From: Lysobacterales bacterium
GTDB lineage: Bacteria; Pseudomonadota; Gammaproteobacteria; Xanthomonadales; Rhodanobacteraceae
Direction: 5' to 3'
DNA: 64,000 nt
Assembly: GCA_021324945.1 (NCBI GenBank)
Contig: JAJPID010000011.1
Span: 1-64,000 of the forward strand
Under the pieces are notes generated by a model, which did not search any database, had not been told where the DNA came from, and saw nothing but the letters and a program-made list of their open reading frames with translations. Below, piece by piece: positions 1 to 64,000 of this stretch. Position 1 is the first letter of the stretch. The number at the start of each line of letters is the position of its first letter. The translations under genes were made by a program, and so were the position numbers.

Positions 1-5
1 GTTGC

Positions 6-2528
6 TCACGTTGAAACTGGCGCGCTGACGTTCGCGACCACTTCGGGCGTGATTTTCATGATCGAATCGCGCACTTCGCGCGCCAGGATCACGCGCGCGT
101 CGCGCGCCACTTCCTCCAGCGTGGCGTCGAAATCCAGCTTGGCGTTTTCGTCCGTGCGTACCACGCGCTGTTCGCGCAGCAGCGCGATGAAGCCGCGAAA
201 GAGGTTCTTGTCGAAGAATTCCGGCGCGCTGGGTTCGTACAGCAGCGACAACCGCTGCGCGGTGAGGTGGCAAAGGTTCTCCAGTTCCGCCGCGGTGAGC
301 GTGCCGGGGCCGTTCTTCACCAGCGCGGCGATGGCGATGTAGTAGCGCTCGAAGGTTTGCAACAGGCTGTGCGCCAGCAGTCGCAACTGGAACGCGTCGT
401 CTTCCTGCCCTGGACCGCGTTGCAGGATGCGGCCGTCGGCGCGCGTGGCGAGCAGTCCGCGCGAGATCAGGAAATCAGCCGTCTCCTCGACGCGCTGCAC
501 GAAACCGTCTTCATCCCACGGCAAAAACAATTCCGACTGGATGAAGGGATAGATCAACCGAGCCAGCCGCAGCATCGATGCGCGCGCAATACGGCGGTTG
601 TTGGCGAAGCAGCACGCCACCCATGAAGCCGCCGCGAAGAGGTGCAGCACGTTGTTGCGGAAATACGAAAGCAACGTTGCCTGTTCGCCCTCGACAGTCA
701 ACACGTCACCGAGTGGATGGCGCACGCGTTTGATCCAGCCCATTTGTTCGCCGTAGGCGACGATCTCCGCGGCAGACATGGCGGTAAGTGTCATGCGCGG
801 TGAATACGGCAACGTCTCCAGCAGCGACTTCATCAGATCGAGCTGTGCCAGCAGATCGGTTTCTGCCATCGCGTGCTTGGGCGTGGCCAGCAGCGCGACG
901 CCCAGCAGATTGATCGGATTCACATCCGCCGCGCGATTGATTTCCACCTGGATGCGCCGCGCCAGCGTGTCGATCAGTTGCGGCAGCCATTCGGGTTTTT
1001 CGTCGGGCTTCAGCGCATCAACGCGCCAGTTCGGGGCCACTTCGTCCAGCAGCGGCGTCAGCGGCACCTGCTCACCGAAGTTCAGCGCCACGCGACCGTA
1101 ATGCTGGCGCAGCGCGCGCAGGCTGCGCAGCAGGGCGAACCACGATTCCTTTTCCTTCTTCTGACCAGACAGCTCGCCGATGTAGCTGCGGCCTTCCATC
1201 AATTTTTCGTAACCGATATAGACCGGCTGGAACAGCACCGGCCGGCGCGGCGCCCGCAGGAAGGCGCGCACCGTCATCGCCAGCATGCCCGCGCGCGGTT
1301 GCAGCAGGCGGCCTGTACGCGAGCGGCCGCCTTCGATGAAATATTCCACCGGTACGCCACGATCAACCAGTTGCGCCATGTATTCGTTGAAGATCACCGA
1401 ATACAACGCATTGCCCTTGAAGCTGCGGCGCATGAAGAACGCCCCGCCCATGCGCAGGAAGCGCCCGAGCACTGCCAGATTCAAATTCACGCCGGCGGCG
1501 ATGTGCGGCACCACCACGCCGGATTGATAGAGCTGATACGACATCAGCACGTAATCGGCATGACTGCGATGGCAGGGCGTGTAGACCACTTCGTGGCCGG
1601 GCGCGATCGTGCGCAAAGTGTCGAAGTGATGCATGTCGATGCCGTCGTACAACTTGTTCCAGAAGTTCGACAGCAGGAACGAGCCCGCGCGCACGAACGG
1701 CGGCGAATAATCCGCGGCGATTTCGTACACCATTTTCTGCGCGCGGCGCCACGCCTTGGCGAGGGAGATGTTTTCCTTCGATGCGGCCGCTTCGATCGCC
1801 GCGCGCACGCTTTCGGCGTTCAACACCGAGTTGACCACGGTGCGGCGGTGCGAGAGGTCAGGCCCGATCACCGCGGTACGCACGCGCCGGAAATGCACGC
1901 GCAACACGCGCGCGAGTTTGCGTCGCAGACGCTCGGGCTGCTGCTCCGCGGCCTCGGCCCACAACGCGCGCAGCGAAATCGGCGTGGAGAAGTGCACGAT
2001 GGTCTCGCGGCCGTTGAGCAGCAGCGCCAGCAAGCGGCGGAAGCGTCCGACCACCACCCAATCTTCCGACAGCAACGCGCGCAGCCAGCCGGATTGCCGG
2101 TTGGGCGCGCGGCCGACGTAGATCGCCACCGGAATCAACTGGATGTCGCGATCCGGTTCGGCTTCCTGCGCCAGCAGGAGTTGTTTCAACGCTTCGCGCG
2201 AAGGACTGTGGCGATTGCGCCCGAACAGGGAGCCATCGCGCCGGCTCAACGCGAACATCGAGCGTCGCCGCTTGCCGCCGCCGGGCATGGGTTTAAGCGG
2301 ATCGGGCATGCCCGCCTCCAAGCAGGCGCGTTCCAGAATCAGGCTATCCGACAAACCCGGCCGCTCGATCACGTAAACGACATCGGCCTGTGTGGTCAGC
2401 AGGCTCAACGGCTCGGCCGGGTCGCGCTTGATCCGCACCCAGGGATTGAGCAGCCGCCCCAGCAGCACGCGGTCCCAGGGCGCGCGCGGCAGTGCGCCTT
2501 CGTGCAGATGCGAGTCCATCGAAGACAT
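6..2528 (-). CDS. plsB: Glycerol-3-phosphate 1-O-acyltransferase PlsB
   Basis: Inner-membrane enzyme that transfers an acyl chain to position 1 of sn-glycerol 3-phosphate, the first step of phospholipid synthesis. The acyltransferase blocks are visible in order: HRSHAD (the HX4D catalytic motif), GGAFFMRR, FIEGGRSRTG and PVYIGYEK. The product is about 840 residues, close to the roughly 800 of the E. coli enzyme. The start is uncertain: ATG at 2528 was chosen, a GTG at 2558 extends it by 10 codons, an ATG at 2519 is also possible, and none has a clear Shine-Dalgarno sequence. It follows a lipoprotein gene on the same strand by a few bases. The biosynthetic GpsA that makes its substrate is at 16.7-17.7 kb. 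Confidence 0.95.
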   Translation of the reverse strand: MSSMDSHLHEGALPRAPWDRVLLGRLLNPWVRIKRDPAEPLSLLTTQADVVYVIERPGLSDSLILERACLEAGMPDPLKPMPGGGKRRRSMFALSRRDGSLFGRNRHSPSREALKQLLLAQEAEPDRDIQLIPVAIYVGRAPNRQSGWLRALLSEDWVVVGRFRRLLALLLNGRETIVHFSTPISLRALWAEAAEQQPERLRRKLARVLRVHFRRVRTAVIGPDLSHRRTVVNSVLNAESVRAAIEAAASKENISLAKAWRRAQKMVYEIAADYSPPFVRAGSFLLSNFWNKLYDGIDMHHFDTLRTIAPGHEVVYTPCHRSHADYVLMSYQLYQSGVVVPHIAAGVNLNLAVLGRFLRMGGAFFMRRSFKGNALYSVIFNEYMAQLVDRGVPVEYFIEGGRSRTGRLLQPRAGMLAMTVRAFLRAPRRPVLFQPVYIGYEKLMEGRSYIGELSGQKKEKESWFALLRSLRALRQHYGRVALNFGEQVPLTPLLDEVAPNWRVDALKPDEKPEWLPQLIDTLARRIQVEINRAADVNPINLLGVALLATPKHAMAETDLLAQLDLMKSLLETLPYSPRMTLTAMSAAEIVAYGEQMGWIKRVRHPLGDVLTVEGEQATLLSYFRNNVLHLFAAASWVACCFANNRRIARASMLRLARLIYPFIQSELFLPWDEDGFVQRVEETADFLISRGLLATRADGRILQRGPGQEDDAFQLRLLAHSLLQTFERYYIAIAALVKNGPGTLTAAELENLCHLTAQRLSLLYEPSAPEFFDKNLFRGFIALLREQRVVRTDENAKLDFDATLEEVARDARVILAREVRDSIMKITPEVVANVSAPVST

Positions 2529-2565
2529 TCTAGAACGCGTGGGGAATCGATCAGGCACCGCGACG

Positions 2566-3510
2566 TCAATGCGCGGAAGAACCTGCGTGTGCCGGTGACG
2601 TGCTTGCCGGCGCGGCCGTCGTGTGTGCGGCGGGCAAGGTCGCGCCGGAAGCCGCTTGCGACTGCTGCGCGCGCCACGCCGCCAGGCGATCGGCGTCGTA
2701 CCAGTGACCGTTCTGCATAACCAGATTGATTTCGCTGACGATTGGTGTGCCGGCCAGCGTCAAGGTCTCGCGCACACGCGCGTGCGCGTTGTCGTTGCTC
2801 AACGTTTCCAGCTTGGCCTGGTCGAAACTCGCATCCAGATCCAGCCCATAGATCTTCAGCAACTTCTTCAGGCCGTACCAGCCGGTGCGATAGTCCGCCA
2901 TGGTCTGCTCATAGCTTAGAGCGCGCGCCTGGTCCAACGTTTTCAGATCCAGCTTGCGTGCGGTGTCGCACACCACCGCGATCGTTTGCCTGGCCTTGTC
3001 GTCGTTCGAGAAATCCGCACCATGCGCCCAGTCCGCCAGAATCCGGATGGCTTCGGTCGCCTGCTGCTTCTGCGCGGACGAAAGGCCCGCGGCGTTGGCG
3101 ATCACGTTGTTGCCCGCGGCCTGCATGATCGCGATCAGCATCGGCAGATTCTGATCGCGATGTGCGCGCAAGTCCGCGAGCTGAGGCTGCAGCTGTTTGA
3201 AGAGTTTGTCTTCGGCGCCGGGTTCGGTGAGCTTCTGCATCATCTGTGCGAACTGCTCGCGCTGCAGCGGTGTCGGCGGCGGTTGCCTGGTTCGCGCCTT
3301 CTCCCACTCGGCGCGCCAGGCCTTGTAATCGGCGTCCGGCAAGGTGCTGCGCAAGAGCCCGTCGAAATCGCCGTTGCGCGTCAGCACCAGCGAGGCGCGC
3401 ACCGCGCCTTCGGGCGTGGTCGCGGGCGGAGGCGTCGGCTCGCGATTGCAGGCCGCCAACGCCAACCACGCGGCGAATGCGAAACCGAATCGGAGCGATC
3501 GAGGGTGCAT
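2566..3510 (-). CDS. Predicted lipoprotein of unknown function
   Basis: A 314-residue protein with a clear lipoprotein signal: a short basic start, a hydrophobic stretch and the lipobox LAAC near residue 18, followed by a proline-rich linker. The rest is mostly soluble and probably helical, with a central Gln/Lys-rich region and a C-terminal tail of low-complexity Ala/Ser/Thr/His. The start ATG at 3510 has a good AGGAAG site six bases upstream; an open frame extends further but lacks a signal peptide. It sits between pyrF and plsB on the same strand. I do not recognise the family. Periplasmic location by lipidation is inferred from the lipobox. Confidence 0.8.
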   Translation of the reverse strand: MHPRSLRFGFAFAAWLALAACNREPTPPPATTPEGAVRASLVLTRNGDFDGLLRSTLPDADYKAWRAEWEKARTRQPPPTPLQREQFAQMMQKLTEPGAEDKLFKQLQPQLADLRAHRDQNLPMLIAIMQAAGNNVIANAAGLSSAQKQQATEAIRILADWAHGADFSNDDKARQTIAVVCDTARKLDLKTLDQARALSYEQTMADYRTGWYGLKKLLKIYGLDLDASFDQAKLETLSNDNAHARVRETLTLAGTPIVSEINLVMQNGHWYDADRLAAWRAQQSQAASGATLPAAHTTAAPASTSPAHAGSSAH

Positions 3511-3572
3511 GAGGGCTTCCTTTTTTGCGGCAACCGCGCGAGTGTGGCGAGGGTACGCGGCCGAGGCAAGTT

Positions 3573-4283
3573 TCAACGCAGCGCGGTTTCGATCTGCGTC
3601 ACGATCTCGTTCGCCGTTGCGCGCGGATCGGCCGCCTGACGGATCGGCCGACCGACCACGATGTAATCGGCGCCCTCGGCGAACGCGGTGCGCACGTCCA
3701 CCACGCGCTTCTGATCGTCGTTGGCCGGGCCGGACGGGCGAATGCCGGGACATACGGTGAGCAATTCCGGCGCGGCTTTTCGCAACGATGACAAATCGGC
3801 GCCGGAACACACCACGCCGTCGATGCCGCAATCCTGCGCCAGTTGCGCGCGCGCGATCACCGCGTCGGCGAGGCTGCCGCGCACGCCCAGGCAGGCGAGA
3901 TCGGCTTGGTCATTGCTGGTCAGCACCGTCACCGCCAGCAAGCGCATCGGGCCTTTCGCTTCGTTGGCTGCGCGCAACATTGCCGCCGCGTCGCAATGCA
4001 CGGTGCAGAAATCGATGCCGTATCGCGCCAGTCCGCGCACCGCGCCCGCCACGGTCGCGGGCACGTCGTGCAATTTCAGATCGACGAAAATCTTCCTGCC
4101 GCGCTCCTTCAACTCGCGCAGCACGTCGAAGTATTCGCCGCCGGAGAGCAATTCCAGCCCGATCTTGTAGAACGTCACAGCATCGCCCAGACGATCCATC
4201 CATTGCACCGCCTGCGCGCGGTCGGGCACGTCCAGTGCGAAAATCAGCCGCTCGCGCGCGGGAATGCTCTTGTGCGCGTTCAT
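3573..4283 (-). CDS. pyrF: Orotidine 5'-phosphate decarboxylase
   Basis: Catalyses the last step of de novo UMP synthesis, decarboxylation of OMP. The protein of 236 residues has the family's usual length. It starts with the barrel strand LIFALDVPD, has the catalytic cluster DLKLHDVPATV (the D-K-D motif) and ends with the phosphate-binding strand YIVVGRPI. The ATG at 4283 was chosen because it matches the family N terminus; its ATG overlaps the stop of the upstream phosphatase gene as ATGA, which suggests translational coupling. A longer open frame exists upstream but its translation looks like shadow sequence. Confidence 0.96.
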   Translation of the reverse strand: MNAHKSIPARERLIFALDVPDRAQAVQWMDRLGDAVTFYKIGLELLSGGEYFDVLRELKERGRKIFVDLKLHDVPATVAGAVRGLARYGIDFCTVHCDAAAMLRAANEAKGPMRLLAVTVLTSNDQADLACLGVRGSLADAVIARAQLAQDCGIDGVVCSGADLSSLRKAAPELLTVCPGIRPSGPANDDQKRVVDVRTAFAEGADYIVVGRPIRQAADPRATANEIVTQIETALR

Positions 4284-5164
4284 TGCGTCACCAGCGCCGC
4301 GTGCTCGGCCGCGCGCTTGTCGTGCGGTGTTTTCGCGCCATCGTCCAGCGCGTTCAACCACGCGCCGTAAACCGGATTGGGCAGTGCGAACCAGCGCTCG
4401 CCGATCCAGTCGCGATACGGTTCGATCGCGGCGCGCCGACCCTGCGGCGTGTTGTCGGCAACGTCGAGAAAATCACCGAGCTGGTCGCCGAATTCCATCA
4501 GCACGCGATACTGGCGCGCGACGAGTTCGCGCCGGCAACCCTTGTTGCTGCCTTTCGCCTCGCAACCCGGCGTGGGCGTGCCGAGATTCAAGACATCGCC
4601 CTCGCTCGTGATCGGAAAACCGTCGCGTTTCAGATTTTCGATCGTCGCATCGGTCAAATCGCGCGGACGATTGCTGATGAAGATCACCCGCACGCCATGC
4701 GCCGCGGCATAGCGCGTGAACTCCAGCGCGCCCGGCAGCGGCTTGGCATCGGCTTCGCGAATCCAGGCATTGAATGCATCGTTGTCGAATTCGGGCTTGC
4801 CGCTTTTGATCAGCCGCGCCTGCTGCGGCGAGTTGTCCAGCACGGTTTCGTCGATGTCCAGCACTACGGCGGGCTTCAAGCCGCGCAGCGAACCGTGCCG
4901 CACCGCTGCGCGTTCGCTTTTCGGCAGCGCATCCCAATGCGGATCGTGCAGCGCACGCAGCAGTTTCGATTGCGCATCGCGATACACCTCGCTGTAAACC
5001 AGATCATGTTCCAGCGCGCCTTGTTGCCACAAAGTGGCATAGAGGCTGTCGTCCGCCGCGAGTTGCGGCGCAGCCGCTGCGGGCGGTGGAGTTTTCGGCA
5101 TCTGCGCGGCGCAACCCGCAAGGCAAAGCGCCGCGGCGCAGGCAAAGGCAATCGACTTGTACAT
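4280..5164 (-). CDS. HAD-type lipoprotein acid phosphatase, e(P4)/5'-nucleotidase family
   Basis: Predicted periplasmic or outer-membrane-attached phosphatase. The N terminus is a lipoprotein signal with lipobox LAGC near residue 18, followed by a proline/alanine linker. The HAD subfamily IIIB core is visible: DIDETVLDNS (nucleophile and general acid Asp), ISNRP (motif II Ser/Asn) and a late FGDQLGDF acidic motif. The 294-residue length fits the class B/e(P4) group, which hydrolyses nucleoside monophosphates so that nucleosides can be imported. Its stop overlaps the pyrF start, so nucleotide salvage and pyrimidine synthesis are likely co-transcribed. The exact substrate is inference. Confidence 0.88.
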   Translation of the reverse strand: MYKSIAFACAAALCLAGCAAQMPKTPPPAAAAPQLAADDSLYATLWQQGALEHDLVYSEVYRDAQSKLLRALHDPHWDALPKSERAAVRHGSLRGLKPAVVLDIDETVLDNSPQQARLIKSGKPEFDNDAFNAWIREADAKPLPGALEFTRYAAAHGVRVIFISNRPRDLTDATIENLKRDGFPITSEGDVLNLGTPTPGCEAKGSNKGCRRELVARQYRVLMEFGDQLGDFLDVADNTPQGRRAAIEPYRDWIGERWFALPNPVYGAWLNALDDGAKTPHDKRAAEHAALVTQ

Positions 5165-5257
5165 GGCGGCTTCCCCGAGGTGACCGGCGCACGAGTTTAC
5201 TTGGCGCCATCCGAACGCGCTGTCAGACTGCGTCTCGAATCCCCTCTGCGAACGTTC

Positions 5258-6268
5258 ATGAATGCCAACATCGCCCGCTGGTCACCGATCGCCAGCTACA
5301 TCATCGCCGCGGTCGCATTGCTGCTGATCATGTTCCTGCACCTGTTGCCCGCGTTGATCGCGGGCCTGATCGTGTACGTACTGGTGGATGCGCTAGTGCC
5401 GCTGCTGGAGGGTCGCATCTCGGGCGCGCTGGCGCGGCAGATATTGGTCGGTGTGCTGGCGGCGATCATCGTCGGACTGGTCGCGCTGCTGATCTTCAGC
5501 GCGATCGCGTTCTTCCGCAGCGAGATCGGCGATCCGAGTACCGTCTTCGATCGCATGATGCCACTGATCGACAAGGCGCGCGCGCAGTTGCCGCAGTGGA
5601 TCAGTTCGCACCTGCCGGAAAGCACCGAAGGCATCCGCACCAGCGCGACGAATCTCGCGCGCGAACATTCCGCGCAATTGCAGCTTGCCGGCAAGGAAAC
5701 GCTGCACGTGTTCGGCCGCATCTTGGTCGGCCTGATCCTGGGCGCATTGATTGCGCTGGCGCACGAGCGGCCCGCGGCGCATCACGGCCCGCTACGCCGC
5801 GATCTCTCCGCGCGCTGCGCGCGGCTGGCGCTGGCGTTCCGCAACATCGTCTTCGCGCAGGTGAAGATCGCGGCGATCAACACTGCTTTCACTGCGATCT
5901 ATCTGCTGGTCGTGCTGCCGCTGCTGGGCGTGCACCTGCCGCTGGCCAAGACGCTGGTCGCGATCACCTTTGTCGTCGGGCTGCTGCCGGTGGTCGGCAA
6001 TCTGATTTCCAACACGCTGATCGTGATCGTGTCGCTGTCGGTATCCCTATGGGTGGCGTTGGGCTCGCTGATCTTCCTGGTGCTGATCCACAAGTTCGAA
6101 TATTTCCTCAACGCCAAGATCGTCGGCGGCCAGATCCGCGCGCGCGCCTGGGAAATATTGCTGGCGATGCTGGTGATGGAAGCGGCGTTCGGCTTGCCCG
6201 GCGTCGTCGCCGCGCCGATCTACTATGCGTATTTGAAGAACGAGTTGGAAGTCGCAGAACTGATTTAG
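5258..6268 (+). CDS. AI-2E/PerM family membrane protein
   Basis: A 336-residue integral membrane protein. Two hydrophobic helices lie near the N terminus (about residues 8-50), a third near 65-90, then a soluble amphipathic loop with an LPQWI segment, and a C-terminal cluster of four or five helices including LLPVVGNLISNT, typical of the AI-2 exporter-like (PerM/TqsA) superfamily. The start ATG at 5258 is divergent from the phosphatase gene, with about 90 bp between them. The last codons overlap the stop of the convergent rep gene by four bases. Family members export small molecules or sodium ions; the substrate here cannot be told. Confidence 0.85.
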   Translation: MNANIARWSPIASYIIAAVALLLIMFLHLLPALIAGLIVYVLVDALVPLLEGRISGALARQILVGVLAAIIVGLVALLIFSAIAFFRSEIGDPSTVFDRMMPLIDKARAQLPQWISSHLPESTEGIRTSATNLAREHSAQLQLAGKETLHVFGRILVGLILGALIALAHERPAAHHGPLRRDLSARCARLALAFRNIVFAQVKIAAINTAFTAIYLLVVLPLLGVHLPLAKTLVAITFVVGLLPVVGNLISNTLIVIVSLSVSLWVALGSLIFLVLIHKFEYFLNAKIVGGQIRARAWEILLAMLVMEAAFGLPGVVAAPIYYAYLKNELEVAELI

Positions 6269-8241
6269 CCCAGCATCGCCGTCAATCGCTCCAGATGCGC
6301 GGACGCGATTTCGCGGCGCGCTTGAGCATCGGCTTCCGGATCAATGCCTTCGCGATGCAGATCGGTTGACGGGAGTTCGTCGATAAAGCGGCTGGGTTTT
6401 TGCGCGAACACTTGCCCGTAGCGGCGTGCCTGCGCGCTATGGCTCAGAACCAACAGTTCCTTCGCGCGGGTGATGCCGACGTAGAGCAGGCGGCGTTCTT
6501 CGTCGAGCCGGCCTTCGTCCAGCGCACCTTCGTGCGGCAGCGTGCCGTCTTCCAGTCCGACGATGTGTACGCAGCGAAATTCCAGGCCTTTGGCCGCGTG
6601 CAATGTCATCAATCGCACCGCGTCGCCACCATCGTCGCGATCGACCTGGGCCAGCAACGCGAGTTGTGCGGCGAGATCGCCGGCGCGTGCGCGCGCGCCT
6701 TGAATCGCGCGGAACCATTCGATCAGTTCGCGCACGTTGCCGAGCCGCCGCTCGCCCAGGACCGCATCTTTCGATGAAGCAGCCAGATGCTGCGCATAAC
6801 CGCTGCGTCGCAACAGTTCTTCCACCAGTTCGGCGGCATTGGTTCGCTCGGCCTGTGCATCCAGCGAGTCGATCAATGCGACGAAACCGTGTAGCGACGA
6901 AGCCGCGCGCGCGGGCAATTGCTTCAGCACCGAATCGTTGCGCGCGGCGCGCAGCAGCGACAGGTGTTTGGATTGCGCGAGGGCTCCGAGCTTTTCCAGC
7001 GTGGTCGCGCCGATCTCGCGGCGCGGCACATTGACCACGCGCAGGAAGGCCGCATCGTCGTCCGGATTGGCGAGCAGACGCAGGTACGCCAGAACGTCTT
7101 TCACCTCGTGCCGATCGAGAAAACTCAACGCACCGGTAAGGTGATACGGAATGCGATTCAGACGCAGCGCCTTCTCCAGCGCGCGCGACTGGTGATTGCC
7201 GCGATACAGCACGGTGCACTGCGACCATGCCAGCGCATGCTTCTCGCGCAGATGGATCAGGTTGGCGGCCACGCGCTCGGCTTCGTGCTCCGCATCGCGG
7301 CATTCGAGCACGCGGATGCGCTCCCCCTCGTCGTGCGCGCTCCAGAGCTTCTTGACGTGCACGTGCGGGTTGTTGGCGATCAGCGCGTTTGCGGCGCGCA
7401 GGATGCGCTGGCCGCAGCGGTAGTTCTGTTCCAGCTTAATCACGCGCAGTTCCGGATAATCGTGCGCCAGCTTGTCCAGATTGCCCGGATCGGCGCCGCG
7501 CCAGGCGTAGATCGATTGATCGTCATCGCCCACGCAGGTGAACGCGCCGCGCTCTCCGGCCAGCAGTTTCAACAGCGCGTATTGCGCGGCGTTGGTGTCT
7601 TGGCATTCGTCCACCAGCAGATAACGAATGCGCTCGCGCCAGGCGTCGCGTGTTTCATGATCCTGCTCGAGCACTTGCACCGGCAAGCGGATCAGATCGT
7701 CGAAATCCACCGCATTGAACGCAGCGAGGCGACGCTGATACGCCGCATACATCTGCGCGACTTGCAGTTCGCGTGGACTGCGCGCACGATCCAATGTTTG
7801 TTCCGGCGTCAATCCGTCGTTCTTGGCACGTGAAATCAGGTTCCGCAGCAGGAACAACTGTTCCGGCTTGACGGAAGCGCCGGCGAGCTCCTTGACGAGC
7901 TGCGCGCTGTCATCCGCATCCAGCACCGAGAAGCCGCGCCGCAGGCCGGCGCGCGCATGTTCGATCTGCAGGAATTTCAGACCCAGCGCGTGAAAGGTGC
8001 ACACGCTCAATGCCTCGGCATCATCGCGTTCGATCCGTTTCGCCACGCGCTCGCGCATCTCGCGCGCGGCCTTGTTGGTGAAGGTGATCGCGGCGATCTT
8101 GTGCGCGGGCGCCACACCGCGCGCGATGAGGTGCGCGATCTTTTCGGCGATCACACGGGTCTTGCCGGAGCCGGCGCCGGCCAGCACCAGCAACGGGCCG
8201 TCGCAGTATTCAACTGCGGCGCGTTGTTGCGGATTGAGCAT
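6265..8241 (-). CDS. rep: ATP-dependent DNA helicase Rep
   Basis: Superfamily 1A 3'-5' helicase that helps replication forks pass protein roadblocks. Motifs in order: GAGSGKTRV (Walker A, near residue 25), DECQDTN (motif II), [11 protein letters not shown] (motif III) and [10 protein letters not shown] (motif V region). The N terminus [12 protein letters not shown] and the 658-residue length match Rep rather than the longer UvrD. The ATG at 8241 was chosen because it places the ATP site at the family position; upstream in-frame sequence is unlike any helicase. It faces tdk divergently, with about 145 bp between the starts. Confidence 0.93.
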
Positions 8242-8385
8242 GAAGCGGACGAGGAACGAGTAGTGAAAGCGCAAGAACCGGAGAACGTGCAAGAATGCAT
8301 TGTCCTTGCAAACGGCACCGCTCACCACAGTTGCAACGCGAAGACGTTTGTGAGAGCGCCCTCGCTACTCATCCCTGATCGCTCG

Positions 8386-9039
8386 ATGGCCAAACTCTAC
8401 TTTTACTTCTCGGCGATGAACGCCGGCAAGACCACGACGCTGTTGCAGAGCGCGTACAACTACCGCGAGCGCGGCATGCGCACGCTGATCCTGAAGCCGG
8501 CGATCGACACGCGCGCAAGCACCGACATGACCACCATCGCCTCGCGCATCGGCCTGAACGCCCAAGCGAAAATTTTCCATCACGACGACGACCTGCGCGC
8601 GCTGGTCGATGCGGACATCGCGGCAGCTGGCGCGCTGCATTGCGTGCTGGTGGACGAGGCGCAATTCCTCTCCAAGGCACAAGTGTGGCAACTGACCGAC
8701 ATCGTCGACGCGCTGCACATTCCGGCGCTCACCTATGGCTTGCGCACCGATTTCCGCGGCGAGTTGTTCGAAGGCAGCCAATGGCTGCTGGCCTGGGCCG
8801 ACGAACTGCACGAAATCAAGACCATCTGCCACACCGGCAAGAAGGCGACCATGGTGGTGCGCGTGGACGAGCGCGGCCGCGCGGTGAAATCCGGGCCGCA
8901 GGTCGAGATCGGCGGCAACGAGCGCTATGTCTCGGTCAGCCGCGCCGAATTCAAGCGCATCATGAGCGGCGAAGGTCACATCGAACCGCAACAACCCGCG
9001 CTGCCGCTGCGCGATCGGGAGAAACGCGATGAGCAATGA
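8386..9039 (+). CDS. tdk: Thymidine kinase
   Basis: Type II thymidine kinase, which phosphorylates thymidine to dTMP in the salvage pathway. The 217-residue protein has the P-loop [12 protein letters not shown] near the N terminus, the Walker B segment VLVDEAQFL and a late tyrosine/glycine loop ERYVSVSR that matches the thymidine-binding lasso. The ATG at 8386 gives the standard [15 protein letters not shown] start; there is no strong Shine-Dalgarno. The C terminus overlaps the next gene by 11 bp, so the two are probably translated together. Confidence 0.95.
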
Positions 9040-9784
9040 CAACGCGCCGTGGACACGGCCGTATTACTGGCGCAGCGCGTCGCATGCGATGCTGCTGTAT
9101 TTCGTGTTCGGCGAGTTTCCGAAGGAACTGAAACTGGACGTGGTCCGCCACGGCAGCACTGGTTTGCCGGCGGGCATCACGATGCACCGTTTCGACAAGC
9201 ACACGCTGGCGCATTGGGAGGGCCATCCGCTACGCGGTGCGCTGGGCGAGTTGCTGCGCAACGACGATCCGGAGACGTTCAAGGTCGCACGCGCCGCAAG
9301 CCAATGCTTCATGCTGCGCGGCGAGCTTGACGATCCGGAGTCGCTCGAATACCTGCGCGACACGCTTGGCGTGATCGGCGCCCTGCTGGATGTGGGTGGC
9401 AAAGCGGTGGTCGATCCCCAGATGTTGGCGCTGTTTTCGCCGCAGGCGTGGCGCGAACATTTCGCCGATGGCGGCGCGTCGCCTCGTGAACACGTGCTGA
9501 TCCTCGCTCATGACGAAGACGATGGCGCTTGGGTACGCACGCGCGGACTTCGCAAGTTCGCGCGCCCGGACATCAGCATCCGCGGCGTGCCGCAAACCGA
9601 GGTGGAACGCGCTGGCGCTTTGGCGATGCGCCTGGTCGAATTGCAGGCGCGAGGCATGCGTTTCGTAGACGGCACCGCGCTGGAGATCGACGGCGTGGCC
9701 ATGGGCATGACCGCGCATCTCGCCGGTTCGTTGGAGGATCCGCAGTTCAACAACACCCACGTCGAATTCGCTTGGCCGACGTAG
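9029..9784 (+). CDS. Conserved hypothetical soluble protein
   Basis: A 251-residue protein without signal peptide or membrane segment. It is rich in acidic and aromatic residues, with a middle segment [15 protein letters not shown] and a later segment [16 protein letters not shown]. The ATG lies inside the end of tdk, in a different frame, so coupling to tdk translation is likely. I do not recognise a family with confidence; the pattern is that of cytosolic proteins of unknown function. Its stop codon lies inside the palindromic repeat at 9781-9838. Confidence 0.75.
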
Positions 9785-9838
9785 GAGCGAGCGTGTTCGC
9801 GACATGATGTCGACGGTCGCCTGCACGCAGGCTCCTAC
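9781..9838. repeat. REP-like palindromic element
   Basis: Begins GTAGGAGC and ends GCTCCTAC, a perfect 8-bp inverted repeat around a 42-bp interior with further partial pairing. The GTAGGAGC/GCTCCTAC boundary is the form I know from REP elements of pseudomonads and xanthomonads. It lies between two convergent genes; the TAG stops of both the unknown gene (9784) and mutM (9835-9837) fall inside it. It could act as a bidirectional transcription stop or mRNA stabiliser. No RAYT transposase is in this window. Confidence 0.6.
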
Positions 9839-10647
9839 CGCTGACACCTCGCGCACCAATATGTCATCCTTTGCCCAATGACTGCACTGCGGATGGGTGT
9901 TGCACACACCTTGCACGGTTCGCCGGCGCGGCCATAGACGAACAATTCCTGCTCGAAGTAACCGGGTGCGCCGTCGGGCGCGAGGAAATCGCGCAGGGTG
10001 GTGCCGCCGCGGGTGATCGCGTACAGCAGCACGCGTTGGATTTCATCCGCGAGTTTGGCGTAACGGACGCGAGATATTGAACCCGCGGCGCGCTTCGGCT
10101 GTATGCCCGCGGCGAACAGCGCTTCGCTCGCATAGATGTTGCCGACGCCGACCACGTTGCGTTGATCCATCAGGAAACTTTTTACCGGCGCGCTGCGTCC
10201 GCGCGAGCGTGCCCACAACCAGTCGCCGTCGAACTCGGTCGACAGTGGTTCGGGACCGAGATCGCGCAGCAGCGGATGCGTTTCGCCGGCTTCCTGCCAG
10301 AGCAGCGAGCCGAAACGTCGCGGATCGTTTAAGCGCAGCGCCTTGCCCGAATCCAGCACCAGATCGTAGTGATCGTGCGTGCGTGGTTTGGCAGTTGCGT
10401 CGACGATGCGCAAGGAACCCGACATGCCGAGATGCAGCAGCGCCGCGCCAGCTTGTGTGTGCAGCAGCAGATATTTTGCGCGGCGTGTGACCGTATCGAC
10501 GCGCTGACCCGGCAACGTGTTGCGGATCGCGCGCGGAATCGGCCAGCGCAAGTCGTTGCGGCGCAGGATCACGCGCTCGATCACGCGGCCTTCCACGTGC
10601 GGCGCGATGCCACGTTTTGTGGTCTCTACTTCTGGTAGCTCAGGCAT
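9835..10647 (-). CDS. mutM: Formamidopyrimidine-DNA glycosylase
   Basis: Bifunctional DNA glycosylase/AP lyase that removes 8-oxoguanine and FaPy lesions. The 270-residue product starts [12 protein letters not shown], where Pro-1 (after Met removal) is the catalytic nucleophile and Glu-2 assists. The middle contains the helix-two-turns-helix segment [15 protein letters not shown], and the C terminus is a zinc finger with CKVC and CARC. The length equals the family norm. The start overlaps the stop of the upstream gene (TGATG), placing mutM last in a five-gene operon with an ABC-type system. Confidence 0.96.
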
Positions 10648-11138
10648 CAGTTATTGGCCGGCTGCATCGCCAGCGTGATTTCGGGCGAGTACTGCCGCGG
10701 CACCAGCGCGACGCGGCCGCCCACCTGCACGTAACGCAGATCATCGAGCGCGCTCAGTGCGCCGTAGCGCAGGATCACGTTGTTCAGCACCAGCCTCGCG
10801 GCGGGTTGCGTCAACCCGATTTTCGCCGGATCGAATTCGCCCTCTTGCGACCACCGCGCCACTGGTGTGGCGGCCAGATTCGCCAACCGCTGCACGCGCT
10901 CGTCGTTGCCGCGCATCTTGGTCGGCGCGATGCGCCACCAATGGCCGTCGCGTTTCTCGAACGCCTGCGGCGCGCCATGCGCGATGGTCAGTTCGACTCG
11001 CGTGATCGAATCGGGGTCGAGTTCGGTCAGCGTCAGCGGCGTGCGCTGCTGATCGCGCCAGCCTAACCACAACACGAGCGCCACCAGCGCGATTACCGCA
11101 CACAGCAACGACAGCCGATTGCGCAATGCGCGCTTCAT
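10647..11138 (-). CDS. DUF4340-like membrane-anchored protein of a Gld-type ABC operon
   Basis: A 163-residue protein with one N-terminal membrane helix (about residues 10-30, [19 protein letters not shown]) followed by a periplasmic domain containing [11 protein letters not shown]. That is the style of DUF4340 proteins found after GldG-like genes. It is shorter than the usual 300-plus residues. The ATG at 11138 is preferred; an upstream TTG at 11147 would add three residues. Its stop overlaps the mutM start, and it follows the GldG-like gene by about ten bases. Its job is probably structural support of that transporter, which is inference from context. Confidence 0.7.
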
Positions 11139-11148
11139 TGACAGCAAC

Positions 11149-12507
11149 TCAGCGACGTCGACGCCGCACGCCGATCACGATGCCGATCACCAGCAGCAAC
11201 AACGGCACAGCGACCAGCCAACCCCACGTCATCAGCGCCAGATCGGTTTGCGTGAGATGGATGATGCGATCCGGCGCGTCGCGGGGCGGCAGCGACACCA
11301 GCGCGTCGTCGCCCAGTAGCCAGTCGAACACGCGCTGCGCGAAGGCGCGGTTGCCGCCGTTGTTCAAATAGGTGTTGGAGAGAAAATCGCCATCGCCGAT
11401 CACCACCGCGCGCTGCTCGCTCTTGTCGGGTGAAGGCGAGAGGCGCGACAGCGCGAAACCGAAATCCAGCGGGCCGCGCAGTTCGCCTAGGCTGGCGTCG
11501 TATTTGATCGTCGAAGCCTGCGTCGGATCGATCGCTGCGATCTGGTTCCAGCTTTGCGCGCTGCTGCTCAGAATCGGATGGATCGACCAGGGCGCGCCGC
11601 TGGCGGCGGCCAGTGCAGCGACTTGCGGGAACAGCGTGTTGACCTGGAAGCCGCGCGTGATCGCGTGCGGCGGGTAATCGTTGGCGACCACCATGCGCGG
11701 ATCGCCGATGCCGAGCTTGGCGCCGGCGCCGTCCACCAGCACGCCCGGCAGCACGCGCACGCCCAGCGCCTGGCCGAGTGGCGACAGGCCGAGATCATCA
11801 TTTCCCGGTTCGGTGAGCCACAGAAAATTGCCGCCGCGCGCCAGCCAGTCCGTCAGCGCCTTCACCGATTGCGGCGACAGTTCCGCCTGCGGACTGGCGA
11901 GCACAACGAGATCCGTGTTGCCGGGCACAACCGCGCTCTGCGTCAGGTTCAACGACAGCGCGCGGATGCCTTGCTGCTTCAATTGATCTGCGAACGAGCT
12001 GACATCCGCATTGGCCTTGCCGTCGGGCGAACGTTCGCCATCGCCAGTGACGAACGCGACCAGCCGATCACGCCCGCGCGTCAGGCGCGCCAGCGCGTTG
12101 CCGAAATCGCGTTCGTCCAGTTGCACCACATGTTGCTCGCGGCCGTGCCAGTGCAACACGATTTCGCCATCCACGCTGACGCCGGCTTTGCGCATCGCGG
12201 CGGGATCGGCATCCGGATCGACGAAAGAGAGTTTCAGATCCGGCTTGAATCGTTGCCAGCCTTCGATGAAGCTGCGCAGCTTTTCGCGCAGATCGCCGCC
12301 GGGCCGCGCATAGCTCACCGCATCCACTTCGCCCGGCAGTTGTTTCAGGATCGCCTGCGCCTGCGGCGAAATGCTTTCGCGCGCGCCCTTGCTCCAGTCG
12401 GCCGTGAAATCGAAGCGCGCCGACAGCAGCGCGATGCAGGCCGCGCCGATCAGCAGCAGCACAGTGAACAGCCACGCATCCGCGCGTTCCCCGAACCGCC
12501 GCATCAT
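11149..12507 (-). CDS. GldG-like ABC transporter auxiliary protein
   Basis: A 452-residue protein with an N-terminal membrane helix (about residues 12-30), a long periplasmic region and a C-terminal helix (about 425-445, LVAVPLLLLVIGIVIGV) followed by an arginine-rich tail. The periplasmic region has the ABC_transp_aux features: LVAFVTGDGERSP, then DLVVLASPQAELS and WLARGGNFLWLTEPG, resembling the GldG/IFT52-like fold. It overlaps the permease gene by four bases (ATGA). In Bacteroidetes such proteins serve gliding; in proteobacteria without gliding the function is unknown. Confidence 0.85.
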   Translation of the reverse strand: MMRRFGERADAWLFTVLLLIGAACIALLSARFDFTADWSKGARESISPQAQAILKQLPGEVDAVSYARPGGDLREKLRSFIEGWQRFKPDLKLSFVDPDADPAAMRKAGVSVDGEIVLHWHGREQHVVQLDERDFGNALARLTRGRDRLVAFVTGDGERSPDGKANADVSSFADQLKQQGIRALSLNLTQSAVVPGNTDLVVLASPQAELSPQSVKALTDWLARGGNFLWLTEPGNDDLGLSPLGQALGVRVLPGVLVDGAGAKLGIGDPRMVVANDYPPHAITRGFQVNTLFPQVAALAAASGAPWSIHPILSSSAQSWNQIAAIDPTQASTIKYDASLGELRGPLDFGFALSRLSPSPDKSEQRAVVIGDGDFLSNTYLNNGGNRAFAQRVFDWLLGDDALVSLPPRDAPDRIIHLTQTDLALMTWGWLVAVPLLLLVIGIVIGVRRRRR

Positions 12508-13262
12508 CCGCGCACCTTTTCAGCGGCGAGACGCCGCGCCGCGAACGACAGCGGCAACACGATCAGCAACAGGAAATAGATCACGTCCACGCTGCGCACC
12601 AGGCCGTGCATGAATGGCGTGATATGCGTGGACAGCGCCAGATAATCCAGCCAGCCCGCGTGCGCGCCGGTCATGCGCGAGCCGGCATCGAGTATGCCCA
12701 GCACCAGCGCGATCAACAGCGCGGCCATCGCCGCGAGCGCCGGATGCGACACGAACGCCGAACACGCGATGCCTATCGCGCTCAGCGCCGCTACACACAA
12801 CGCGCTACCCAGCAAGGCCGCGCAGAACTGGCCCCAATCCGGCGAGGTCGCGTGCGCCAGCGAAAGTGGAATCAGCGCGGCGAGAATCAGCAGCAACCAC
12901 AGGAAGACCAGCGATGCCAGAAATTTTTCAAGCACGATGCGCGCGGGCGAAAGTCCCGCCGCGAATAGCAACGGCAGCGTATGCGCGCGGCGTTCGCCAG
13001 CGATCGCGTGCATGGTGATCAGGGGCGCCAGCAGCAGCGACAACTGCACAAAGGTGAGCAGATGCGGCGCAGCGACCAGATCGGTGTAGCCGAGATTGGC
13101 CTCGGGTGCGGCCGCGAGCTTCGGCTGCGCCGCGAGGAAGGCATTGAGATCGAGCAGGAACAGCCACGCCAGCAGACCCAGTGCAATCGCGCCCAGCGCC
13201 CACGCAAACGGCCGCACGAACAGCCGCTTCAGATCGAGGCGCGCCACCGGCAGCACATTCAT
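12504..13262 (-). CDS. ABC transporter permease (GldF-like, ABC-2 type)
   Basis: A 252-residue integral membrane protein with about six hydrophobic helices and, after helix 2, the ABC-2 signature ITMHAIAGERRAHTLPLLFA with the GERR turn that contacts the ATPase. It starts MNVLPVARLDLKRLFVRP, a typical cytosolic leader for this group. It is sandwiched by four-base ATGA overlaps between the ATPase and GldG-like genes, so the three subunits are translationally coupled. The substrate is unknown. Confidence 0.86.
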   Translation of the reverse strand: MNVLPVARLDLKRLFVRPFAWALGAIALGLLAWLFLLDLNAFLAAQPKLAAAPEANLGYTDLVAAPHLLTFVQLSLLLAPLITMHAIAGERRAHTLPLLFAAGLSPARIVLEKFLASLVFLWLLLILAALIPLSLAHATSPDWGQFCAALLGSALCVAALSAIGIACSAFVSHPALAAMAALLIALVLGILDAGSRMTGAHAGWLDYLALSTHITPFMHGLVRSVDVIYFLLLIVLPLSFAARRLAAEKVRG

Positions 13263-13990
13263 GCGGCGATTTCCGTCTTGTCGCGTGCTATCGCGAGAAA
13301 CGCACGATCCAGCGCGCCGCGATCGGCTGCGAGTTGCGCATCGAAACGCACGCGGCCTTCGTGCAGGATTACTACGCGGTCACACATCGCCTCCACTTCG
13401 CTCAGCACGTGCGTGGAGATGATGGTCGCGCGCGTGTCGGACAGACCCTGGATCAGTTCGCGCAATTGCGCGGTCTGCACCGGATCGAGGCCGTTGCCCG
13501 GCTCGTCCAGCACCAGCAGTTCGGGATCGTGCAGCAACGCCTGCGCCAAGCCGAGGCGGCGTTTCTGTCCCAGGGACAATTGCCCGCTCAGTCGATTTGC
13601 CATTCCCGACAAATCCAGCCGCAGCAGTTCGCGATCGATCGCGCGCTTGCGCGCGGCGCGATCCATCCTGTGAAGCCGGCCGCAAGCGTCGAGATATTCG
13701 CGCACCGTCAATTCGGGCCAGAGCGGCACGTTTTCCGGCAGATAGCCAATGCACGTGCGCGCCGTTGCGAGGTGTTCATGCAGAATGAGGCCGTTCAATT
13801 TCACCGCGCCGGCATCGGGCGCCAGCACACCGGCGATCATCGCCAGGGTGGTCGATTTCCCGGCGCCGTTGACGCCCAGCAGCCCCAGCACCTCGCCGCG
13901 GGCGACGTTGAAGGTCACATCCCTCACCACTTCGCGTCCGGCGAGGCGGCGGCCGACGTGTTCGAGTTGCAGAATTGACGAAGGTGGCAT
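13259..13990 (-). CDS. ABC transporter ATP-binding protein (GldA-like)
   Basis: A 243-residue ATPase. Walker A is GVNGAGKST, the Q-loop region follows YLPENVPLWPELTV, the signature is LSLGQKRRLGLAQAL and Walker B is LLVLDEPGNGLD, with the switch His in ISTHVL. The ATG at 13990 was chosen because it leaves a normal ABC N terminus; about 40 more upstream residues are in frame but look non-coding. It is the first gene of the operon ATPase, permease, GldG-like, DUF4340-like, mutM and faces the desaturase gene divergently. Confidence 0.92.
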   Translation of the reverse strand: MPPSSILQLEHVGRRLAGREVVRDVTFNVARGEVLGLLGVNGAGKSTTLAMIAGVLAPDAGAVKLNGLILHEHLATARTCIGYLPENVPLWPELTVREYLDACGRLHRMDRAARKRAIDRELLRLDLSGMANRLSGQLSLGQKRRLGLAQALLHDPELLVLDEPGNGLDPVQTAQLRELIQGLSDTRATIISTHVLSEVEAMCDRVVILHEGRVRFDAQLAADRGALDRAFLAIARDKTEIAA

Positions 13991-14157
13991 TCGAAGGGTG
14001 GCATCCACGCGGCTTGCAACGCATTGTGGCGGGCCGCATATCGGTCTAACAAGCAGGTGGCGGGCAGCGAGCGGTTCACCTAAACTGGAATCTACTCCCG
14101 GCATCATTCATGCAATAGCTTTCTGCGTCACCTGCTCAAGGTTTCCAGTTGGATTCA

Positions 14158-15354
14158 ATGCTCGATCTCCTTCTCAACTTTGCCGGCCACGGCCTCGCGC
14201 ACGCGGGCTGGCTCGGCATCGCGCTGTACGTGCTGGTCACCACCCAGCTCACCATTTTCGCCGTCACCTTGTATCTGCACCGCAGCCAGGCGCATCGCGG
14301 CGTGGATTTCCATCCCGCAGTGGCGCACGTGCTGCGTTTCTGGAACTGGCTCGGCACCGGCATGATCACCAAGGAATGGGTGACGGTGCACCGCAAGCAC
14401 CACGCCCATTGCGAAACCGAAGACGATCCGCACAGCCCGCAGGTGCTCGGCATCGGCAAGGTGTTCTTCCAGGGCGCGGAGCTTTACCGTCTCGCGGCGG
14501 CGAACGAAGCCGATCTGGAGAAGTACGGCCGCGGCACGCCGGACGACTGGGTCGAGCGTCACGTCTATACGCCGCATCCGTATCTGGGCGTCGCGCTGTT
14601 GATGGTGATCGACCTATTGCTGTTCGGCGCGCTGGGCGCCGCGATCTGGGCCGTGCAGATGGCGTGGATTCCGTTCTGGGCTGCCGGCGTCGTCAATGGC
14701 GTCGGCCACTGGTGGGGCTACCGCAATTTCGAAACCAGCGACACCGCGACCAATCTCACGCCGTGGGGCTTTTGGATCGGCGGCGAGGAACTGCACAACA
14801 ACCATCATGCCTTCCCGAGTTCTGCGCGGTTCGCTCTGCGCCGTTTCGAGTTCGACATGGGTTGGGCGGTGATCTGCGGCTTGCAGAAGGTCGGCTTGGC
14901 GAAAGTGCTGCGCGTGGCGCCAGCGCTGGACATCCGCCCGAACGTCAATTTGCCGGATGCGGAAACGTTGAAGGCGCTGCTGACGCACCGCTTCCAGGCG
15001 ATGACCGATTACTACAAGCTGGTGATCAAGCCGACACTGCGCGAGGAGGCCGCGCACGCCGGCGAGCGCCTGCGCCAGAAACTGCCACGCCGTATGCGGC
15101 GTGCGCTGGCCGACGGCGGACGCTGGCTGGACTCCGAAGCGCGCAGCCGTCTGGATGCGATGCTGGAAAAACGCCCCGGCCTGCGCGTCGTGGTCGACTA
15201 TCGCGCACGCCTCGCCGCGCTGATCGAACAACGCAAACCGGAATCCGCGCTGGCCGCCTTGCAGCAGTGGATCCACGAAGCCGAGGTGAGCGGCAATCGT
15301 TTGCTCGCCGAATATGCCGCGCGGTTGAAGAGATACGCCGTCGCGAGAGCGTAG
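14158..15354 (+). CDS. Acyl-CoA-type delta-9 fatty acid desaturase
   Basis: Membrane di-iron desaturase that introduces a double bond into fatty acyl chains, adjusting membrane fluidity. The 398-residue protein has the three histidine boxes HRSQAH, HRKHH and HNNHH in the right order, separated by hydrophobic segments. Its C-terminal third (after about residue 270) is a charged, helical extension found in proteobacterial members. The ATG at 14158 gives a family-like MLDLLLNF start; a TTG three codons upstream is possible. A strong hairpin terminator follows the stop by about 20 bases. Confidence 0.9.
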   Translation: MLDLLLNFAGHGLAHAGWLGIALYVLVTTQLTIFAVTLYLHRSQAHRGVDFHPAVAHVLRFWNWLGTGMITKEWVTVHRKHHAHCETEDDPHSPQVLGIGKVFFQGAELYRLAAANEADLEKYGRGTPDDWVERHVYTPHPYLGVALLMVIDLLLFGALGAAIWAVQMAWIPFWAAGVVNGVGHWWGYRNFETSDTATNLTPWGFWIGGEELHNNHHAFPSSARFALRRFEFDMGWAVICGLQKVGLAKVLRVAPALDIRPNVNLPDAETLKALLTHRFQAMTDYYKLVIKPTLREEAAHAGERLRQKLPRRMRRALADGGRWLDSEARSRLDAMLEKRPGLRVVVDYRARLAALIEQRKPESALAALQQWIHEAEVSGNRLLAEYAARLKRYAVARA

Positions 15355-15373
15355 TTCGTTCGGTTACGGCGAC

Positions 15374-15401
15374 AAAAAACCCGCCGATCGGCGGGTTTTT
15401 T
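15374..15401. terminator. Bidirectional rho-independent terminator
   Basis: A perfect palindrome AAAAAACCCGCC-GAT/CGGCGGGTTTTTT flanked by A- and T-runs. It serves the desaturase gene on the plus strand and the rpmB-rpmG operon on the minus strand, which end on either side of it. Confidence 0.88.
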
Positions 15402-15418
15402 GCGAGCGTTTCATGCGC

Positions 15419-15583
15419 TCATTTAATCTTGCCTTCCTTGTAGATCACGTGCTTGCGCACGACGGGGTCGTACTTCTTCATTTCCATCTTGTCGGGCGTG
15501 TTCTTCTTGTTCTTGTCGGTGGTGTAGAAGTGGCCGGTGCCGGCGGAAGAGGTGAGGCGGATCTTGTCGCGTTTGCTTGCCAT
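15419..15583 (-). CDS. rpmG: 50S ribosomal protein L33
   Basis: A 54-residue basic protein, [16 protein letters not shown] at the start and [19 protein letters not shown] at the end, the complete L33 length. It has no CXXC pairs, so it is the zinc-free form. GAGGAG lies about ten bases before the ATG. It is downstream of rpmB with a 12-bp gap, the common L28-L33 operon. Confidence 0.97.
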
Positions 15584-15595
15584 GTTCGTTGCTCC

Positions 15596-15832
15596 TCAAA
15601 CCTTTTCGCCGCGGGCGCGCAGGTCCGCCAGCACGGATTCGATGCCATTCTTGTCGATCGTGCGCAGCGCCTGGCTGGACACACGCAGTTTCACCCAGCG
15701 CTTTTCGCTCGGCACCCAGAACCTGCGTTCGTGCAGGTTGGGCAGCCAGCGCCGCTTGGTCTTGTTGTTGGCGTGCGAGACGTTGTTGCCGCTCATCACG
15801 CTCTTGCCTGTCACCTGGCACACTCGCGCCAT
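15596..15832 (-). CDS. rpmB: 50S ribosomal protein L28
   Basis: A 78-residue protein with the hallmark start [10 protein letters not shown], the core [14 protein letters not shown] and the ending [11 protein letters not shown], matching L28 along its full length. GAGGAG precedes the ATG by about eight bases. It is first in the rpmB-rpmG operon; the start faces secB divergently across about 230 bp. Confidence 0.97.
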
Positions 15833-16061
15833 GATCGTTCTCCTCAAAGGTCTTGCGTAGCCCGCAAAACATCGGCCCGGCCAAGAGGGTTGCGCGGAGG
15901 CCGGAAGGTGCCGCTTGTGTTCCCGTGCGCGGCGGGGCGGCTGAATCGAGCCGCAAAGCATAGCAGAGCCGGGCCTTCAGCGGCAATCGAAGGTGCAGCG
16001 GCGGCGCATCCGTGCCACAATCCCGCTTCTATCCCGACGTCTCAAGCGGAGCTCGAAGAAC

Positions 16062-16550
16062 ATGGCAGAACAGACCCCGGCCGAAAGCAATGGCGCGGCC
16101 GCGCCGCAACAGCGGCAACTGGCCTTGCAGAAGATTTACGTGCGCGACGCCTCGTTCGAGGTGCCCAATGCGCCGCAGGTGTTCCGAGAGGATGGCCAGC
16201 CGCAGGTGCAGTTGAATCTCAGTCACAAAGCCACGCCGGTCGGCGAGGGTTCGTATGAAGTGATGCTCACGCTTACCGTCACCTGCACGCTCAACGAACG
16301 CACTGCATATCTGGCCGAAGTGCAGCAGGCGGGCATTTTCGGCGCGCTCGGTTTTCCTCAGGATGAATTGAATGCGATCCTCGGGAGCTACTGCCCGAAC
16401 GTGCTGTTTCCGTACGCGCGGCAGATCGTCTCCGATCTGGTGCAAAACGGCGGTTTCCCGCCGCTCTTGCTGCAGCCGATCAATTTCGACGCACTGTATG
16501 CCGAGCAGATGCAGCGCGCCGCAGGCGACGCGCCTGCGTTGAACGCCTGA
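16062..16550 (+). CDS. secB: Protein-export chaperone SecB
   Basis: Cytosolic tetrameric chaperone that holds preproteins unfolded and delivers them to SecA. The 162-residue protein contains LQKIYVRDASFEVPNAP, the SecA-contact stretch, and the conserved CPNVLFPYAR and PPLLLQPINFDALY near the C terminus. The ATG at 16062 follows a GA-rich ribosome-binding region. Pairing with gpsA downstream is a common gammaproteobacterial order. Confidence 0.96.
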   Translation: MAEQTPAESNGAAAPQQRQLALQKIYVRDASFEVPNAPQVFREDGQPQVQLNLSHKATPVGEGSYEVMLTLTVTCTLNERTAYLAEVQQAGIFGALGFPQDELNAILGSYCPNVLFPYARQIVSDLVQNGGFPPLLLQPINFDALYAEQMQRAAGDAPALNA

Positions 16551-16595
16551 TTGCGGACGCTCGGTTCCTCACGTTCTGTTGTCCATGCTTCTCCG

Positions 16596-16635
16596 CCCCT
16601 TGGCAAGGGGGCTAAACCTTCGCACAGCGAAGGTT
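16596..16635. repeat. Two short adjacent hairpins between secB and gpsA
   Basis: CCCCTT-ggc-AAGGGG at 16596-16610, then AACCTTCGC-aca-GCGAAGGTT at 16615-16635. Neither is followed by a T-run, so they are more likely interspersed repeat or mRNA-processing structures than terminators. They occupy most of the 100-bp gap. Confidence 0.5.
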
Positions 16636-16651
16636 CGGGGGTTGTGGAGAT

Positions 16652-17725
16652 ATGGCGTCGCCAATCGAAGCCGATAGCGCAGCAGGCAATGCAACCGCAC
16701 GTCGAAGGGCGGCGACTACCGTCGCCGTTCTCGGCGCCGGTTCCTGGGGAACGGCGCTCGCCGCATTGCTGACGCGCAACGGCGCGCGCACGCGCCTGTG
16801 GGGCCGCGACGCGCGCGCGCTCGCCGCGATCGCGGCCGCGCATCGAAACACGCGTTACCTGCCGGAGATGGAATTGCCGGCAGAGTTGGCCTTCCAACCT
16901 GATCTGTGCACCGCGCTGGCCAATGCCGATCTCGTGCTGGTTGCGGTACCGAGCCACGCCTTCCGTGAAGTGCTGGAAGAAGCCGCGCCGCTGTTGCCGC
17001 GACACGCGGGCTACGTGTGGGCGACGAAAGGCTTCGAGCCCGGCACCGGACGATTTCTGCACGAGGTCGTCGCGGAGCGCCTGCCGCACGCGCCTTCCGC
17101 AGTTGTCACCGGGCCTTCGTTCGCGCGCGAAGTGGCCGCGGGTTTGCCGACCGCGGTGACGGTGCATTCGCACGAGGATGCGTTCGCGCACCGCGTCGCC
17201 GAACTGCTGCACTCGCAAAGTTTCCGCGCCTACACGGGCAACGACATGCTGGGCGCGGAACTGGGCGGCGCGATGAAGAACGTGCTGGCGGTCGCCACCG
17301 GCGTGGCCGACGGCATGCAACTCGGCTTGAACGCGCGCGCCGGTTTGATCACGCGTGGCATGAACGAGATGCTGCGCCTTGGCGCCGCGCTCGGTGCGCA
17401 GGCGCAAACGCTGATGGGTTTGTCCGGATTGGGTGATCTGGTGCTGACCTGTACGGGCGAGCTGTCGCGCAATCATCGCTTCGGTGTGGCGCTCGGGCGT
17501 GGCGTGCCATTGCAGCAGGCGTTGGATGAAATCGGCCAAGTCGTGGAAGGAACGGTCACCGCCGATGAAGTGATGCGCTTGGCCAATCGCCATGGCCTCG
17601 ATCTGCCCATTTCGCAGCACGTGCAACTGGTCCTGCGCGGCGACATGACGCCGGCCGACGCGCTGCGCGCCTTGCTGGCGCGTGAACGCAAACCGGAATA
17701 TCCGGAGCACCTGTTCCGCTCTTGA
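16652..17725 (+). CDS. gpsA: NAD(P)-dependent glycerol-3-phosphate dehydrogenase
   Basis: Reduces dihydroxyacetone phosphate to sn-glycerol 3-phosphate for phospholipid synthesis, the substrate of PlsB. The 357-residue protein has an N-terminal extension of about 20 residues, then the Rossmann motif [12 protein letters not shown], the conserved [21 protein letters not shown], the catalytic lysine segment [11 protein letters not shown], and [14 protein letters not shown] with ELSRNH. The start ATG at 16652 follows a GTGGAG-like site. Confidence 0.96.
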
Positions 17726-17741
17726 TGCGGGCGATTCCGGG

Positions 17742-17762
17742 CCGAGCTATGCTCGGTCTTTT
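17742..17762 (+). terminator. Possible weak terminator after gpsA
   Basis: A six-base stem CCGAGC-tat-GCTCGG followed by TCTTTT, about 17 bp after the gpsA stop and just before the helicase gene. The T-run is short, so termination may be partial. Confidence 0.45.
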
Positions 17763-17782
17763 GGCCGGCGGAAATAGCCCAG

Positions 17783-20700
17783 ATGGGAAGCCGCAACGCC
17801 TCGACGCAACCCGTATCCGACGCGACGCGCGCGCCGGAGAAAAGCGGTGCCTTGCCCGCAGCGTGGCAGCGGCTGTTGTCCGAACCCAGACGCCGCACGC
17901 CATCGGACTCCGTGCTCGGCTTTCTGCTGGAGCTGGTGAATGACGCGCCGCCGGTCGCGCGCGTCGAAGTCGCGCCGGTGCTGCTCGAGCCGGTGCCCGG
18001 CGGCCGCCTCGGCCGCGCGGTGCCGCTCGATCCCAAACAACTGACGCAAGCCGGCCTGCCCGGACCGATGTTGCGATTGGCAGCCGGCGTGCTCGGTCTG
18101 CCGCAGACGCAGCGCAAGGGCCGGTCGTATGCGCATCTCTCCGGCGAATTCGGCGATGCGTTGCTCGTGGAAATCCTGGACAGCGCGCCGTGTCTCCTCG
18201 GCGGCGTCGCGGGTTTGCGCCTGACGCGCGGCAAACCGCGCGCGCTGAACTGGCATTGGCAGATGGAGGCGGACGGACGTCAGCGCCTGCTGCCAGAATT
18301 GCCAGCATCGCAACGCCTGCTGCGCGTGGGCGGCTTGTGGTATCTCGATCCCGAACGTTCCGAGCTGGGTGGTTTTGAGGGTTCGATCGACGAAGTGCCT
18401 TGGCTGGACGCGCCGCCGCTGTCGCCCGAATGCGGCGATGCACTGGCGCACGCGATTCAGTCCTCGCCTTACGCGAACCGAATTCCCGCACCGCGTGCCT
18501 TTGCCGCGGTCGAGCGCGCGGAACTCGCGCCGAAACCCGTTCTGACCCTGCACGCCTTGACGCGCCACGCACGTATCGGCGCGGGCACGCCGCCGCTCGC
18601 TTACGCGCGGCTGGCGTTCGATTATGGCGGCGAAAAATTGCCGGGCCGCGGTGGCGAACCGCTGGTGCGGCGCGTGCGCGACGGAAAACTGGTCGAGATC
18701 GCGCGCAAGCGCGCCGACGAACTGGCGACGATGGAGCGCTTGGAAGGCTTTGGTCTTGCGCCCGCGGTTGATTGTGAAGGGCTCCCTTGGGACATGGCCG
18801 ATGCGTTGCCGGAAGACGCGTGGCTGTTTCCCGGAAAGGGTTATGCCGGCGCGCTCGAAGTCAACACGCCCGCGCGCTGGTTGTCGTTGCGGGAGAAACT
18901 GGAGACGGATGGTTTCAATGTCGACTATGCCTCGACGTTTCCGTTCGAAGTGCTGGAAGGGCCGCCGCAGTGGTACGGCGTGGCGACGGAAGAAAAGGGC
19001 GGCGATGCGTTCGATTTCGAAGTCGGCATCGAGGTGGACGGCCAGCGCGTGAACCTGTTGCCGATCGTGGGACGTGCGCTGTCAGAACACACGCTCTCGC
19101 TCACCGCTCCCCCCAATGAAACCGAAGACGCGGTGTGGTATGCGCCGGTGGACGAACGCCGCCGTGTACCGGTGCGGCTTTCCGTGTTGCGCGCGCTCTT
19201 GGCGCCGCTGGCCGAATACCTGCAACGTCCGCGGGAAAAATTGCGTCTGCCGCGCGTGCAGGCCGGACGGCTGGAAGAATTCGCGCAAGCGTTGCCGAAA
19301 GACCGCGGCAAACTGGAAGCGCCGAAGGAACTCACCGGCTTTACCGCACGCCTGCGCGAGGCCGCGGCACACGCATCCGATGCCATTCCCCCGGAATTCG
19401 CCGGTGAATTGCGTCCGTATCAACGCGAAGGTCTGCGCTGGTTGAACGCCTTGGCCGAAGCGGGTCTGGGCGGAGTGCTGGCCGACGACATGGGCCTGGG
19501 CAAGACCGTGCAGTTACTGGCGCACTTGCTGGCATTGAAGGCCGGCAGCGCGTTGACGCAACCGGCACTGATCGTCGCGCCGACCAGTTTGATACCGAAC
19601 TGGCAAGCGGAAGCGAAACGCTTCGCACCGACCCTGAAACTGCTGACACTGCACGGTCCCGAGCGCGTGCGCAGTTTCGACCGGCTCGCCGGGCATGACC
19701 TGGTCCTCACCAGTTACGCGCTGCTGCCGCGCGATCTTTCCGTGCTGCGTGAGCAACCGTTCGCGTTGGTAGTGCTGGACGAAGCGCAGCAGGTGAAGAA
19801 TCCGCGTACACAGGCGCGTCGCGCACTGCTCTCCATCGCTGCCGCGCGCCGCGTGTGCATGACCGGTACGCCGCTGGAAAATCATCTGGGCGAGTTGTGG
19901 TCGCAGATGGACTTGGCCGTACCCGGGCTGCTGGGCGATGAAGGGTCTTTCCGCAAGCACTATCGCATTCCGATCGAGCGGCAGTCTGACGGTGCGTGCC
20001 AGGCGCGGCTGAATTCGCGGCTCGCGCCTTTCATCCTGCGCCGAACGAAGGCGCAGGTTGCGAAGGAACTGCCGCAGAAGACCGAGATCGCGCGCAGTGT
20101 GGCGCTTTCCGGTCGTCAAAAGGAATTGTACGAATCCCTGCGCGTGTCGCTGGCGGAAGAATTACGCGAGGTGATCCGCCAGCGCGGTATCGAGCACAGC
20201 GGCATCATCGTGCTGGATGCGTTGCTGAAACTGCGGCAGACCTGTTGCGATCCGCGCCTGGTGAAACTGGAGGCCGCGCGCGGTGTGCGCGAATCGGCCA
20301 AGCTGGAATTGTTGATGGACATGGTGCCGGATCTGGTGTCCGAGGGCCGGCGCGTGCTGCTGTTCTCGCAGTTCACCGAAATGCTGGCACTGATCGCGCG
20401 CGAGCTGGATCGCCGGCATCTGAAATATGTCACGCTCACCGGCGACACGCGCGATCGCGCCGAACCCGTGCGCAAGTTCCAGGATGGCGAAGTGCCGCTG
20501 TTCCTGCTGTCGCTGAAAGCCGGTGGCGTGGGCTTGAACCTCACCGCCGCCGACACCGTGATCCATTACGACCCGTGGTGGAATCCGGCTGCCGAAGCGC
20601 AGGCGTCAGACCGCGCGCACCGCATCGGCCAGGACAAACCGGTGTTCGTCTATCGCCTGATCTGCGCCGGCACCGTCGAGGAACGCATCGAACAACTGAA

Positions 20701-20806
20701 GGCGCGCAAGGCCGAACTCGCGCAAGCCGTGCTGGAAGGCGGCGGTACCCGCGACAAACTGGCATTCGACGAGGAAGATCTGGAAGCGTTGTTTGCGGCG
20801 GAGTGA
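17783..20806 (+). CDS. SNF2-family DEAD/DEAH-like helicase
   Basis: A 1007-residue ATPase of the Swi2/Snf2 (RapA/HepA-like) superfamily. The C-terminal half holds the motor: VLADDMGLGKTVQ (motif I), VVLDEAQQVKN (motif II, DEAQ), MTGTPLENHLGELW (motif III), FILRRTKAQVAKELP, LLFSQFTEM, LKAGGVGLNLTAA (motif V) and ASDRAHRIGQ (motif VI). The N-terminal 500 residues show no cysteine cluster, so the SWIM zinc finger present in some bacterial relatives appears absent. It is probably a DNA translocase that remodels protein-DNA or transcription complexes. The next gene starts four bases after its stop. Confidence 0.9.
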   Translation: MGSRNASTQPVSDATRAPEKSGALPAAWQRLLSEPRRRTPSDSVLGFLLELVNDAPPVARVEVAPVLLEPVPGGRLGRAVPLDPKQLTQAGLPGPMLRLAAGVLGLPQTQRKGRSYAHLSGEFGDALLVEILDSAPCLLGGVAGLRLTRGKPRALNWHWQMEADGRQRLLPELPASQRLLRVGGLWYLDPERSELGGFEGSIDEVPWLDAPPLSPECGDALAHAIQSSPYANRIPAPRAFAAVERAELAPKPVLTLHALTRHARIGAGTPPLAYARLAFDYGGEKLPGRGGEPLVRRVRDGKLVEIARKRADELATMERLEGFGLAPAVDCEGLPWDMADALPEDAWLFPGKGYAGALEVNTPARWLSLREKLETDGFNVDYASTFPFEVLEGPPQWYGVATEEKGGDAFDFEVGIEVDGQRVNLLPIVGRALSEHTLSLTAPPNETEDAVWYAPVDERRRVPVRLSVLRALLAPLAEYLQRPREKLRLPRVQAGRLEEFAQALPKDRGKLEAPKELTGFTARLREAAAHASDAIPPEFAGELRPYQREGLRWLNALAEAGLGGVLADDMGLGKTVQLLAHLLALKAGSALTQPALIVAPTSLIPNWQAEAKRFAPTLKLLTLHGPERVRSFDRLAGHDLVLTSYALLPRDLSVLREQPFALVVLDEAQQVKNPRTQARRALLSIAAARRVCMTGTPLENHLGELWSQMDLAVPGLLGDEGSFRKHYRIPIERQSDGACQARLNSRLAPFILRRTKAQVAKELPQKTEIARSVALSGRQKELYESLRVSLAEELREVIRQRGIEHSGIIVLDALLKLRQTCCDPRLVKLEAARGVRESAKLELLMDMVPDLVSEGRRVLLFSQFTEMLALIARELDRRHLKYVTLTGDTRDRAEPVRKFQDGEVPLFLLSLKAGGVGLNLTAADTVIHYDPWWNPAAEAQASDRAHRIGQDKPVFVYRLICAGTVEERIEQLKARKAELAQAVLEGGGTRDKLAFDEEDLEALFAAE

Positions 20807-20809
20807 ATC

Positions 20810-21295
20810 GTGAATATCGAAACTTTCGACGGCGGCTGCGACTGCAAATATGTTCGTTACCGCATGCTGAGCACGCCGCTGTTCGTGCACTGTTGCCATT
20901 GCCGCTGGTGCCAGCGCGAAACCGGCTCTGCGTTCGTGATGAATGCGCTGATCGAGAGCGATCGGGTGCAGTTGTTGAGCGGAGAGTTGGACATGGTGAT
21001 GACGCCGTCCAACAGCGGCAAGGGCCAGAAGATCGCGCGCTGCCCGCAATGCCGCATCGCGCTGTGGAGCCATTACGCCGGCGGCGGCGATGCGTTCACT
21101 TTCATCCGCGTCGGCACGCTGGACGATCCCGATCATTTTCCGCCCGACATCCATATCTACACCTCATCCAAGCAGCCATGGGTAATCATCCCGGAAGGCG
21201 TGCCGGTGATGCCCGAGTACTACGAGCGGGAGAAATACTGGCCGGAGGAAAGTCTGAAGAGGCGGGAGGCGTTGCTCGCGAAACGGTCAACGTGA
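20810..21295 (+). CDS. GFA-family (CENP-V/GFA) zinc protein
   Basis: A 161-residue protein of the Gfa fold. Zinc ligands are visible as GGCDCKYVRY near the N terminus, HCCHCRWCQRETGSAF in the middle and CPQC later, then a short Tyr/Trp-rich tail. The start is GTG at 20810, four bases after the helicase stop. Founding members were described as glutathione-dependent formaldehyde-activating enzymes, but most have unknown substrates, so no reaction is assigned. Confidence 0.85.
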   Translation: MNIETFDGGCDCKYVRYRMLSTPLFVHCCHCRWCQRETGSAFVMNALIESDRVQLLSGELDMVMTPSNSGKGQKIARCPQCRIALWSHYAGGGDAFTFIRVGTLDDPDHFPPDIHIYTSSKQPWVIIPEGVPVMPEYYEREKYWPEESLKRREALLAKRST

Positions 21296-21317
21296 TTGCG
21301 GCGCACACCGGCAGAAG

Positions 21318-21671
21318 TTACGGCTCACGCTTCAAACCATTTTTCTCCAGCGCTTCCAAATACGCCTTCCAGTTGCGTTCCTGATTGACGCCGAGGTCGT
21401 AGAGCGTGCTCCACGAGAAGATGCCGGTGGCATGGCCGTCTGAAAAACGCAGCAGCACGCCGTAGTTGCCGATCGGTTCGATCGCATCGATGTTGACGCC
21501 GCGCTTACCGGCGACCAGTCCCTGCTGGCCGGGGCCGTGCCCCTGCACTTCGGCCGAAGGCGAGTGCACGCGCAGATATTCGCAGGGCAGGTTGAAGCGC
21601 TCGCCGCTGTCGAAAGCCACTTCGAGCATATGAGATGCGCGGTGGAGGATGAGATCAGTGGGGCGGGGCAT
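21318..21671 (-). CDS. DUF971 (GBBH-like N-terminal domain) protein
   Basis: A 117-residue protein: PTDLILHRASHMLEVAF at the start, then LPCEYLRVHSPSAEV and later GNYGVLLRFSDGHATGIFSW and LYDLG. This is the stand-alone DUF971 domain related to the N terminus of gamma-butyrobetaine hydroxylase and found in some iron-sulfur proteins. The ATG at 21671 is preferred; the longer open frame reads into an interspersed repeat. Immediately upstream is the repeat interrupted by the transposon. In E. coli-like genomes this family often follows hslVU, and here too the nearest genes beyond the transposon are the hslU neighbours. That suggests the transposon split a DUF971-hslUV neighbourhood. Confidence 0.85.
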   Translation of the reverse strand: MPRPTDLILHRASHMLEVAFDSGERFNLPCEYLRVHSPSAEVQGHGPGQQGLVAGKRGVNIDAIEPIGNYGVLLRFSDGHATGIFSWSTLYDLGVNQERNWKAYLEALEKNGLKREP

Positions 21672-21676
21672 CAGTT

Positions 21677-21754
21677 CGTCATTCCGGCGGTGAGCAGAGT
21701 GGCCATGGAGGATCGCGCTTTGAGGGCCAGGAGAGCCTGAAGTCAAAGGCAGAG
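21677..21754. repeat. Left part of an interspersed palindromic repeat interrupted by the transposon
   Basis: Begins CGTCATTCCGG; the matching CCGGAATGACG is at 30585-30595 on the far side of the transposon. Removing the transposon and one target duplication restores an element of about 121 bp bounded by a perfect 11-bp inverted repeat. A second copy of about 113 bp is at 51378-51490. Both contain GCGCTTTG followed by a GGCCA-containing stretch. Confidence 0.75.
21749..21754. repeat. Target-site duplication, left copy
   Basis: GCAGAG directly outside the left terminal TGCA. The identical six bases follow the right end at 30547-30552. IS21-family elements usually duplicate 4-8 bp. Confidence 0.85.
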
Positions 21755-21890
21755 TGCAAAAAACCGAGTATCTGACCACTGGCGCCAGACAAGATGATCA
21801 CCGGCGCCAGTCAAATTGACCACCCGAGTCAGACAAGATGACCACCGGCGCCGTACGGACTGACCGGCAATGCCAACGAGCTGACCATCC
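21755..21890. repeat. Left transposon end with phased transposase-binding-like array
   Basis: Terminal TGCA at 21755, then units beginning TGACC or TGATC at 21773, 21795, 21817, 21839 and 21861 (exact 22-bp steps), and a sixth partial unit at 21882. Units share forms such as CACCGGCGCCAG and CAGACAAGA. The first unit starts 18 bp from the end, exactly as at the right end. The 190 bp between this array and the LysR stop shows no gene I can support. Confidence 0.8.
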
Positions 21891-22084
21891 ACGCGTAGGT
21901 CGCTTGGCGGCGGAACCGGTTCGTCGGAGTCCGGCTGTTCACGCTTGAACCCGTGCTGGCGTTTCGTTGATGTGCCGTTGCACCCCCCGTTCCAGCATGT
22001 GACGCTTTTGGAACGTCCGCAGAATTAGTGCAGTCACCAATTAGGACCGCGCGGCCACGAGGCAACATAGCGAGCGAAAATGAT

Positions 22085-23002
22085 TCAGAACCAATCGTGG
22101 TATCGCCGGCGCTGGATGTTCGCCTCTCCAACAAGCCACTCCCGAAAAATCTTCAGCGCGGGGCTCTGTGCGTGGGCCGCCCGATAGGCGAGGTACCAGC
22201 TCTCGTATTGCTTGTGCGCCGAACCGAACGGCGCGGCCAAGCGTCCGGATTCCAGTGCGTCGCTCACATAGGGAAGTTGCGCCACCGCGACACCCACACC
22301 ATCGAGCACTGCCTGCATCGCCATCGATGAACTCTCGAAGCGCACTTCGTTCCTTGGCTTGATCGGGGAACGCAGCCCCGCGGCCTTGAACCACCATGTC
22401 CATTGCTCACGCAGGTGCGCAACCACGATGAGGGTTGCCTTGCGCAGGTCTTGTGGTTTGTGCAGGCTTTTGGCAAGCGCCGGGGCACACACCGGTGTCA
22501 GAGTCGATGCAAAGAGTTCCTCTGCGCTGTAGCCCGGCCAGTCGCCGTCGCCACGACGGATCGTGCACGTCCAATCGTCACGCAACGGGTTCATCACCCC
22601 GCCCGTCGCCACACGTACTTCAACTTCCGGATGGTCGAGATTGAAGTGTGCTAGACGCGGGATCAGCCAATGCAGCGCGAACGCTGGGGCAACCCCGACG
22701 GTGAGGACAGGGCCGGCCCGCATCGACGAGACCTGTTCGACGAGCCGGCCGATGGCCGCGAATGCATCGGTCAAGCCGGGCTGCAGTGCTCGGCCTTGTT
22801 CGGTGAGGTCCAGGCCGTTGGCATGACGCTGGAACAGCACGTAACCGAGGCGGCGTTCGAGTAGCCGCACACTCTGACTGATCGCCGCCGGCGTGACGTG
22901 CAGTTCACTTGCGGCTGCCGTGAAACTGCCATGGCGCGCTGCGGCCTCGAAAGCTCGCAAGCCATTGAGAAAGGGCGGGACTCCGTTCACGGGTATCAGC
23001 AA
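22085..23002 (-). CDS. LysR-family transcriptional regulator (GcvA-like)
   Basis: A 305-residue regulator. The N-terminal winged helix-turn-helix is NGLRAFEAAARHGSFTAAA followed by LHVTPAAISQSVRLLERRLG; the remainder is a periplasmic-binding-like effector domain starting near residue 95 (GPVLTVGVAPAFALHWLIP). The pattern with DWTCTIRRGDGDWPG resembles the GcvA/AmpR branch. It is divergent from the RND permease gene across about 255 bp, the classic LysR arrangement, so it probably controls that gene. It lies inside the IS21-type transposon. The ligand is unknown. Confidence 0.92.
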   Translation of the reverse strand: MLIPVNGVPPFLNGLRAFEAAARHGSFTAAASELHVTPAAISQSVRLLERRLGYVLFQRHANGLDLTEQGRALQPGLTDAFAAIGRLVEQVSSMRAGPVLTVGVAPAFALHWLIPRLAHFNLDHPEVEVRVATGGVMNPLRDDWTCTIRRGDGDWPGYSAEELFASTLTPVCAPALAKSLHKPQDLRKATLIVVAHLREQWTWWFKAAGLRSPIKPRNEVRFESSSMAMQAVLDGVGVAVAQLPYVSDALESGRLAAPFGSAHKQYESWYLAYRAAHAQSPALKIFREWLVGEANIQRRRYHDWF

Positions 23003-23258
23003 AAGGATAGCTATGTCTTGGGTTAGAGAAAATTGCTGGCAGTGTGATGAACCTGTCGTGAGAATAGTGCAACCACGCCATTATGTGCGATTGAACCTGT
23101 GATTGATCCGCTCGAAGCAAATGGCTAACGAATAGGTAATCTATGCCTGCACTACCGATGGGAGCAGCAATTCTTGCCATGCGCGTGGTGAGGTGTTGTC
23201 CCCGAATGACCGGCGCCTGCATCGCACCGCGCTACCTGTGGCCGTCTAAGGCGATGGC
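23003..23258. promoter_or_regulatory. Divergent LysR/RND control region with an overlapping small ORF
   Basis: A 256-bp region, locally more AT-rich than its surroundings, between the two divergent starts. It should hold both promoters and the LysR operator, but I cannot fix a T-N11-A site with confidence. An open frame of 39 codons starts ATG at 23143 and its TGA overlaps the GTG start of the permease (GTGA). This could be a leader peptide or chance. No remnant of a membrane-fusion adaptor gene is recognisable. Confidence 0.5.
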
Positions 23259-26200
23259 GTGAATTTCTCAGCACAGTTCATCGCCCGCCCCGTTGCGACA
23301 ACCCTGCTCATGGCGGCGCTGGCGTTGGCGGGGATCATTGCGTTCGCACTGTTGCCGGTCTCCGCGCTGCCGCAGGTGGATTTCCCGACCATCCAGGTCA
23401 CGGCGACGCTCGCCGGGGCCAGCGCTCAAACCATGGCATCGTCAGTGGCGACGCCGCTCGAGCGTCAGCTTGGGCAAATTCCCGGTGTGAGCGAGATGAC
23501 TTCGTTCAGCGCACTGGGCGCGACGTCGATCACGATTCAGTTCAACCTGAATCGCAACATCGATGCCGCGGCGCAGGACGTGCAGACCGCGATCAATGCG
23601 GCCAGTGGCACGTTGCCGCGGACAATGACCACGCCGCCCACCTACAAGAAGCTGAACCCCACCGACGCGCCGATCCTGGTGCTGGCCGCAAGCTCGGATG
23701 CGTATCCGCTGACCACGGTGGACCAGTTCGTGGACAACAACCTGGCGCGCAAGATTTCGCAGGTACCGGGCGTGGCCCAGGTTTCGCTGGGTGGCGAACA
23801 GGAACCGTCGATTCGCGTGCAGGTCGATCCGCGCAAGCTCGCTGCGCTCGGCATGACCTTGGAGCAGGTACGCAGCGCCTTGGTCAATGCGACCACCGAT
23901 GCCGCGAAGGGCGTGATCGATACGTCACGAACGAGTTTCGTGATCACCGCCAACGACCAGGTCACTGAGGCGCAAGCCTTCGAGAACGTTGTGCTGGCCT
24001 ACAAACATGGGGCACCGATCCATGTTCGCGACGTTGGGCGCGCGGTGGCGGCCGCAGCCGATCGCACCGCTGCGGCGTACTACGACAACCACCACGCGAT
24101 CCTGTTGACCGTATACAAGCAGCCTGGCGCGAACGTGATGGACACCGTACGCCGGATCGAGGCTCAGCTGCCACAACTGACATCCGGAATTCCAGCGGCC
24201 ATCACGATTCGTACCGTTCTTGACCGTACGGTGACCATTCGCGCGGCGGTGCGCGATGCCGAGATGACGCTGGGGTTGGCGGTCATCCTGGTCATCGGCG
24301 TGGTGCTGGCGTTTTTGGGCAGCCCGCGAGCGATGCTCGCGCCCGGCCTCACCGTCATTCTCGCCTTACTCGGTGCATTCGCGGCGATGCGGCTGTCCGG
24401 TTCGAGCCTCGACAACATTTCGCTCATGGGTTTGACGCTCGGCGTGGGCTTCGTGGTCGACGACGCCATCGTGGTGGTTGAGAACATTCAGCGGCATGTC
24501 GATGACGGCATGGCGCCGATGGACGCGGCGCTGCAGGGTACGCGTGAGATCGCCTTCACCGTATTGTCGATCAGTATTTCACTGATTGCGGTGTTCACGC
24601 CGTTGCTGCTGATGGGCGGGGTCGTCGGCCGGCTGTTTCAGGAGTTCGCTCTGACCGTGATCGCCACCATCGTGGCCTCCGTGCTGGTGTCACTCACCTT
24701 GGCGCCGATGTTGTGCGCGCGCCTTTTGCGTCGCGAAAACGGCGGGAGCGCGCGCTGGCACCGCGGAATCGCGGCAGCGTTCGACGCCCTGTCGCGAGGC
24801 TATCAGCATTCCTTGGATGGCGTGCTGCGCCACCCGGCGTTGATGCTCGGTGTGTTTTTCTTGACGGTCGCGGTGGCGCTGGTATTGGCGGTCAAGATTC
24901 CCAAAGGGTTTATCCCGATCCAGGACACCGGCCTGATTGGGGGTCTTGCCGATGCCGCGCAAGGCACTTCACCAGCCGAAATGCAGCGTCTCGAGCGGGC
25001 TCTCGACGCGGTGGTATTGCGCGATCCGGGTGTGGCTGGCGTGGCCTCATGGACGGGGAGCACGGGTGGCAACGGCTTTGCACAGACGGCCAACACTGCA
25101 CGCTACTACGTGGTGCTGAAACCACGCGATCAACGCGCCTCGGCCAGCCAAATCATCAGGCGGTTGCAGCCCAAGCTCGCAAACGTCCAAGGCGTCGTGC
25201 TGCACCTGAAGCCTACCCAGGACATCACCGTCGGCGGTCGATCCGCGCGCGGAACTTACCAGTACACGTTGCAAGGCACGGACGTCGATGAGTTGGATCG
25301 CTGGTCGCAGAAGATGCTGCAACGAATGCAGGCGCTGCCGCAGCTGACCGGCGTCGCCAGTGACCTGCAAATCGACGCGCCACAAGCCGCGCTCCACATC
25401 GACCGGACAATGGCGGGGCGCTTCGGCATATCCCCGCAAACCATCGACGACACGCTGGATGATGCTTATGGGCAGCGTCAGATCACCCAGTACTTCACGA
25501 GTAGCAATACCTACCCGCTGATCCTCGAGATCACCCCCGACCTGCAACATCGGCTCGCTTCCCTTGGCAGTTTGTACATTCAATCGCCCTTGACCGGCGG
25601 GATGGTTCCGCTGTCCGTGCTGACCGAAACGAATACCTCGAAGGTTGGGCCACTCTCCATCACCCATCAAGGGCAATTTCCGGCGGTGACGTTGACATTT
25701 GATCTTGCCCGCGGTGTTTCGCTCGGGCAGGCAGTCTCGGCCATCCAGCAGGCGGCCGAGGAAATTGGATTGCCGAGTTCCGTGCGCGGATCATTCCAGG
25801 GCAACGCCAAGGCGTTCCAGACCGCGCTGGTGGACATGCCTTGGCTGGTGCTGGTCGCGCTGGCAGCGGTTTATATCATCCTCGGGATTCTGTACGAAAG
25901 TTTCATCCATCCCTTGACAATTCTCTCGACCTTGCCGCCCGCGGGCGTGGGTGCACTGATCCTGCTGTGGGCCATGCACATGGGCCTGGACGTGATCGGC
26001 ATCATCGGGATTCTGTTGCTGATCGGCATCGTCAAAAAGAACGGCATCCTGCTGATCGATTTCGCGATCGTTGCCATGCGTGATCGCGGATTGACGCCAA
26101 CCGATGCGATCCGCGATGCATGCCGATTGCGTTTCCGGCCGATCCTGATGACGACGGTGGCGGCGCTGTTGGTGGCGCTGCCACTGGCGTTCGGGCGCGG

Positions 26201-26375
26201 AGTGGGCTCCGAACTGCGCCAACCGCTGGGTTACGCCATGATCGGAGGCCTGCTGCTGAGCCAACTGATGACGCTGTACACGACGCCCGTGATTTTTCTG
26301 TACCTCGAAAGATTCCGGGTCAAGCGAGGGCGTGCGGGAAAGGCGATCATTGAACGATCGACAAGAGCAATCTAA
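23259..26375 (+). CDS. RND efflux permease (HAE1, MdtB/MdtC-like)
   Basis: A 1038-residue inner-membrane proton-driven drug exporter. It starts MNFSAQFIARPVATTLLMA (helix 1), has the porter-domain segment LPQVDFPTIQVTA, two large periplasmic loops, and the TM4 proton relay GVGFVVDDAIVVVENIQRH with the paired Asp. The C-terminal half repeats the fold and ends in a basic tail. Length and motifs match MdtB/MdtC. The start is GTG at 23259. Functional pumps need a membrane-fusion adaptor and an outer-membrane channel. Neither is encoded here, so the permease must borrow partners from elsewhere or be idle. It is cargo of the IS21-type transposon and is divergent from a LysR gene. Confidence 0.93.
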   Translation: MNFSAQFIARPVATTLLMAALALAGIIAFALLPVSALPQVDFPTIQVTATLAGASAQTMASSVATPLERQLGQIPGVSEMTSFSALGATSITIQFNLNRNIDAAAQDVQTAINAASGTLPRTMTTPPTYKKLNPTDAPILVLAASSDAYPLTTVDQFVDNNLARKISQVPGVAQVSLGGEQEPSIRVQVDPRKLAALGMTLEQVRSALVNATTDAAKGVIDTSRTSFVITANDQVTEAQAFENVVLAYKHGAPIHVRDVGRAVAAAADRTAAAYYDNHHAILLTVYKQPGANVMDTVRRIEAQLPQLTSGIPAAITIRTVLDRTVTIRAAVRDAEMTLGLAVILVIGVVLAFLGSPRAMLAPGLTVILALLGAFAAMRLSGSSLDNISLMGLTLGVGFVVDDAIVVVENIQRHVDDGMAPMDAALQGTREIAFTVLSISISLIAVFTPLLLMGGVVGRLFQEFALTVIATIVASVLVSLTLAPMLCARLLRRENGGSARWHRGIAAAFDALSRGYQHSLDGVLRHPALMLGVFFLTVAVALVLAVKIPKGFIPIQDTGLIGGLADAAQGTSPAEMQRLERALDAVVLRDPGVAGVASWTGSTGGNGFAQTANTARYYVVLKPRDQRASASQIIRRLQPKLANVQGVVLHLKPTQDITVGGRSARGTYQYTLQGTDVDELDRWSQKMLQRMQALPQLTGVASDLQIDAPQAALHIDRTMAGRFGISPQTIDDTLDDAYGQRQITQYFTSSNTYPLILEITPDLQHRLASLGSLYIQSPLTGGMVPLSVLTETNTSKVGPLSITHQGQFPAVTLTFDLARGVSLGQAVSAIQQAAEEIGLPSSVRGSFQGNAKAFQTALVDMPWLVLVALAAVYIILGILYESFIHPLTILSTLPPAGVGALILLWAMHMGLDVIGIIGILLLIGIVKKNGILLIDFAIVAMRDRGLTPTDAIRDACRLRFRPILMTTVAALLVALPLAFGRGVGSELRQPLGYAMIGGLLLSQLMTLYTTPVIFLYLERFRVKRGRAGKAIIERSTRAI

Positions 26376-26592
26376 TCGAACCGCTCCAAGAACTTCGGCG
26401 GTGTTCGGTTCCGCTCCGACTCGCGTGGCACTACGAAACGCAGCTCTACGCCGCTCATCAACGACGTTGAGTCACGGCGTACCGGCTATTCGCGAAAGAT
26501 CAAGGTAGGTCGGTTTCAGCCAGTTGGCGCCGCTGATCGGAATCCCGCGATAGTAGGGGCGGGAACATCACGCGCACCGACTCGATGAATCG

Positions 26593-27174
26593 CTACCCTG
26601 GGTTCGGTGCCATCTTCTTCATGACTCGTTGCTCGATAATCCACGGCTTGATGTAGCCAAGGTGGACCAGCCAAACCATAGCAAGCACGAAAGCCGTGAC
26701 GCCGTACAACTTTCCGAACTGTGCGGGTGAGAGCGCGTGATGGATGGTCAGCATCTGAAGCAACACGGCCAGCGCAAATTGGCAAAACATCACGACCGCG
26801 AGACAGCGCCCGAAGATTGCAGCCCACCGGGCAGACGCCAGCGTGACGGTTCCATTGCGTCTCCTGAGGTTGCCAGTCCAACGCAGCAAACGAATCTCGC
26901 GATCGGTGAGATCGCAGCGATGTTTCAGCGCAATCAGTGCCACGCGGTCGCGCCGCGACCAATCGAAGCCGAACCGGCGGATGAACTCGCGCTCATCGTC
27001 AATGGCCGCTCGATCTGCTTCTCGTGCGCGGGACGTGCCGGTTGGGGCGTCTTCGGTCTGACCAAAATAGTCGCGCATCTCTGCGGCGATGCGCTCGATT
27101 TCCGCTTGCTGGGCCGCCGAGGGCTCGTACGACCGGCCAACATTCCACCAGGAATTACTATCGTCGCTTTGCAT
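26593..27174 (-). CDS. Two-helix membrane protein downstream of the XRE repressor
   Basis: A 193-residue protein I do not recognise. Residues 1-130 are soluble and charged, with several Glu/Arg-rich stretches (EREFIRRFGFDWSRRD) and LTDREIRLLRW. Residues about 135-190 contain two hydrophobic helices (CLAVVMFCQFALAVLLQ and GVTAFVLAMVWLVHLGY) and a short basic tail. The ATG at 27174 has GGAG eight bases upstream and lies 10 bp after the XRE stop, so the two are an operon. The 216 bp between this gene and the RND permease shows no supported gene. Confidence 0.65.
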   Translation of the reverse strand: MQSDDSNSWWNVGRSYEPSAAQQAEIERIAAEMRDYFGQTEDAPTGTSRAREADRAAIDDEREFIRRFGFDWSRRDRVALIALKHRCDLTDREIRLLRWTGNLRRRNGTVTLASARWAAIFGRCLAVVMFCQFALAVLLQMLTIHHALSPAQFGKLYGVTAFVLAMVWLVHLGYIKPWIIEQRVMKKMAPNPG

Positions 27175-27184
27175 GAGGCAGCTC

Positions 27185-27622
27185 CTACGCTGCGAGGGAA
27201 AGGAGGTCCCGTATTTCGTGCGCATCAGCTCGGCCGGCCAACGCACACCGTCGGTACGCAAGCCCGATGAGATGGGCCTTCTTGTCCGGCCGGAGCCGCT
27301 TGCCTGCCCGATGCAGCCCTTCTTCAATGACCCGTACGACGGCTTCCAGTAAGGCCAGGTCCAAGTGGCATTCGAGCGCGTGCACCGGAACAGGCTCAGG
27401 GCCACGCAGCAGCCAGATGGGATCGATGCCATGTACGTCAAGCAGAGCGCGAAACAGCACCACCGGCATTTCGCGCTCGCCGCGCTCGTAGTTCGCGAAT
27501 GCCCGCGGCGAGAGGCCGAGGCTTGCCGCAAAGGCGCTCTGGCTGAGCCCGGTGGATGCTCTCACCGCGGTGATCCGTGCACCGATCGCCTTGTTCTCGC
27601 TGGTCGTCGCGATACTACTCAT
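27185..27622 (-). CDS. XRE-family repressor (Mu-c-like position)
   Basis: A 145-residue DNA-binding protein. The N-terminal helix-turn-helix spans about residues 12-55: IGARITAVRASTGLSQSAFA, LGLSPRAFANYERGEREMP, then a short helical C terminus with no protease or membrane domain. It is transcribed away from the Ner-like gene; only 29 bp separate the starts. This repressor/Ner pair in front of a transposase and an AAA+ helper copies the c-ner-A-B order of phage Mu, so the likely role is control of istAB. That role is inference from position and family. Confidence 0.82.
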   Translation of the reverse strand: MSSIATTSENKAIGARITAVRASTGLSQSAFAASLGLSPRAFANYERGEREMPVVLFRALLDVHGIDPIWLLRGPEPVPVHALECHLDLALLEAVVRVIEEGLHRAGKRLRPDKKAHLIGLAYRRCALAGRADAHEIRDLLSLAA

Positions 27623-27628
27623 TTATGC

Positions 27629-27662
27629 TAGAGTCTGTACTCGGCTAAGTAATGCGACTCTA
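27629..27662. promoter_or_regulatory. Nested inverted repeats between the divergent repressor and ner-like genes
   Basis: Outer arms TAGAGTC (27629-27635) and GACTCTA (27656-27662) are perfect complements. Inside the left part lies a second palindrome, GAGT-ctgt-ACTC (27631-27642). They fill the gap between the two helix-turn-helix genes, where a shared operator is expected. The right arm reaches into the first codons of the Ner-like gene if it starts at 27652. Confidence 0.55.
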
Positions 27663-27927
27663 TCACATGCGCTGCGGCCTTCAGCAACACGAACGGATCA
27701 AGATGCGGCTGCGGCTCGCCGGCACGTCGCTGGCCGACGTGGCGCGTGAGCTTGGGGTCACGTCCACCACCGTGACATCGGTGAGTCAGGGCGCACGACG
27801 CTCGCGACGGATCGAGGCGCTGATCGCCGCCAAGCTGCAGACCACCCCACAGCGCTTGTGGCCTGACCGTTATTCCACCGCTCAAAGGCCATCCCCTGCG
27901 CACGCAAGGAGGCCGACCGTGACGTAA
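27652..27927 (+). CDS. Ner/Nlp-like transcriptional regulator
   Basis: A 91-residue protein whose middle matches Mu Ner by eye over some 60 residues: helix-turn-helix GTSLADVARELGVTSTTV, a basic RRSRRIE segment, then IAAKLQTTPQRLWPDRY, the family's WPxRY ending. A short Pro/Arg tail follows. In Mu, Ner turns down early transcription including its own promoter and the repressor promoter. ATG at 27652 or 27667 may be the start; neither has a strong ribosome-binding site. It points toward istA, about 215 bp away. Confidence 0.75.
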   Translation: MRLYHMRCGLQQHERIKMRLRLAGTSLADVARELGVTSTTVTSVSQGARRSRRIEALIAAKLQTTPQRLWPDRYSTAQRPSPAHARRPTVT

Positions 27928-27943
27928 CCTCGCGCTGATCGGA

Positions 27944-27996
27944 TTTTCCTGCAACAGGAAAAGCAAAAGCCCCGGCGGTAGGACGCGCGGGGCTCG
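27944..27996. terminator. Two hairpins between the Ner-like gene and istA
   Basis: TTTTCCTG-caa-CAGGAAAA near 27944-27963, then a GC-rich stem GCCCC/GGGGC around 27970-27995 preceded by AAAA. The second lacks a T-run on the plus strand but has one on the minus strand. They could attenuate transcription into istA or be repeat remnants. Confidence 0.4.
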
Positions 27997-28141
27997 GGAT
28001 TGCAGTGAAGCATTGATGTGCCTGCATTCTCACCGCCTTTCCCTGATGCGTCAAGGCTTGGACTGCTCTGCGCGGGCGGCCCAGTGGGGTGCGCTCGTCG
28101 CCAACGCCGGCGGTGGCGCGCTATGGCATGGGAATGCAGAC

Positions 28142-29677
28142 GTGGCTGCCATCAAAGAAGTGTGTCGCATGGTGCTGACCACCGACCTGTCGAACCGACA
28201 GATTGGGCGGAATCTGGATGTTGCGTATAACACGGTGCGGCGCTATCGCCGACGCCTCGCGGACGAAGGCCTGGTGTGGGCCGCCGTCGATGCGCTGGAC
28301 GAGCAAGCTCTGGAGGAACGAATCAATGACGGTCGACGGAGAGCGCGCCGTACCTTCGTTGAGCCGGACTGGTCGCACGTTTACGCGGAAATGCAGCGTC
28401 GCGGTGTCACGCTGACGTTGCTGCACGAGGAGTATTCCGAGGGACTGGACAACGGCGCGATGTCAGCCACCGAATTCCGGCGTCGGTATAGCCGCTACCA
28501 GCGTTCGCGTGGCTTGGTGATGCGGCAAGTGCACCGTCCGGGCGAATGCCTTTACCTCGACTTCTCTGGGGTACGGCCGTACTTGACCGATCCAACGACC
28601 GGCGAGCAAACGCCAGTGGAGCTGTTCGTGGCTGCGTTCGGAGCGAGCCGAAAAACGTTCGTGCTGGCAGTGCCCAGTCAAAAGCTCCCCGACTGGATCG
28701 ACGCCAACGCCCAAGCGCTGGCGTTCTTCGGCGGCGTACCCACGTTTCTCGTCCCGGACAACCTGAAATCGGCGGTGACTTCGCACCGGCGACGGGAAAC
28801 GGTGGTTCTCAACCCAACCTTTGCCGAGTTCGCAGCGCACAACGGCACCACGATCCTTCCGGCGCGGCCGCATCGTCCGAAGGACAAAGCCCACGTGGAA
28901 CTCGCCGTCAAAATCGCGCAGCGGTGGATTCTCGCGCGGCTGCGCAACCAGGTTTTCACGAACCTGCAGGATCTCAATGGCGCGATCCGCAAGCAGTTGG
29001 ACCGGATGAATACCAAGCCCATGCGCAGCTGCGGGAATAAGAGCCGCGATCAATTGTTCGACGAACTGGACCGGCCTGCGCTGCGGGCACTGCCCGTGGA
29101 ACCGTATACATACGCCGAATGGAAAATCGACGTGCGTGTCGGGCAGGACTACCACGTGCGGTGGGACGAACAGTACTACTCGGTGCCGTACACCCTGATC
29201 AGCGCCAAGGTCAACGTCAAGGCAACGGCGAAGGCCATCACGGTGTTCCACCGAGACCACCGCGTCGCGCTGCACGTGCGCTCTTTCGTGCCGGGCCACA
29301 TCAGCACGTTGCCGGAGCATCAGCCAAAGTCGCACCGGGCGTATTCGCAGGACCAGCCGGCTGCGATCCTCACATGGGCGCAGCACGCTGGCAATGCGAT
29401 CTACGCCTTCCTGAACCAGCACATCGACAAGTACCGGCGGCCGGCGCTGTCGCTACAGGCTGGTCGCGGCTTGCAGCGACTCGCGCGTGAGTTCGGCGAG
29501 GAGCGACTTGAAGTCGCTTGCGAACGTGCCCTGCAACTACACGCGACCAGCATCAAGACGGTGCGCTCGCTGTTGGAACGTGGCCTCGAAAAGGCCGCTG
29601 TCGGCACCAAGGCCGCCAATGACGAATCCCTGCCGGCGCACGAGAACGTGCGCGGGCCTTCCTACTACGAACCGTGA
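28142..29677 (+). CDS. istA: IS21-family transposase IstA
   Basis: A 511-residue DDE transposase if started at GTG 28142; an in-frame extension to 28013 exists but its residues look non-coding. The N-terminal helix-turn-helix is LTTDLSNRQIGRNLDVAYNTV. The catalytic core shows YLDFSG (first Asp), VPDNLKSAV (second Asp) and KDKAHVELAV (Glu), the IS21 DDE arrangement. The C terminus has the beta-rich WDEQYYSVPY domain shared with MuA-type enzymes. istB follows after 10 bp. No disruption is visible, so the enzyme is probably active. Confidence 0.92.
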   Translation: MAAIKEVCRMVLTTDLSNRQIGRNLDVAYNTVRRYRRRLADEGLVWAAVDALDEQALEERINDGRRRARRTFVEPDWSHVYAEMQRRGVTLTLLHEEYSEGLDNGAMSATEFRRRYSRYQRSRGLVMRQVHRPGECLYLDFSGVRPYLTDPTTGEQTPVELFVAAFGASRKTFVLAVPSQKLPDWIDANAQALAFFGGVPTFLVPDNLKSAVTSHRRRETVVLNPTFAEFAAHNGTTILPARPHRPKDKAHVELAVKIAQRWILARLRNQVFTNLQDLNGAIRKQLDRMNTKPMRSCGNKSRDQLFDELDRPALRALPVEPYTYAEWKIDVRVGQDYHVRWDEQYYSVPYTLISAKVNVKATAKAITVFHRDHRVALHVRSFVPGHISTLPEHQPKSHRAYSQDQPAAILTWAQHAGNAIYAFLNQHIDKYRRPALSLQAGRGLQRLAREFGEERLEVACERALQLHATSIKTVRSLLERGLEKAAVGTKAANDESLPAHENVRGPSYYEP

Positions 29678-29687
29678 GGAGATCGAC

Positions 29688-30422
29688 ATGACCCTGCAAT
29701 GCACCATGGATGAATTGCGTGAGTTGAAGCTGTCCGGAATGCTCGGCGGTTTGGAGCAACAGCTCAGCCAAACCACGTACCAGGACCTACCATTCGAGGA
29801 ACGGCTTGGCCATCTGGTGGACGCCGAGGTCAGCCATCGGCAAACCCAGCGCCTCCAACGCATTCTGAAGAATGCCAAGCTCAAGGTCCACGCCGATCCC
29901 GAATCGATCGACTACCGACCCGGCCGTGGGTTCGAACGACCGGTGCTGGCCGACCTGCTGTCCTGCACATGGGTCGAGCGCAAGCAGAACATCCTGATGA
30001 CAGGCAAAACTGGCACGGGCAAGACTTGGCTTGCCTGCAGTTTTGCTGTGCAGGCCGCACGGAAGGGGATCACCATTGGTTACCGAAGAGTCTCACGCCT
30101 GCTGGAAGACATGGAAATTGCGCATCAGGACGGGTCACTTGGCAAACTGCGCGCTCAACTCGCGAAACTGCGACTCCTGATCCTCGATGACTTCGGACTG
30201 GTGGCGCTCACGGCGCGTGGCCGCGCTGACCTGCTCGAACTTCTGGATGATCGCGTCGGGTGCGTATCCACAATCGTCGCTGGTCAGATGCCCGTCAAGG
30301 AATGGCACGCCTTCATCAATGATCCGGCGCTGGCCGATGCGATTCTCGACCGACTCGTTCACAGCAGCATGAAGCTGAACCTCAAAGGCGAATCCATGCG
30401 CAAGCTGAAAACGGCAAGCTGA
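29688..30422 (+). CDS. istB: IS21-family helper ATPase IstB
   Basis: AAA+ ATPase of 244 residues that selects and remodels target DNA for IstA. Walker A is GKTGTGKTWLA near residue 105 and Walker B is LLILDDFGL; a C-terminal arginine-rich ending (LVHSSMKLNLKGESMRKL) matches the family. The start ATG at 29688 has GAGGAG nine bases upstream. The stop lies at the inner edge of the right transposon array. Confidence 0.94.
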   Translation: MTLQCTMDELRELKLSGMLGGLEQQLSQTTYQDLPFEERLGHLVDAEVSHRQTQRLQRILKNAKLKVHADPESIDYRPGRGFERPVLADLLSCTWVERKQNILMTGKTGTGKTWLACSFAVQAARKGITIGYRRVSRLLEDMEIAHQDGSLGKLRAQLAKLRLLILDDFGLVALTARGRADLLELLDDRVGCVSTIVAGQMPVKEWHAFINDPALADAILDRLVHSSMKLNLKGESMRKLKTAS

Positions 30423-30439
30423 CCGACCAACAGGTGATC

Positions 30440-30546
30440 AACTTGTTGGCGGCGCCGATCGCTTTGACTGGCGCTGCTGATCAGTTTGAATGGCAATGCT
30501 GGTCAGTTCGTTGGGCGAACAGTGGTCAATTGGTTGGCGTTCTGCA
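30440..30546. repeat. Right transposon end with phased site array
   Basis: On the minus strand, units begin at 30528 (TGACCACTG), 30505 (TGACCAGC), 30483 (TGATCAGC), 30461 (CGATCGGC) and 30440 (TGATCACC), steps of 21-23 bp. The terminal TGCA is 30543-30546. The first unit starts 18 bp inside the end, as at the left. Confidence 0.8.
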
Positions 30547-30595
30547 GCAGAGGCGCTGAACTCCGGATCGTCGCTACGCGGCGACCGGAATGACG
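30547..30595. repeat. Right target duplication and right part of the interrupted palindromic repeat
   Basis: 30547-30552 is GCAGAG, the second copy of the target duplication. The segment ends with CCGGAATGACG at 30585-30595, the complement of the left boundary at 21677-21687. Confidence 0.75.
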
Positions 30596-30625
30596 ATCAA
30601 AGGCAAAAGGCTGGCGCTGAGATAT

Positions 30626-31237
30626 TTACGCCCTGCCGCTGCCCGATCCCGCCTGATCGATCCGCGGCCATTGCCCCGCGACATCCAGCAGCGCCTGCGC
30701 GTAGGGTTCGTCGAAGCTGATAGTGGAGACTTCGTTCCAGGCGAAGAACGACGGCTCGCGCAGCCATTCCGCGTCGGGCGTGATTTCCTGCAGGTTGAAC
30801 CCGTCTTCTTCGATGTTGAGCAGGCGGCCGATGTAGCAGACCTCGGTTTCTTCCTCGCTGTCCACGTGCACGCCCATCACCGCGGCGTGTTCGGCGGCGG
30901 CACGCACGACCTGCTCGATGGAATCCAGCGGGAAATCGCGCGGCAGGCGCGGGAAGATCCTGCGGATCGTCAAAGCCTTGCCGATGAAGGCGTGATGCGA
31001 CTCCGGTGCTTCGACCTCGGTGATGTCGCGCAGACGCATCGCATACAGCCCATCAAAGCTGATCTGGTCGCCGACTACCCACAACAGCAGAAATTCCATG
31101 CCGATACCGGCCACATAACCGCAGAAACTGCCGTCTTCCAGATTCCCACGCCACACGCGCACCAGTTCTCCCCGCTGCATGGCCGCGCGGAGTTGCTGAC
31201 GAGGCCCGGTGTTCGGGAGTTGGATCACATTGCTCAT
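30626..31237 (-). CDS. Conserved hypothetical protein downstream of hslU
   Basis: A 203-residue soluble protein without signal peptide. It begins MSNVIQLPNTGPRQQLRAAM, then ELVRVWRGNLEDGSFCGYVAGIG and repeated beta-like segments ending ETEVCYIGRLLNIEEDGFNLQEI. The middle could be an Sm-like or PRC-like barrel pair, but I cannot assign a family. ATG at 31237 was chosen because upstream in-frame sequence overlaps hslU. It sits 31 bp after the hslU stop and is probably in that operon. The transposon inserted about 80 bp beyond its stop. Confidence 0.75.
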   Translation of the reverse strand: MSNVIQLPNTGPRQQLRAAMQRGELVRVWRGNLEDGSFCGYVAGIGMEFLLLWVVGDQISFDGLYAMRLRDITEVEAPESHHAFIGKALTIRRIFPRLPRDFPLDSIEQVVRAAAEHAAVMGVHVDSEEETEVCYIGRLLNIEEDGFNLQEITPDAEWLREPSFFAWNEVSTISFDEPYAQALLDVAGQWPRIDQAGSGSGRA

Positions 31238-31268
31238 GGCGAACATTTTACCCGGACGGTCAATCCGG

Positions 31269-32594
31269 CTAAAGGATGTAGCGGGAGAGATCCTCGTCGG
31301 CGGCCAAGTCTTTGAGGTTTTTGTCCACAAATTCGGCGTCGATCGTGTATTTTTCGCCGTTTTTGTCAGCAGCTTCGAAGGAAACCTTCTCCAGCAGCCG
31401 TTCCATGACCGTATGTAGCCGGCGCGCACCGATGTTTTCAGTGCGCTCGTTGACCCGCGCGGCGACTTCGGCCAGCCGCGAGATGCCGGAATCGGTGAAC
31501 TCCAGGCTGACCCCTTCAGTGGCCAACAGCACCGAATACTGCTTGGTCAGCGCATTGTGCGGCTCGCGCAGGATGCGCTCGAAGTCCTCGCGGGTGAGCG
31601 CCGATAGCTCGACGCGGATCGGCAGGCGACCCTGTAACTCCGGAATCAGGTCGGAAGGTTTCGCCAGCGAAAACGCACCCGACGCGATGAAAAGAATGTG
31701 GTCGGTCCTGATCGGTCCGTACTTGGTGGAAACGGTCGAGCCTTCCACCAGCGGCAGCAGGTCGCGCTGCACGCCTTCGCGCGACACGCCTGCGCCGCCC
31801 CACTCGCCACGCTGCGCGACTTTGTCGATCTCATCGATGAAGACGATGCCGTTCTGTTCGCAATTGGTGATGGCTTGTGCGCGCAGCTCGTCGTCGTTGA
31901 GCAGCTTGCCGGCTTCTTCGTCGATCAACAGGGGCCGTGCGGCCTTGATGCTCAACTTGCGTTTCTGCGTGCGCCCGCCGCCGAGGTTCTGGAACATCGA
32001 ACGCAATTGCTGACCCATTTCCTCCATGCCGGGCGGCGCCATGATCTCAACACCGACATTCGCGGCGAATTCCAGTTCGATCTCGCGGTTGTCCAGCGCA
32101 CCCTCGTGCAACTGGCGGCGCAGTTTCTGGCGCGTGGCGTTTTCGCTCTCAGACGCCGATTGCGCATCCCAGCCGCTCCGCTGCGGCAGCAGCGCATCGA
32201 GGATGCGTTCTTCCGCGTTCTCTTCAGCTTGCGATTGCACGCGCGCCTTGGCCTGATCGCGCGTGAGCTTGTAGGAGACGTCGGCGAGATCGCGGATGAT
32301 CTGATCGACGTCCTTGCCGACGTACCCGACTTCGGTGAACTTGGTGGCCTCCACTTTTACGAACGGCGCATTGGCGAGCGTCGCCAGGCGTCGCGCGATC
32401 TCGGTCTTGCCCACGCCGGTCGGTCCGATCATCAAAATATTCTTAGGCGTGACTTCGTCGCGAAAATCCGGATCGATCTGCATGCGCCGCCAGCGGTTGC
32501 GCAGCGCGATCGCGACCGCGCGCTTGGCGTCGTTCTGGCCGATGATGTAGCGGTCGAGTTCGTTGACGATTTCGCGGGGGGTGAGTTCGGACAT
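31269..32594 (-). CDS. hslU: ATP-dependent protease ATPase subunit HslU
   Basis: Hexameric AAA+ unfoldase of the HslUV protease. The 441-residue protein starts [20 protein letters not shown], has Walker [15 protein letters not shown], Walker [10 protein letters not shown], the pore loop and sensor segments, and ends DLSRYIL, the tail that inserts into HslV to activate it. Length is the family norm. It is downstream of hslV with a 63-bp purine-rich spacer. Confidence 0.97.
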
Positions 32595-32657
32595 GGGATT
32601 CGGGAGACGAGAGACTGGAACAGGGAGGCGGTAAACAAAAGCAGCAGCCGTTTTTTT

Positions 32658-33224
32658 TTACGTCTCCCGTTTCCTGTCTCCTGTTTCATCCAGCTCCTCG
32701 ATGGTCACATTTCGATTCGTGTAAATGCAGATCTCGCCGGCGATCCCGAGCGCCTTCTCCACGATCGCGCGCGCGCCGAGTTCGGAGTTCTGCAGCAGCG
32801 CGAGCGCGGCAGCTTGCGCGAACGGACCGCCCGAGCCGATCGCGATCAGGCCGTGTTCGGGTTCCAGCACGTCGCCGTTGCCGGAAATCAGCAAAGAAGT
32901 CTCCTTGTCGGCCACCGCCAGCATCGCTTCCAGACGACCGAGGCGGCGATCGGTACGCCACTCCTTGGCAAGTTCGACCGCGGCGCGCGTCAACTGGCCG
33001 CTGTGCTTCGAAAGCTTGTCCTCGAACAGTTCGAACAGGGTAAACGCGTCGGCCGTCGCGCCAGCGAATCCGGCCAGCACATTGGCATCCTTGCCGAGGC
33101 GGCGGATCTTCTTCGCATTCGCTTTGACCACGGTGTTGCCCAGCGTGACCTGACCGTCGCCGCCCAAGACGACCTTGCCGTTGCGGCGCACGGACAGGAT
33201 GGTGGTGGCGTGAAAGGACTCCAT
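32658..33224 (-). CDS. hslV: ATP-dependent protease peptidase subunit HslV
   Basis: Threonine peptidase of the HslUV complex. The 188-residue protein reads [19 protein letters not shown]; the first Thr after FHA is the probable catalytic N terminus after processing, longer at the front than in E. coli, as in other xanthomonads. Later motifs are [16 protein letters not shown] and [12 protein letters not shown]. The last ten residues ([10 protein letters not shown]) come from a repetitive purine-rich stretch that continues into the spacer before hslU. ATG at 33224 was chosen over a longer open frame. Confidence 0.95.
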
Positions 33225-33253
33225 GGCGTGCCTCGCGAAGACGAGAGCGCCTG

Positions 33254-33283
33254 AAGGTGGGGCCGGCCGGGCGAGAAGGCAAG
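33254..33283 (-). promoter_or_regulatory. Candidate heat-shock (sigma-32) promoter of hslVU
   Basis: On the minus strand CTTGCCT (33283-33277) is followed after 14 bp by CCCCACC, close to the sigma-32 consensus CTTGAAA-N11-16-CCCCAT. It ends 30 bp before the hslV start. HslVU is a known heat-shock operon, so the placement fits. Confidence 0.5.
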
Positions 33284-33438
33284 CACATGAGGGCAAAACC
33301 GGGTACGGTATGGTTAAATCGGTGTGTGGTTGGCGGTGCAGCAGGGGAGTGGCGCGCGGCGCATGCGATTGCCTTACCGGCAATTCCGGGGAAAACACGG
33401 GTGACCGCGCTGGTGTTGTCCTATCGTTGGGGAGAGTC

Positions 33439-36285
33439 ATGAACCACAAAATGAAACGTTTGTCGCTGGCCGTGCGTGTCGGATTGACTGCCGGCGTCAT
33501 CGCATCCGCAGGCCTGGCGCGGGCACAGCAGTCATCTGGTCAGGCGGATCAACAGAATGGTCAGCCGAAGACTTTGCAGACCGTGGTGGTCACCGGCTCC
33601 CTGATCCGCCGCGTCGATCTCGAAACCGCGAGCCCGGTGACGACGGTCGATCGCCAGAAAATCACCAATTCCGGCAAGCCCACCTTAGGCGATCTGATAC
33701 AGCAACTGCCCAGTATCGCGGGCAACGCAACCAACCCGCAGAATAATTCGAACGGTGGCGGTGTGGCTTCGCCATTGACCGAGGGTGGCGATGCCGCCTC
33801 ACGCGTATCGCTGCGCGGCTTGGGGACTGGGCGCACGCTGGTGCTCGTGGATGGTCAGCGCATGCTCAACGCCGACCTGAACCTGATCCCTGAGGCCATG
33901 GTCGAGCGGATCGAGGTGCTCAATGAGGGCGGCGCCACGGTGTACGGCTCCGATGCGGTCGGCGGTGTCGTGAATATCATCCTGCGCAAGAATTTCGAGG
34001 GCGCCGAGCTCACCTTCAACGACGGCATTTCCGGCCACGGCGATGGGCAGCGGCGCGGATTCAGCGTGGCAATGGGGCACTCGAACGAAAAGTTCAGTCT
34101 TGCCGGCGGCCTCGACTACAACAAGTACGACGAAGTGCCGGCCACGCGGCGGGACTTTTCGAAAGCGCAGTTGTATCTCTCGGATGGCATGGTCAGCGTG
34201 GCGGGATCGAGTTCGATTCCGACGGGCCGGATACAAGTCCCGCCCACGGTCGCCGCTCAATTTCCCGACTGCTACAAGAATCAAATCACCTTGGCCAGCG
34301 GCGATGGCACTAGCGTGAGCGATTATCGCTGCCGTACCCCGGCAGACACGTACAACTACGCCGCCTACAACTACATCCAGGTCTCGCAACAGCGTGTGGA
34401 CGGATTTCTGCTCGGCAGTTACAACCTCACCGACAACGTCACGGCGTTCGTCGATGCCTTCTACAACCATACCGATTCGGCCGGACTAGACGCGCCTGCG
34501 CCGGTAGGCACCGGCGACGGTTTGGTCATTCCGGCCTCGGCGCCGTTCAATCCATTCGGTGTCACATTCGCGGCGCCTCCGCCGCCCGGTGCGCCGCCCG
34601 GCCCGCCGACCTACACCTTCCAGACACGCCTCACCAGCTTGGGCACTCGCATCCACCCTTACACCACCAGCACGGGGCAGGTTATCGGCGGCTTGCGCGG
34701 TGAGTTGGGCCAAAGCTGGAACTGGAATGTCACCGTCGACTACGGCCATACCGCGCGCATGCAATTCGACGAGAACGAGATCGACATTCCGGCGTTGCAG
34801 GCGGCGATCGACAATGGCGTCAACATCTTCGACCAGGCCGCCAACGCCGCTGCGCTGGAAGCGGCTGGCGTGGACGCCGACGTGGCCTATCACAAGTACG
34901 AAACGCTTCGGCAGATCTCGGGCGGTGCCAACGGTGATCTGTTCTCGCTGCCGGCAGGCCCAGTGCAATTGGCATTCGGTGCGTTGTACCGCAAGCAAAG
35001 CATGAACTACACGGTGGATCCGCGTGCTTTGCTCAATCCGGTGACGGCCACTTGCGATATCTTGCAGGAAGGGTGCGGTTCACCTGGACGCGGCAGTGAC
35101 GACGTCAAGGAGGCCTTCGCCGAAACGCTTATTCCGTTGCTGTCCAAGGTACCCGGTGCGTATTCGTTGAACGTCGATCTGGGCGTGCGCTACTCCGATT
35201 ACAACACCGCCGGCTCGACCACCAACGGCAAGATCGCAATCGAATGGCGTCCGGTGCAGGATCTGCTGGTGCGGGGAACCGCGCAACAGGTCTTCCGTGC
35301 CCCAGACCTCGACCAGTTGTATGACGGCCGCTCGCTGGTGCAGCCTGCGTTGAACGATCCGTGCAATGGCTTGACTCTGGCGGAAATAGCTCAACACGCC
35401 AACGCTTGTCAGTACACCCAGTACGCCACTCCTCAGCCCTATGAGGCCACCGGCGAGCAAGTCAATACCTACTACTCGGGCGCCAACGTCGTGGGTAGAG
35501 CCCTGAAGCCGGAACATGGCAAATCCATGGACTTCGGTTTTGTATATGACCCAAGCTGGGCGCCCGGCGTGAACACCAGCGTGGACTTTTGGCACATCTA
35601 CCTCTACGACACTCTCGTGGCGATCGATGGGCCGACCGTGGTGCAAGCGTGTTTCGACAACAACGCCAGTCCGTTCTGTCCGTTCATCCACCGCTACGAC
35701 AACACCACCACGACCCCCGGGCAGATCTTCTACATCGATACGCCGGTGGTGAACCTCGGCACATTGAGCACCAGCGGCATCGACTTCACGTTGAACTATG
35801 CCATCCCGCATTTCAACCTGGGGCAAGTCGATCCGGGCAATTTCAAGGCTGGTCTCGATACCAGTTATGTCGCGACATTCAACGATGACCCCACGCCGGG
35901 TGAAGCCGGAGATGCGGTCAAGAAATATGCGGGAACCTGGAGCACGCAATTCGGCAATATCGCGCGATGGCGTGCAGCGGTCACGCTCAACTGGAACCGT
36001 GGCCCCTGGGATGCACAGTGGCGGACGCGCTATATCAGCCCGGTGACGGCACTCCAGGCGGATGCCGGCACGCATGCAAATTTGCCCGTGGCCTCCGTGA
36101 CGTACAGCGATTTGCAGCTCGGCTACGCGATACCGACGATCCACACGCGTTTCGACGTGGGCGTGGACAATCTCTTCGATCGACTACCACCGCTGATTTA
36201 TCAGAACGGCCAGGTCAATACTGACGTCGCCACTTACGACACGATGGGCCGTTACTACTGGGCACGCGCGACGCTGAAGTTCTGA
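33439..36285 (+). CDS. TonB-dependent outer-membrane receptor
   Basis: A 948-residue receptor. Signal peptide about residues 1-29 ending ARA, then a TonB box-like [13 protein letters not shown], the plug domain ([14 protein letters not shown] through [24 protein letters not shown]) and a 22-strand-type barrel ending in an aromatic strand [10 protein letters not shown] with C-terminal Phe. No N-terminal carboxypeptidase-like domain is present. A GGGGAG site precedes the ATG. It is paired with a TPR-sulfotransferase gene downstream, and both sit between hslV and xerC. The ligand is unknown. Confidence 0.9.
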
Positions 36286-36313
36286 CTTTTGCCGGAAATC
36301 GAAAGAGGAACGC

Positions 36314-36344
36314 AAGGGCGTCGCGCAAGCGGCGCCCTTTTTTT
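36314..36344 (+). terminator. Rho-independent terminator after the TonB receptor
   Basis: Stem GGGCGTCGC-gcaa-GCGGCGCCC with one wobble pair, followed by seven T. It lies about 30 bp after the receptor stop and 40 bp before the sulfotransferase start, so the two genes are probably separately regulated or joined only by read-through. Confidence 0.8.
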
Positions 36345-36384
36345 GGGGCGCTAGACTGGAGCGATCTTTGCGGGATTTCGTCGC

Positions 36385-38247
36385 ATGACCGTTTCAACCG
36401 ACGCGCTTGTCCAAGCCATGGCCACCGCCTGGAACGCGGGCGACGCCGAAAGGGTGATCGCATTGGCCGCGCATGCGTCGGCGAGCGGGTCCGAGGCCGA
36501 AGGCTTTCTCGTCCTGCTGGGCTTGGCGCAGCAACAGACAAAGCGTCATGCGCAAGCGGCGAAGACATTCGAACGCTTGTCACAAATGCGTCCGGAGGTT
36601 TCCGCCTACTGGAACAATCTGGGGGCGGTCAGTCGTTTGGCGGGCGATCTCGAGAACTCGCAACGTGCGCTGCTCAAAGCGCTGTCGCTTGCACCCGAGG
36701 ATGCCGACGTGCATTACAACCTCGGCCTTCTTTACATCCAGCAGCGCCGCTGGTCCGCGGCGCGCGAGGTGCTGCTGGATGCAGTGCGGCTCGCGCCGCG
36801 CTTTGTCGAAGCACGTCTGGAAGCCGCATACGCCTGTCATGTCTGCGGTGACATCGAAGGCGAGGAGACGATGCTGCAGGACGTCGACGGCTGGCCACCG
36901 CAAGCGGCCGAGCAGGCTTTGATGCTGGCTTCGATCCTGTCGGTGCTGGGACGTTTGGAAACGGCGTTGAAGGTGTTGGGACAAGCACGGTTGCCGCCAG
37001 GATCAGCGGCGAAGCCGATGCGGCTTCGCGTCGCGGCGCAGCGCGCTGCGTTGTACGAGCGCAACAACTTGTTCGAACGCGCGCAGGAAGAATTGCAGCA
37101 ATTGCCGCTGACCGAACTGAACTCGCTGCCGACCGATGCGGATGCCGCACGCATCGACGGCTGGCGTGTCCACGCCGTGATGGCGATGCGCGAGCGCCGC
37201 TATGGCGATGCGGCGGAGCTGTATCGGCGCGTGCTGGATTTGGCCCGCGACGACGAAACTCGCGCCAGTGCTGCATTCGGCCTGGGTGCCGCGTGTAATC
37301 GGCAATCGCGTTTCGACGAGGCGTGGGATGCGCTCGAGATCGCCCACGCGGTGCAAATGGCCGTTGCTCGAGAAGCGGCGCCGGAGTTGGCCAAGCCGGA
37401 CAGCCAGCCCTTGCCAATGACGGCTCGTTCGGTGGACGCGAGCACGTACTCGAAATGGAAACCGCTGAGCGCGCCTTCCCCCTCGCGCAGCCCGGTGTTC
37501 GTGATCGGCTTTCCGCGTTCGGGCACCACCTTGCTGGAGCAGATGCTGGACGCGCACCCGGATTTCCGCTCGATGGATGAACGCGGCTACATCTATCAAT
37601 TGATCGAGCGCATGGAACACGCGGGCCAGCGCTATCCGGATGATCTCGCCGAACTCACGCAGATCGAGGCGGATCAACTGCGCGCCGTTTATTGGAAGCT
37701 GGTCGATCGCACGCTACCCGATCTCGGTCAGTGTCGCCTGATCGACAAGAATCCTCTCAACATGCTGTGCATGCCGATGATCCTGCGGCTGTTTCCGGAT
37801 GCGCGCATCATCTTGTGCCTGCGGCATCCGTGTGACGTGTTGCTCTCTTGCGGCATGCAGCCGTTCCGTTCGCCGGCCTTCATGGTGCTGTGCTCGTCGT
37901 TGCAGCGGCTCGCACGCGGATACGCAGATGCGTTCGAACAGTGCTGCCGCCACCTCGAAGTGTTCAAACCGCACGTACTGCAATGGCGCTATGAAACCGT
38001 TGTCGAGGACTTTGAGGACGCGGTGATGCGGCTGGGCAAATTTATCGGCGTGGAAGACGCCTCGCCGTTCGCCGCCTTCGCCGAGCACGCTCGCGCCAAG
38101 CGGTTCATCGCCACGCCGAGCTATGCGCAAGTCATCCAGCCGGTGCATCGTAGTTCGGTGGGACGCTGGAGGAACTATCGCGAGCGGTTCGAGCCGGTGA
38201 TTCCGGTGCTGCGGCCGTGGCTGGAGCGCTTCGGCTACGACGCGTGA
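36385..38247 (+). CDS. TPR-containing sulfotransferase
   Basis: A 620-residue protein in two parts. Residues about 1-330 are TPR repeats with typical pairs such as AYWNNLGAVSRLAGD and DVHYNLGLLYIQQRRW. Residues about 370-620 are a sulfotransferase domain with the PAPS 5'-phosphosulfate loop VFVIGFPRSGTTLLEQML and the 3'-phosphate-binding region LRHPCDVLLSCGM. No signal peptide, so cytosolic. TPR-sulfotransferases next to TonB receptors are common in Xanthomonadales; the acceptor molecule is unknown. It is convergent with xerC, 7 bp apart. Confidence 0.9.
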   Translation: MTVSTDALVQAMATAWNAGDAERVIALAAHASASGSEAEGFLVLLGLAQQQTKRHAQAAKTFERLSQMRPEVSAYWNNLGAVSRLAGDLENSQRALLKALSLAPEDADVHYNLGLLYIQQRRWSAAREVLLDAVRLAPRFVEARLEAAYACHVCGDIEGEETMLQDVDGWPPQAAEQALMLASILSVLGRLETALKVLGQARLPPGSAAKPMRLRVAAQRAALYERNNLFERAQEELQQLPLTELNSLPTDADAARIDGWRVHAVMAMRERRYGDAAELYRRVLDLARDDETRASAAFGLGAACNRQSRFDEAWDALEIAHAVQMAVAREAAPELAKPDSQPLPMTARSVDASTYSKWKPLSAPSPSRSPVFVIGFPRSGTTLLEQMLDAHPDFRSMDERGYIYQLIERMEHAGQRYPDDLAELTQIEADQLRAVYWKLVDRTLPDLGQCRLIDKNPLNMLCMPMILRLFPDARIILCLRHPCDVLLSCGMQPFRSPAFMVLCSSLQRLARGYADAFEQCCRHLEVFKPHVLQWRYETVVEDFEDAVMRLGKFIGVEDASPFAAFAEHARAKRFIATPSYAQVIQPVHRSSVGRWRNYRERFEPVIPVLRPWLERFGYDA

Positions 38248-38254
38248 TGCGCCG

Positions 38255-39148
38255 CTATTTCCGTTTCGCCCGCGGATGCGCGGCGTCATAAACGCGCGCG
38301 AGGTGCTGGAAATCCAGATGCGTGTAGATCTGCGTGGTGCCGATGTCGGCGTGGCCGAGCAGTTCCTGCACCGCGCGCAGGTCGCCGGAGGATTCCAGCA
38401 GGTGCGATGCGCAGGAATGCCGCAGCAGGTGCGGATATACGCGCTGCCACACGCCTTGTTCTTTCGCGCGGCGCTTGATGCGCGCGCGCACCGCGCCGGG
38501 CGTGATCGGCTGACCGTTGCGTCCGCGCCACAGCGGATCTCCCGATTGCGGCATATCCAATTCGTGCAAGGCATTCAACGCGGCGATCGCGCGGCTGCCG
38601 ACCGGCACGATGCGCGTCTTGCCGCCCTTCCCGGAAACCACGCGCAGCATTCCGTCGTTCAAATCCAGATCGCGCCAGCGCACGGCGCACAATTCCGAAA
38701 CACGCAGTCCGCTGGAATACAGCAGTTCCATCAGCGCGCGGTCGCGCACCGTTTCCGGTTCGTCGCCCTCGATTTCCACCAGCGCGGCAACCTGATCGAC
38801 ATCCAGCACCTGCGGCAATTTGCGCCGCGCCTTGGGCGAACGCACGCCGTTGGCGGGGTTCACGCCAACCTCGCCGCGCCGTGCGAGAAACTTGAAGAAG
38901 CTGCGCCACGCGGACAATTTGGCGCGCAAGGTCGAAGGCGTCAGACCGCGGCGATGTTCGGACGCGATCAGTGTCTGCACCTGCTCGCCGCGCAGGTCGC
39001 GCCAGTGCGTGAGCGCCTGCGACTGCATGTAGTCGCGCAGGCTCTTCAATTCATCCCGGTACTTGTGCAGTGTCGAAGGCGAGTAGCGGCGCTCGTCGCG
39101 CAGATATTCGAGAAACTTTTCGACCGCGGCGGAAAGCGGCTCGGACAT
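38255..39148 (-). CDS. xerC: Tyrosine recombinase XerC
   Basis: Partner of XerD in resolving chromosome dimers at dif. The 297-residue protein has the catalytic set in order: SGLRVSEL (Arg), GKGGKTRIVP (Lys), HLLRHSCASHLL (His-x-x-Arg), LGHADIGTT (His) and IYTHLD (Tyr nucleophile). The N-terminal SAM-like core-binding domain precedes it. ATG at 39148 gives the standard length. It follows DUF484 by one base, part of lptM-dapF-DUF484-xerC. Confidence 0.96.
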   Translation of the reverse strand: MSEPLSAAVEKFLEYLRDERRYSPSTLHKYRDELKSLRDYMQSQALTHWRDLRGEQVQTLIASEHRRGLTPSTLRAKLSAWRSFFKFLARRGEVGVNPANGVRSPKARRKLPQVLDVDQVAALVEIEGDEPETVRDRALMELLYSSGLRVSELCAVRWRDLDLNDGMLRVVSGKGGKTRIVPVGSRAIAALNALHELDMPQSGDPLWRGRNGQPITPGAVRARIKRRAKEQGVWQRVYPHLLRHSCASHLLESSGDLRAVQELLGHADIGTTQIYTHLDFQHLARVYDAAHPRAKRK

Positions 39149-39149
39149 T

Positions 39150-39866
39150 TCAATCGAAGCGCGCGAGCGCGGCATCGAGCGCTTGTGCGATCAGTTTCAG
39201 GAAAATAGTGCCAATACCGGGATGGAAGCGGTTGATGTCGTCGCTGCCGATCGCGAGCAGACCACGCTCGCCGATCTTCAGCAGCGAGCAGGATTGCACC
39301 TGCGATGCGCACGCGCCAAACAATCGATCCAGCTTGTCCTGCGCCAGCCGGCCGCACAGCGGCTCGCTGCGCGCGAGGAATTCGGAAAATTCCGGCAACG
39401 CGGCCTTGCCCTGCGGCACTGCGAGCAGCCATTGCGCGCGCGGCAAATCGCCGCCGTCGCGGAACAGCGCGAGACACACGAGATCGGTGTGGAAATCCTC
39501 GTTCAGCGCAGCGACGAAACTGCGGCAGGTCTCTTCCAGCGTGTTTGCGCGGAGCAGTGTGATCGTGAGCGAATGCACGCGTACCATCAGCTGCTCGTTG
39601 TCCGTCGCGATCGCGATCAGATCGGCCAGACGTTCGTTCAGTTCTTCGTTCCGCGCGCGCAGCGCTTCAAGCTGATAGGCCGTAAGCGAAGCGGCCGGGC
39701 CATGTTCGCGCGGGATCACCAGCTCTTGGGCGAGATCGGGAAAATCCTTGAGGAACTGCAGATGGCTACGCAGGTATTCGGCGACGTCCATCGCCTGCAA
39801 ACCGGCTTTCAACGACATTTCGGGCATGGCGGCAACCTGAGTCGGCATTGCGCGCAGTGTGGACAT
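39150..39866 (-). CDS. DUF484 protein (YigA-like, GAF-type)
   Basis: A 238-residue protein. The N terminus is a helix with VAEYLRSHLQFLKDFPDLAQEL, the DUF484 hallmark, followed by a coiled-coil (ALRARNEELNERLADL) and a GAF-like C-terminal domain. It lies between dapF and xerC, the conserved place of yigA in E. coli. The start is uncertain: ATG at 39866 or 39848, neither with a clear ribosome-binding site. Function unknown. Confidence 0.85.
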   Translation of the reverse strand: MSTLRAMPTQVAAMPEMSLKAGLQAMDVAEYLRSHLQFLKDFPDLAQELVIPREHGPAASLTAYQLEALRARNEELNERLADLIAIATDNEQLMVRVHSLTITLLRANTLEETCRSFVAALNEDFHTDLVCLALFRDGGDLPRAQWLLAVPQGKAALPEFSEFLARSEPLCGRLAQDKLDRLFGACASQVQSCSLLKIGERGLLAIGSDDINRFHPGIGTIFLKLIAQALDAALARFD

Positions 39867-39916
39867 TCGCGACTGCGAACGCAACGGCTCGCAAGCAAAT
39901 ATGTATGGTGCTTGGC

Positions 39917-40744
39917 TCAGCCAAGCCACTCGGCGTCGAAGACAAAACTTGCAGGCCCGGTCATCCAGAGCGATCCCGCGCCGCGCCATTCGATTTCCAA
40001 TTCGCCGCCGGGGAGTGTCACGCGCACGCGCTCGGCGACGCGATCGCGCCGACGCAGCACGGCGACCGCCGCGCAAGCGCCGCTGCCGCAGGCGCGGGTC
40101 CAGCCTGCGCCGCGTTCGTGCACGCGCAGTTTGATTGCCTCTCGCGACAATACCTGCGCGAAGCCTGCATTCGCGCCTTGCGGAAAGCGTGGGTGCACCG
40201 TGATTGCTGGTCCGAGGAGCTGCACGTTTGGCGCGTCGAGATTCTCGACTTCAACCACCGCGTGCGGATTGCCCATCGATACCGCGCCGATGGTGATGCA
40301 ATCGCCATCAACGTCCAGCGCGTAACTGTTGGCCTCCGCTTGCGCGTCGAACGGAATGCGCGCGGGATCGAACTGCGGCTCGCCCATGTCGACAGCGATG
40401 GGGCCATTATCGAGCAACCGTACTTGCACCATGCCTGCCGGGCCTTGCAGTCGCGCGCGGTTTTCCTGCAATGCGCCCGCGCGCCGCAGCCACGCGGCGA
40501 TGCAGCGCACGCCGTTGCCGCATTGTTGCGCGGAAGAGCCATCGGCATTGCGGATCGAATAGGCGAAATCGGCTGCGCTATCGCGCGCGCATTCGACGAC
40601 CAGCAACTGATCGAAACCGACTCCGGTGCGGCGGTCTGCCATCGCGCGCACCTGCTCAACGCTCAGCGACACCGGTGCCGAGCGCGCATCGAGCACGACG
40701 AAGTCGTTGCCCAAGCCGTGCATCTTGGTGAAGCGCAGCGGCAC
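39917..40744 (-). CDS. dapF: Diaminopimelate epimerase
   Basis: Converts LL- to meso-diaminopimelate for lysine and peptidoglycan synthesis. The two catalytic cysteines sit in QQCGNGVRC and ACGSGACA, separated as in the family. The start is GTG at 40744, giving VPLRFTKMHGLGNDF and 275 residues, against 274 in E. coli. It begins four bases after the lptM stop. Confidence 0.96.
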   Translation of the reverse strand: MPLRFTKMHGLGNDFVVLDARSAPVSLSVEQVRAMADRRTGVGFDQLLVVECARDSAADFAYSIRNADGSSAQQCGNGVRCIAAWLRRAGALQENRARLQGPAGMVQVRLLDNGPIAVDMGEPQFDPARIPFDAQAEANSYALDVDGDCITIGAVSMGNPHAVVEVENLDAPNVQLLGPAITVHPRFPQGANAGFAQVLSREAIKLRVHERGAGWTRACGSGACAAVAVLRRRDRVAERVRVTLPGGELEIEWRGAGSLWMTGPASFVFDAEWLG

Positions 40745-40748
40745 GCGA

Positions 40749-40940
40749 TCAGCCGATGCCGTCGTCGTCCGGAGTCGGCGTCGGCAGCGTGGGCGCGGGC
40801 GGAGGCGGAGGCGGCGAATGCGCCGGCGCCGGGACTGCGCCGGGCTTGGGTGTCGGTCGCACCAGCGGGCCTTTCTGTCCGCAACCGGCGAGCGCGGCAG
40901 CGGCAAGCAGCAATCCGGCGATGAAAATCGAGCGGCGCAT
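40749..40940 (-). CDS. lptM: LPS translocon maturation lipoprotein LptM (YifL)
   Basis: A 63-residue lipoprotein with signal peptide and lipobox LAGC followed by GQKGPL, the invariant LptM motif, then a proline-rich tail. In E. coli LptM stabilises the LptDE translocon. It lies directly upstream of dapF as in E. coli. The start ATG at 40940 has GGAGC upstream. Confidence 0.9.
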   Translation of the reverse strand: MRRSIFIAGLLLAAAALAGCGQKGPLVRPTPKPGAVPAPAHSPPPPPPAPTLPTPTPDDDGIG

Positions 40941-41001
40941 GAGAAGAGCTCCGTGATGACGCGCAGTATACGCAGCCCGCGGCCATCTCGGTCAATGGCG
41001 A

Positions 41002-41457
41002 TCAGACCAGCGGTTTTTCGTGCCGCCACGCATCCGCACCGTTTTCGTAGAAGCCCGGCTCGCGTTTGCGGCGCAGATAACCGCGCTTTTCATACATCGC
41101 AATCGCGGTGGTATTGTCGGTGCGCACTTCCAGCCGCATCGTTTCGCAGCCGCGTTTGCGGGCTTCGTCTTCCGCCGCTTGCAGCAATGCCGCTCCCACG
41201 CCTCGGCCACGAGAGTCATGCGAAGTCGCGATCGAATACAACCGCGCGCGCTTGCTCCCGTGCCGGAAGAACAGCAGCGCGCAGCCGGCCACCGATCCGT
41301 CCGTGTCGGCCACCAGCACGGCCGCGCTGGCGGCGCGGATGTGCCGCCGCCACTGCGCGCGGCTGACGCGGTCATGGTCGAAACTGGATTCCTCCAGCGC
41401 CACGAGCGCATCCAGATCGTCAGGCCGGGCGTGGCGGATGCGAAAGGAAGGCGACAT
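41002..41457 (-). CDS. GNAT-family N-acetyltransferase (RimI-like)
   Basis: A 151-residue acetyltransferase. The acetyl-CoA loop is SRGRGVGAALL (R/Q-x-x-G-x-G/A) and motif B includes LEVRTDNTTAIAMYEKRGY, as in RimI. It is divergent from the RimK-like ligase gene across about 125 bp, and this pairing of a GNAT with a RimK-type ligase suggests a joint peptide- or protein-modifying function (inference). ATG at 41457 follows a GGAAG-type site. Confidence 0.85.
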   Translation of the reverse strand: MSPSFRIRHARPDDLDALVALEESSFDHDRVSRAQWRRHIRAASAAVLVADTDGSVAGCALLFFRHGSKRARLYSIATSHDSRGRGVGAALLQAAEDEARKRGCETMRLEVRTDNTTAIAMYEKRGYLRRKREPGFYENGADAWRHEKPLV

Positions 41458-41581
41458 GCCGACAGCCTAGGCTGTGCGGCCACCACGCGGCAAGTTGCCG
41501 CTTGCGCGCTGCGCTGTGCGACACTGTGCCTCCAGCCGGCCATCTTTCGCGAATATCACATAGACACTCGGAATCGACGGA

Positions 41582-43063
41582 ATGAGCCGGCTGGCGATCG
41601 TGGTGGAAAAATTGTCGGACTGGGGCTCGTATTACCCGTCTGACAACGTCGTCGCGGCGATGGATTATCTGCGCGAGCCGGTCGGCGGCGACGAACGCAC
41701 GCACGTCATCAATCTCTGCCGCGGGTACAAATATCTCGGCACCGGCCACTACGTCTCGTTGTTGGGCGAGGCGCGCGGGCATCGCGTGATTCCCTCAGTG
41801 CGCACCATCAACGATCTGCGCCGCCGTTCTCTCTACGGTCTCGATGTCGAGGATCTCAATCAGAAACTCGCGAACTTTCTTCCCGCCGGCGGCCGCGACA
41901 CCACCGATTTCGGAATTCTCGTCTATTTCGGCGAGACGTCTTATCCCGCATTGCAGGATCTCGCGCGGCAGGTGTTCGAAATGTATCCCTGCCCGCTGCT
42001 GCGCATCGAGTTCGAGCGCGACCGTGTCTGGCAGATCAGCGCGATCAAACCGGTGAGCCTGCACACGCTGGACGATGCGCAGGAAGATGCGTTTGCACAG
42101 ACGCTGGATGCCTTCACCAAGCGTTTGTGGCGCAAACCGCGCGCGCGCAAGCAGTTCCGTTACGACCTCGCGATGTTGATCGATCCGGCCGAATCCATGC
42201 CGCCGTCGAACGCGCGTGCACAGAAGGCTTTCGTCGCGGCCGGCAAGGAGTTGGGCATCGAAGTCGATCCGGTCGGCAAGAACGACTACACCCGCCTGGC
42301 CGAATACGACGGCTTGTTCATCCGCGAAACCACCGCGCCTGACAACCACACCTACCGCTTCGCGCACAAGGCCGAGCGCGAAGGCATGGTGGTGATCGAC
42401 GATCCGACTTCGATCCTCCGCTGCACTAACAAGATCTACCTGCACGATCTATTACGCTCGCGCAAGATCGCAGTGCCGCGCGCGGAAATTCTCTATCGTG
42501 AAGATCCCGCGCAATTGCGCGAGCTGCCGGAGAAGCTCGGCTTTCCGCTGGTGCTGAAGATTCCCGACGGCTCATTCTCGCGCGGCGTGGTGAAGGTGGA
42601 AGACGACGCGCAACTGCAACGCGCCGCGGCGCAGTTGTTCCAGAGCACCGCGTTGCTGATTGCGCAGGAATTCCTCTACACCGAATTCGACTGGCGCGTG
42701 GGTGTGCTGAATCACCAAGCGCTGTATGCCTGCCGCTATTACATGTCCCGCGGACACTGGCAGATCTACAACCACGCCGCGCGCGGCGCAGCCAAATCCG
42801 GCGGATTCGACACGCTGGCGGTGAATCAGACGCCAGCGGACGTAGTGAAGCTAGCGCTGCGGGCCACCGCACCGATCGGCGATGGACTTTACGGCGTGGA
42901 CATCAAGCAGACGCGTGATCGGTTGGTGGTGCTGGAAGTCAACGACAACCCGTCCATCGACGCGGGCGTCGAGGACGAGCACCTCGGCGGCGAACTCTAT
43001 CTGCGCGTGATGCGGGAATTTCTGCGGCGAATGGAACGCAAGCGCACGGGCGAAAGTGTGTGA
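41582..43063 (+). CDS. RimK-family ATP-grasp ligase with N-terminal RLAN domain
   Basis: A 493-residue protein. Residues about 1-190 form a RimK-like ATP-grasp N-terminal (RLAN) domain (MSRLAIVVEKLSDWGSYYPS). The C-terminal ATP-grasp has FPLVLKIPDGSFSRGVVKV (nucleotide lysine and glycine loop) and the metal ligands VLEVNDNPSID near the end. Such ligases join carboxylates to amines, as RimK adds glutamates to ribosomal protein S6. The substrate here is unknown. Its 3' end overlaps a small gene on the other strand by about 67 bp. Confidence 0.88.
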   Translation: MSRLAIVVEKLSDWGSYYPSDNVVAAMDYLREPVGGDERTHVINLCRGYKYLGTGHYVSLLGEARGHRVIPSVRTINDLRRRSLYGLDVEDLNQKLANFLPAGGRDTTDFGILVYFGETSYPALQDLARQVFEMYPCPLLRIEFERDRVWQISAIKPVSLHTLDDAQEDAFAQTLDAFTKRLWRKPRARKQFRYDLAMLIDPAESMPPSNARAQKAFVAAGKELGIEVDPVGKNDYTRLAEYDGLFIRETTAPDNHTYRFAHKAEREGMVVIDDPTSILRCTNKIYLHDLLRSRKIAVPRAEILYREDPAQLRELPEKLGFPLVLKIPDGSFSRGVVKVEDDAQLQRAAAQLFQSTALLIAQEFLYTEFDWRVGVLNHQALYACRYYMSRGHWQIYNHAARGAAKSGGFDTLAVNQTPADVVKLALRATAPIGDGLYGVDIKQTRDRLVVLEVNDNPSIDAGVEDEHLGGELYLRVMREFLRRMERKRTGESV

Positions 43064-43254
43064 CCGGTACTCAGCGCGAATCGCGCGGCCAGCACCGCCG
43101 CCGGCGCCACGATCAACCAGAATGCGATCGACCAGCCATGCTGCGCGTCGTGCGCCGGCATCGGCGTGAGGAGCAGCAGCACCAGACCAATGGCCAGCCA
43201 CGTCGCGGCGGCCAGTGCGAGTACATCGGGTTTGCGGTTGTGAAAGGTTTGCAT
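42997..43254 (-). CDS. Small two-helix membrane protein
   Basis: An 85-residue protein with two hydrophobic helices (about residues 11-30, LALAAATWLAIGLVLLLL, and 40-60, FWLIVAPAAVLAARFAL) and a strongly basic C-terminal tail. A GAGGAG site lies seven bases before the ATG at 43254, which supports translation. It overlaps the end of the RimK-like gene antisense and is divergent from aroE. I do not recognise it. Confidence 0.6.
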   Translation of the reverse strand: MQTFHNRKPDVLALAAATWLAIGLVLLLLTPMPAHDAQHGWSIAFWLIVAPAAVLAARFALSTGHTLSPVRLRSIRRRNSRITRR

Positions 43255-43330
43255 GGCACACTCCTCAACGGCTGTGCGAACCTTGCGCATCCGGCATCTC
43301 ACGGATTGCGACTTGGCGAAGATTCGAACG

Positions 43331-44155
43331 ATGAGTGATCCGCAGCGCTTCGCCGTCTTCGGTCATCCCATCGCGCACTCGCTGTCGCCGCTGCTGCACG
43401 CGTTGTTCGCCAAGCAACGCGGCATCGCGCTGCAATACGTCGCGATCGACGCGCCGCCGGAACGCTTCATCGAAATCGCGCGCACGTTCTTCGATGAGGG
43501 CGGCTGCGGCGCGAATGTGACGTTGCCGGACAAGCAATTGGCTTTCGAACTGGCCGATGCGCACACGCGAGCGGCGCAACGCGCCGGCGTGGCGAACGTA
43601 CTGACGCGACAAGCCGGCGGATCGATTGAAGCTCACAACACCGACGGCGCTGGGCTGATCCGCGATCTGCGCGAACGTCACGGTGTTGACTTGCGGAATC
43701 GCCGTGTGCTGCTGTTGGGCGCGGGCGGCGCCGCACAAGCGGTCGCGTTTGCATTGCTGGACGAGAACGTGCGCGAATTGATCGTCGCCAATCGCACCTC
43801 CGAACGCGCGCGCAAACTTGCCGATGCATTGAATGTGTCCCAACGCGTCTGTATTTCTGAATGGAATAGCCTGGGACGTTGCGGCGCGTTCGATCTGATC
43901 CTCAATGCCACGTCGGTCGGCGTGCTGGGTGCGTCGATGCCGTTGTCGCGCTCGCTCGTTTCAGAGAACACGATTGCTTACGACCTCGCCTACGGCAAAG
44001 CGGCGCAACCGTTCCTGGAATGGGCGCGCAGCGCAGGCGCTGCGCGAACGTTGGATGGGTTGGGAATGCTGATCGAAACCGCCGCCGATTCTTTTGAACA
44101 TTGGCACGGTGTGCGACCGGAAACGGAGGGGACCTTGCGTCAACTACAGACTTAA
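43331..44155 (+). CDS. aroE: Shikimate dehydrogenase
   Basis: NADPH-dependent reduction of dehydroshikimate in aromatic amino acid synthesis. The 274-residue protein starts RFAVFGHPIAHSLSP (shikimate-binding Ser pair), has GANVTLPDK (catalytic Lys) and HNTDGAG, the Rossmann loop LLLGAGGAAQAV, the NRT motif ANRTSERA and a late GLGMLIETAA. ATG at 43331 was chosen over upstream in-frame codons. Confidence 0.96.
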   Translation: MSDPQRFAVFGHPIAHSLSPLLHALFAKQRGIALQYVAIDAPPERFIEIARTFFDEGGCGANVTLPDKQLAFELADAHTRAAQRAGVANVLTRQAGGSIEAHNTDGAGLIRDLRERHGVDLRNRRVLLLGAGGAAQAVAFALLDENVRELIVANRTSERARKLADALNVSQRVCISEWNSLGRCGAFDLILNATSVGVLGASMPLSRSLVSENTIAYDLAYGKAAQPFLEWARSAGAARTLDGLGMLIETAADSFEHWHGVRPETEGTLRQLQT

Positions 44156-44285
44156 AATCAGCTCTCTACCTTGCAAGAGAGGTCGCCGCGCGGAGCGCTG
44201 CGGGTGGGGTGGAGTTCGGGACAGGGATAGAGCCCACCCGCGTCCGACTCCGCGAGCCACCTTCTCCCGCCGGCGCGAGAAGGAA
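44156..44285. repeat. Intergenic palindrome-rich block
   Basis: About 130 bp between aroE and the convergent carbonic anhydrase gene. It is bounded by CAGCTCT near 44161 and its complement AGAGCTG at the far side. Inside are stems GGGTGG/CCACCC and CCTTCTC...GAGAAGG. This looks like an interspersed palindromic element that may end both transcripts. Confidence 0.5.
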
Positions 44286-44825
44286 TCAGAGCTGCGCGAG
44301 ATACGCCTCCTTCAGCCGCACGTAATGCGCGGCCGAATAATGCAACTGCTCGATCTCGCCTGCGCTGAGCTTGCGCACGCAGCGCGCCGGGTTGCCCAGC
44401 CACAGTTCGCCTGCGCCGACGGTTTTGCCGGGCGAGACCAGCGCGCCCGCGCCGATCATCGCGTGTTTGCGCACCACCACGCCGTCCAGAATCGTAGAAT
44501 GCATCCCGATCAGGCAGGCGTCTTCGATCGTGCACGCGTGCACCACCGCAGCGTGGCCGATTGTCACATCCGCGCCGACGGTGCAGGGAAAGCCGCCGGG
44601 CGAATACGGGCCGTCGTGCGTGACATGCAACACCGCGCCGTCCTGCACATTGGTGCGCGCGCCGATGCGGATGCGTTCGACATCGCCGCGCACGACGCTA
44701 CCCGGCCAGAGCGAAACATCGTCGCCCAGTTCCGCATCACCGATCAGCGTGGCGGCTGGATCGACGTAAACCCGCGCGCCGAGTTTGGGATGGATGTTCT
44801 TGTAAGGACGGATGTTCGAGGCCAT
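44286..44825 (-). CDS. Gamma-class carbonic anhydrase-like hexapeptide protein
   Basis: A 179-residue left-handed beta-helix protein (YrdA/PaaY/CaiE type). Hexapeptide repeats run through ATLIGDAELGDDVSLWPG and IGAGALVSPGKTVGAG. Metal-binding histidines are visible in LHVTHDG and TIGHAAVVHAC, as in gamma carbonic anhydrases. The C terminus is an amphipathic helix. Family members are often active or ferredoxin-like scaffolds; catalysis is not certain. Confidence 0.88.
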   Translation of the reverse strand: MASNIRPYKNIHPKLGARVYVDPAATLIGDAELGDDVSLWPGSVVRGDVERIRIGARTNVQDGAVLHVTHDGPYSPGGFPCTVGADVTIGHAAVVHACTIEDACLIGMHSTILDGVVVRKHAMIGAGALVSPGKTVGAGELWLGNPARCVRKLSAGEIEQLHYSAAHYVRLKEAYLAQL

Positions 44826-44854
44826 GCAGGAATTTTAGCGGCGCGCAGGCAAAG

Positions 44855-46612
44855 TCAGAACCCGCGTTCCTCGAGTGCCTTGCGCGTGTATCCATAGCCT
44901 GCCGCAATCGCGCGTTCGAATTCATGCCAGTCCAGCAAGCCGATCGCTTCCAGATCGGGCCGCAGCAGCAGGCTCGCCAGTTCGCGACGGCGCGCGCTCC
45001 CGGCTTCGGAATTCAACATGCCGGCGCGTACCAGGATCGCGAATGCATTCGGCCGCTTGCCTTCGCGCCGTTGCGCCCAAAGCGCCGGCCAAGTCGGGGA
45101 AACGGACTCGTCCACGTGCGCCGTCAGCATGTCGTCCGCGCTGATGTCGACGGCGATGATGTGCGCCAAGCCTTCGTCGCTCAGCACGTCGGTGGGCAGA
45201 TTGTTGATCACCGCGCCATCGACATACACATGGCCTTCGTGCAGCAGCGGCGGCAGGATGCCCGGCACCGCGCTGGAGGCGCGCAACCAGCGCCAGAGCA
45301 GACCATCACGATGCACCGCCGCACAGCCGCTGGTGAGATCGGCGGAGAGGCACGCGAAATCGACCGGCAGATCCTCGATGTCGATCTCGCCGAACGCTTC
45401 GCGCAGCAGCATCGTGGTGCGCCCGCCACGCGTCAACGCGACCAGCGGCAGTGTCCAGTCGGAGAGCGGTTTGCCGTCGACCAGCGCGCGCTGGTAAGCC
45501 TCGCGCATTTTCTGATCATCCCACTCGTAGGCAACGCCCGCACCGATGATCGCGCCGATACTGGTGCCGATCACGCTGTCGATCGTGATGCCCGCTTCGC
45601 GCAGCGCGCGGATCACGCCGATCTGCGCGAAACCTCGCGCACCGCCGCCGGACAGCACCAGGCCGGTGCCGTTGCCGCTCAACAGGCGTGCCAGTCGTGC
45701 GAGATCACTGTTGTTGCGCACGTGGTGATGACGCAGCTCGCCGTCTTTCAGCGTGGTACGCCAGGCGCGTGCGGCGCCGTAAATGAATTTCCCTTGCGGT
45801 TGCAGCAGGATCAGATGGCGCGGGCGCTGCCGCGTGCGCTGCGAATCGGCGATGGAGACATCGGGCCACGGGGCGGGTCTGGATTCCGCATCGACCACGA
45901 ACAGCAGGGCGTCAGCTTGACGCTCGCACAATCGCCGCCAGCCTTCGTCGCCATCGTCCAGATACAACACGAAGCGGACTTCGCTTTCGCATTGCGCGAA
46001 CCATTCAGTGCTGCGCCCGCAACCCAGTGCGCAATCGATCAACAAACAATCGCCGTGCGCGAGCAGGTGCTTGCGCAGGTTCTCGGCGAATCCGCGCGTG
46101 CCGATGCCGCGGTCGAACGGCAGAATCGCGAAGGTGCGCGGAGCGTCCACCGCTTCGCCTTTGCCGCGCTGCTGCAGGCGCCGCAACAGACGACCCGCGG
46201 CCACGCGAGCGGCGCCCAGCATCGCTTCGGGATGCTGGCGCACCAGTTTCTCGAATCCCGCGCGCGAGAGGCGCAGCAGTTCCGAGTCGCGCAACGCGCG
46301 CACGGACGCCGCGCGCGGCTGGCCCGTGATCAGGCCAAGTTCGCCAACGGTCGCGCCGCGCGGGATCACGCCTAGCAGGCGCGCGTGACCGCCGGATTGA
46401 GGCACGCCGAACGCGCCGAGGCTGCCGGCGCGCACCACGTACATCGAATCCGACGCATCATCGATTTCGAACAGCGTCGCGCCGCCCGGCAGCGAGAACC
46501 ACGCCATCTGCGAGGTGAGCGCATCCAGTTCATGACCGCGCAGATGCTTGAACACCTCGCTGCGCCGAAGCAGCGCGTGCAGATCGCCCGCATTCGAGGT
46601 GTCCATCGGCAT
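44855..46612 (-). CDS. Patatin-like phospholipase with cyclic-nucleotide-binding domain
   Basis: A 585-residue NTE-like protein. Residues about 12-140 are a cNMP-binding-type domain (FEIDDASDSMYVVRAGSLG, VGELGLITGQPRAASV). Residues about 155-310 are an unassigned alpha/beta linker. From about 315 the patatin hydrolase appears: oxyanion loop GGGARGFAQIG, nucleophile elbow GTSIGAI and DGAVINNLP (catalytic Asp). It resembles RssA-type and NTE lysophospholipases. It faces prlC divergently. Ligand and lipid substrate are not known. Confidence 0.88.
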   Translation of the reverse strand: MPMDTSNAGDLHALLRRSEVFKHLRGHELDALTSQMAWFSLPGGATLFEIDDASDSMYVVRAGSLGAFGVPQSGGHARLLGVIPRGATVGELGLITGQPRAASVRALRDSELLRLSRAGFEKLVRQHPEAMLGAARVAAGRLLRRLQQRGKGEAVDAPRTFAILPFDRGIGTRGFAENLRKHLLAHGDCLLIDCALGCGRSTEWFAQCESEVRFVLYLDDGDEGWRRLCERQADALLFVVDAESRPAPWPDVSIADSQRTRQRPRHLILLQPQGKFIYGAARAWRTTLKDGELRHHHVRNNSDLARLARLLSGNGTGLVLSGGGARGFAQIGVIRALREAGITIDSVIGTSIGAIIGAGVAYEWDDQKMREAYQRALVDGKPLSDWTLPLVALTRGGRTTMLLREAFGEIDIEDLPVDFACLSADLTSGCAAVHRDGLLWRWLRASSAVPGILPPLLHEGHVYVDGAVINNLPTDVLSDEGLAHIIAVDISADDMLTAHVDESVSPTWPALWAQRREGKRPNAFAILVRAGMLNSEAGSARRRELASLLLRPDLEAIGLLDWHEFERAIAAGYGYTRKALEERGF

Positions 46613-46694
46613 TCATCCTATCCCGCCGAGTCGCGCGGCGCTTGATTTCGGCGGCATGTGACGCCACGCTGGACGGTTGCCGGAGACCCTTCGC

Positions 46695-48761
46695 ATGGAC
46701 ATGCAAGCCACCAACCCTCTGCTGGCCGAAACCGCGTTGCCGCGGTTTTCGACCGTTCGCCCCGAGTACGTATCACCGGCGATTGAGACGATCCTCGCCG
46801 ATTACCGCGCACGCATCGATGCGTTGACCGCGCCAGACATGCCGCACGATTTCGATTCGGTGATGCTGGAACAGGAACGTCTGGAGCAGCGCTTGAACCG
46901 CGCCTGGGCGCCCGTCTCGCATTTGCATTCGGTGGCCGACACGCCCGAGTTGCGCGAGGCATACGCCGAGGCGCTGGAAAGAATCACCGAGTTTTCCTCG
47001 GAGCTCGGGCAGAACCGCGCCTTGTTCGCAGCGGTGGATGCCTTGGCGAAGTGCGAAGATTTCGCTACTTGGCCGCGCGCACGCCGCGCCGCGGTCGAAC
47101 ATGCGTTGCGCGATTTCAAGCTCTCCGGCGTGGCGCTGGAAGAACCTGCGCGCACGCGCTTCCGTGAAATCGCCAACGAACTGGCGCGATGCTCCACGGA
47201 GTTTGCCAATGCGGTGCTGGACGCGACCGATGCCTGGCACGAACACATCACCGACGAACGCGATCTCGCCGGCATCCCGGAATCCGGTCGCGCGATCCTG
47301 CGCGAGTATGCGCGCGAGCGCGATCTGGAAGGTTTTCTGGTCACGCTGAAACAGCCGAGCGTGCAGGCGGTATTGACCTATGCGGATAACCGCGAATTGC
47401 GCGAGCGTGTGTATTGGGCCTATCAGACGCGCGCATCCGATCAGGGGCCGGATGCTGGCAAGTTCGACAATTCGCAGCGCATCGAAAAAATATTGGCCTT
47501 GCGTCATGAAGCCGCGCAGTTGCTCGGCTTCGACAACGCTGCGCATGCCTCGCTCGCCACCAAGATGGCACGCTCGCCTGAGGAAGTGCTGGCATTCCTG
47601 CGCGATCTCGCCGCACGTGCCAAGCCCGTCGCGCAGCACGAACTCGACGAGCTGCGCGTCTTCGCGCGCGATCGTCTGAACATCGAGACGCTGGAGGCAT
47701 GGGATGTTTCGTACGCGGCGGAAAAATTGCGTCTGGAACGCTATGCGCTGGACGAAGAAGAATTGAAACCGTATTTCCCCGCGCCCGCTGTGATCGACGG
47801 ATTGTTCGCGTTGGCGCAGAAGCTCTACGGAATCCGCTTGCAGCCGCGCGAAGGCGTGGACGTGTGGCACCCGGAAGTGCGCTATTACGACGTGCTGGAT
47901 GTGCAAGGCGACACGATCGCCGGCTGCTATCTCGATCTCTACGCGCGCTCCGGCAAACGCGGTGGCGCTTGGATGGATGTGTGCCGCGCGCGTTTTCGCG
48001 ATGGCGCGCGCGTCGAACTGCCGATCGCGTTCCTCACCTGCAATTTCGCGCCACCCACGCCCGACAGGCCGTCGCTGCTGACGCACGACGACGTGCTGAC
48101 GCTATTCCACGAATTCGGCCACGGCCTGCATCACATGCTCACCGAAATCGACATTCCATCGGTCGGCGGCATCGACGGAGTGGAGTGGGATGCGGTGGAA
48201 CTGCCCAGCCAGTTCATGGAGAACTTCGGCTGGAACCGCGAAGTGCTGGACGGTTTCGCGCGGCACTGGCAAACCGGCGAGCCGCTCCCGGATGCGTTGT
48301 ACGAACGCATGCTGGCGGCGCGACATTTCCATGCCGGTCTGTTTCTGGTGCGACAACTTGAATTCGGCCTGTTCGATTTCCTGCTGCACCGCGACTACGA
48401 TCCGGGGCGCGGCGCGCGCGTGATGGAGACGCTGGAAGCCGTTCGCGAGCAAGTCGCCGTGTTGCATCCACCAGCATGGCAGCGTTTCCCGCACGCGTTC
48501 ACGCACATTTTCTCCGGCGGCTACGCGGCGGGTTACTACAGCTATCTATGGGCGGAATTGCTTTCGGCCGATGCGTTCGGTGCGTTCGAGGAGCGCAGCG
48601 AAAGCGGCGCCAGCGCGGTCGATCCGCAACTCGGCGCGCGTTTCCGCAGCCAAATTTTGGCCGTCGGCGCCAGCCGTCCGGCGATGGAAAGTTTCGTCGC
48701 CTTCCGTGGCCGTGCGCCGCAGCCGAATGCCCTGTTGCGCAGCTACGGATTGGCCGCATAA
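46695..48761 (+). CDS. prlC: Oligopeptidase A
   Basis: M3-family cytosolic zinc metallopeptidase that degrades oligopeptides including cleaved signal peptides. The 688-residue protein has the zinc site HEFGHGLHH near residue 475, a third-ligand glutamate region GVEWDAVELPSQF and a conserved late segment FSGGYAAGYYSYLW. Length matches E. coli PrlC (680). ATG at 46695 is preferred to a TTG six codons upstream. Confidence 0.94.
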   Translation: MDMQATNPLLAETALPRFSTVRPEYVSPAIETILADYRARIDALTAPDMPHDFDSVMLEQERLEQRLNRAWAPVSHLHSVADTPELREAYAEALERITEFSSELGQNRALFAAVDALAKCEDFATWPRARRAAVEHALRDFKLSGVALEEPARTRFREIANELARCSTEFANAVLDATDAWHEHITDERDLAGIPESGRAILREYARERDLEGFLVTLKQPSVQAVLTYADNRELRERVYWAYQTRASDQGPDAGKFDNSQRIEKILALRHEAAQLLGFDNAAHASLATKMARSPEEVLAFLRDLAARAKPVAQHELDELRVFARDRLNIETLEAWDVSYAAEKLRLERYALDEEELKPYFPAPAVIDGLFALAQKLYGIRLQPREGVDVWHPEVRYYDVLDVQGDTIAGCYLDLYARSGKRGGAWMDVCRARFRDGARVELPIAFLTCNFAPPTPDRPSLLTHDDVLTLFHEFGHGLHHMLTEIDIPSVGGIDGVEWDAVELPSQFMENFGWNREVLDGFARHWQTGEPLPDALYERMLAARHFHAGLFLVRQLEFGLFDFLLHRDYDPGRGARVMETLEAVREQVAVLHPPAWQRFPHAFTHIFSGGYAAGYYSYLWAELLSADAFGAFEERSESGASAVDPQLGARFRSQILAVGASRPAMESFVAFRGRAPQPNALLRSYGLAA

Positions 48762-48801
48762 GCGCCTCCACTTCGGACGCAGGCCGCGCTACTCTGCGCA
48801 C

Positions 48802-49581
48802 GTGAAGATTGCTTCCTGGAACGTCAATTCGCTCAACGTGCGCGGGCCGCACGTCGAGCGCTGGTGCGAGGAGCACAAACCGGATGTGCTCTCCTTGCAG
48901 GAAACCAAACTGCCCGATGAAAAATTCCCGCGCGACAAGTTCACCGAGCTCGGCTACCAGTGTGCGTTCTCCGGCCAGAAAAGCTACAACGGCGTGGCGA
49001 TTCTTTCGCGCGAACCGCTCCGCGACGTCGTCACCGATGTGGCTGGGTTGGACGATCCAGCGCGGCGTATCCTTGCGGCCACAATCGGCGAAGGCGATTC
49101 AAGGTTGCGCATCATCAACCTGTACGTGGTGAATGGCCAGAGCGTTGGCAGCGACAAGTACGCGCACAAGTTGAAATGGCTTGGCCACGTGCGAGAATTC
49201 CTGCGCGAGCAATTGGCCGCTTACCCCAATCTCGTGGTGATGGGCGATTTCAACATCGCGCCGGAGGACCGCGACGTGCACGATCCCGAAGCCTGGCGCG
49301 AACAGGTGTTGTGCTCGACACCCGAGCGTGAAGCGCTGCGTGGCATCGTGGAACTCGGCCTTGAGGATTCGTTCCGAGTATTCAGCGAGGAGGGCGGACA
49401 CTACAGTTGGTGGGATTACCGGCAAGGCGCGTTCCGCCGCAATATGGGCTTGCGCATCGATCTGATTCTGGTGAGCGAGCCGTTGCGCATGCGCTTGAAA
49501 TCCGCCTCGATCGACCGCACGCCTCGCACGTGGGAACGGCCGTCTGATCATGTTCCCGTGATGATCGAAATCGAATGTTGA
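48802..49581 (+). CDS. xthA: Exodeoxyribonuclease III
   Basis: AP endonuclease and 3' phosphatase/exonuclease for base-excision repair. The 259-residue protein starts with GTG, MKIASWNVNSLNVRG; active-site residues are in LQETKLP (Glu), GDFNIAPEDRDVHDP (Asp, Asn) and SDHVPVM (Asp-His). About 40 bp after prlC and one base before the next gene, so probably an operon with it. Confidence 0.95.
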   Translation: MKIASWNVNSLNVRGPHVERWCEEHKPDVLSLQETKLPDEKFPRDKFTELGYQCAFSGQKSYNGVAILSREPLRDVVTDVAGLDDPARRILAATIGEGDSRLRIINLYVVNGQSVGSDKYAHKLKWLGHVREFLREQLAAYPNLVVMGDFNIAPEDRDVHDPEAWREQVLCSTPEREALRGIVELGLEDSFRVFSEEGGHYSWWDYRQGAFRRNMGLRIDLILVSEPLRMRLKSASIDRTPRTWERPSDHVPVMIEIEC

Positions 49582-49582
49582 A

Positions 49583-50263
49583 ATGAGCGCGACCACCGAA
49601 CTTCAAAACAGTCTGGCCGAGAGCGAACTGGAACAACTCGACGACTTTCTGCGCAATCACGCGACGGAATCCGAAGGCGGACTGCTGCTGGACGGCGTGC
49701 ACGGTCTGCTGACCGCATTGGCGATCGGCCCCGAGCCGGCACTGCCGGAAGAATGGTTGCCGGAAGTGCTGCACGCGCCGTTCGAGGATCCGGATCAGGG
49801 CGAACGTATCCTCGGTTTGCTCGCCAAGCTCAATGATTCGATTCCCACCGAACTCGAGAGTGAGAATTACGAGCCGGTGCTGGGCGAATTGACCGAAGAG
49901 AACGGTCAACCCGGCGATCTGTCGGCGGCAGGCTGGTGCGAAGGATTTTCCCGCGGCATCGATCTGCGCGCGGCCATGTGGGAAACGCGGCTGGCGGAAG
50001 ATTCCGATCTGATGGAACTGCTGGGGCCGATCATGGCGCTGGCGGTGGACGACGGCGTGCTCGCGGCCGACGTGCCGATCCAGAAACTACGCGACGATGA
50101 ATACGAGGCCTGCATCGCGCAAATCCCGCAGGCGGTGAACGCAGTCGCCCACTACTGGCGCGTGCATCCGCCGTCCGAACGCGAACGCACCGCTGGCGGG
50201 GGCGCGTCCTCGAGCGCGTTCGCCAACCTGCCTGCCCGGCGCGGCGGCAAGTGGGTGCATTGA
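49583..50263 (+). CDS. UPF0149/YecA-family protein
   Basis: A 226-residue protein. The core is helical and acidic with LDDFLRNHATESEGGLLLDGVHGLLTALAIGPE, the UPF0149 hallmark, and WCEGFSRGID later. It lacks the C-terminal SEC-C cysteine motif of longer YecA proteins; the tail is low-complexity Gly/Ser/Arg. One base separates it from xthA. Function unknown. Confidence 0.85.
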   Translation: MSATTELQNSLAESELEQLDDFLRNHATESEGGLLLDGVHGLLTALAIGPEPALPEEWLPEVLHAPFEDPDQGERILGLLAKLNDSIPTELESENYEPVLGELTEENGQPGDLSAAGWCEGFSRGIDLRAAMWETRLAEDSDLMELLGPIMALAVDDGVLAADVPIQKLRDDEYEACIAQIPQAVNAVAHYWRVHPPSERERTAGGGASSSAFANLPARRGGKWVH

Positions 50264-50277
50264 GACACGTTGCGCAA

Positions 50278-50430
50278 GTGAGCACGTCCAATCCGCAACT
50301 CTACGCGCCGTTCAATGTCCTGGAACCCCTCGCGCCGGAGATCTGGATCGCCGACGGTCCGATCGTGCGCATGGCTGCGCCTTGCGGGATGGCGCGTCGT
50401 CCATCACACGCTTGACAGTGGTTCGCCTGA
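50278..50430 (+). pseudogene. Decayed DUF4336 gene remnant
   Basis: From GTG 50278 the frame reads LEPLAPEIWIADGPIVRM, the start of a DUF4336 (metallo-hydrolase-like) protein, then loses homology. In another frame ITRLTVVRL (50403-50429) matches the next DUF4336 segment, so a frameshift lies between about 50374 and 50402. After that nothing of the remaining protein is recognisable. It is thus frameshifted and truncated to about 50 codons. Confidence 0.6.
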
Positions 50431-50529
50431 TGATGCCGATCAGAAGAAGCGCCAAGGACGACTACTGGCATCTTGTTGCAATCGGGCGAATCGGCCGCAT
50501 CTACCGGACATTCCCAGCGGAGCATCCCA

Positions 50530-51363
50530 ATGAGCACCCGCACCATCGTCCGTCGCGTGCGCGGCTTGCCGGCATCCGATGGCGCCGGCGTCAAACTCAA
50601 TCGCATCATCGGCCAGCGCGCGCTGGAGATGCTGGATCCGTTCCTGATGCTGGACGAGTTCGGTTCCGATTCGGCCGGCGATTACATCGCGGGATTTCCC
50701 GATCACCCGCATAGGGGTTTCGAGACCGTCACCTACATGCTGAATGGCCGCATGCGCCACCGCGATAACGCGGGCAACGAAGGCCTCCTTGAGTCGGGCA
50801 GCGTGCAGTGGATGACCGCGGGCCGCGGCATCGTGCACTCGGAGATGCCCGAGCAGGATCACGGCCTGATGCGCGGCTTTCAGTTGTGGGTGAACCTGCC
50901 TGCCAAGGACAAAATGACCACGCCGCGTTATCAGGACATCGCGCCGGAAAGAATTCCCGATGTCGAACCCGCAGCAGGCGTGCGCGTGCGTGTGGTGGCA
51001 GGCGAGATGTTCGGCGTGCGCGGGCCGATCAGCGGCGTCGCGACCGAACCCGTCTATCTCGATATAGCATTGCAGGCGGGCGCAAAAGTTTCGACCCCGC
51101 TGCCGGAAAACCACAACGCGTTCGCCTACGTGTTCGAAGGCGAAGGCGTGCGACTGGACGATGAGCAACTCGCTCGCGGCGAACTCGCGGTGTTGTCGGC
51201 CGGAGATTCGGTCAAACTCGCCGCAAACGACAAACCCGCACGCGTGCTGGTGGTGGCCGGCAAGCCGCTCAACGAACCGGTTGCGAAGTACGGCCCGTTC
51301 GTGATGAATACTCCCGAGCAGATCGTGCAGGCGATCCGCGATTTTCAGACCGGAAATTTTTGA
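50530..51363 (+). CDS. Pirin-family protein
   Basis: A 277-residue double cupin. The N-terminal cupin contains the iron ligands HPHRGFETVTYM and GIVHSEMP (two His, His and Glu). Such proteins are usually quercetin-dioxygenase-like or regulatory; the reaction is not established. ATG at 50530 follows GGAG by seven bases. Confidence 0.9.
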   Translation: MSTRTIVRRVRGLPASDGAGVKLNRIIGQRALEMLDPFLMLDEFGSDSAGDYIAGFPDHPHRGFETVTYMLNGRMRHRDNAGNEGLLESGSVQWMTAGRGIVHSEMPEQDHGLMRGFQLWVNLPAKDKMTTPRYQDIAPERIPDVEPAAGVRVRVVAGEMFGVRGPISGVATEPVYLDIALQAGAKVSTPLPENHNAFAYVFEGEGVRLDDEQLARGELAVLSAGDSVKLAANDKPARVLVVAGKPLNEPVAKYGPFVMNTPEQIVQAIRDFQTGNF

Positions 51364-51377
51364 GGGGACAGCATTGT

Positions 51378-51490
51378 CGTCATTCCGGGGCCGTTCGCGA
51401 TTCATTGCGAACGGAGCGCTTTGCGACGGCCAAGTTGAAGCAGATTCCTTTTTTGCGCCGGACTGCATCCGGGCGCGCCTCGGAATGACG
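51378..51490. repeat. Second copy of the CGTCATTCCGG palindromic element
   Basis: Bounded by CGTCATTCCGG and CGGAATGACG, 113 bp long. Inner stems include CCGTTCGC/GCGAACGG. It shares GCGCTTTG and a GGCCAA-containing stretch with the copy interrupted by the transposon (21677/30595). It lies just after the pirin gene. Confidence 0.7.
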
Positions 51491-51522
51491 AGATTGGTAT
51501 GCCCACAGCTCTTCTTACCCGC

Positions 51523-51554
51523 AAAAAAAGCCGGACGACAGGGTCGTCCGGCTT
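51523..51554 (-). terminator. Rho-independent terminator of the phasin gene
   Basis: On the minus strand the stem AAGCCGGACGA/TCGTCCGGCTT is followed by a run of T. The phasin gene ends 65 bp upstream. Confidence 0.85.
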
Positions 51555-51619
51555 GCGTTGCGGTCAGGTAGGGGGAGCCTGAGCCGCTACGAGTTCTTCT
51601 TCTTGTTGTATTGAAACGT

Positions 51620-51994
51620 TCAGCGCGCCGCTTTCTTTGCGGTGTTACCGGCCGCGTCGTTGGCGGCCTTCACGCCGTTGCGCGCCAGCTCGCCAAGCTG
51701 CTCGGCGGTCTTCTGCGCAATGCCCAGCGTCTGCTGGCCGGCTTCATAGGCGGCTTCGGCGCTGTTGCGCGCGAAATCCAGACCCTTCGGCCACAACGCG
51801 GTCACGTCCTCAATCTCGCGGACTTCCAGCGAATCGGCGACGAAGGCGAGATTCGCCTTGGCCTGCGCTTCCAGTGCCTTGACCTGCAGGCCTTGGATTT
51901 CGGCCAAGCCGCGCAGGGCGGTCAACTGGGCCTTGTAGGACTGCTCGGCGAACTGCTTACCAAGGTCGAGAGTCTGCTGCCATTGTGCGTACAT
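51620..51994 (-). CDS. Phasin-family protein
   Basis: A 124-residue helical protein with Phasin_2 features: YAQWQQTLDLGKQFAEQ at the start, then LEAQAKANLAFVADSLE and an alanine/lysine-rich C terminus, no signal. Phasins coat polyhydroxyalkanoate granules. ATG at 51994 has AGGGAG upstream; the earlier in-frame ATG at 52027 has none. No PHA synthase is in the window. Confidence 0.8.
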   Translation of the reverse strand: MYAQWQQTLDLGKQFAEQSYKAQLTALRGLAEIQGLQVKALEAQAKANLAFVADSLEVREIEDVTALWPKGLDFARNSAEAAYEAGQQTLGIAQKTAEQLGELARNGVKAANDAAGNTAKKAAR

Positions 51995-52044
51995 GTCGTG
52001 CTCCCTTGCGGGGTGGTGGATGCACATACTCTAGCGCAGTTGAT

Positions 52045-52057
52045 GTTGCGTTGCAAC
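52045..52057. promoter_or_regulatory. Palindrome upstream of the phasin gene
   Basis: GTTGC-gtt-GCAAC, a perfect five-base inverted repeat 51 bp before the phasin start within an AT-rich stretch. Such TGC/GCA repeats resemble PhaR-type operators, an analogy I cannot test here. Confidence 0.4.
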
Positions 52058-52145
52058 AGTAAAATACTGAACGATCTGCTCATGTTAGAAAAACATAGAA
52101 AATACAGTAATTTGAGATAGACTCTGACTTGCTGCGACGCAAAAA

Positions 52146-52517
52146 TCACTTGCCCTTTGGGCTGGAATAGCGCGCTCCCGCTGTGCAGGTCTCCTGCACC
52201 ACTACCTCGTTCAGCAGCGGCAGGGCCGGCCGCAATTTCTCCCAGATCCACTGCGCCAGCCGTTCGCTGGTCGGATTCTCCAAACCAGGCACGTCGTTGA
52301 GATAGCGATGGTCCAGCGCTTCGAACACCGGCGAGAAAGCTGCTTTCAAATCCGCGAAATCCATCAGCCAGCCTGTGACAGGATCAGGTTCGCCGCACAG
52401 ATGGATTTCAACGCGGAAGGAATGCCCATGCAGCCGTGCGCATTTGTGGTCGGGCGGCACGTTGGGCAAACGATGTGCGGCTTCGATGTGGAAGATCTTG
52501 AAGATGTCGGTCGGCAT
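52146..52517 (-). CDS. queD: 6-carboxy-5,6,7,8-tetrahydropterin synthase
   Basis: Second step of queuosine/preQ0 synthesis. The 123-residue protein has the zinc histidines HIEAAHRL and [11 protein letters not shown] (catalytic Cys in the same stretch) and [11 protein letters not shown] at the end. Length equals the family. Confidence 0.94.
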
Positions 52518-52980
52518 GCGCGGTTTTCCGCAAGCAGTGTGGTAACTTGGCGCAGAACTCGCTTGCCCTGAGCATCATATATCGCACCGATCGACACCCA
52601 CCATGCACGAAGCGACGGACCGCGCTCCCAGCGAGGTTGCCATGGGCGAATTCGCTGTATGCCCGAATGCCCGGGTGTTGAGGCCGATGTAAAAACTGCC
52701 CGCCGACCGACTGGATTTTCCCCTCGGAACTGAACGCCGCAGGGTAGCCTGAGCGTTGTCGGTTGAGCGTGGCTGCGCTGTTGGGCTTTTGCCTTGCTCG
52801 TGCTTGTTGGCCACGCGTGCTTGCGTGTCCCTGCGTTCTGCCGGGTCCTGTGGTGTCAGATCGCGTGTTGTCGCTCAAATCGACGCTTGGGTCGCTTGAC
52901 CTTGGCACTATCGATGGCGCACTTGTGTGAGTGCTGAGGTCAGAAACTTGTCAGGCACCTGTTGGGTTTGGGCACAAGAT
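52518..52980. other. Gene-poor stretch between queD and tRNA-Met
   Basis: About 460 bp without a gene I can support. Overlapping minus-strand frames at 52575-52814 (79 codons) and 52408-52908 read residues such as FYIGLNTRAFGHTANSP that I associate with recurrent annotated hypothetical ORFs in xanthomonads; this is recollection and the frames may be chance. GGGCAC occurs twice, at 52970-52975 and 52981-52986, 11 bp apart. Confidence 0.4.
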
Positions 52981-52986
52981 GGGCAC

Positions 52987-53010
52987 GAAAACCCGCATAG
53001 TCGGCGGGTC
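52987..53010 (-). terminator. Terminator of tRNA-Met
   Basis: On the minus strand ACCCGC and GCGGGT enclose a seven-base loop and TTTTC follows. It lies 35 bp past the tRNA 3' end. Confidence 0.65.
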
Positions 53011-53044
53011 GCGTCTGCGCAGACTGCCTTGCACGGTGGTTTTT

Positions 53045-53121
53045 TGGTGGCTACGGGTGGGCTCGAACCACCGACCCCGGCATTATGAGTGCCGTGCTCT
53101 AACCAGCTGAGCTACGTAGCC
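53045..53121 (-). tRNA. tRNA-Met (CAT)
   Basis: 77 nt including encoded CCA. Acceptor GGCTACG pairs with CGTAGCC; D-arm AGCTCAGCTGGTTAGAGC; anticodon arm GGCAC-TCATAA-TGCC with anticodon CAT; T-arm GGTTCGAGCC. Close to E. coli elongator tRNA-Met. An Ile2 (modified CAT) identity is less likely given the acceptor stem. Confidence 0.93.
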
Positions 53122-53150
53122 GTAGCCGCCCAGTATAACAGCGTGAGCTA

Positions 53151-53193
53151 GGCATTATGAGTGCCGCGCTTGGACTGATTGAGCTACCTGGCC
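53151..53193 (-). pseudogene. Degenerate tRNA-Met 5' fragment
   Basis: Matches the first 43 nt of the adjacent tRNA-Met at 33 positions by eye, without gaps, including an unbroken anticodon arm. The T-arm and 3' acceptor are missing. It looks like a decaying tandem duplicate. Confidence 0.75.
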
Positions 53194-53367
53194 ACGATAA
53201 TCACGCGCAGAGCGGAAAGCCTGGCCTGCAGGTGCAAGGTGTCAAGCTGGCGTGAGCGATGAGACTAAAGAGAAGGATGGGATTGGAAGACAAATGGGCC
53301 GCGCCGCGTTTGCACGATGGCGCCATGACTCTTGCCGGGTATTCGCGGGTCATGCTTGAATCGCGCC

Positions 53368-53901
53368 ATGATCGATTTCGATGGCTACCGTCCCAACGTC
53401 GGCATCGTGCTGCTGAACGCGCACGGGCAGGTGTTCTGGGCGCGACGTGTGCGACGCGACGGCTGGCAGTTCCCGCAGGGCGGCATGAACACCGACGAGA
53501 CGCCGGACGAGGCAATGTATCGGGAGTTGTACGAGGAAACGGGCCTGCGCGCCGAACAAGTGGAGGTGCTAGACAGCACGCACGGCTGGTTGCGCTACCG
53601 CCTGCCGCATCGTTATCTGCGCCGCGACGAACGTCCGCTCTGCATCGGCCAGAAACAGGTGTGGTTTCTGCTGCGCCTGCTAGATGATGACAGTGCGCTG
53701 AAACTCGATGCGCACGAAACGCCGGAATTCGACCTGTGGCGCTGGGTGGATTTCTGGTATCCGGCCGAACATGTGGTCGCGTTCAAACGCGCCGTGTACG
53801 AGCGCGCGCTGCGTCATTTCGCGCCGCGCGTGGAAGACGTTTTCCGGATCACGCTGGGCCTAGCGCCCCCTCGCACGTCACCTACGCGCGCGCGGGGCTG
53901 A
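53368..53901 (+). CDS. rppH: RNA pyrophosphohydrolase
   Basis: Removes pyrophosphate from mRNA 5' ends, starting decay. The 177-residue Nudix protein reads [15 protein letters not shown], then WQFPQGGMN and [12 protein letters not shown] (Nudix box with RE-x2-EE) and [13 protein letters not shown] at 53368 was chosen for the family start. Confidence 0.95.
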
Positions 53902-53913
53902 TCCGCGGCAGTT

Positions 53914-56259
53914 TCATCCGCGCAGATCGAACTTCTGCCGCAACGCCGCGGCAGCTTGTGCATAGAGTTTTTCCAGCGCGGTCACGCGCGTGGCGGAATC
54001 TCCGAGCGCACCGTTGCGCGCGTCCTGTTCCACCGACTTCGCAGCGGCGGCAAGCGCTTTTGCTCCAACGTTGGCGCTTGCGGATTTCAGCGAATGCGCG
54101 AGCTTGCCGATTTCGGCCACGTCTTTTCGCGCTGCGGCGGCGCGCATCGCTCGCACGCGCGCATCGCCGTCGTGCAGGTACGCCTGCACCAAGCCGCGCA
54201 CCTCCTCGCCCATGATGTCTTGCAGATCGGCGAGCGTCGCCGCATCCAGAGTCTGCACGTCCGTCACGGGCGCCGGCGCGACGGCGGTTGCAGCCACGCT
54301 CAACTGTGGTTTCGGCGCTGCGGCGACCGTGGCGGGCGTCGGCATAATGGTTGAAGCGTCTCGGGACGCGGAAGACTCCTCGATCACGCGCACTGTCGGC
54401 TCCGGGGGCGCGCCCGCCAGATCCAGCCAGCGTTGCAGCGTCTCGGCCAGCAGTGCGCGGTCCAGTGGCTTGGTGAGGTAATCGTCCATGCCCGAATCGA
54501 GGCAGCGTTCGCGGTCGCCCGCCATCGCGTGCGCGGTCATCGCAATCACCGGCAGGCGCGGCAGCGTTTCGCGCTGTTCGCGCTCGCGCAGCCGGCGCGT
54601 GGCGCTGTAACCGTCCAGCACCGGCATCTGGCAATCCATCAGCACCAGATCGAAATGCTGCGCGTTGATCTTGTCCAACGCTTCGGCGCCGTTGCCGGCC
54701 ATTTCGACCTTCAGGCCCAGCCGCTCGAGCAGACGCCGCGCGACCTGCTGGTTCACCGGATGATCCTCGACCAGCAGCACACGGCCGCGGAGCTGCTTTT
54801 CCGCCGCGGTCACGGCTTCGGGCCTGCGCCCGCCGAGCAAGGGCTGCTGACGGCCGCCGCCGCTCATGCCGTAGAGCGCGTTCAAATGCATGCGCAGCGC
54901 GGCATCGTCCGCGTCACGCGGCGCGCTGCCGATGCGCGGATCACTTTCCGTCACGCCGCCCAGCGCCAGCACGCGGATCGCGGCGAGCTTCGGATCGCGC
55001 AGCACGTTGCGCAGCAGCGCCGCGGAATCGCCTTCCAGCGAGGCGGCATCGATCGCCAGCAATTCATAGGCAAACGCGCGGCCCAGCGGAGCTGTCTGAC
55101 GCAGACGCGCCAAGGCGGAAGCCGCGGCGGTAACGTGCGTCACTTCCAAGCCGATGCCCGCCAGCGAGGGCAACAGGCGTTGCGCGACCGTGCCGCCGCA
55201 GGCGAGCAGCGTGCGGAGGCCGGTGAGATCCCGGCGCGCGCCGGCGATGTCGCCCGGCATCTTCTCGAAAGGAATCGAGAACCAGAACACCGAGCCGCGT
55301 CCGGGTTCCGAGCGCACGCCGATCTTGCCGCCCATCAGATCGACCAGCTTCTTGCAAATGGTCAACCCCAAGCCGGTGCCGCCGTAGCGGCGCGTGACCG
55401 AAGCATCCGCTTGCGTGAAAGGATGGAACAGCCGCGCGGCTTGTTCGGGTGCCAGGCCGATGCCGGTGTCGCGCACGGCGAACAGCAGTTCATGATGGAT
55501 CGCGGTGTCGCCGCGGCGGCTGACGCGCACCGACACACCGCCCTTCTCGGTGAACTTGATCGCGTTGCCGACCAGATTGGTGAGGATCTGCCGCAGCCGC
55601 ACCGGATCGCCGCGCACGCTGGCGCGCACGTCCTCGTCCACCACGATGCGCAGCGCCAGGCCTTTGGCCTCCGCGGGCTTCTCCATCAGACGCTGCACGT
55701 TGTCCATCAATTCGCGCAGGTTGAAGCCGACCTTCTCCAGATCGAGCTTGCCGGCTTCGACCTTGGAATAATCGAGGATGTCGTCGACGATGCGCAGCAG
55801 TTCCTGTGCGGATTTGTGGGCGGTGGCGAGATAGTCGCGCTGCGTGGGTTGCAGCGGCATGCCCAGCACGATGTCGAGCAGCGGCAGGATGCCATTCAAC
55901 GGCGTGCGGATTTCGTGACTCATCGTGGCCAGGAATTCGCTCTTGGCCAGCATCGCCGATTCGGCTGCCTGTTTGGCCGCCAGCAGTTCGTGCTGCATGC
56001 CACGTAGCGAATTCAGTTCCGATTCCAGCGCGACGATGCGCGCATGCACCGAAGGTGTTTCGCGTGCCGGAGCGATGTGCGGCGCGGGTTCTGCCACGCG
56101 TGCGCGCAGGAACCAGATCGCGATCGCGGCCAGGATCAGCAGCGCGCTCAGAATCGCCGCCGATTGGATCGGCAACCACCAGAATGCCAGCGCCGCCGCG
56201 GCCGCGAGCAGCGCGGTCGCCAGCCACTTCGGCCACAACGGCAGCTGTGCGGAGCTCAT
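53914..56259 (-). CDS. Hybrid sensor histidine kinase without a sensor domain (BarA-like core)
   Basis: A 781-residue protein. Residues about 11-50 are two hydrophobic helices with almost no periplasmic loop, so it lacks an external sensor. A coiled coil follows, then HisKA with [10 protein letters not shown] (His 115), HATPase with [22 protein letters not shown], a degenerate receiver, an intact receiver ([17 protein letters not shown]), and a C-terminal HPt with [12 protein letters not shown] (His 722). It overlaps the upstream regulator by ATGA. Confidence 0.9.
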
Positions 56260-58802
56260 TGCGGAGCGCTGTGGAAGTCGTAGTCGAGTGATTGCCCGGC
56301 CTGACTGACGAAATTGCCCTGCAGGAAATCCACGCCTGCCGCGCACAGGCGCACCGCGGTGGCGGCGTCTTCCACGCGCGGTGCGATCACCTGCCGCCCA
56401 TGCGCATGCGCGGCTTTCACCAAAGCAGGCAATTCGCTGCCGTTGCCGTTCAGGCCTGGCGCGAGCTTGATGTAATCCAGCGGCAGGTGTTCGAGCAGGC
56501 CCGCCGCCAGCGCTTCGCGGTCCACGCCGGCCAGCGACAGTTTCAAACCGAGTTCGCGCAAAGAAAGTGCAAGTTCGATCAGCGTGCGCAACTGTGCGCG
56601 CGCGTCTTCGTAGCGGAATTCCAGCGCGAGGCTGCCGCGCGCGATGTTCGCGGCCGGCAATTGATGGCGCAGCGCGGAGATGCGTGCGGGATCGGTCCAG
56701 CCTTCCAGTGACTGGCTGGCGAACAGGCGCACGTTGGCGCCATTGCGCTCGCGTTCGGCGAGGGTGGCGATGCAGCGCGCCAGCACCCAATCGTCGATCG
56801 CGCCGATCAGGCCGGCGCGCTTGGCTTCTGGCACCAGTTCCGCGGCCGAATGCAATTGTCCGCTGCTGCTGTCGCGTAAACGCAGCAGTGCCTGGTATTG
56901 AGGCTCGGCCGCGCCGGCGAGCGGCGCGATCGGCTGGAACACCAGATGAAACGCGTCCGCGCGCAAGGCGCTTTCCAGTTGCGCGCGCAGGCCGGAGCTC
57001 TTGGCATCCAGCCGCGAATATACGCCGATGCCGCCGCCATCGCGGCGCGCGGCATCCAGCGCGCGTTCGGCTGCGGCCAGTACTGCGCCCGCTTCCGACA
57101 AGCCCGCGCCGAAGGCGCACACACCGCAGCTCAATTCCACCGGCAACGCATTCGGACCGAAACGCTCGCGCGCGATCAACGCGCGCAGGCTTTCGGCGAA
57201 TGTCGCCAGCGCTTCCTCGCTGCGCTGCGGCGACAACACCAAAAACCCGGCGCTGCCGAAACGTGAAACCATCTCGTCGCGCTCGACGTGCCCGGCAATG
57301 AATGCGCCGACCTGCGCCAACAGCGTATCGAAGGCGGTGAGGCCAACCTGTTCGCGCAATGCGGTGGCGTGGTCCAGCTCCGCGCACAGCACGCCGCCGC
57401 GCATGGCGCCGCCGCCAGCCGCGGCGAAACGTTCGTTCAAGGTATCCAGCAACTGTGCGCGCTCGTTCAAGCCGGTGGACGGATCGCGCGCCCGGCGCTC
57501 GCGGTGGTTGCGCGCCGCCGCGCGCGCGCGGCGCACGCGGTTGGTCACCGCGGAGACCAGGTATTTCGGACGGATCGGCTTGGAAAGAAAATCGTCGCCG
57601 CCGGCATCCAGCGCGGCGAACTGGCGGTCCGCATCGGGATCGCCGGAGAGAAACACGATCGGCGTGCTGACGTAGCCTTCGCGCTCGCGGATCAGCGCGG
57701 TCAATTCCAGCCCATCGCAACCGGGCATATTCAAGTCCATCAACAGCAGATCGGGCTGGAAGCGGTCCAATTCCTCCAGCACGGAAATCGGTTCGTTCAA
57801 CACCTGCGTCACCATGCCGGCCTTGCGCAGGATCGATTCGGCGAATAGCGCCTGCGAGGCGTCGTCTTCGACGATCAGAATGCGGTACGGCTCTTCTTCC
57901 TGCGTGGTCAGCAGATCCAGTGCGCGCGCCAGCACGTCTTCGGCGGCAACCGGCAGCGCGAGGCAGCGATCCGCCCCGGCGCGCAAGGCGCGCAGACGCA
58001 GCGTGACGTCGCTGTCGGCCAGCAACGCCAGCATGCCGACCTTGTGCGAAGCGCTGCTGCGCGCGGCGCGCAGCGCGGGGCCGATGCGATCCAGCGCGGC
58101 AGCGTGGTTGGCGCCGATCACCACCAGTTGTGGCGGCAATGCGCCCAGCACTTCGATCAGGGAGTCGGCGTCTTCGATCAGAGTGATCGCGCAGCCGCGG
58201 CTTTCGAGCCGCATGGTCAGTTCGTTGAGCAGCGGATCGTCGTGGCCCAGCAGGTATACAGATTGCCCCCGGTCGGACGGCAAGGGCGCAATCGGCGCGA
58301 GGGTTTTCAAAGGCGCAGGCTCGGGTTCGTTCGCGGCTTCGAAATCCGGCGCCCCCAAACTGCGCCAGTGATGCGCCGGCGGCGTTTCGTGCAGCGGATA
58401 GCCTTGCGCTTCTTCGACCAGCGCAGGCTCGGGTGCGGCCACGTGCACCGGCCGCGTCACGACCGGCGTCACTTGTTCCAGGTGCGGACGCAGGCTATCC
58501 AGCAGCGCATCGACATGTGCGCAGGCTTGCGCGTCGGGCAGGTGTTGCGATTGCGACCACGGCGCCAGCGCCGATTCCAGCGCCAGCAGGCGTTCGCCCA
58601 GTTCCAGTTGACCGTAACGGCCGCATGCGCCGGCGAGGTTGGCGACTTCGTCCTGCACCAGATGCAGCACGTTGATGTCCCAGCCGGCGCGGTTTTGCGC
58701 GCGCGCGCGCCGCAACAGCGTTTTCAAGCGTTGCGGCAGGTAGTGCAGAAATGCTTCGCGCAGTTCCGCGCTCTGGTCCTGGGCGGGCGTTGACAACTGC
58801 AT
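56256..58802 (-). CDS. Response regulator with degenerate GGDEF and EAL domains
   Basis: An 848-residue multidomain protein. An HPt-like N-terminal helix bundle lacks the phosphorylated His. A degenerate receiver is followed by an intact receiver ([17 protein letters not shown]). The GGDEF domain has GSAGF at the active site and the EAL domain reads YQALLRL in place of E-x-L; the catalytic DDFGTG region is also lost. Both c-di-GMP enzymes are thus predicted inactive. A binding or scaffold role, as in FimX-type proteins, is possible. Start ATG 58802; an in-frame extension upstream looks non-coding. Confidence 0.88.
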
Positions 58803-59163
58803 GCGGTGAGAATCCCCCGTGGCACGACTATACCCGCACGAGCGTGCGTGGGCGTAGGGACATGCAGTTAATGTGCCGAAAGCCCGTGGATTCAGCCAGG
58901 GAGACCCTGATTTGTCCGAGTTGCTTGGCGGCACAGCGAGGGGCCGCGCTCAAACCCCAGCACGCCCTGACTTCAAGTGTTTGATTTGCGTGGCCGAATT
59001 CGGGCGTGCACCGAATTCGGTACATCCTGTCCCTCACCTTTGCTGCGCGGAGGCTGGGCGTTCCGCCGCGCTCCGTGCGCGGCAGGTCAGCGAAGCTGGC
59101 CCGCAGGGCGAGCGCCAGGGATGGCGCGAGTACAAATCCCGGATGGGGTTGTTCAGAGCTTCC
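58803..59163. promoter_or_regulatory. Intergenic region with tandem palindromes
   Basis: A 361-bp gap. CCGAATTCGG, itself a perfect 10-bp palindrome, occurs twice at 58994-59003 and 59011-59020, 17 bp centre to centre. Nearby are CGCACG/CGTGCG (near 58835) and GCCGCGC/GCGCGGC (near 59073) stems. It is upstream of the regulator gene (start 58802) and downstream of hemJ. No gene is supported here. Confidence 0.5.
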
Positions 59164-59601
59164 CTAGAAAGGCTTTACGACGGCCAGGATCACGATTCCG
59201 ATCAGCAACAGGGCGGGCAATTCGTTGAACACCCGCAGGCGCCGCGGTGTCCAATGGCATTCATCCCGCGCGAAGGCGCGCACCAGCCGCGTCAGCACCC
59301 CGTGATAGACGATCAGCAGCAGCACCAGCGCCAGTTTCGCGTGCAGCCAATGCGCCTGACGGAAATAGTCCGGCACCGCGTATTGCCAGGCGCCGAGCGT
59401 GGCGATGCCGAGCAGGAGAGTCAACGCGCCGCCGATATTGGTCATCCCCAGCAGGCGGCGTTCCATCACCTTGAAGCGCTCGCGCGTCACCGGCTCGCTG
59501 CTTTCGGCGTGATAGACCAACAAGCGCGGCAGGTAGAACAGCCCCGCGAACCAAGTCACCACCGCGACCACGTGAAACGCCTTCAGCCAAAGGATCAGCA
59601 T
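59164..59601 (-). CDS. hemJ: Protoporphyrinogen oxidase HemJ (UPF0093/CopD-like)
   Basis: Oxidises protoporphyrinogen IX in heme synthesis. The 145-residue protein has four hydrophobic helices, starts MLILWLKAFHVVAVVTWFAGL, and includes LPRLLVYHAE (conserved Tyr-His) and HAKLALVLLLIVYHG, typical of HemJ. ATG at 59601 is preferred. It is divergent from the next gene with about 40 bp between starts. Confidence 0.85.
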   Translation of the reverse strand: MLILWLKAFHVVAVVTWFAGLFYLPRLLVYHAESSEPVTRERFKVMERRLLGMTNIGGALTLLLGIATLGAWQYAVPDYFRQAHWLHAKLALVLLLIVYHGVLTRLVRAFARDECHWTPRRLRVFNELPALLLIGIVILAVVKPF

Positions 59602-59641
59602 GGCTTCCGTACCTGAGTCAAGGCGCGAGTATATTCCCGCG

Positions 59642-60373
59642 ATGCGTTTGCCCGAATTCAATCGATGGTCCGCTCGCTGGCGCGCGCTGCCGCCGCGCCG
59701 CCGGGCCGTGTTCGCCGCACTGATCGGCGTGTTCGCCGCGCCCCTGCTGTTTGGGGGCGGATTTTTGCTCGGCCGCGCTTCGATGTCCTCGCGCAGCGCC
59801 GCCGCGCGTGCGGCCGATCTCGCGCTACGCAATGAAGATCTGCAGAACCAGTTGGCGATCTTGCAACGCGACCGGCAGGTGTCGCTGATCGCTGATCGTC
59901 TGTTGCAGAAGGATCTGGCCGACCGCGATGAGAAGATCCGTTCGCTGCGCGCCGAGCAGGCGTTCTATTCGAAACTGGTCGGGGCCGCCGCGCAGCCGGG
60001 AGCCCTCAGCGTTAACAATGTGACGCTGACGCCGGTGCCGAAAACGCACGCGTGGAATTTCACCGTGACCCTGACACACAGCGCCGAGGGCGCGAAGGAA
60101 ATCCAGGGCAGTTTGAGCGTGGCGATCGACGGCGTGCGCGCCGACAAGCTGGCCACGCTGGACTGGCCCGCGCTGGCCGGCGCCAACGCCGGGGGCGGGC
60201 TGCCTTTCGACTTCAAGTATTTCCAGCAGGTACAAGGCACGTTGATGCTGCCGGCGGATTTCACGCCCAACCGCGTGCGCGTTACCTTGCAACCACAAGG
60301 CGCCGCGGCCGTCACGCGCACACTGGCCTGGAGCGAAGTGACGCAATCGGGCGGCGCATCCGGCGCGCCGTGA
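59642..60373 (+). CDS. Single-pass membrane protein with coiled coil (DUF6776-like)
   Basis: A 243-residue protein. One membrane helix (about residues 23-42, AVFAALIGVFAAPLLFGGGF) is followed by a coiled coil (DLALRNEDLQNQLAILQRDR and DEKIRSLRAEQAF), then a beta-rich periplasmic domain. I believe it is the DUF6776 family often upstream of erpA, with moderate certainty. Function unknown. Confidence 0.7.
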   Translation: MRLPEFNRWSARWRALPPRRRAVFAALIGVFAAPLLFGGGFLLGRASMSSRSAAARAADLALRNEDLQNQLAILQRDRQVSLIADRLLQKDLADRDEKIRSLRAEQAFYSKLVGAAAQPGALSVNNVTLTPVPKTHAWNFTVTLTHSAEGAKEIQGSLSVAIDGVRADKLATLDWPALAGANAGGGLPFDFKYFQQVQGTLMLPADFTPNRVRVTLQPQGAAAVTRTLAWSEVTQSGGASGAP

Positions 60374-60432
60374 ACTTGCGGACGCGGGCGCGAGTCCGCA
60401 TGTTGCAGGTTTCAACGCAGTAAAATACGCCC

Positions 60433-60795
60433 ATGTCCGCCACACCCGACTATCGCGGCCTCGCGCAGACTCCGCTGAACTTCACCGACGCGGCCGCGGC
60501 CAAGGTGCGCGAACTGATCGATGAGGAAGGCAACCCCAACCTCGCGCTGCGCGTGTACATCCAGGGCGGCGGTTGCTCCGGTTTTCAATACGGTTTCAGT
60601 TTCGACGAGAACCGCGCCGAGGACGATCTGGCGCTGGAGAAAAGCGGCGTCACCTTGCTGGTCGATCCGCTGAGTCTGCAATACCTCGCCGGCGCGGAAA
60701 TCGATTATTCCGAATCACTGTCCGGGGCGCAGTTCGTGATCCGCAATCCCAATGCGAAAACGACTTGCGGTTGCGGATCGTCATTTACGGTATGA
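60433..60795 (+). CDS. erpA: Iron-sulfur cluster insertion protein ErpA
   Basis: A-type carrier that delivers Fe-S clusters to apoproteins. The 120-residue protein has the three cysteines in GGGCSGFQY and CGCGSSF at the C terminus, and [15 protein letters not shown] at the start. The family length is correct. The stop overlaps the nudC start as ATGA. Confidence 0.95.
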
Positions 60796-61739
60796 GTGAC
60801 TCGCGCGACAGCTCTGCCGCGCGTTCGCGTCACAACACCTTCGCCGCGCTGGAACTGGAGCGTGTGTCCGAGCATCGCGACGACACACAGTGGTTGGCGG
60901 CTCAGCGCGCATCGCCACATGCGCAATTCGTAGTGTTCGACGCGGAAGGTCGTGCCCCGGTGGCCGGCGATCGATTGCTGCTGCTCGACGCCGCAACCGC
61001 ACCGGGCGACGTAGCGGTGAGTTTTCTCGGTTTGCGACGCGGCGGCGCGCCGGTGTTCCTGCTGCGCAACGGTTCTTCACGCGCGCCGCTGGACGCGGAA
61101 TGGATCGGCTTGCGCGAAGCGGGCACGCGGCTGCCCCCGCATGATGCGGGTCTATTGGCGTATGCGCGCGGTCTGGCCAACTGGCAGGACGCCACGCGGT
61201 ACTGTTCCTGCTGCGGTGGTCAATTGAAATTGATCAGCGCGGGCCACCGCGCTTTGTGCACGCAGTGCGAACGGCTGCATTTTCCGCGCACCGATCCCGC
61301 GATCATCGTGATCGTTGAACACGAAGACGCCTGCCTGCTGGGAAGACAGGCGCTGTGGCGGCCGCGCCAGTATTCGACGCTGGCCGGCTTCGTCGAACCG
61401 GGCGAGTCGCTGGAAGATGCGGTGCGCCGGGAAGTGCGCGAGGAAGCGGGCATTGAGGTGATCGATTGCGATTACCACTCCTCGCAGCCTTGGCCGTTTC
61501 CCGCATCCTTGATGCTCGGCTTCACCGCACGCGCAGCGGCGCGCGAAATACATCTGGCCGACGGCGAGCTGGAAGACGCGCGCTGGTTCACCGCGCAGCA
61601 CATCGTCGAAAGCGTGCGCAGCGGCGAACTGCATCTTTCATCGCCGCTGTCGATTTCGCATCGCCTGATCGAACACTGGCTGCGCACGCGCTCGGGCATC
61701 GAACTCATGGACGTGCTGCGCACCGCACCGCAAGCCTGA
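60792..61739 (+). CDS. nudC: NAD+ diphosphatase / RNA deNADding enzyme NudC
   Basis: Hydrolyses NAD(H) and removes NAD caps from RNA. The 315-residue protein has an N-terminal domain, a zinc ribbon (CSCCGG and [11 protein letters not shown]), a Nudix box ([17 protein letters not shown] then REEAGIEV) and the family-specific [11 protein letters not shown]. Overlaps erpA by four bases. Confidence 0.95.
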
Positions 61740-61791
61740 TCCGTCCTTGCGCCGCGGCGATACAATCCGCGCAAACACGCCGGTATTCGAC

Positions 61792-62658
61792 ATGGCCATC
61801 CGACTCGTCGCCGCGCTGATCGTCCTGCTGCTGGCGTTTTCCTCGCTGGAGCTGTCGCGCTTCCGCGATTTCGGCTGGTTTCGCGCATGGCTGGCGCAAC
61901 TGCATTTCGCCGAAGGCGGCGGGCGCGTGGCATTGGCGCTGGCGCTGCCGGCGATCGTCTGCGCGCTGCTGCAGGGCGCGCTGCGCGGCTGGGGCTTCGG
62001 CCTCGCGAGCGTGGTGTTCGCGGTGATCGTGTTGTTGTGCAGCTTCGGTCCGCGCGAACCGGAAACCGACATTGATGCGGTGTTGACTGCCGAGGATGCG
62101 GTCGCGCGCGAAGCCGCCGCGCAGGACTTGCGCGACGATGCCGCCGCCGCGCCGCTGCCGTTCACCGCGCCCGCATTGGTGGAAGCCGCGGTGCTGGCCG
62201 GGTTGCGGCGTCGCTTCGGCGTGCTCTTCTGGTTTTTCGTGCTGGGTGCGACGGGTGCATTGCTTTATCGCTTGTCGCAAATCGCGGCTGAGGACAACGC
62301 GCTCGATCTGCGCACGCGCGACGCCGCGCGCCGTTTCGCCGCGGCGATGGATTGGCTGCCCGCGCACCTGATGGTGCTGGCGATGGCGCTGGTCTCGGAT
62401 TTCGAGGCGGTGTTGCGCGCCTGGCGCGCCTGGCACATGCAGCCGGGACGTTCGCGGTGGGAACTGGAGCCGGGATTTCTCGCCGCGGTAGCGCGCTCGG
62501 GCGTGGACGCGGACATCGAAGCCGGCGATGGCGGCGCGATCGCCGACATCACCGATCCGCTGGAGGAACTCGCTGACGCGCGTCGCCTGCTGATCCGCGT
62601 GCTGGTGGTGTGGCTCGCCGTGGTCGCGCTGATCGTGCTGGCCGGCTGGATTGCGTAA
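61792..62658 (+). CDS. ampE: AmpE-like membrane protein
   Basis: A 288-residue membrane protein with helices at the N terminus (MAIRLVAALIVLLLAF), a middle region GLRRRFGVLFWFFVLGATGALLYRL, the hallmark of AmpE/CobD-like proteins, and a C-terminal helix VVWLAVVALIVLAGW. AmpE is a signalling modulator linked to beta-lactamase regulation. ampD is not in the window. Confidence 0.82.
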   Translation: MAIRLVAALIVLLLAFSSLELSRFRDFGWFRAWLAQLHFAEGGGRVALALALPAIVCALLQGALRGWGFGLASVVFAVIVLLCSFGPREPETDIDAVLTAEDAVAREAAAQDLRDDAAAAPLPFTAPALVEAAVLAGLRRRFGVLFWFFVLGATGALLYRLSQIAAEDNALDLRTRDAARRFAAAMDWLPAHLMVLAMALVSDFEAVLRAWRAWHMQPGRSRWELEPGFLAAVARSGVDADIEAGDGGAIADITDPLEELADARRLLIRVLVVWLAVVALIVLAGWIA

Positions 62659-64000
62659 TCACGCTTCCGAACCGCGCAATGCACGCACGCGTTGCTCGAG
62701 ATCGGCAGCGCTGATTGCCGCACCATCGACGATGTTCCCAGTCATCAATTCGATGCGTGCGCGGAAACGCCGCGGCAGGCGCGCGCGTCCCAGTTTCGAA
62801 TCGCGCCTGCTCCACATGCTGGCCCACAGACCCCGCAGCGCCAGCGGAATCACCGGCACAGGCCGGCGCGCAAGGATGCGCTCCACACCCGGACGGAACG
62901 GCGCGATATCGCCGTCGCTGCTCAAGCCGCCTTCCGGGAACACGCACACCAGTTCACCTTCGGCCAACGCGTGATCGATCTGATCGAGCGCGCGCGCCAG
63001 CAGGGCGGCATCCTCTTTCGCGCCGGCGATCGGGATCGCCTTCGCCGTGCGGAACACGAAACTCAAAACCGGAATTCGGAAGATTTTGTAGTACATCACG
63101 AAGCGCACCGGCCGCCGCACGCTGCCCATGATGATCAGCGCGTCCATGTAGCTCACGTGGTTGCAGACCAGCAGCGCCGCGCCTTCGTCGGGAATGCGCT
63201 CCAGTCCCTCGGTGCGCACGCGGTAGAACAGGCTGATCAGAAGCCAGTCCACGAAGCGCATCAGGAATTCCGGCACCAGCAGGAAAATCCACAGCGTCAC
63301 CGCCGCGTTCAAGAGTGCGGTGATCAGGAACAGTTGCGGGATGCTCAAGCCCGCCTTCAACAAGCCGAGGCCGAACACCGCGGCGGCGACCAGGAAGATT
63401 GCATTGATGATGTTGTTGCCCGCGATCACACGCGAGAGCTCCTGGCGTTCGCTGCGGCTCTGCACCAGCGCGAACAGCGGCACGATGAAGAAGCCGGCGA
63501 ACAAGCCGAGCAGCAGGAGATCGAGCGCGATGCGCCAATGCCCGGCCGCGTGCAGGAAGGCGAGCCAGTCCAGTCCGCGCTGCGCCGCCGGCTCGTGCTG
63601 CGCGAAATACAGCAACAGGCTGAACAAGGTCATGCCGAACGCGCCCAGCGGAACCAAGCCGATCTCGACTTTGTGGCCCGAGAGTTTTTCGCACAGCAGC
63701 GAGCCTGCGCCCACGCCGACCGAGAACAGTGTCAGCACCAGGATTTCCACGCTGGCATCGCCGCCCAAATACAGCTTGGTGTAGTTGGGCAATTGCGCGG
63801 TCACCACGCCACCAAAGAACCAGAACCAAGAGATGCCCAGCACCGAATTGAACACCGCACGTTTTTTCGCGATGAGACGGATTGCGCGCGCGCTTTCGGT
63901 GAACGCGTTCCAGTTGAATTCCAGTTGCGGCGCGGTGGCGGGTACGCGAGGGATCGCACATGCGGAGGCGAAACCGATCAGTGCTACGCCGATGACCAGC
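62659..64000 (-). CDS. MFS transporter fused to a PlsC-type acyltransferase (partial)
   Basis: The gene's 5' end lies beyond the window; 447 codons are visible. The upstream part is an LplT-like MFS domain with many hydrophobic helices. From about 220 codons before the stop begins a PlsC-type acyltransferase: CNHVSYMDALI (HX4D), GAKED, CVFPEGGLS. Such fusions take up and re-acylate lysophospholipids, analogous to LplT-Aas, but no AMP-binding (acyl-ACP synthetase) domain is present at the C terminus. Confidence 0.88.
   Translation of the reverse strand, partial: LVIGVALIGFASACAIPRVPATAPQLEFNWNAFTESARAIRLIAKKRAVFNSVLGISWFWFFGGVVTAQLPNYTKLYLGGDASVEILVLTLFSVGVGAGSLLCEKLSGHKVEIGLVPLGAFGMTLFSLLLYFAQHEPAAQRGLDWLAFLHAAGHWRIALDLLLLGLFAGFFIVPLFALVQSRSERQELSRVIAGNNIINAIFLVAAAVFGLGLLKAGLSIPQLFLITALLNAAVTLWIFLLVPEFLMRFVDWLLISLFYRVRTEGLERIPDEGAALLVCNHVSYMDALIIMGSVRRPVRFVMYYKIFRIPVLSFVFRTAKAIPIAGAKEDAALLARALDQIDHALAEGELVCVFPEGGLSSDGDIAPFRPGVERILARRPVPVIPLALRGLWASMWSRRDSKLGRARLPRRFRARIELMTGNIVDGAAISAADLEQRVRALRGSEA

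Follow-up and report, generated by a model that had tools for sequence, protein, structure and literature searches.

The 8.8-kb element that we delimited in the window, the whole 64,000-nucleotide stretch of Lysobacterales bacterium DNA analysed here, is an IS21-type cargo transposon bearing an efflux-pump gene. It is bounded by a 6-bp direct repeat, GCAGAG, and by TGCA tips lying just inside that repeat, which together delimit 8,792 bp (window 21755-30546). An earlier note on this DNA had described phased terminal repeats at both ends, and these were confirmed. The repeats are probably transposase-binding sites for IstA. The features of the element, in window coordinates, are as follows.

21749-21754: left copy of the target-site duplication, GCAGAG, a direct repeat
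21755-21772, plus strand: left terminal tip, TGCA..., 18 bp outside site L1
21773-21794, plus strand: end site L1
21795-21816, plus strand: end site L2
21817-21838, plus strand: end site L3
21839-21860, plus strand: end site L4
21861-21881, plus strand: end site L5
21882-21900, plus strand: weaker end site L6, TGACCA, 21 bp after L5
22085-23002, minus strand: cargo gene for a LysR-family regulator
23259-26375, plus strand: cargo gene for an RND efflux permease (nearest models RND_permease_2 and MdtB/MdtC, with scores below cut-offs)
26593-27174, minus strand: accessory gene ACC, its presumed start at the ATG just past the XRE stop
27185-27622, minus strand: XRE-type HTH regulator, conserved in relatives
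27652-27927, plus strand: Ner-like HTH_35 regulator, possible start at 27667
28130-29677, plus strand: istA transposase, conservation beginning at about 28130
29688-30422, plus strand: istB helper ATPase, Walker A GKTGTGKT
30419-30440, minus strand: weak end site R5, overlapping the end of istB
30441-30461, minus strand: end site R4, which reads CGATC
30462-30483, minus strand: end site R3
30484-30505, minus strand: end site R2, 23 bp from R1
30506-30528, minus strand: end site R1
30529-30546, minus strand: right terminal tip, TGCA... when read inward
30547-30552: right copy of the target-site duplication, GCAGAG, a direct repeat

Successive sites were 22, 22, 22, 22, and 21 bp apart in the left array and 23, 22, 22, and 21 bp apart in the right array. 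The ten unit starts given in the earlier note, from 21773 to 21861 on the left and from 30528 to 30440 on the minus strand at the right, were all exact, and the first site did lie 18 bp inside each end, the ends being fixed by the TGCA tips and the GCAGAG repeat. Some details of the units needed correction: R4 begins with CGATC, R5 is weak, and the left end has a further weak site, L6, at 21882. With a matrix derived from the ten units, R5 ranked 68 of 127,954, and it fell below the threshold of a stricter count, which gave five sites on the left and four on the right.

The matrix scan that had been suggested along with the arrays was run on the window and found an equal array nowhere else in it. 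When the matrix was trained on the five left units, the right array was the best remaining chain in the 64-kb window, with a score of 51.4 compared to -9.7 for the next; this chain ran from 30549 to 30461, one unit shifted outward. When it was trained on the five right units, the left array was the best remaining chain, with a score of 64.0 compared to 9.0 for the next. Single right units were cross-predicted poorly, with left-trained ranks of 433, 6, 5, 163, and 14,468 of 127,954, and the right-trained ranks of the single left units were 16, 3, 44, 76, and 14. The pattern TGAYC-N16-18-TGAYC-N16-18-TGAYC had five exact, overlapping matches in the element's own genome (2,497,086 bp in 67 contigs), four at the left end and one at the right end, and the reversed-pattern control had none. 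Two single sites within the RND gene, at 26020 and 25345, scored well but formed no strong chain and were treated as chance occurrences.

Elements of the IS21 family are typically known as small, with no genes beyond those for their own transposition, and they duplicate 4 to 8 bp of the target; structurally, the family is a model for the activation of a transposase by an AAA+ ATPase. Both transposition genes of the element passed the IS21 models, istA with 246.1 bits against NF033546 (cut-off, 160) and istB with 241.6 bits against NF038214 (cut-off, 200). The listed open frame of istA begins at 28013 and the first in-frame ATG of its conserved part is at 28169; the acidic residues D183, D249, and E296, counted from 28013, fall in invariant alignment columns. 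The listed open frame of ACC extends to 27531, and the protein had no Pfam match. No adaptor gene for the RND permease was noticed within the element. In a PADLOC scan, five proteins gave no hits. The element shares with the IS21 family the type of IstA, a downstream IstB, inverted ends with direct repeats, and a short duplication, but not the small size and the restriction to istA and istB. Because it spans 8,792 bp and carries five more genes, we have filed it as a cargo transposon of the IS21 type rather than as an insertion sequence.

IstA relatives sharing 50% identity or more along most of the protein came from the same order only. A search of 233 genomes of the family yielded genomes G382, G369, and G534, and a search of 398 genomes of the order added G833, G854, G816, G863, and G843; searches of the class (369 genomes) and of the phylum (398 genomes, at the cut-off of that search) gave no new relative. 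A scan of genome contigs returned a single relative, on a contig that matches the one of G369 in length and position. A plasmid relative came from one record among the best 60 of 2,000 matching, Xanthomonas hydrangeae plasmid LR990732.1 (here Xhyd). The subfamily thus comprises ten loci including the window, and both ends and a duplication were found in seven of the ten. No left tip was found for G833, and of the two loci on short contigs or at contig ends, G863 had an array on the right only and G816 had none. Each of the seven complete elements has at either end a TGAYC, TGGAC, or TGCCC block starting 18 bp inside the tip, and each is flanked by a direct repeat whose length varies (5, 6, or 7 bp). 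Their lengths, duplications, left and right site numbers (stricter count in parentheses), and cargo are given below.

Window element: 6 and 5 sites (5 and 4); LysR and RND
G382: 8,587 bp; duplication ACATGC; 5 and 4 sites (4 and 3); LysR and RND
G369: 13,619 bp; duplication GGCGAC; 3 and 5 sites (4 and 5); ArsB, a low-molecular-weight phosphatase family protein, a P-type ATPase, and a glyoxalase-family protein
G534, contig 86: 10,101 bp; duplication GCCAGG; 4 and 4 sites (1 and 4); BluB, CobS, a CobC-like protein (below cut-off), CobT, a CobU-type protein, and CobQ
G843: 11,958 bp; duplication GCGGT; 3 and 9 sites by the counter, 3 and 10 by direct reading; a 2,387-aa RHS/SpvB-like protein with a CDI-toxin-like end
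Xhyd (L061): 6,053 bp; duplication CCTTGAG; 4 and 4 sites (4 and 4); a YopJ-family protein
G854 (L080): 8,033 bp; duplication GTCGCAT; 4 and 4 sites (3 and 2); an ADP-ribosyltransferase-domain protein

The ends and the transposition genes were conserved among elements with differing cargo: an RND pump in two of them, arsenic/metal genes, cobalamin genes, and an RHS/CDI-like gene in one each, and effector-like genes in two. The LysR-RND pair of the window (22085-26375) is in reverse orientation compared to that of G382 (L062, 6143-10407), and the LysR and RND proteins of the two elements are 70% and 63% identical, versus 87% for IstA. The backbones of Xhyd and G854 are 96.7% identical over 4,287 bp and diverge further left; these two loci are a case of near-identical backbones with different effector-like genes. 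The cargo of G534 is a six-gene late cobalamin synthesis cluster (L063, 5465-11339) located within an IS21-type element that has a 6-bp duplication. In an IstA tree, which was used for subfamily grouping alone, the eight cargo rows and G863 clustered apart from the plain rows; a Rhodobacter row that carries a Ner-like gene joined the cargo cluster (97/98) on a very long branch, and rows L004, L006, and L007, also on a long branch, are wrong-strand artefacts.

The repeat unit is bipartite, consisting of a GCCA-like block, an AT-richer spacer, and a TGAYCA or TGGAC block. The AT fraction of the spacer in inner units was 0.47 and 0.53, versus 0.32 and 0.33 at outer positions, as measured in 28 units of the window, G382, and G369 elements (22 of them inner) and in 24 units of the TGGAC elements (18 inner), respectively. 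The closest structural counterpart was IS5376 of Geobacillus stearothermophilus (8b4h, 8q4d), whose IstA (two chains) was the sole PDB molecule matched by the IstA of the element, with E values of 1.9e-17 for the single sequence and 3.5e-25 by profile; the alignment begins at chain residue 47 (single sequence) or 77 (profile) and omits the first DNA-binding domain. The two elements share the istA-istB order, the pairing of a DDE transposase with an AAA+ helper, inverted ends in which bipartite direct repeats recur every 22 to 23 bp or so, and a short target duplication. In the excerpted text of the IS5376 report (PMC10122671), the direct repeats are 23 bp apart and have two GC-rich conserved segments with about ten variable, mostly AT, bp between them; integration requires two direct repeats, and the IstA tetramer occupies two per end, with its catalytic subunits on R1 and the other two on R2. 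Compared to IS5376 as described in those excerpts, our element is larger (8.8 kb), carries cargo and regulators, and has five to six sites at each end where IS5376 has two, steps mostly of 22 rather than 23 bp, and a duplication of 6 rather than 5 bp (PMC10122671). The resemblance to IS21 repeats that the earlier note had pointed out was thus borne out, both by the istA and istB scores above the IS21 cut-offs and by a unit that is bipartite like that described for IS5376.

Since the units are bipartite as in IS5376, IstA binding is the best reading of them. We consider it likely that the arrays are the two ends of one IS21-type cargo transposon and that each 22-bp unit is a site for the DNA-binding domains of IstA. 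By analogy with IS5376, an IstA tetramer would hold the outermost two sites of each end and connect the pair of ends to the target DNA that IstB has engaged, and insertion would leave the 6-bp duplication. Additional IstA would most likely be loaded through the further phased sites, all on one face of the helix, which could raise occupancy and help to pair ends that are 8.8 kb apart. Against this explanation we counted the IstA alignment that leaves out the first DNA-binding domain, the weakness of R5 and L6, the poor prediction of single right units from the left, the varying duplication length in the subfamily, and, as regards current mobility, the single copy found in the element's own genome.

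Five sites per end had been called more than usual. This holds when compared to the published rule, which in its excerpted form is that IS21 ends normally hold at least two sites, but among the elements surveyed here five sites turned out to be common at left ends and a little above the norm at right ends. We tried 48 distinct loci of plain IS21 elements and obtained confident ends for 22 of them (14 and 8 in two sets), with an end-finding rule that used a duplication of 4 bp in the first set and 5 bp in the second; L046, whose ends are spurious, was left out of the counts. In all 40 control pairs, run with the first survey set, the phase-optimised unit counter scored one or two units at each end. 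The 22 plain elements had from one to five sites on the left and from one to five on the right, and the seven with a duplication of at least 5 bp had four to five on the left and two to four on the right (L012, 5 and 3; L127, 4 and 3; L131, 5 and 4; L009, 5 and 2; L014, 4 and 2; L040, 4 and 3; L049, 5 and 4). Plain elements without a duplication probably begin at an inner site and so are undercounted. With the phase-optimised count, the right ends of the subfamily had 4 to 10 sites versus 2 to 4 in those seven plain elements. Two of the latter, the ISPre4-annotated L127 and the Sphingomonas pBAR4 element L131, resemble our element in having phased arrays at both ends, and differ from it in being about 2.6 kb long, without cargo and with mostly 23-bp steps; no XRE, Ner, or ACC gene was found in either. 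Arrays of such length are thus general in this branch of IS21, and the "at least two" wording understates them. The more unusual part of the element is its cargo and its regulators, which the earlier note did not take up.

A less probable alternative, which we nevertheless take seriously, is that only the outer two sites of each end function and that the inner units are leftovers or spares from duplication or drift. The requirement of IS5376 for two repeats, with two bound per end in the excerpted report (PMC10122671), suggests that the inner sites might not be needed. R5 and L6, the units furthest from the tips here, are weak, and the number of sites varies from 3 to 10 per subfamily end, falling to 1 in the stricter count at the left end of G534. 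Arguing against this alternative is G843, in which the whole stretch between the istB stop and the right tip (L083, 18340-18532) is filled by ten phased sites, against three sites at the left end. A matrix derived from the window, G382, and G369 found this ten-site chain with a score of 52.6, compared to -60.2 for the next. Pairwise identity among its ten units was 0.73 in the core columns versus 0.41 in the spacer, and the steps were a constant 21 to 22 bp. Tandem-repeat scoring of the array yielded only two- to three-copy pieces with 78 to 89% match, and because these pieces are short and imperfect, the units are not fresh copies. Multiple sites also recur in plain IS21 elements. Phased arrays that occur naturally with 5, 6, and 10 sites offer ready substrates for asking what the extra sites do.

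When the tips of the two ends were aligned, the second end site was out of register between the ends in all 14 elements with duplication-defined ends (seven subfamily and seven plain elements, the related ones among them not being independent). The offset was one base in 13 of the 14, tied with -2 in G369, and two bases in L009, for which the counter steps (23 on the left, 22 on the right) imply an offset of one base. Its sign differed by lineage, and the margins were small in several elements, for example 10 versus 9 of 18 matches in the window. Several elements without a defined tip, which have no bearing on this regularity, showed no register shift.

Upstream of the transposition genes, the order in the element is XRE (minus strand), Ner-like (plus), istA (plus), and istB (plus). 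In phage Mu, a divergent repressor gene, c, is followed by ner, the transposase gene, and the ATPase gene, and c and Ner control expression. The likeness of the arrays to Mu end sites noted earlier holds as an analogy and proved to be wider, extending to the two genes before istAB, one Ner-like and the other a divergent gene of the XRE type. Mu and the element have this gene order in common, as well as several transposase sites per end in Mu and probably here, and XRE is the candidate repressor in a comparison drawn by gene order. They differ in that the element has an IS21-type transposase; neither a MuA-type transposase nor virion genes were found among the proteins scanned, and the IS21 model fit instead. 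The divergent XRE gene and the Ner-like gene would most likely time istAB expression, as c and Ner do in Mu. Used as a single sequence, the Ner-like protein matched EnrR (8.8e-4) ahead of phage Mu Ner (0.0023), and used as a profile it matched Mu Ner (1.4e-5) ahead of EnrR (2.3e-5); tblastn against phages gave no match.

Both regulator genes precede istA in five of the ten subfamily loci (window, G382, G369, G843, and G863), contig 86 of G534 has XRE without a Ner-like gene, and the scan detected neither gene in Xhyd, G854, G833, or G816. Outside the subfamily, one of 63 further IS21 loci carried the module (contig 75 of G534, IstA 41%) and 62 had no match; at least five of the 63 are second stretches of the same element, and many had about 1.5 kb beside istA. 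Ten additional plasmid IS21 loci gave no hit to the module. That the element encodes two HTH regulators, and that phased operators are common, might suggest that the arrays are operators of the XRE or Ner-like protein rather than transposase sites. This is very improbable: the arrays lie at the tips, inverted and 18 bp from the ends, and occur in plain IS21 elements. They are also retained in Xhyd and G854, where neither XRE nor Ner was found, and for this reason we rejected the operator reading. Because these two elements keep their arrays, the arrays track IstA and IstB.

Related genes were found ahead of other transposition genes. In Phaeobacter inhibens (L094), a Ner-like gene with a divergent XRE gene precedes an operon annotated as TnsA-type, Mu-transposase-C, ATP-binding, and TniQ, and in Leisingera (L097) a Ner-like gene precedes a Mu-transposase-C, TniB, and TniQ operon. 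In Rhodobacter, a related gene accompanied by a weak XRE match lies before istA and an istB that is split; in Phaeobacter porticola, one lies close to fragments of istA and istB. In G794 (L098), XRE, Ner-like, and accessory genes go with a probable Tn7-like operon, an assignment made from order and size together with a single Mu-transpos_C match slightly short of its cut-off, since NCBIfam named none of the four proteins. In the stretches shown, the related gene of Thioclava was not adjacent to a transposase, and the Paraburkholderia XRE match H61 had no IS21-type transposase alongside. The element thus resembles Tn7-like and Tni-type cargo transposons in having a transposase with an ATPase, cargo, and a Ner-like gene like those before the L094 and L097 operons, and it differs from them in that no TnsA or TniQ/TnsD gene was identified among the element proteins scanned.

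The proposal that an IS21 lineage has turned into a cargo-transposon family, with a Mu-like switch, 3 to 10 IstA sites per end, and cargo swapped on a shared backbone, and with an XRE/Ner module that is itself mobile and serves IS21-type and Tn7-like elements alike, seems to us evenly balanced between being right and wrong. If it is true, regulation of the transposable-phage kind would be a common property of the wider transposase-plus-AAA group. That relatives with a Mu-like module carry cargo suggests an ability of IS21-type elements to move large genes between genomes, as Tn7 and Mu do. We recognised no description of IS21-type cargo transposons, or of a Ner module in IS21, in the open-licence papers searched. 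Tn6048 of Cupriavidus metallidurans, a large transposon with cargo that can be likened to ours by size and cargo alone, has 10.4 kb, eight genes, and a 5-bp duplication in the excerpts of its reports (PMC2864759, PMC11952213).

Plain IS21 elements in the survey are about 2.4 to 2.7 kb long with both ends near istAB, so the left array could be thought to belong to a second IS21 copy, with the 8.8 kb arising from two insertions that came to be paired by chance, but this is barely credible given the matching tips, the one 6-bp duplication around the whole 8.8 kb, the absence of the exact three-site array elsewhere in the own genome, the same layout with a different duplication at a different site in G382, and five more relatives that are long elements between duplicated flanks; on the single duplication and the parallel G382 element, we rejected such a composite origin. 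The site of the single 8.8-kb insertion was examined by searching 16 genus genomes, its own included, with each flank. Both flanks matched on one contig in 12 others, and in 8 of these 12 they were 58 to 261 bp apart, indicating that the element is absent there. They were 797 bp apart in G375. In G370, G373, and G383 they were 3.7 to 3.8 kb apart, and something else may occupy the same intergenic place. An exact empty junction was aligned in none of the relatives because the site adjoins a dispersed repeat. The right flank had 165 matches in the 16 genus genomes, most of those listed being short and within its first 70 bases. This dispersed intergenic repeat lies beside the element at window positions 30547-30600 and at about 21677-21741.
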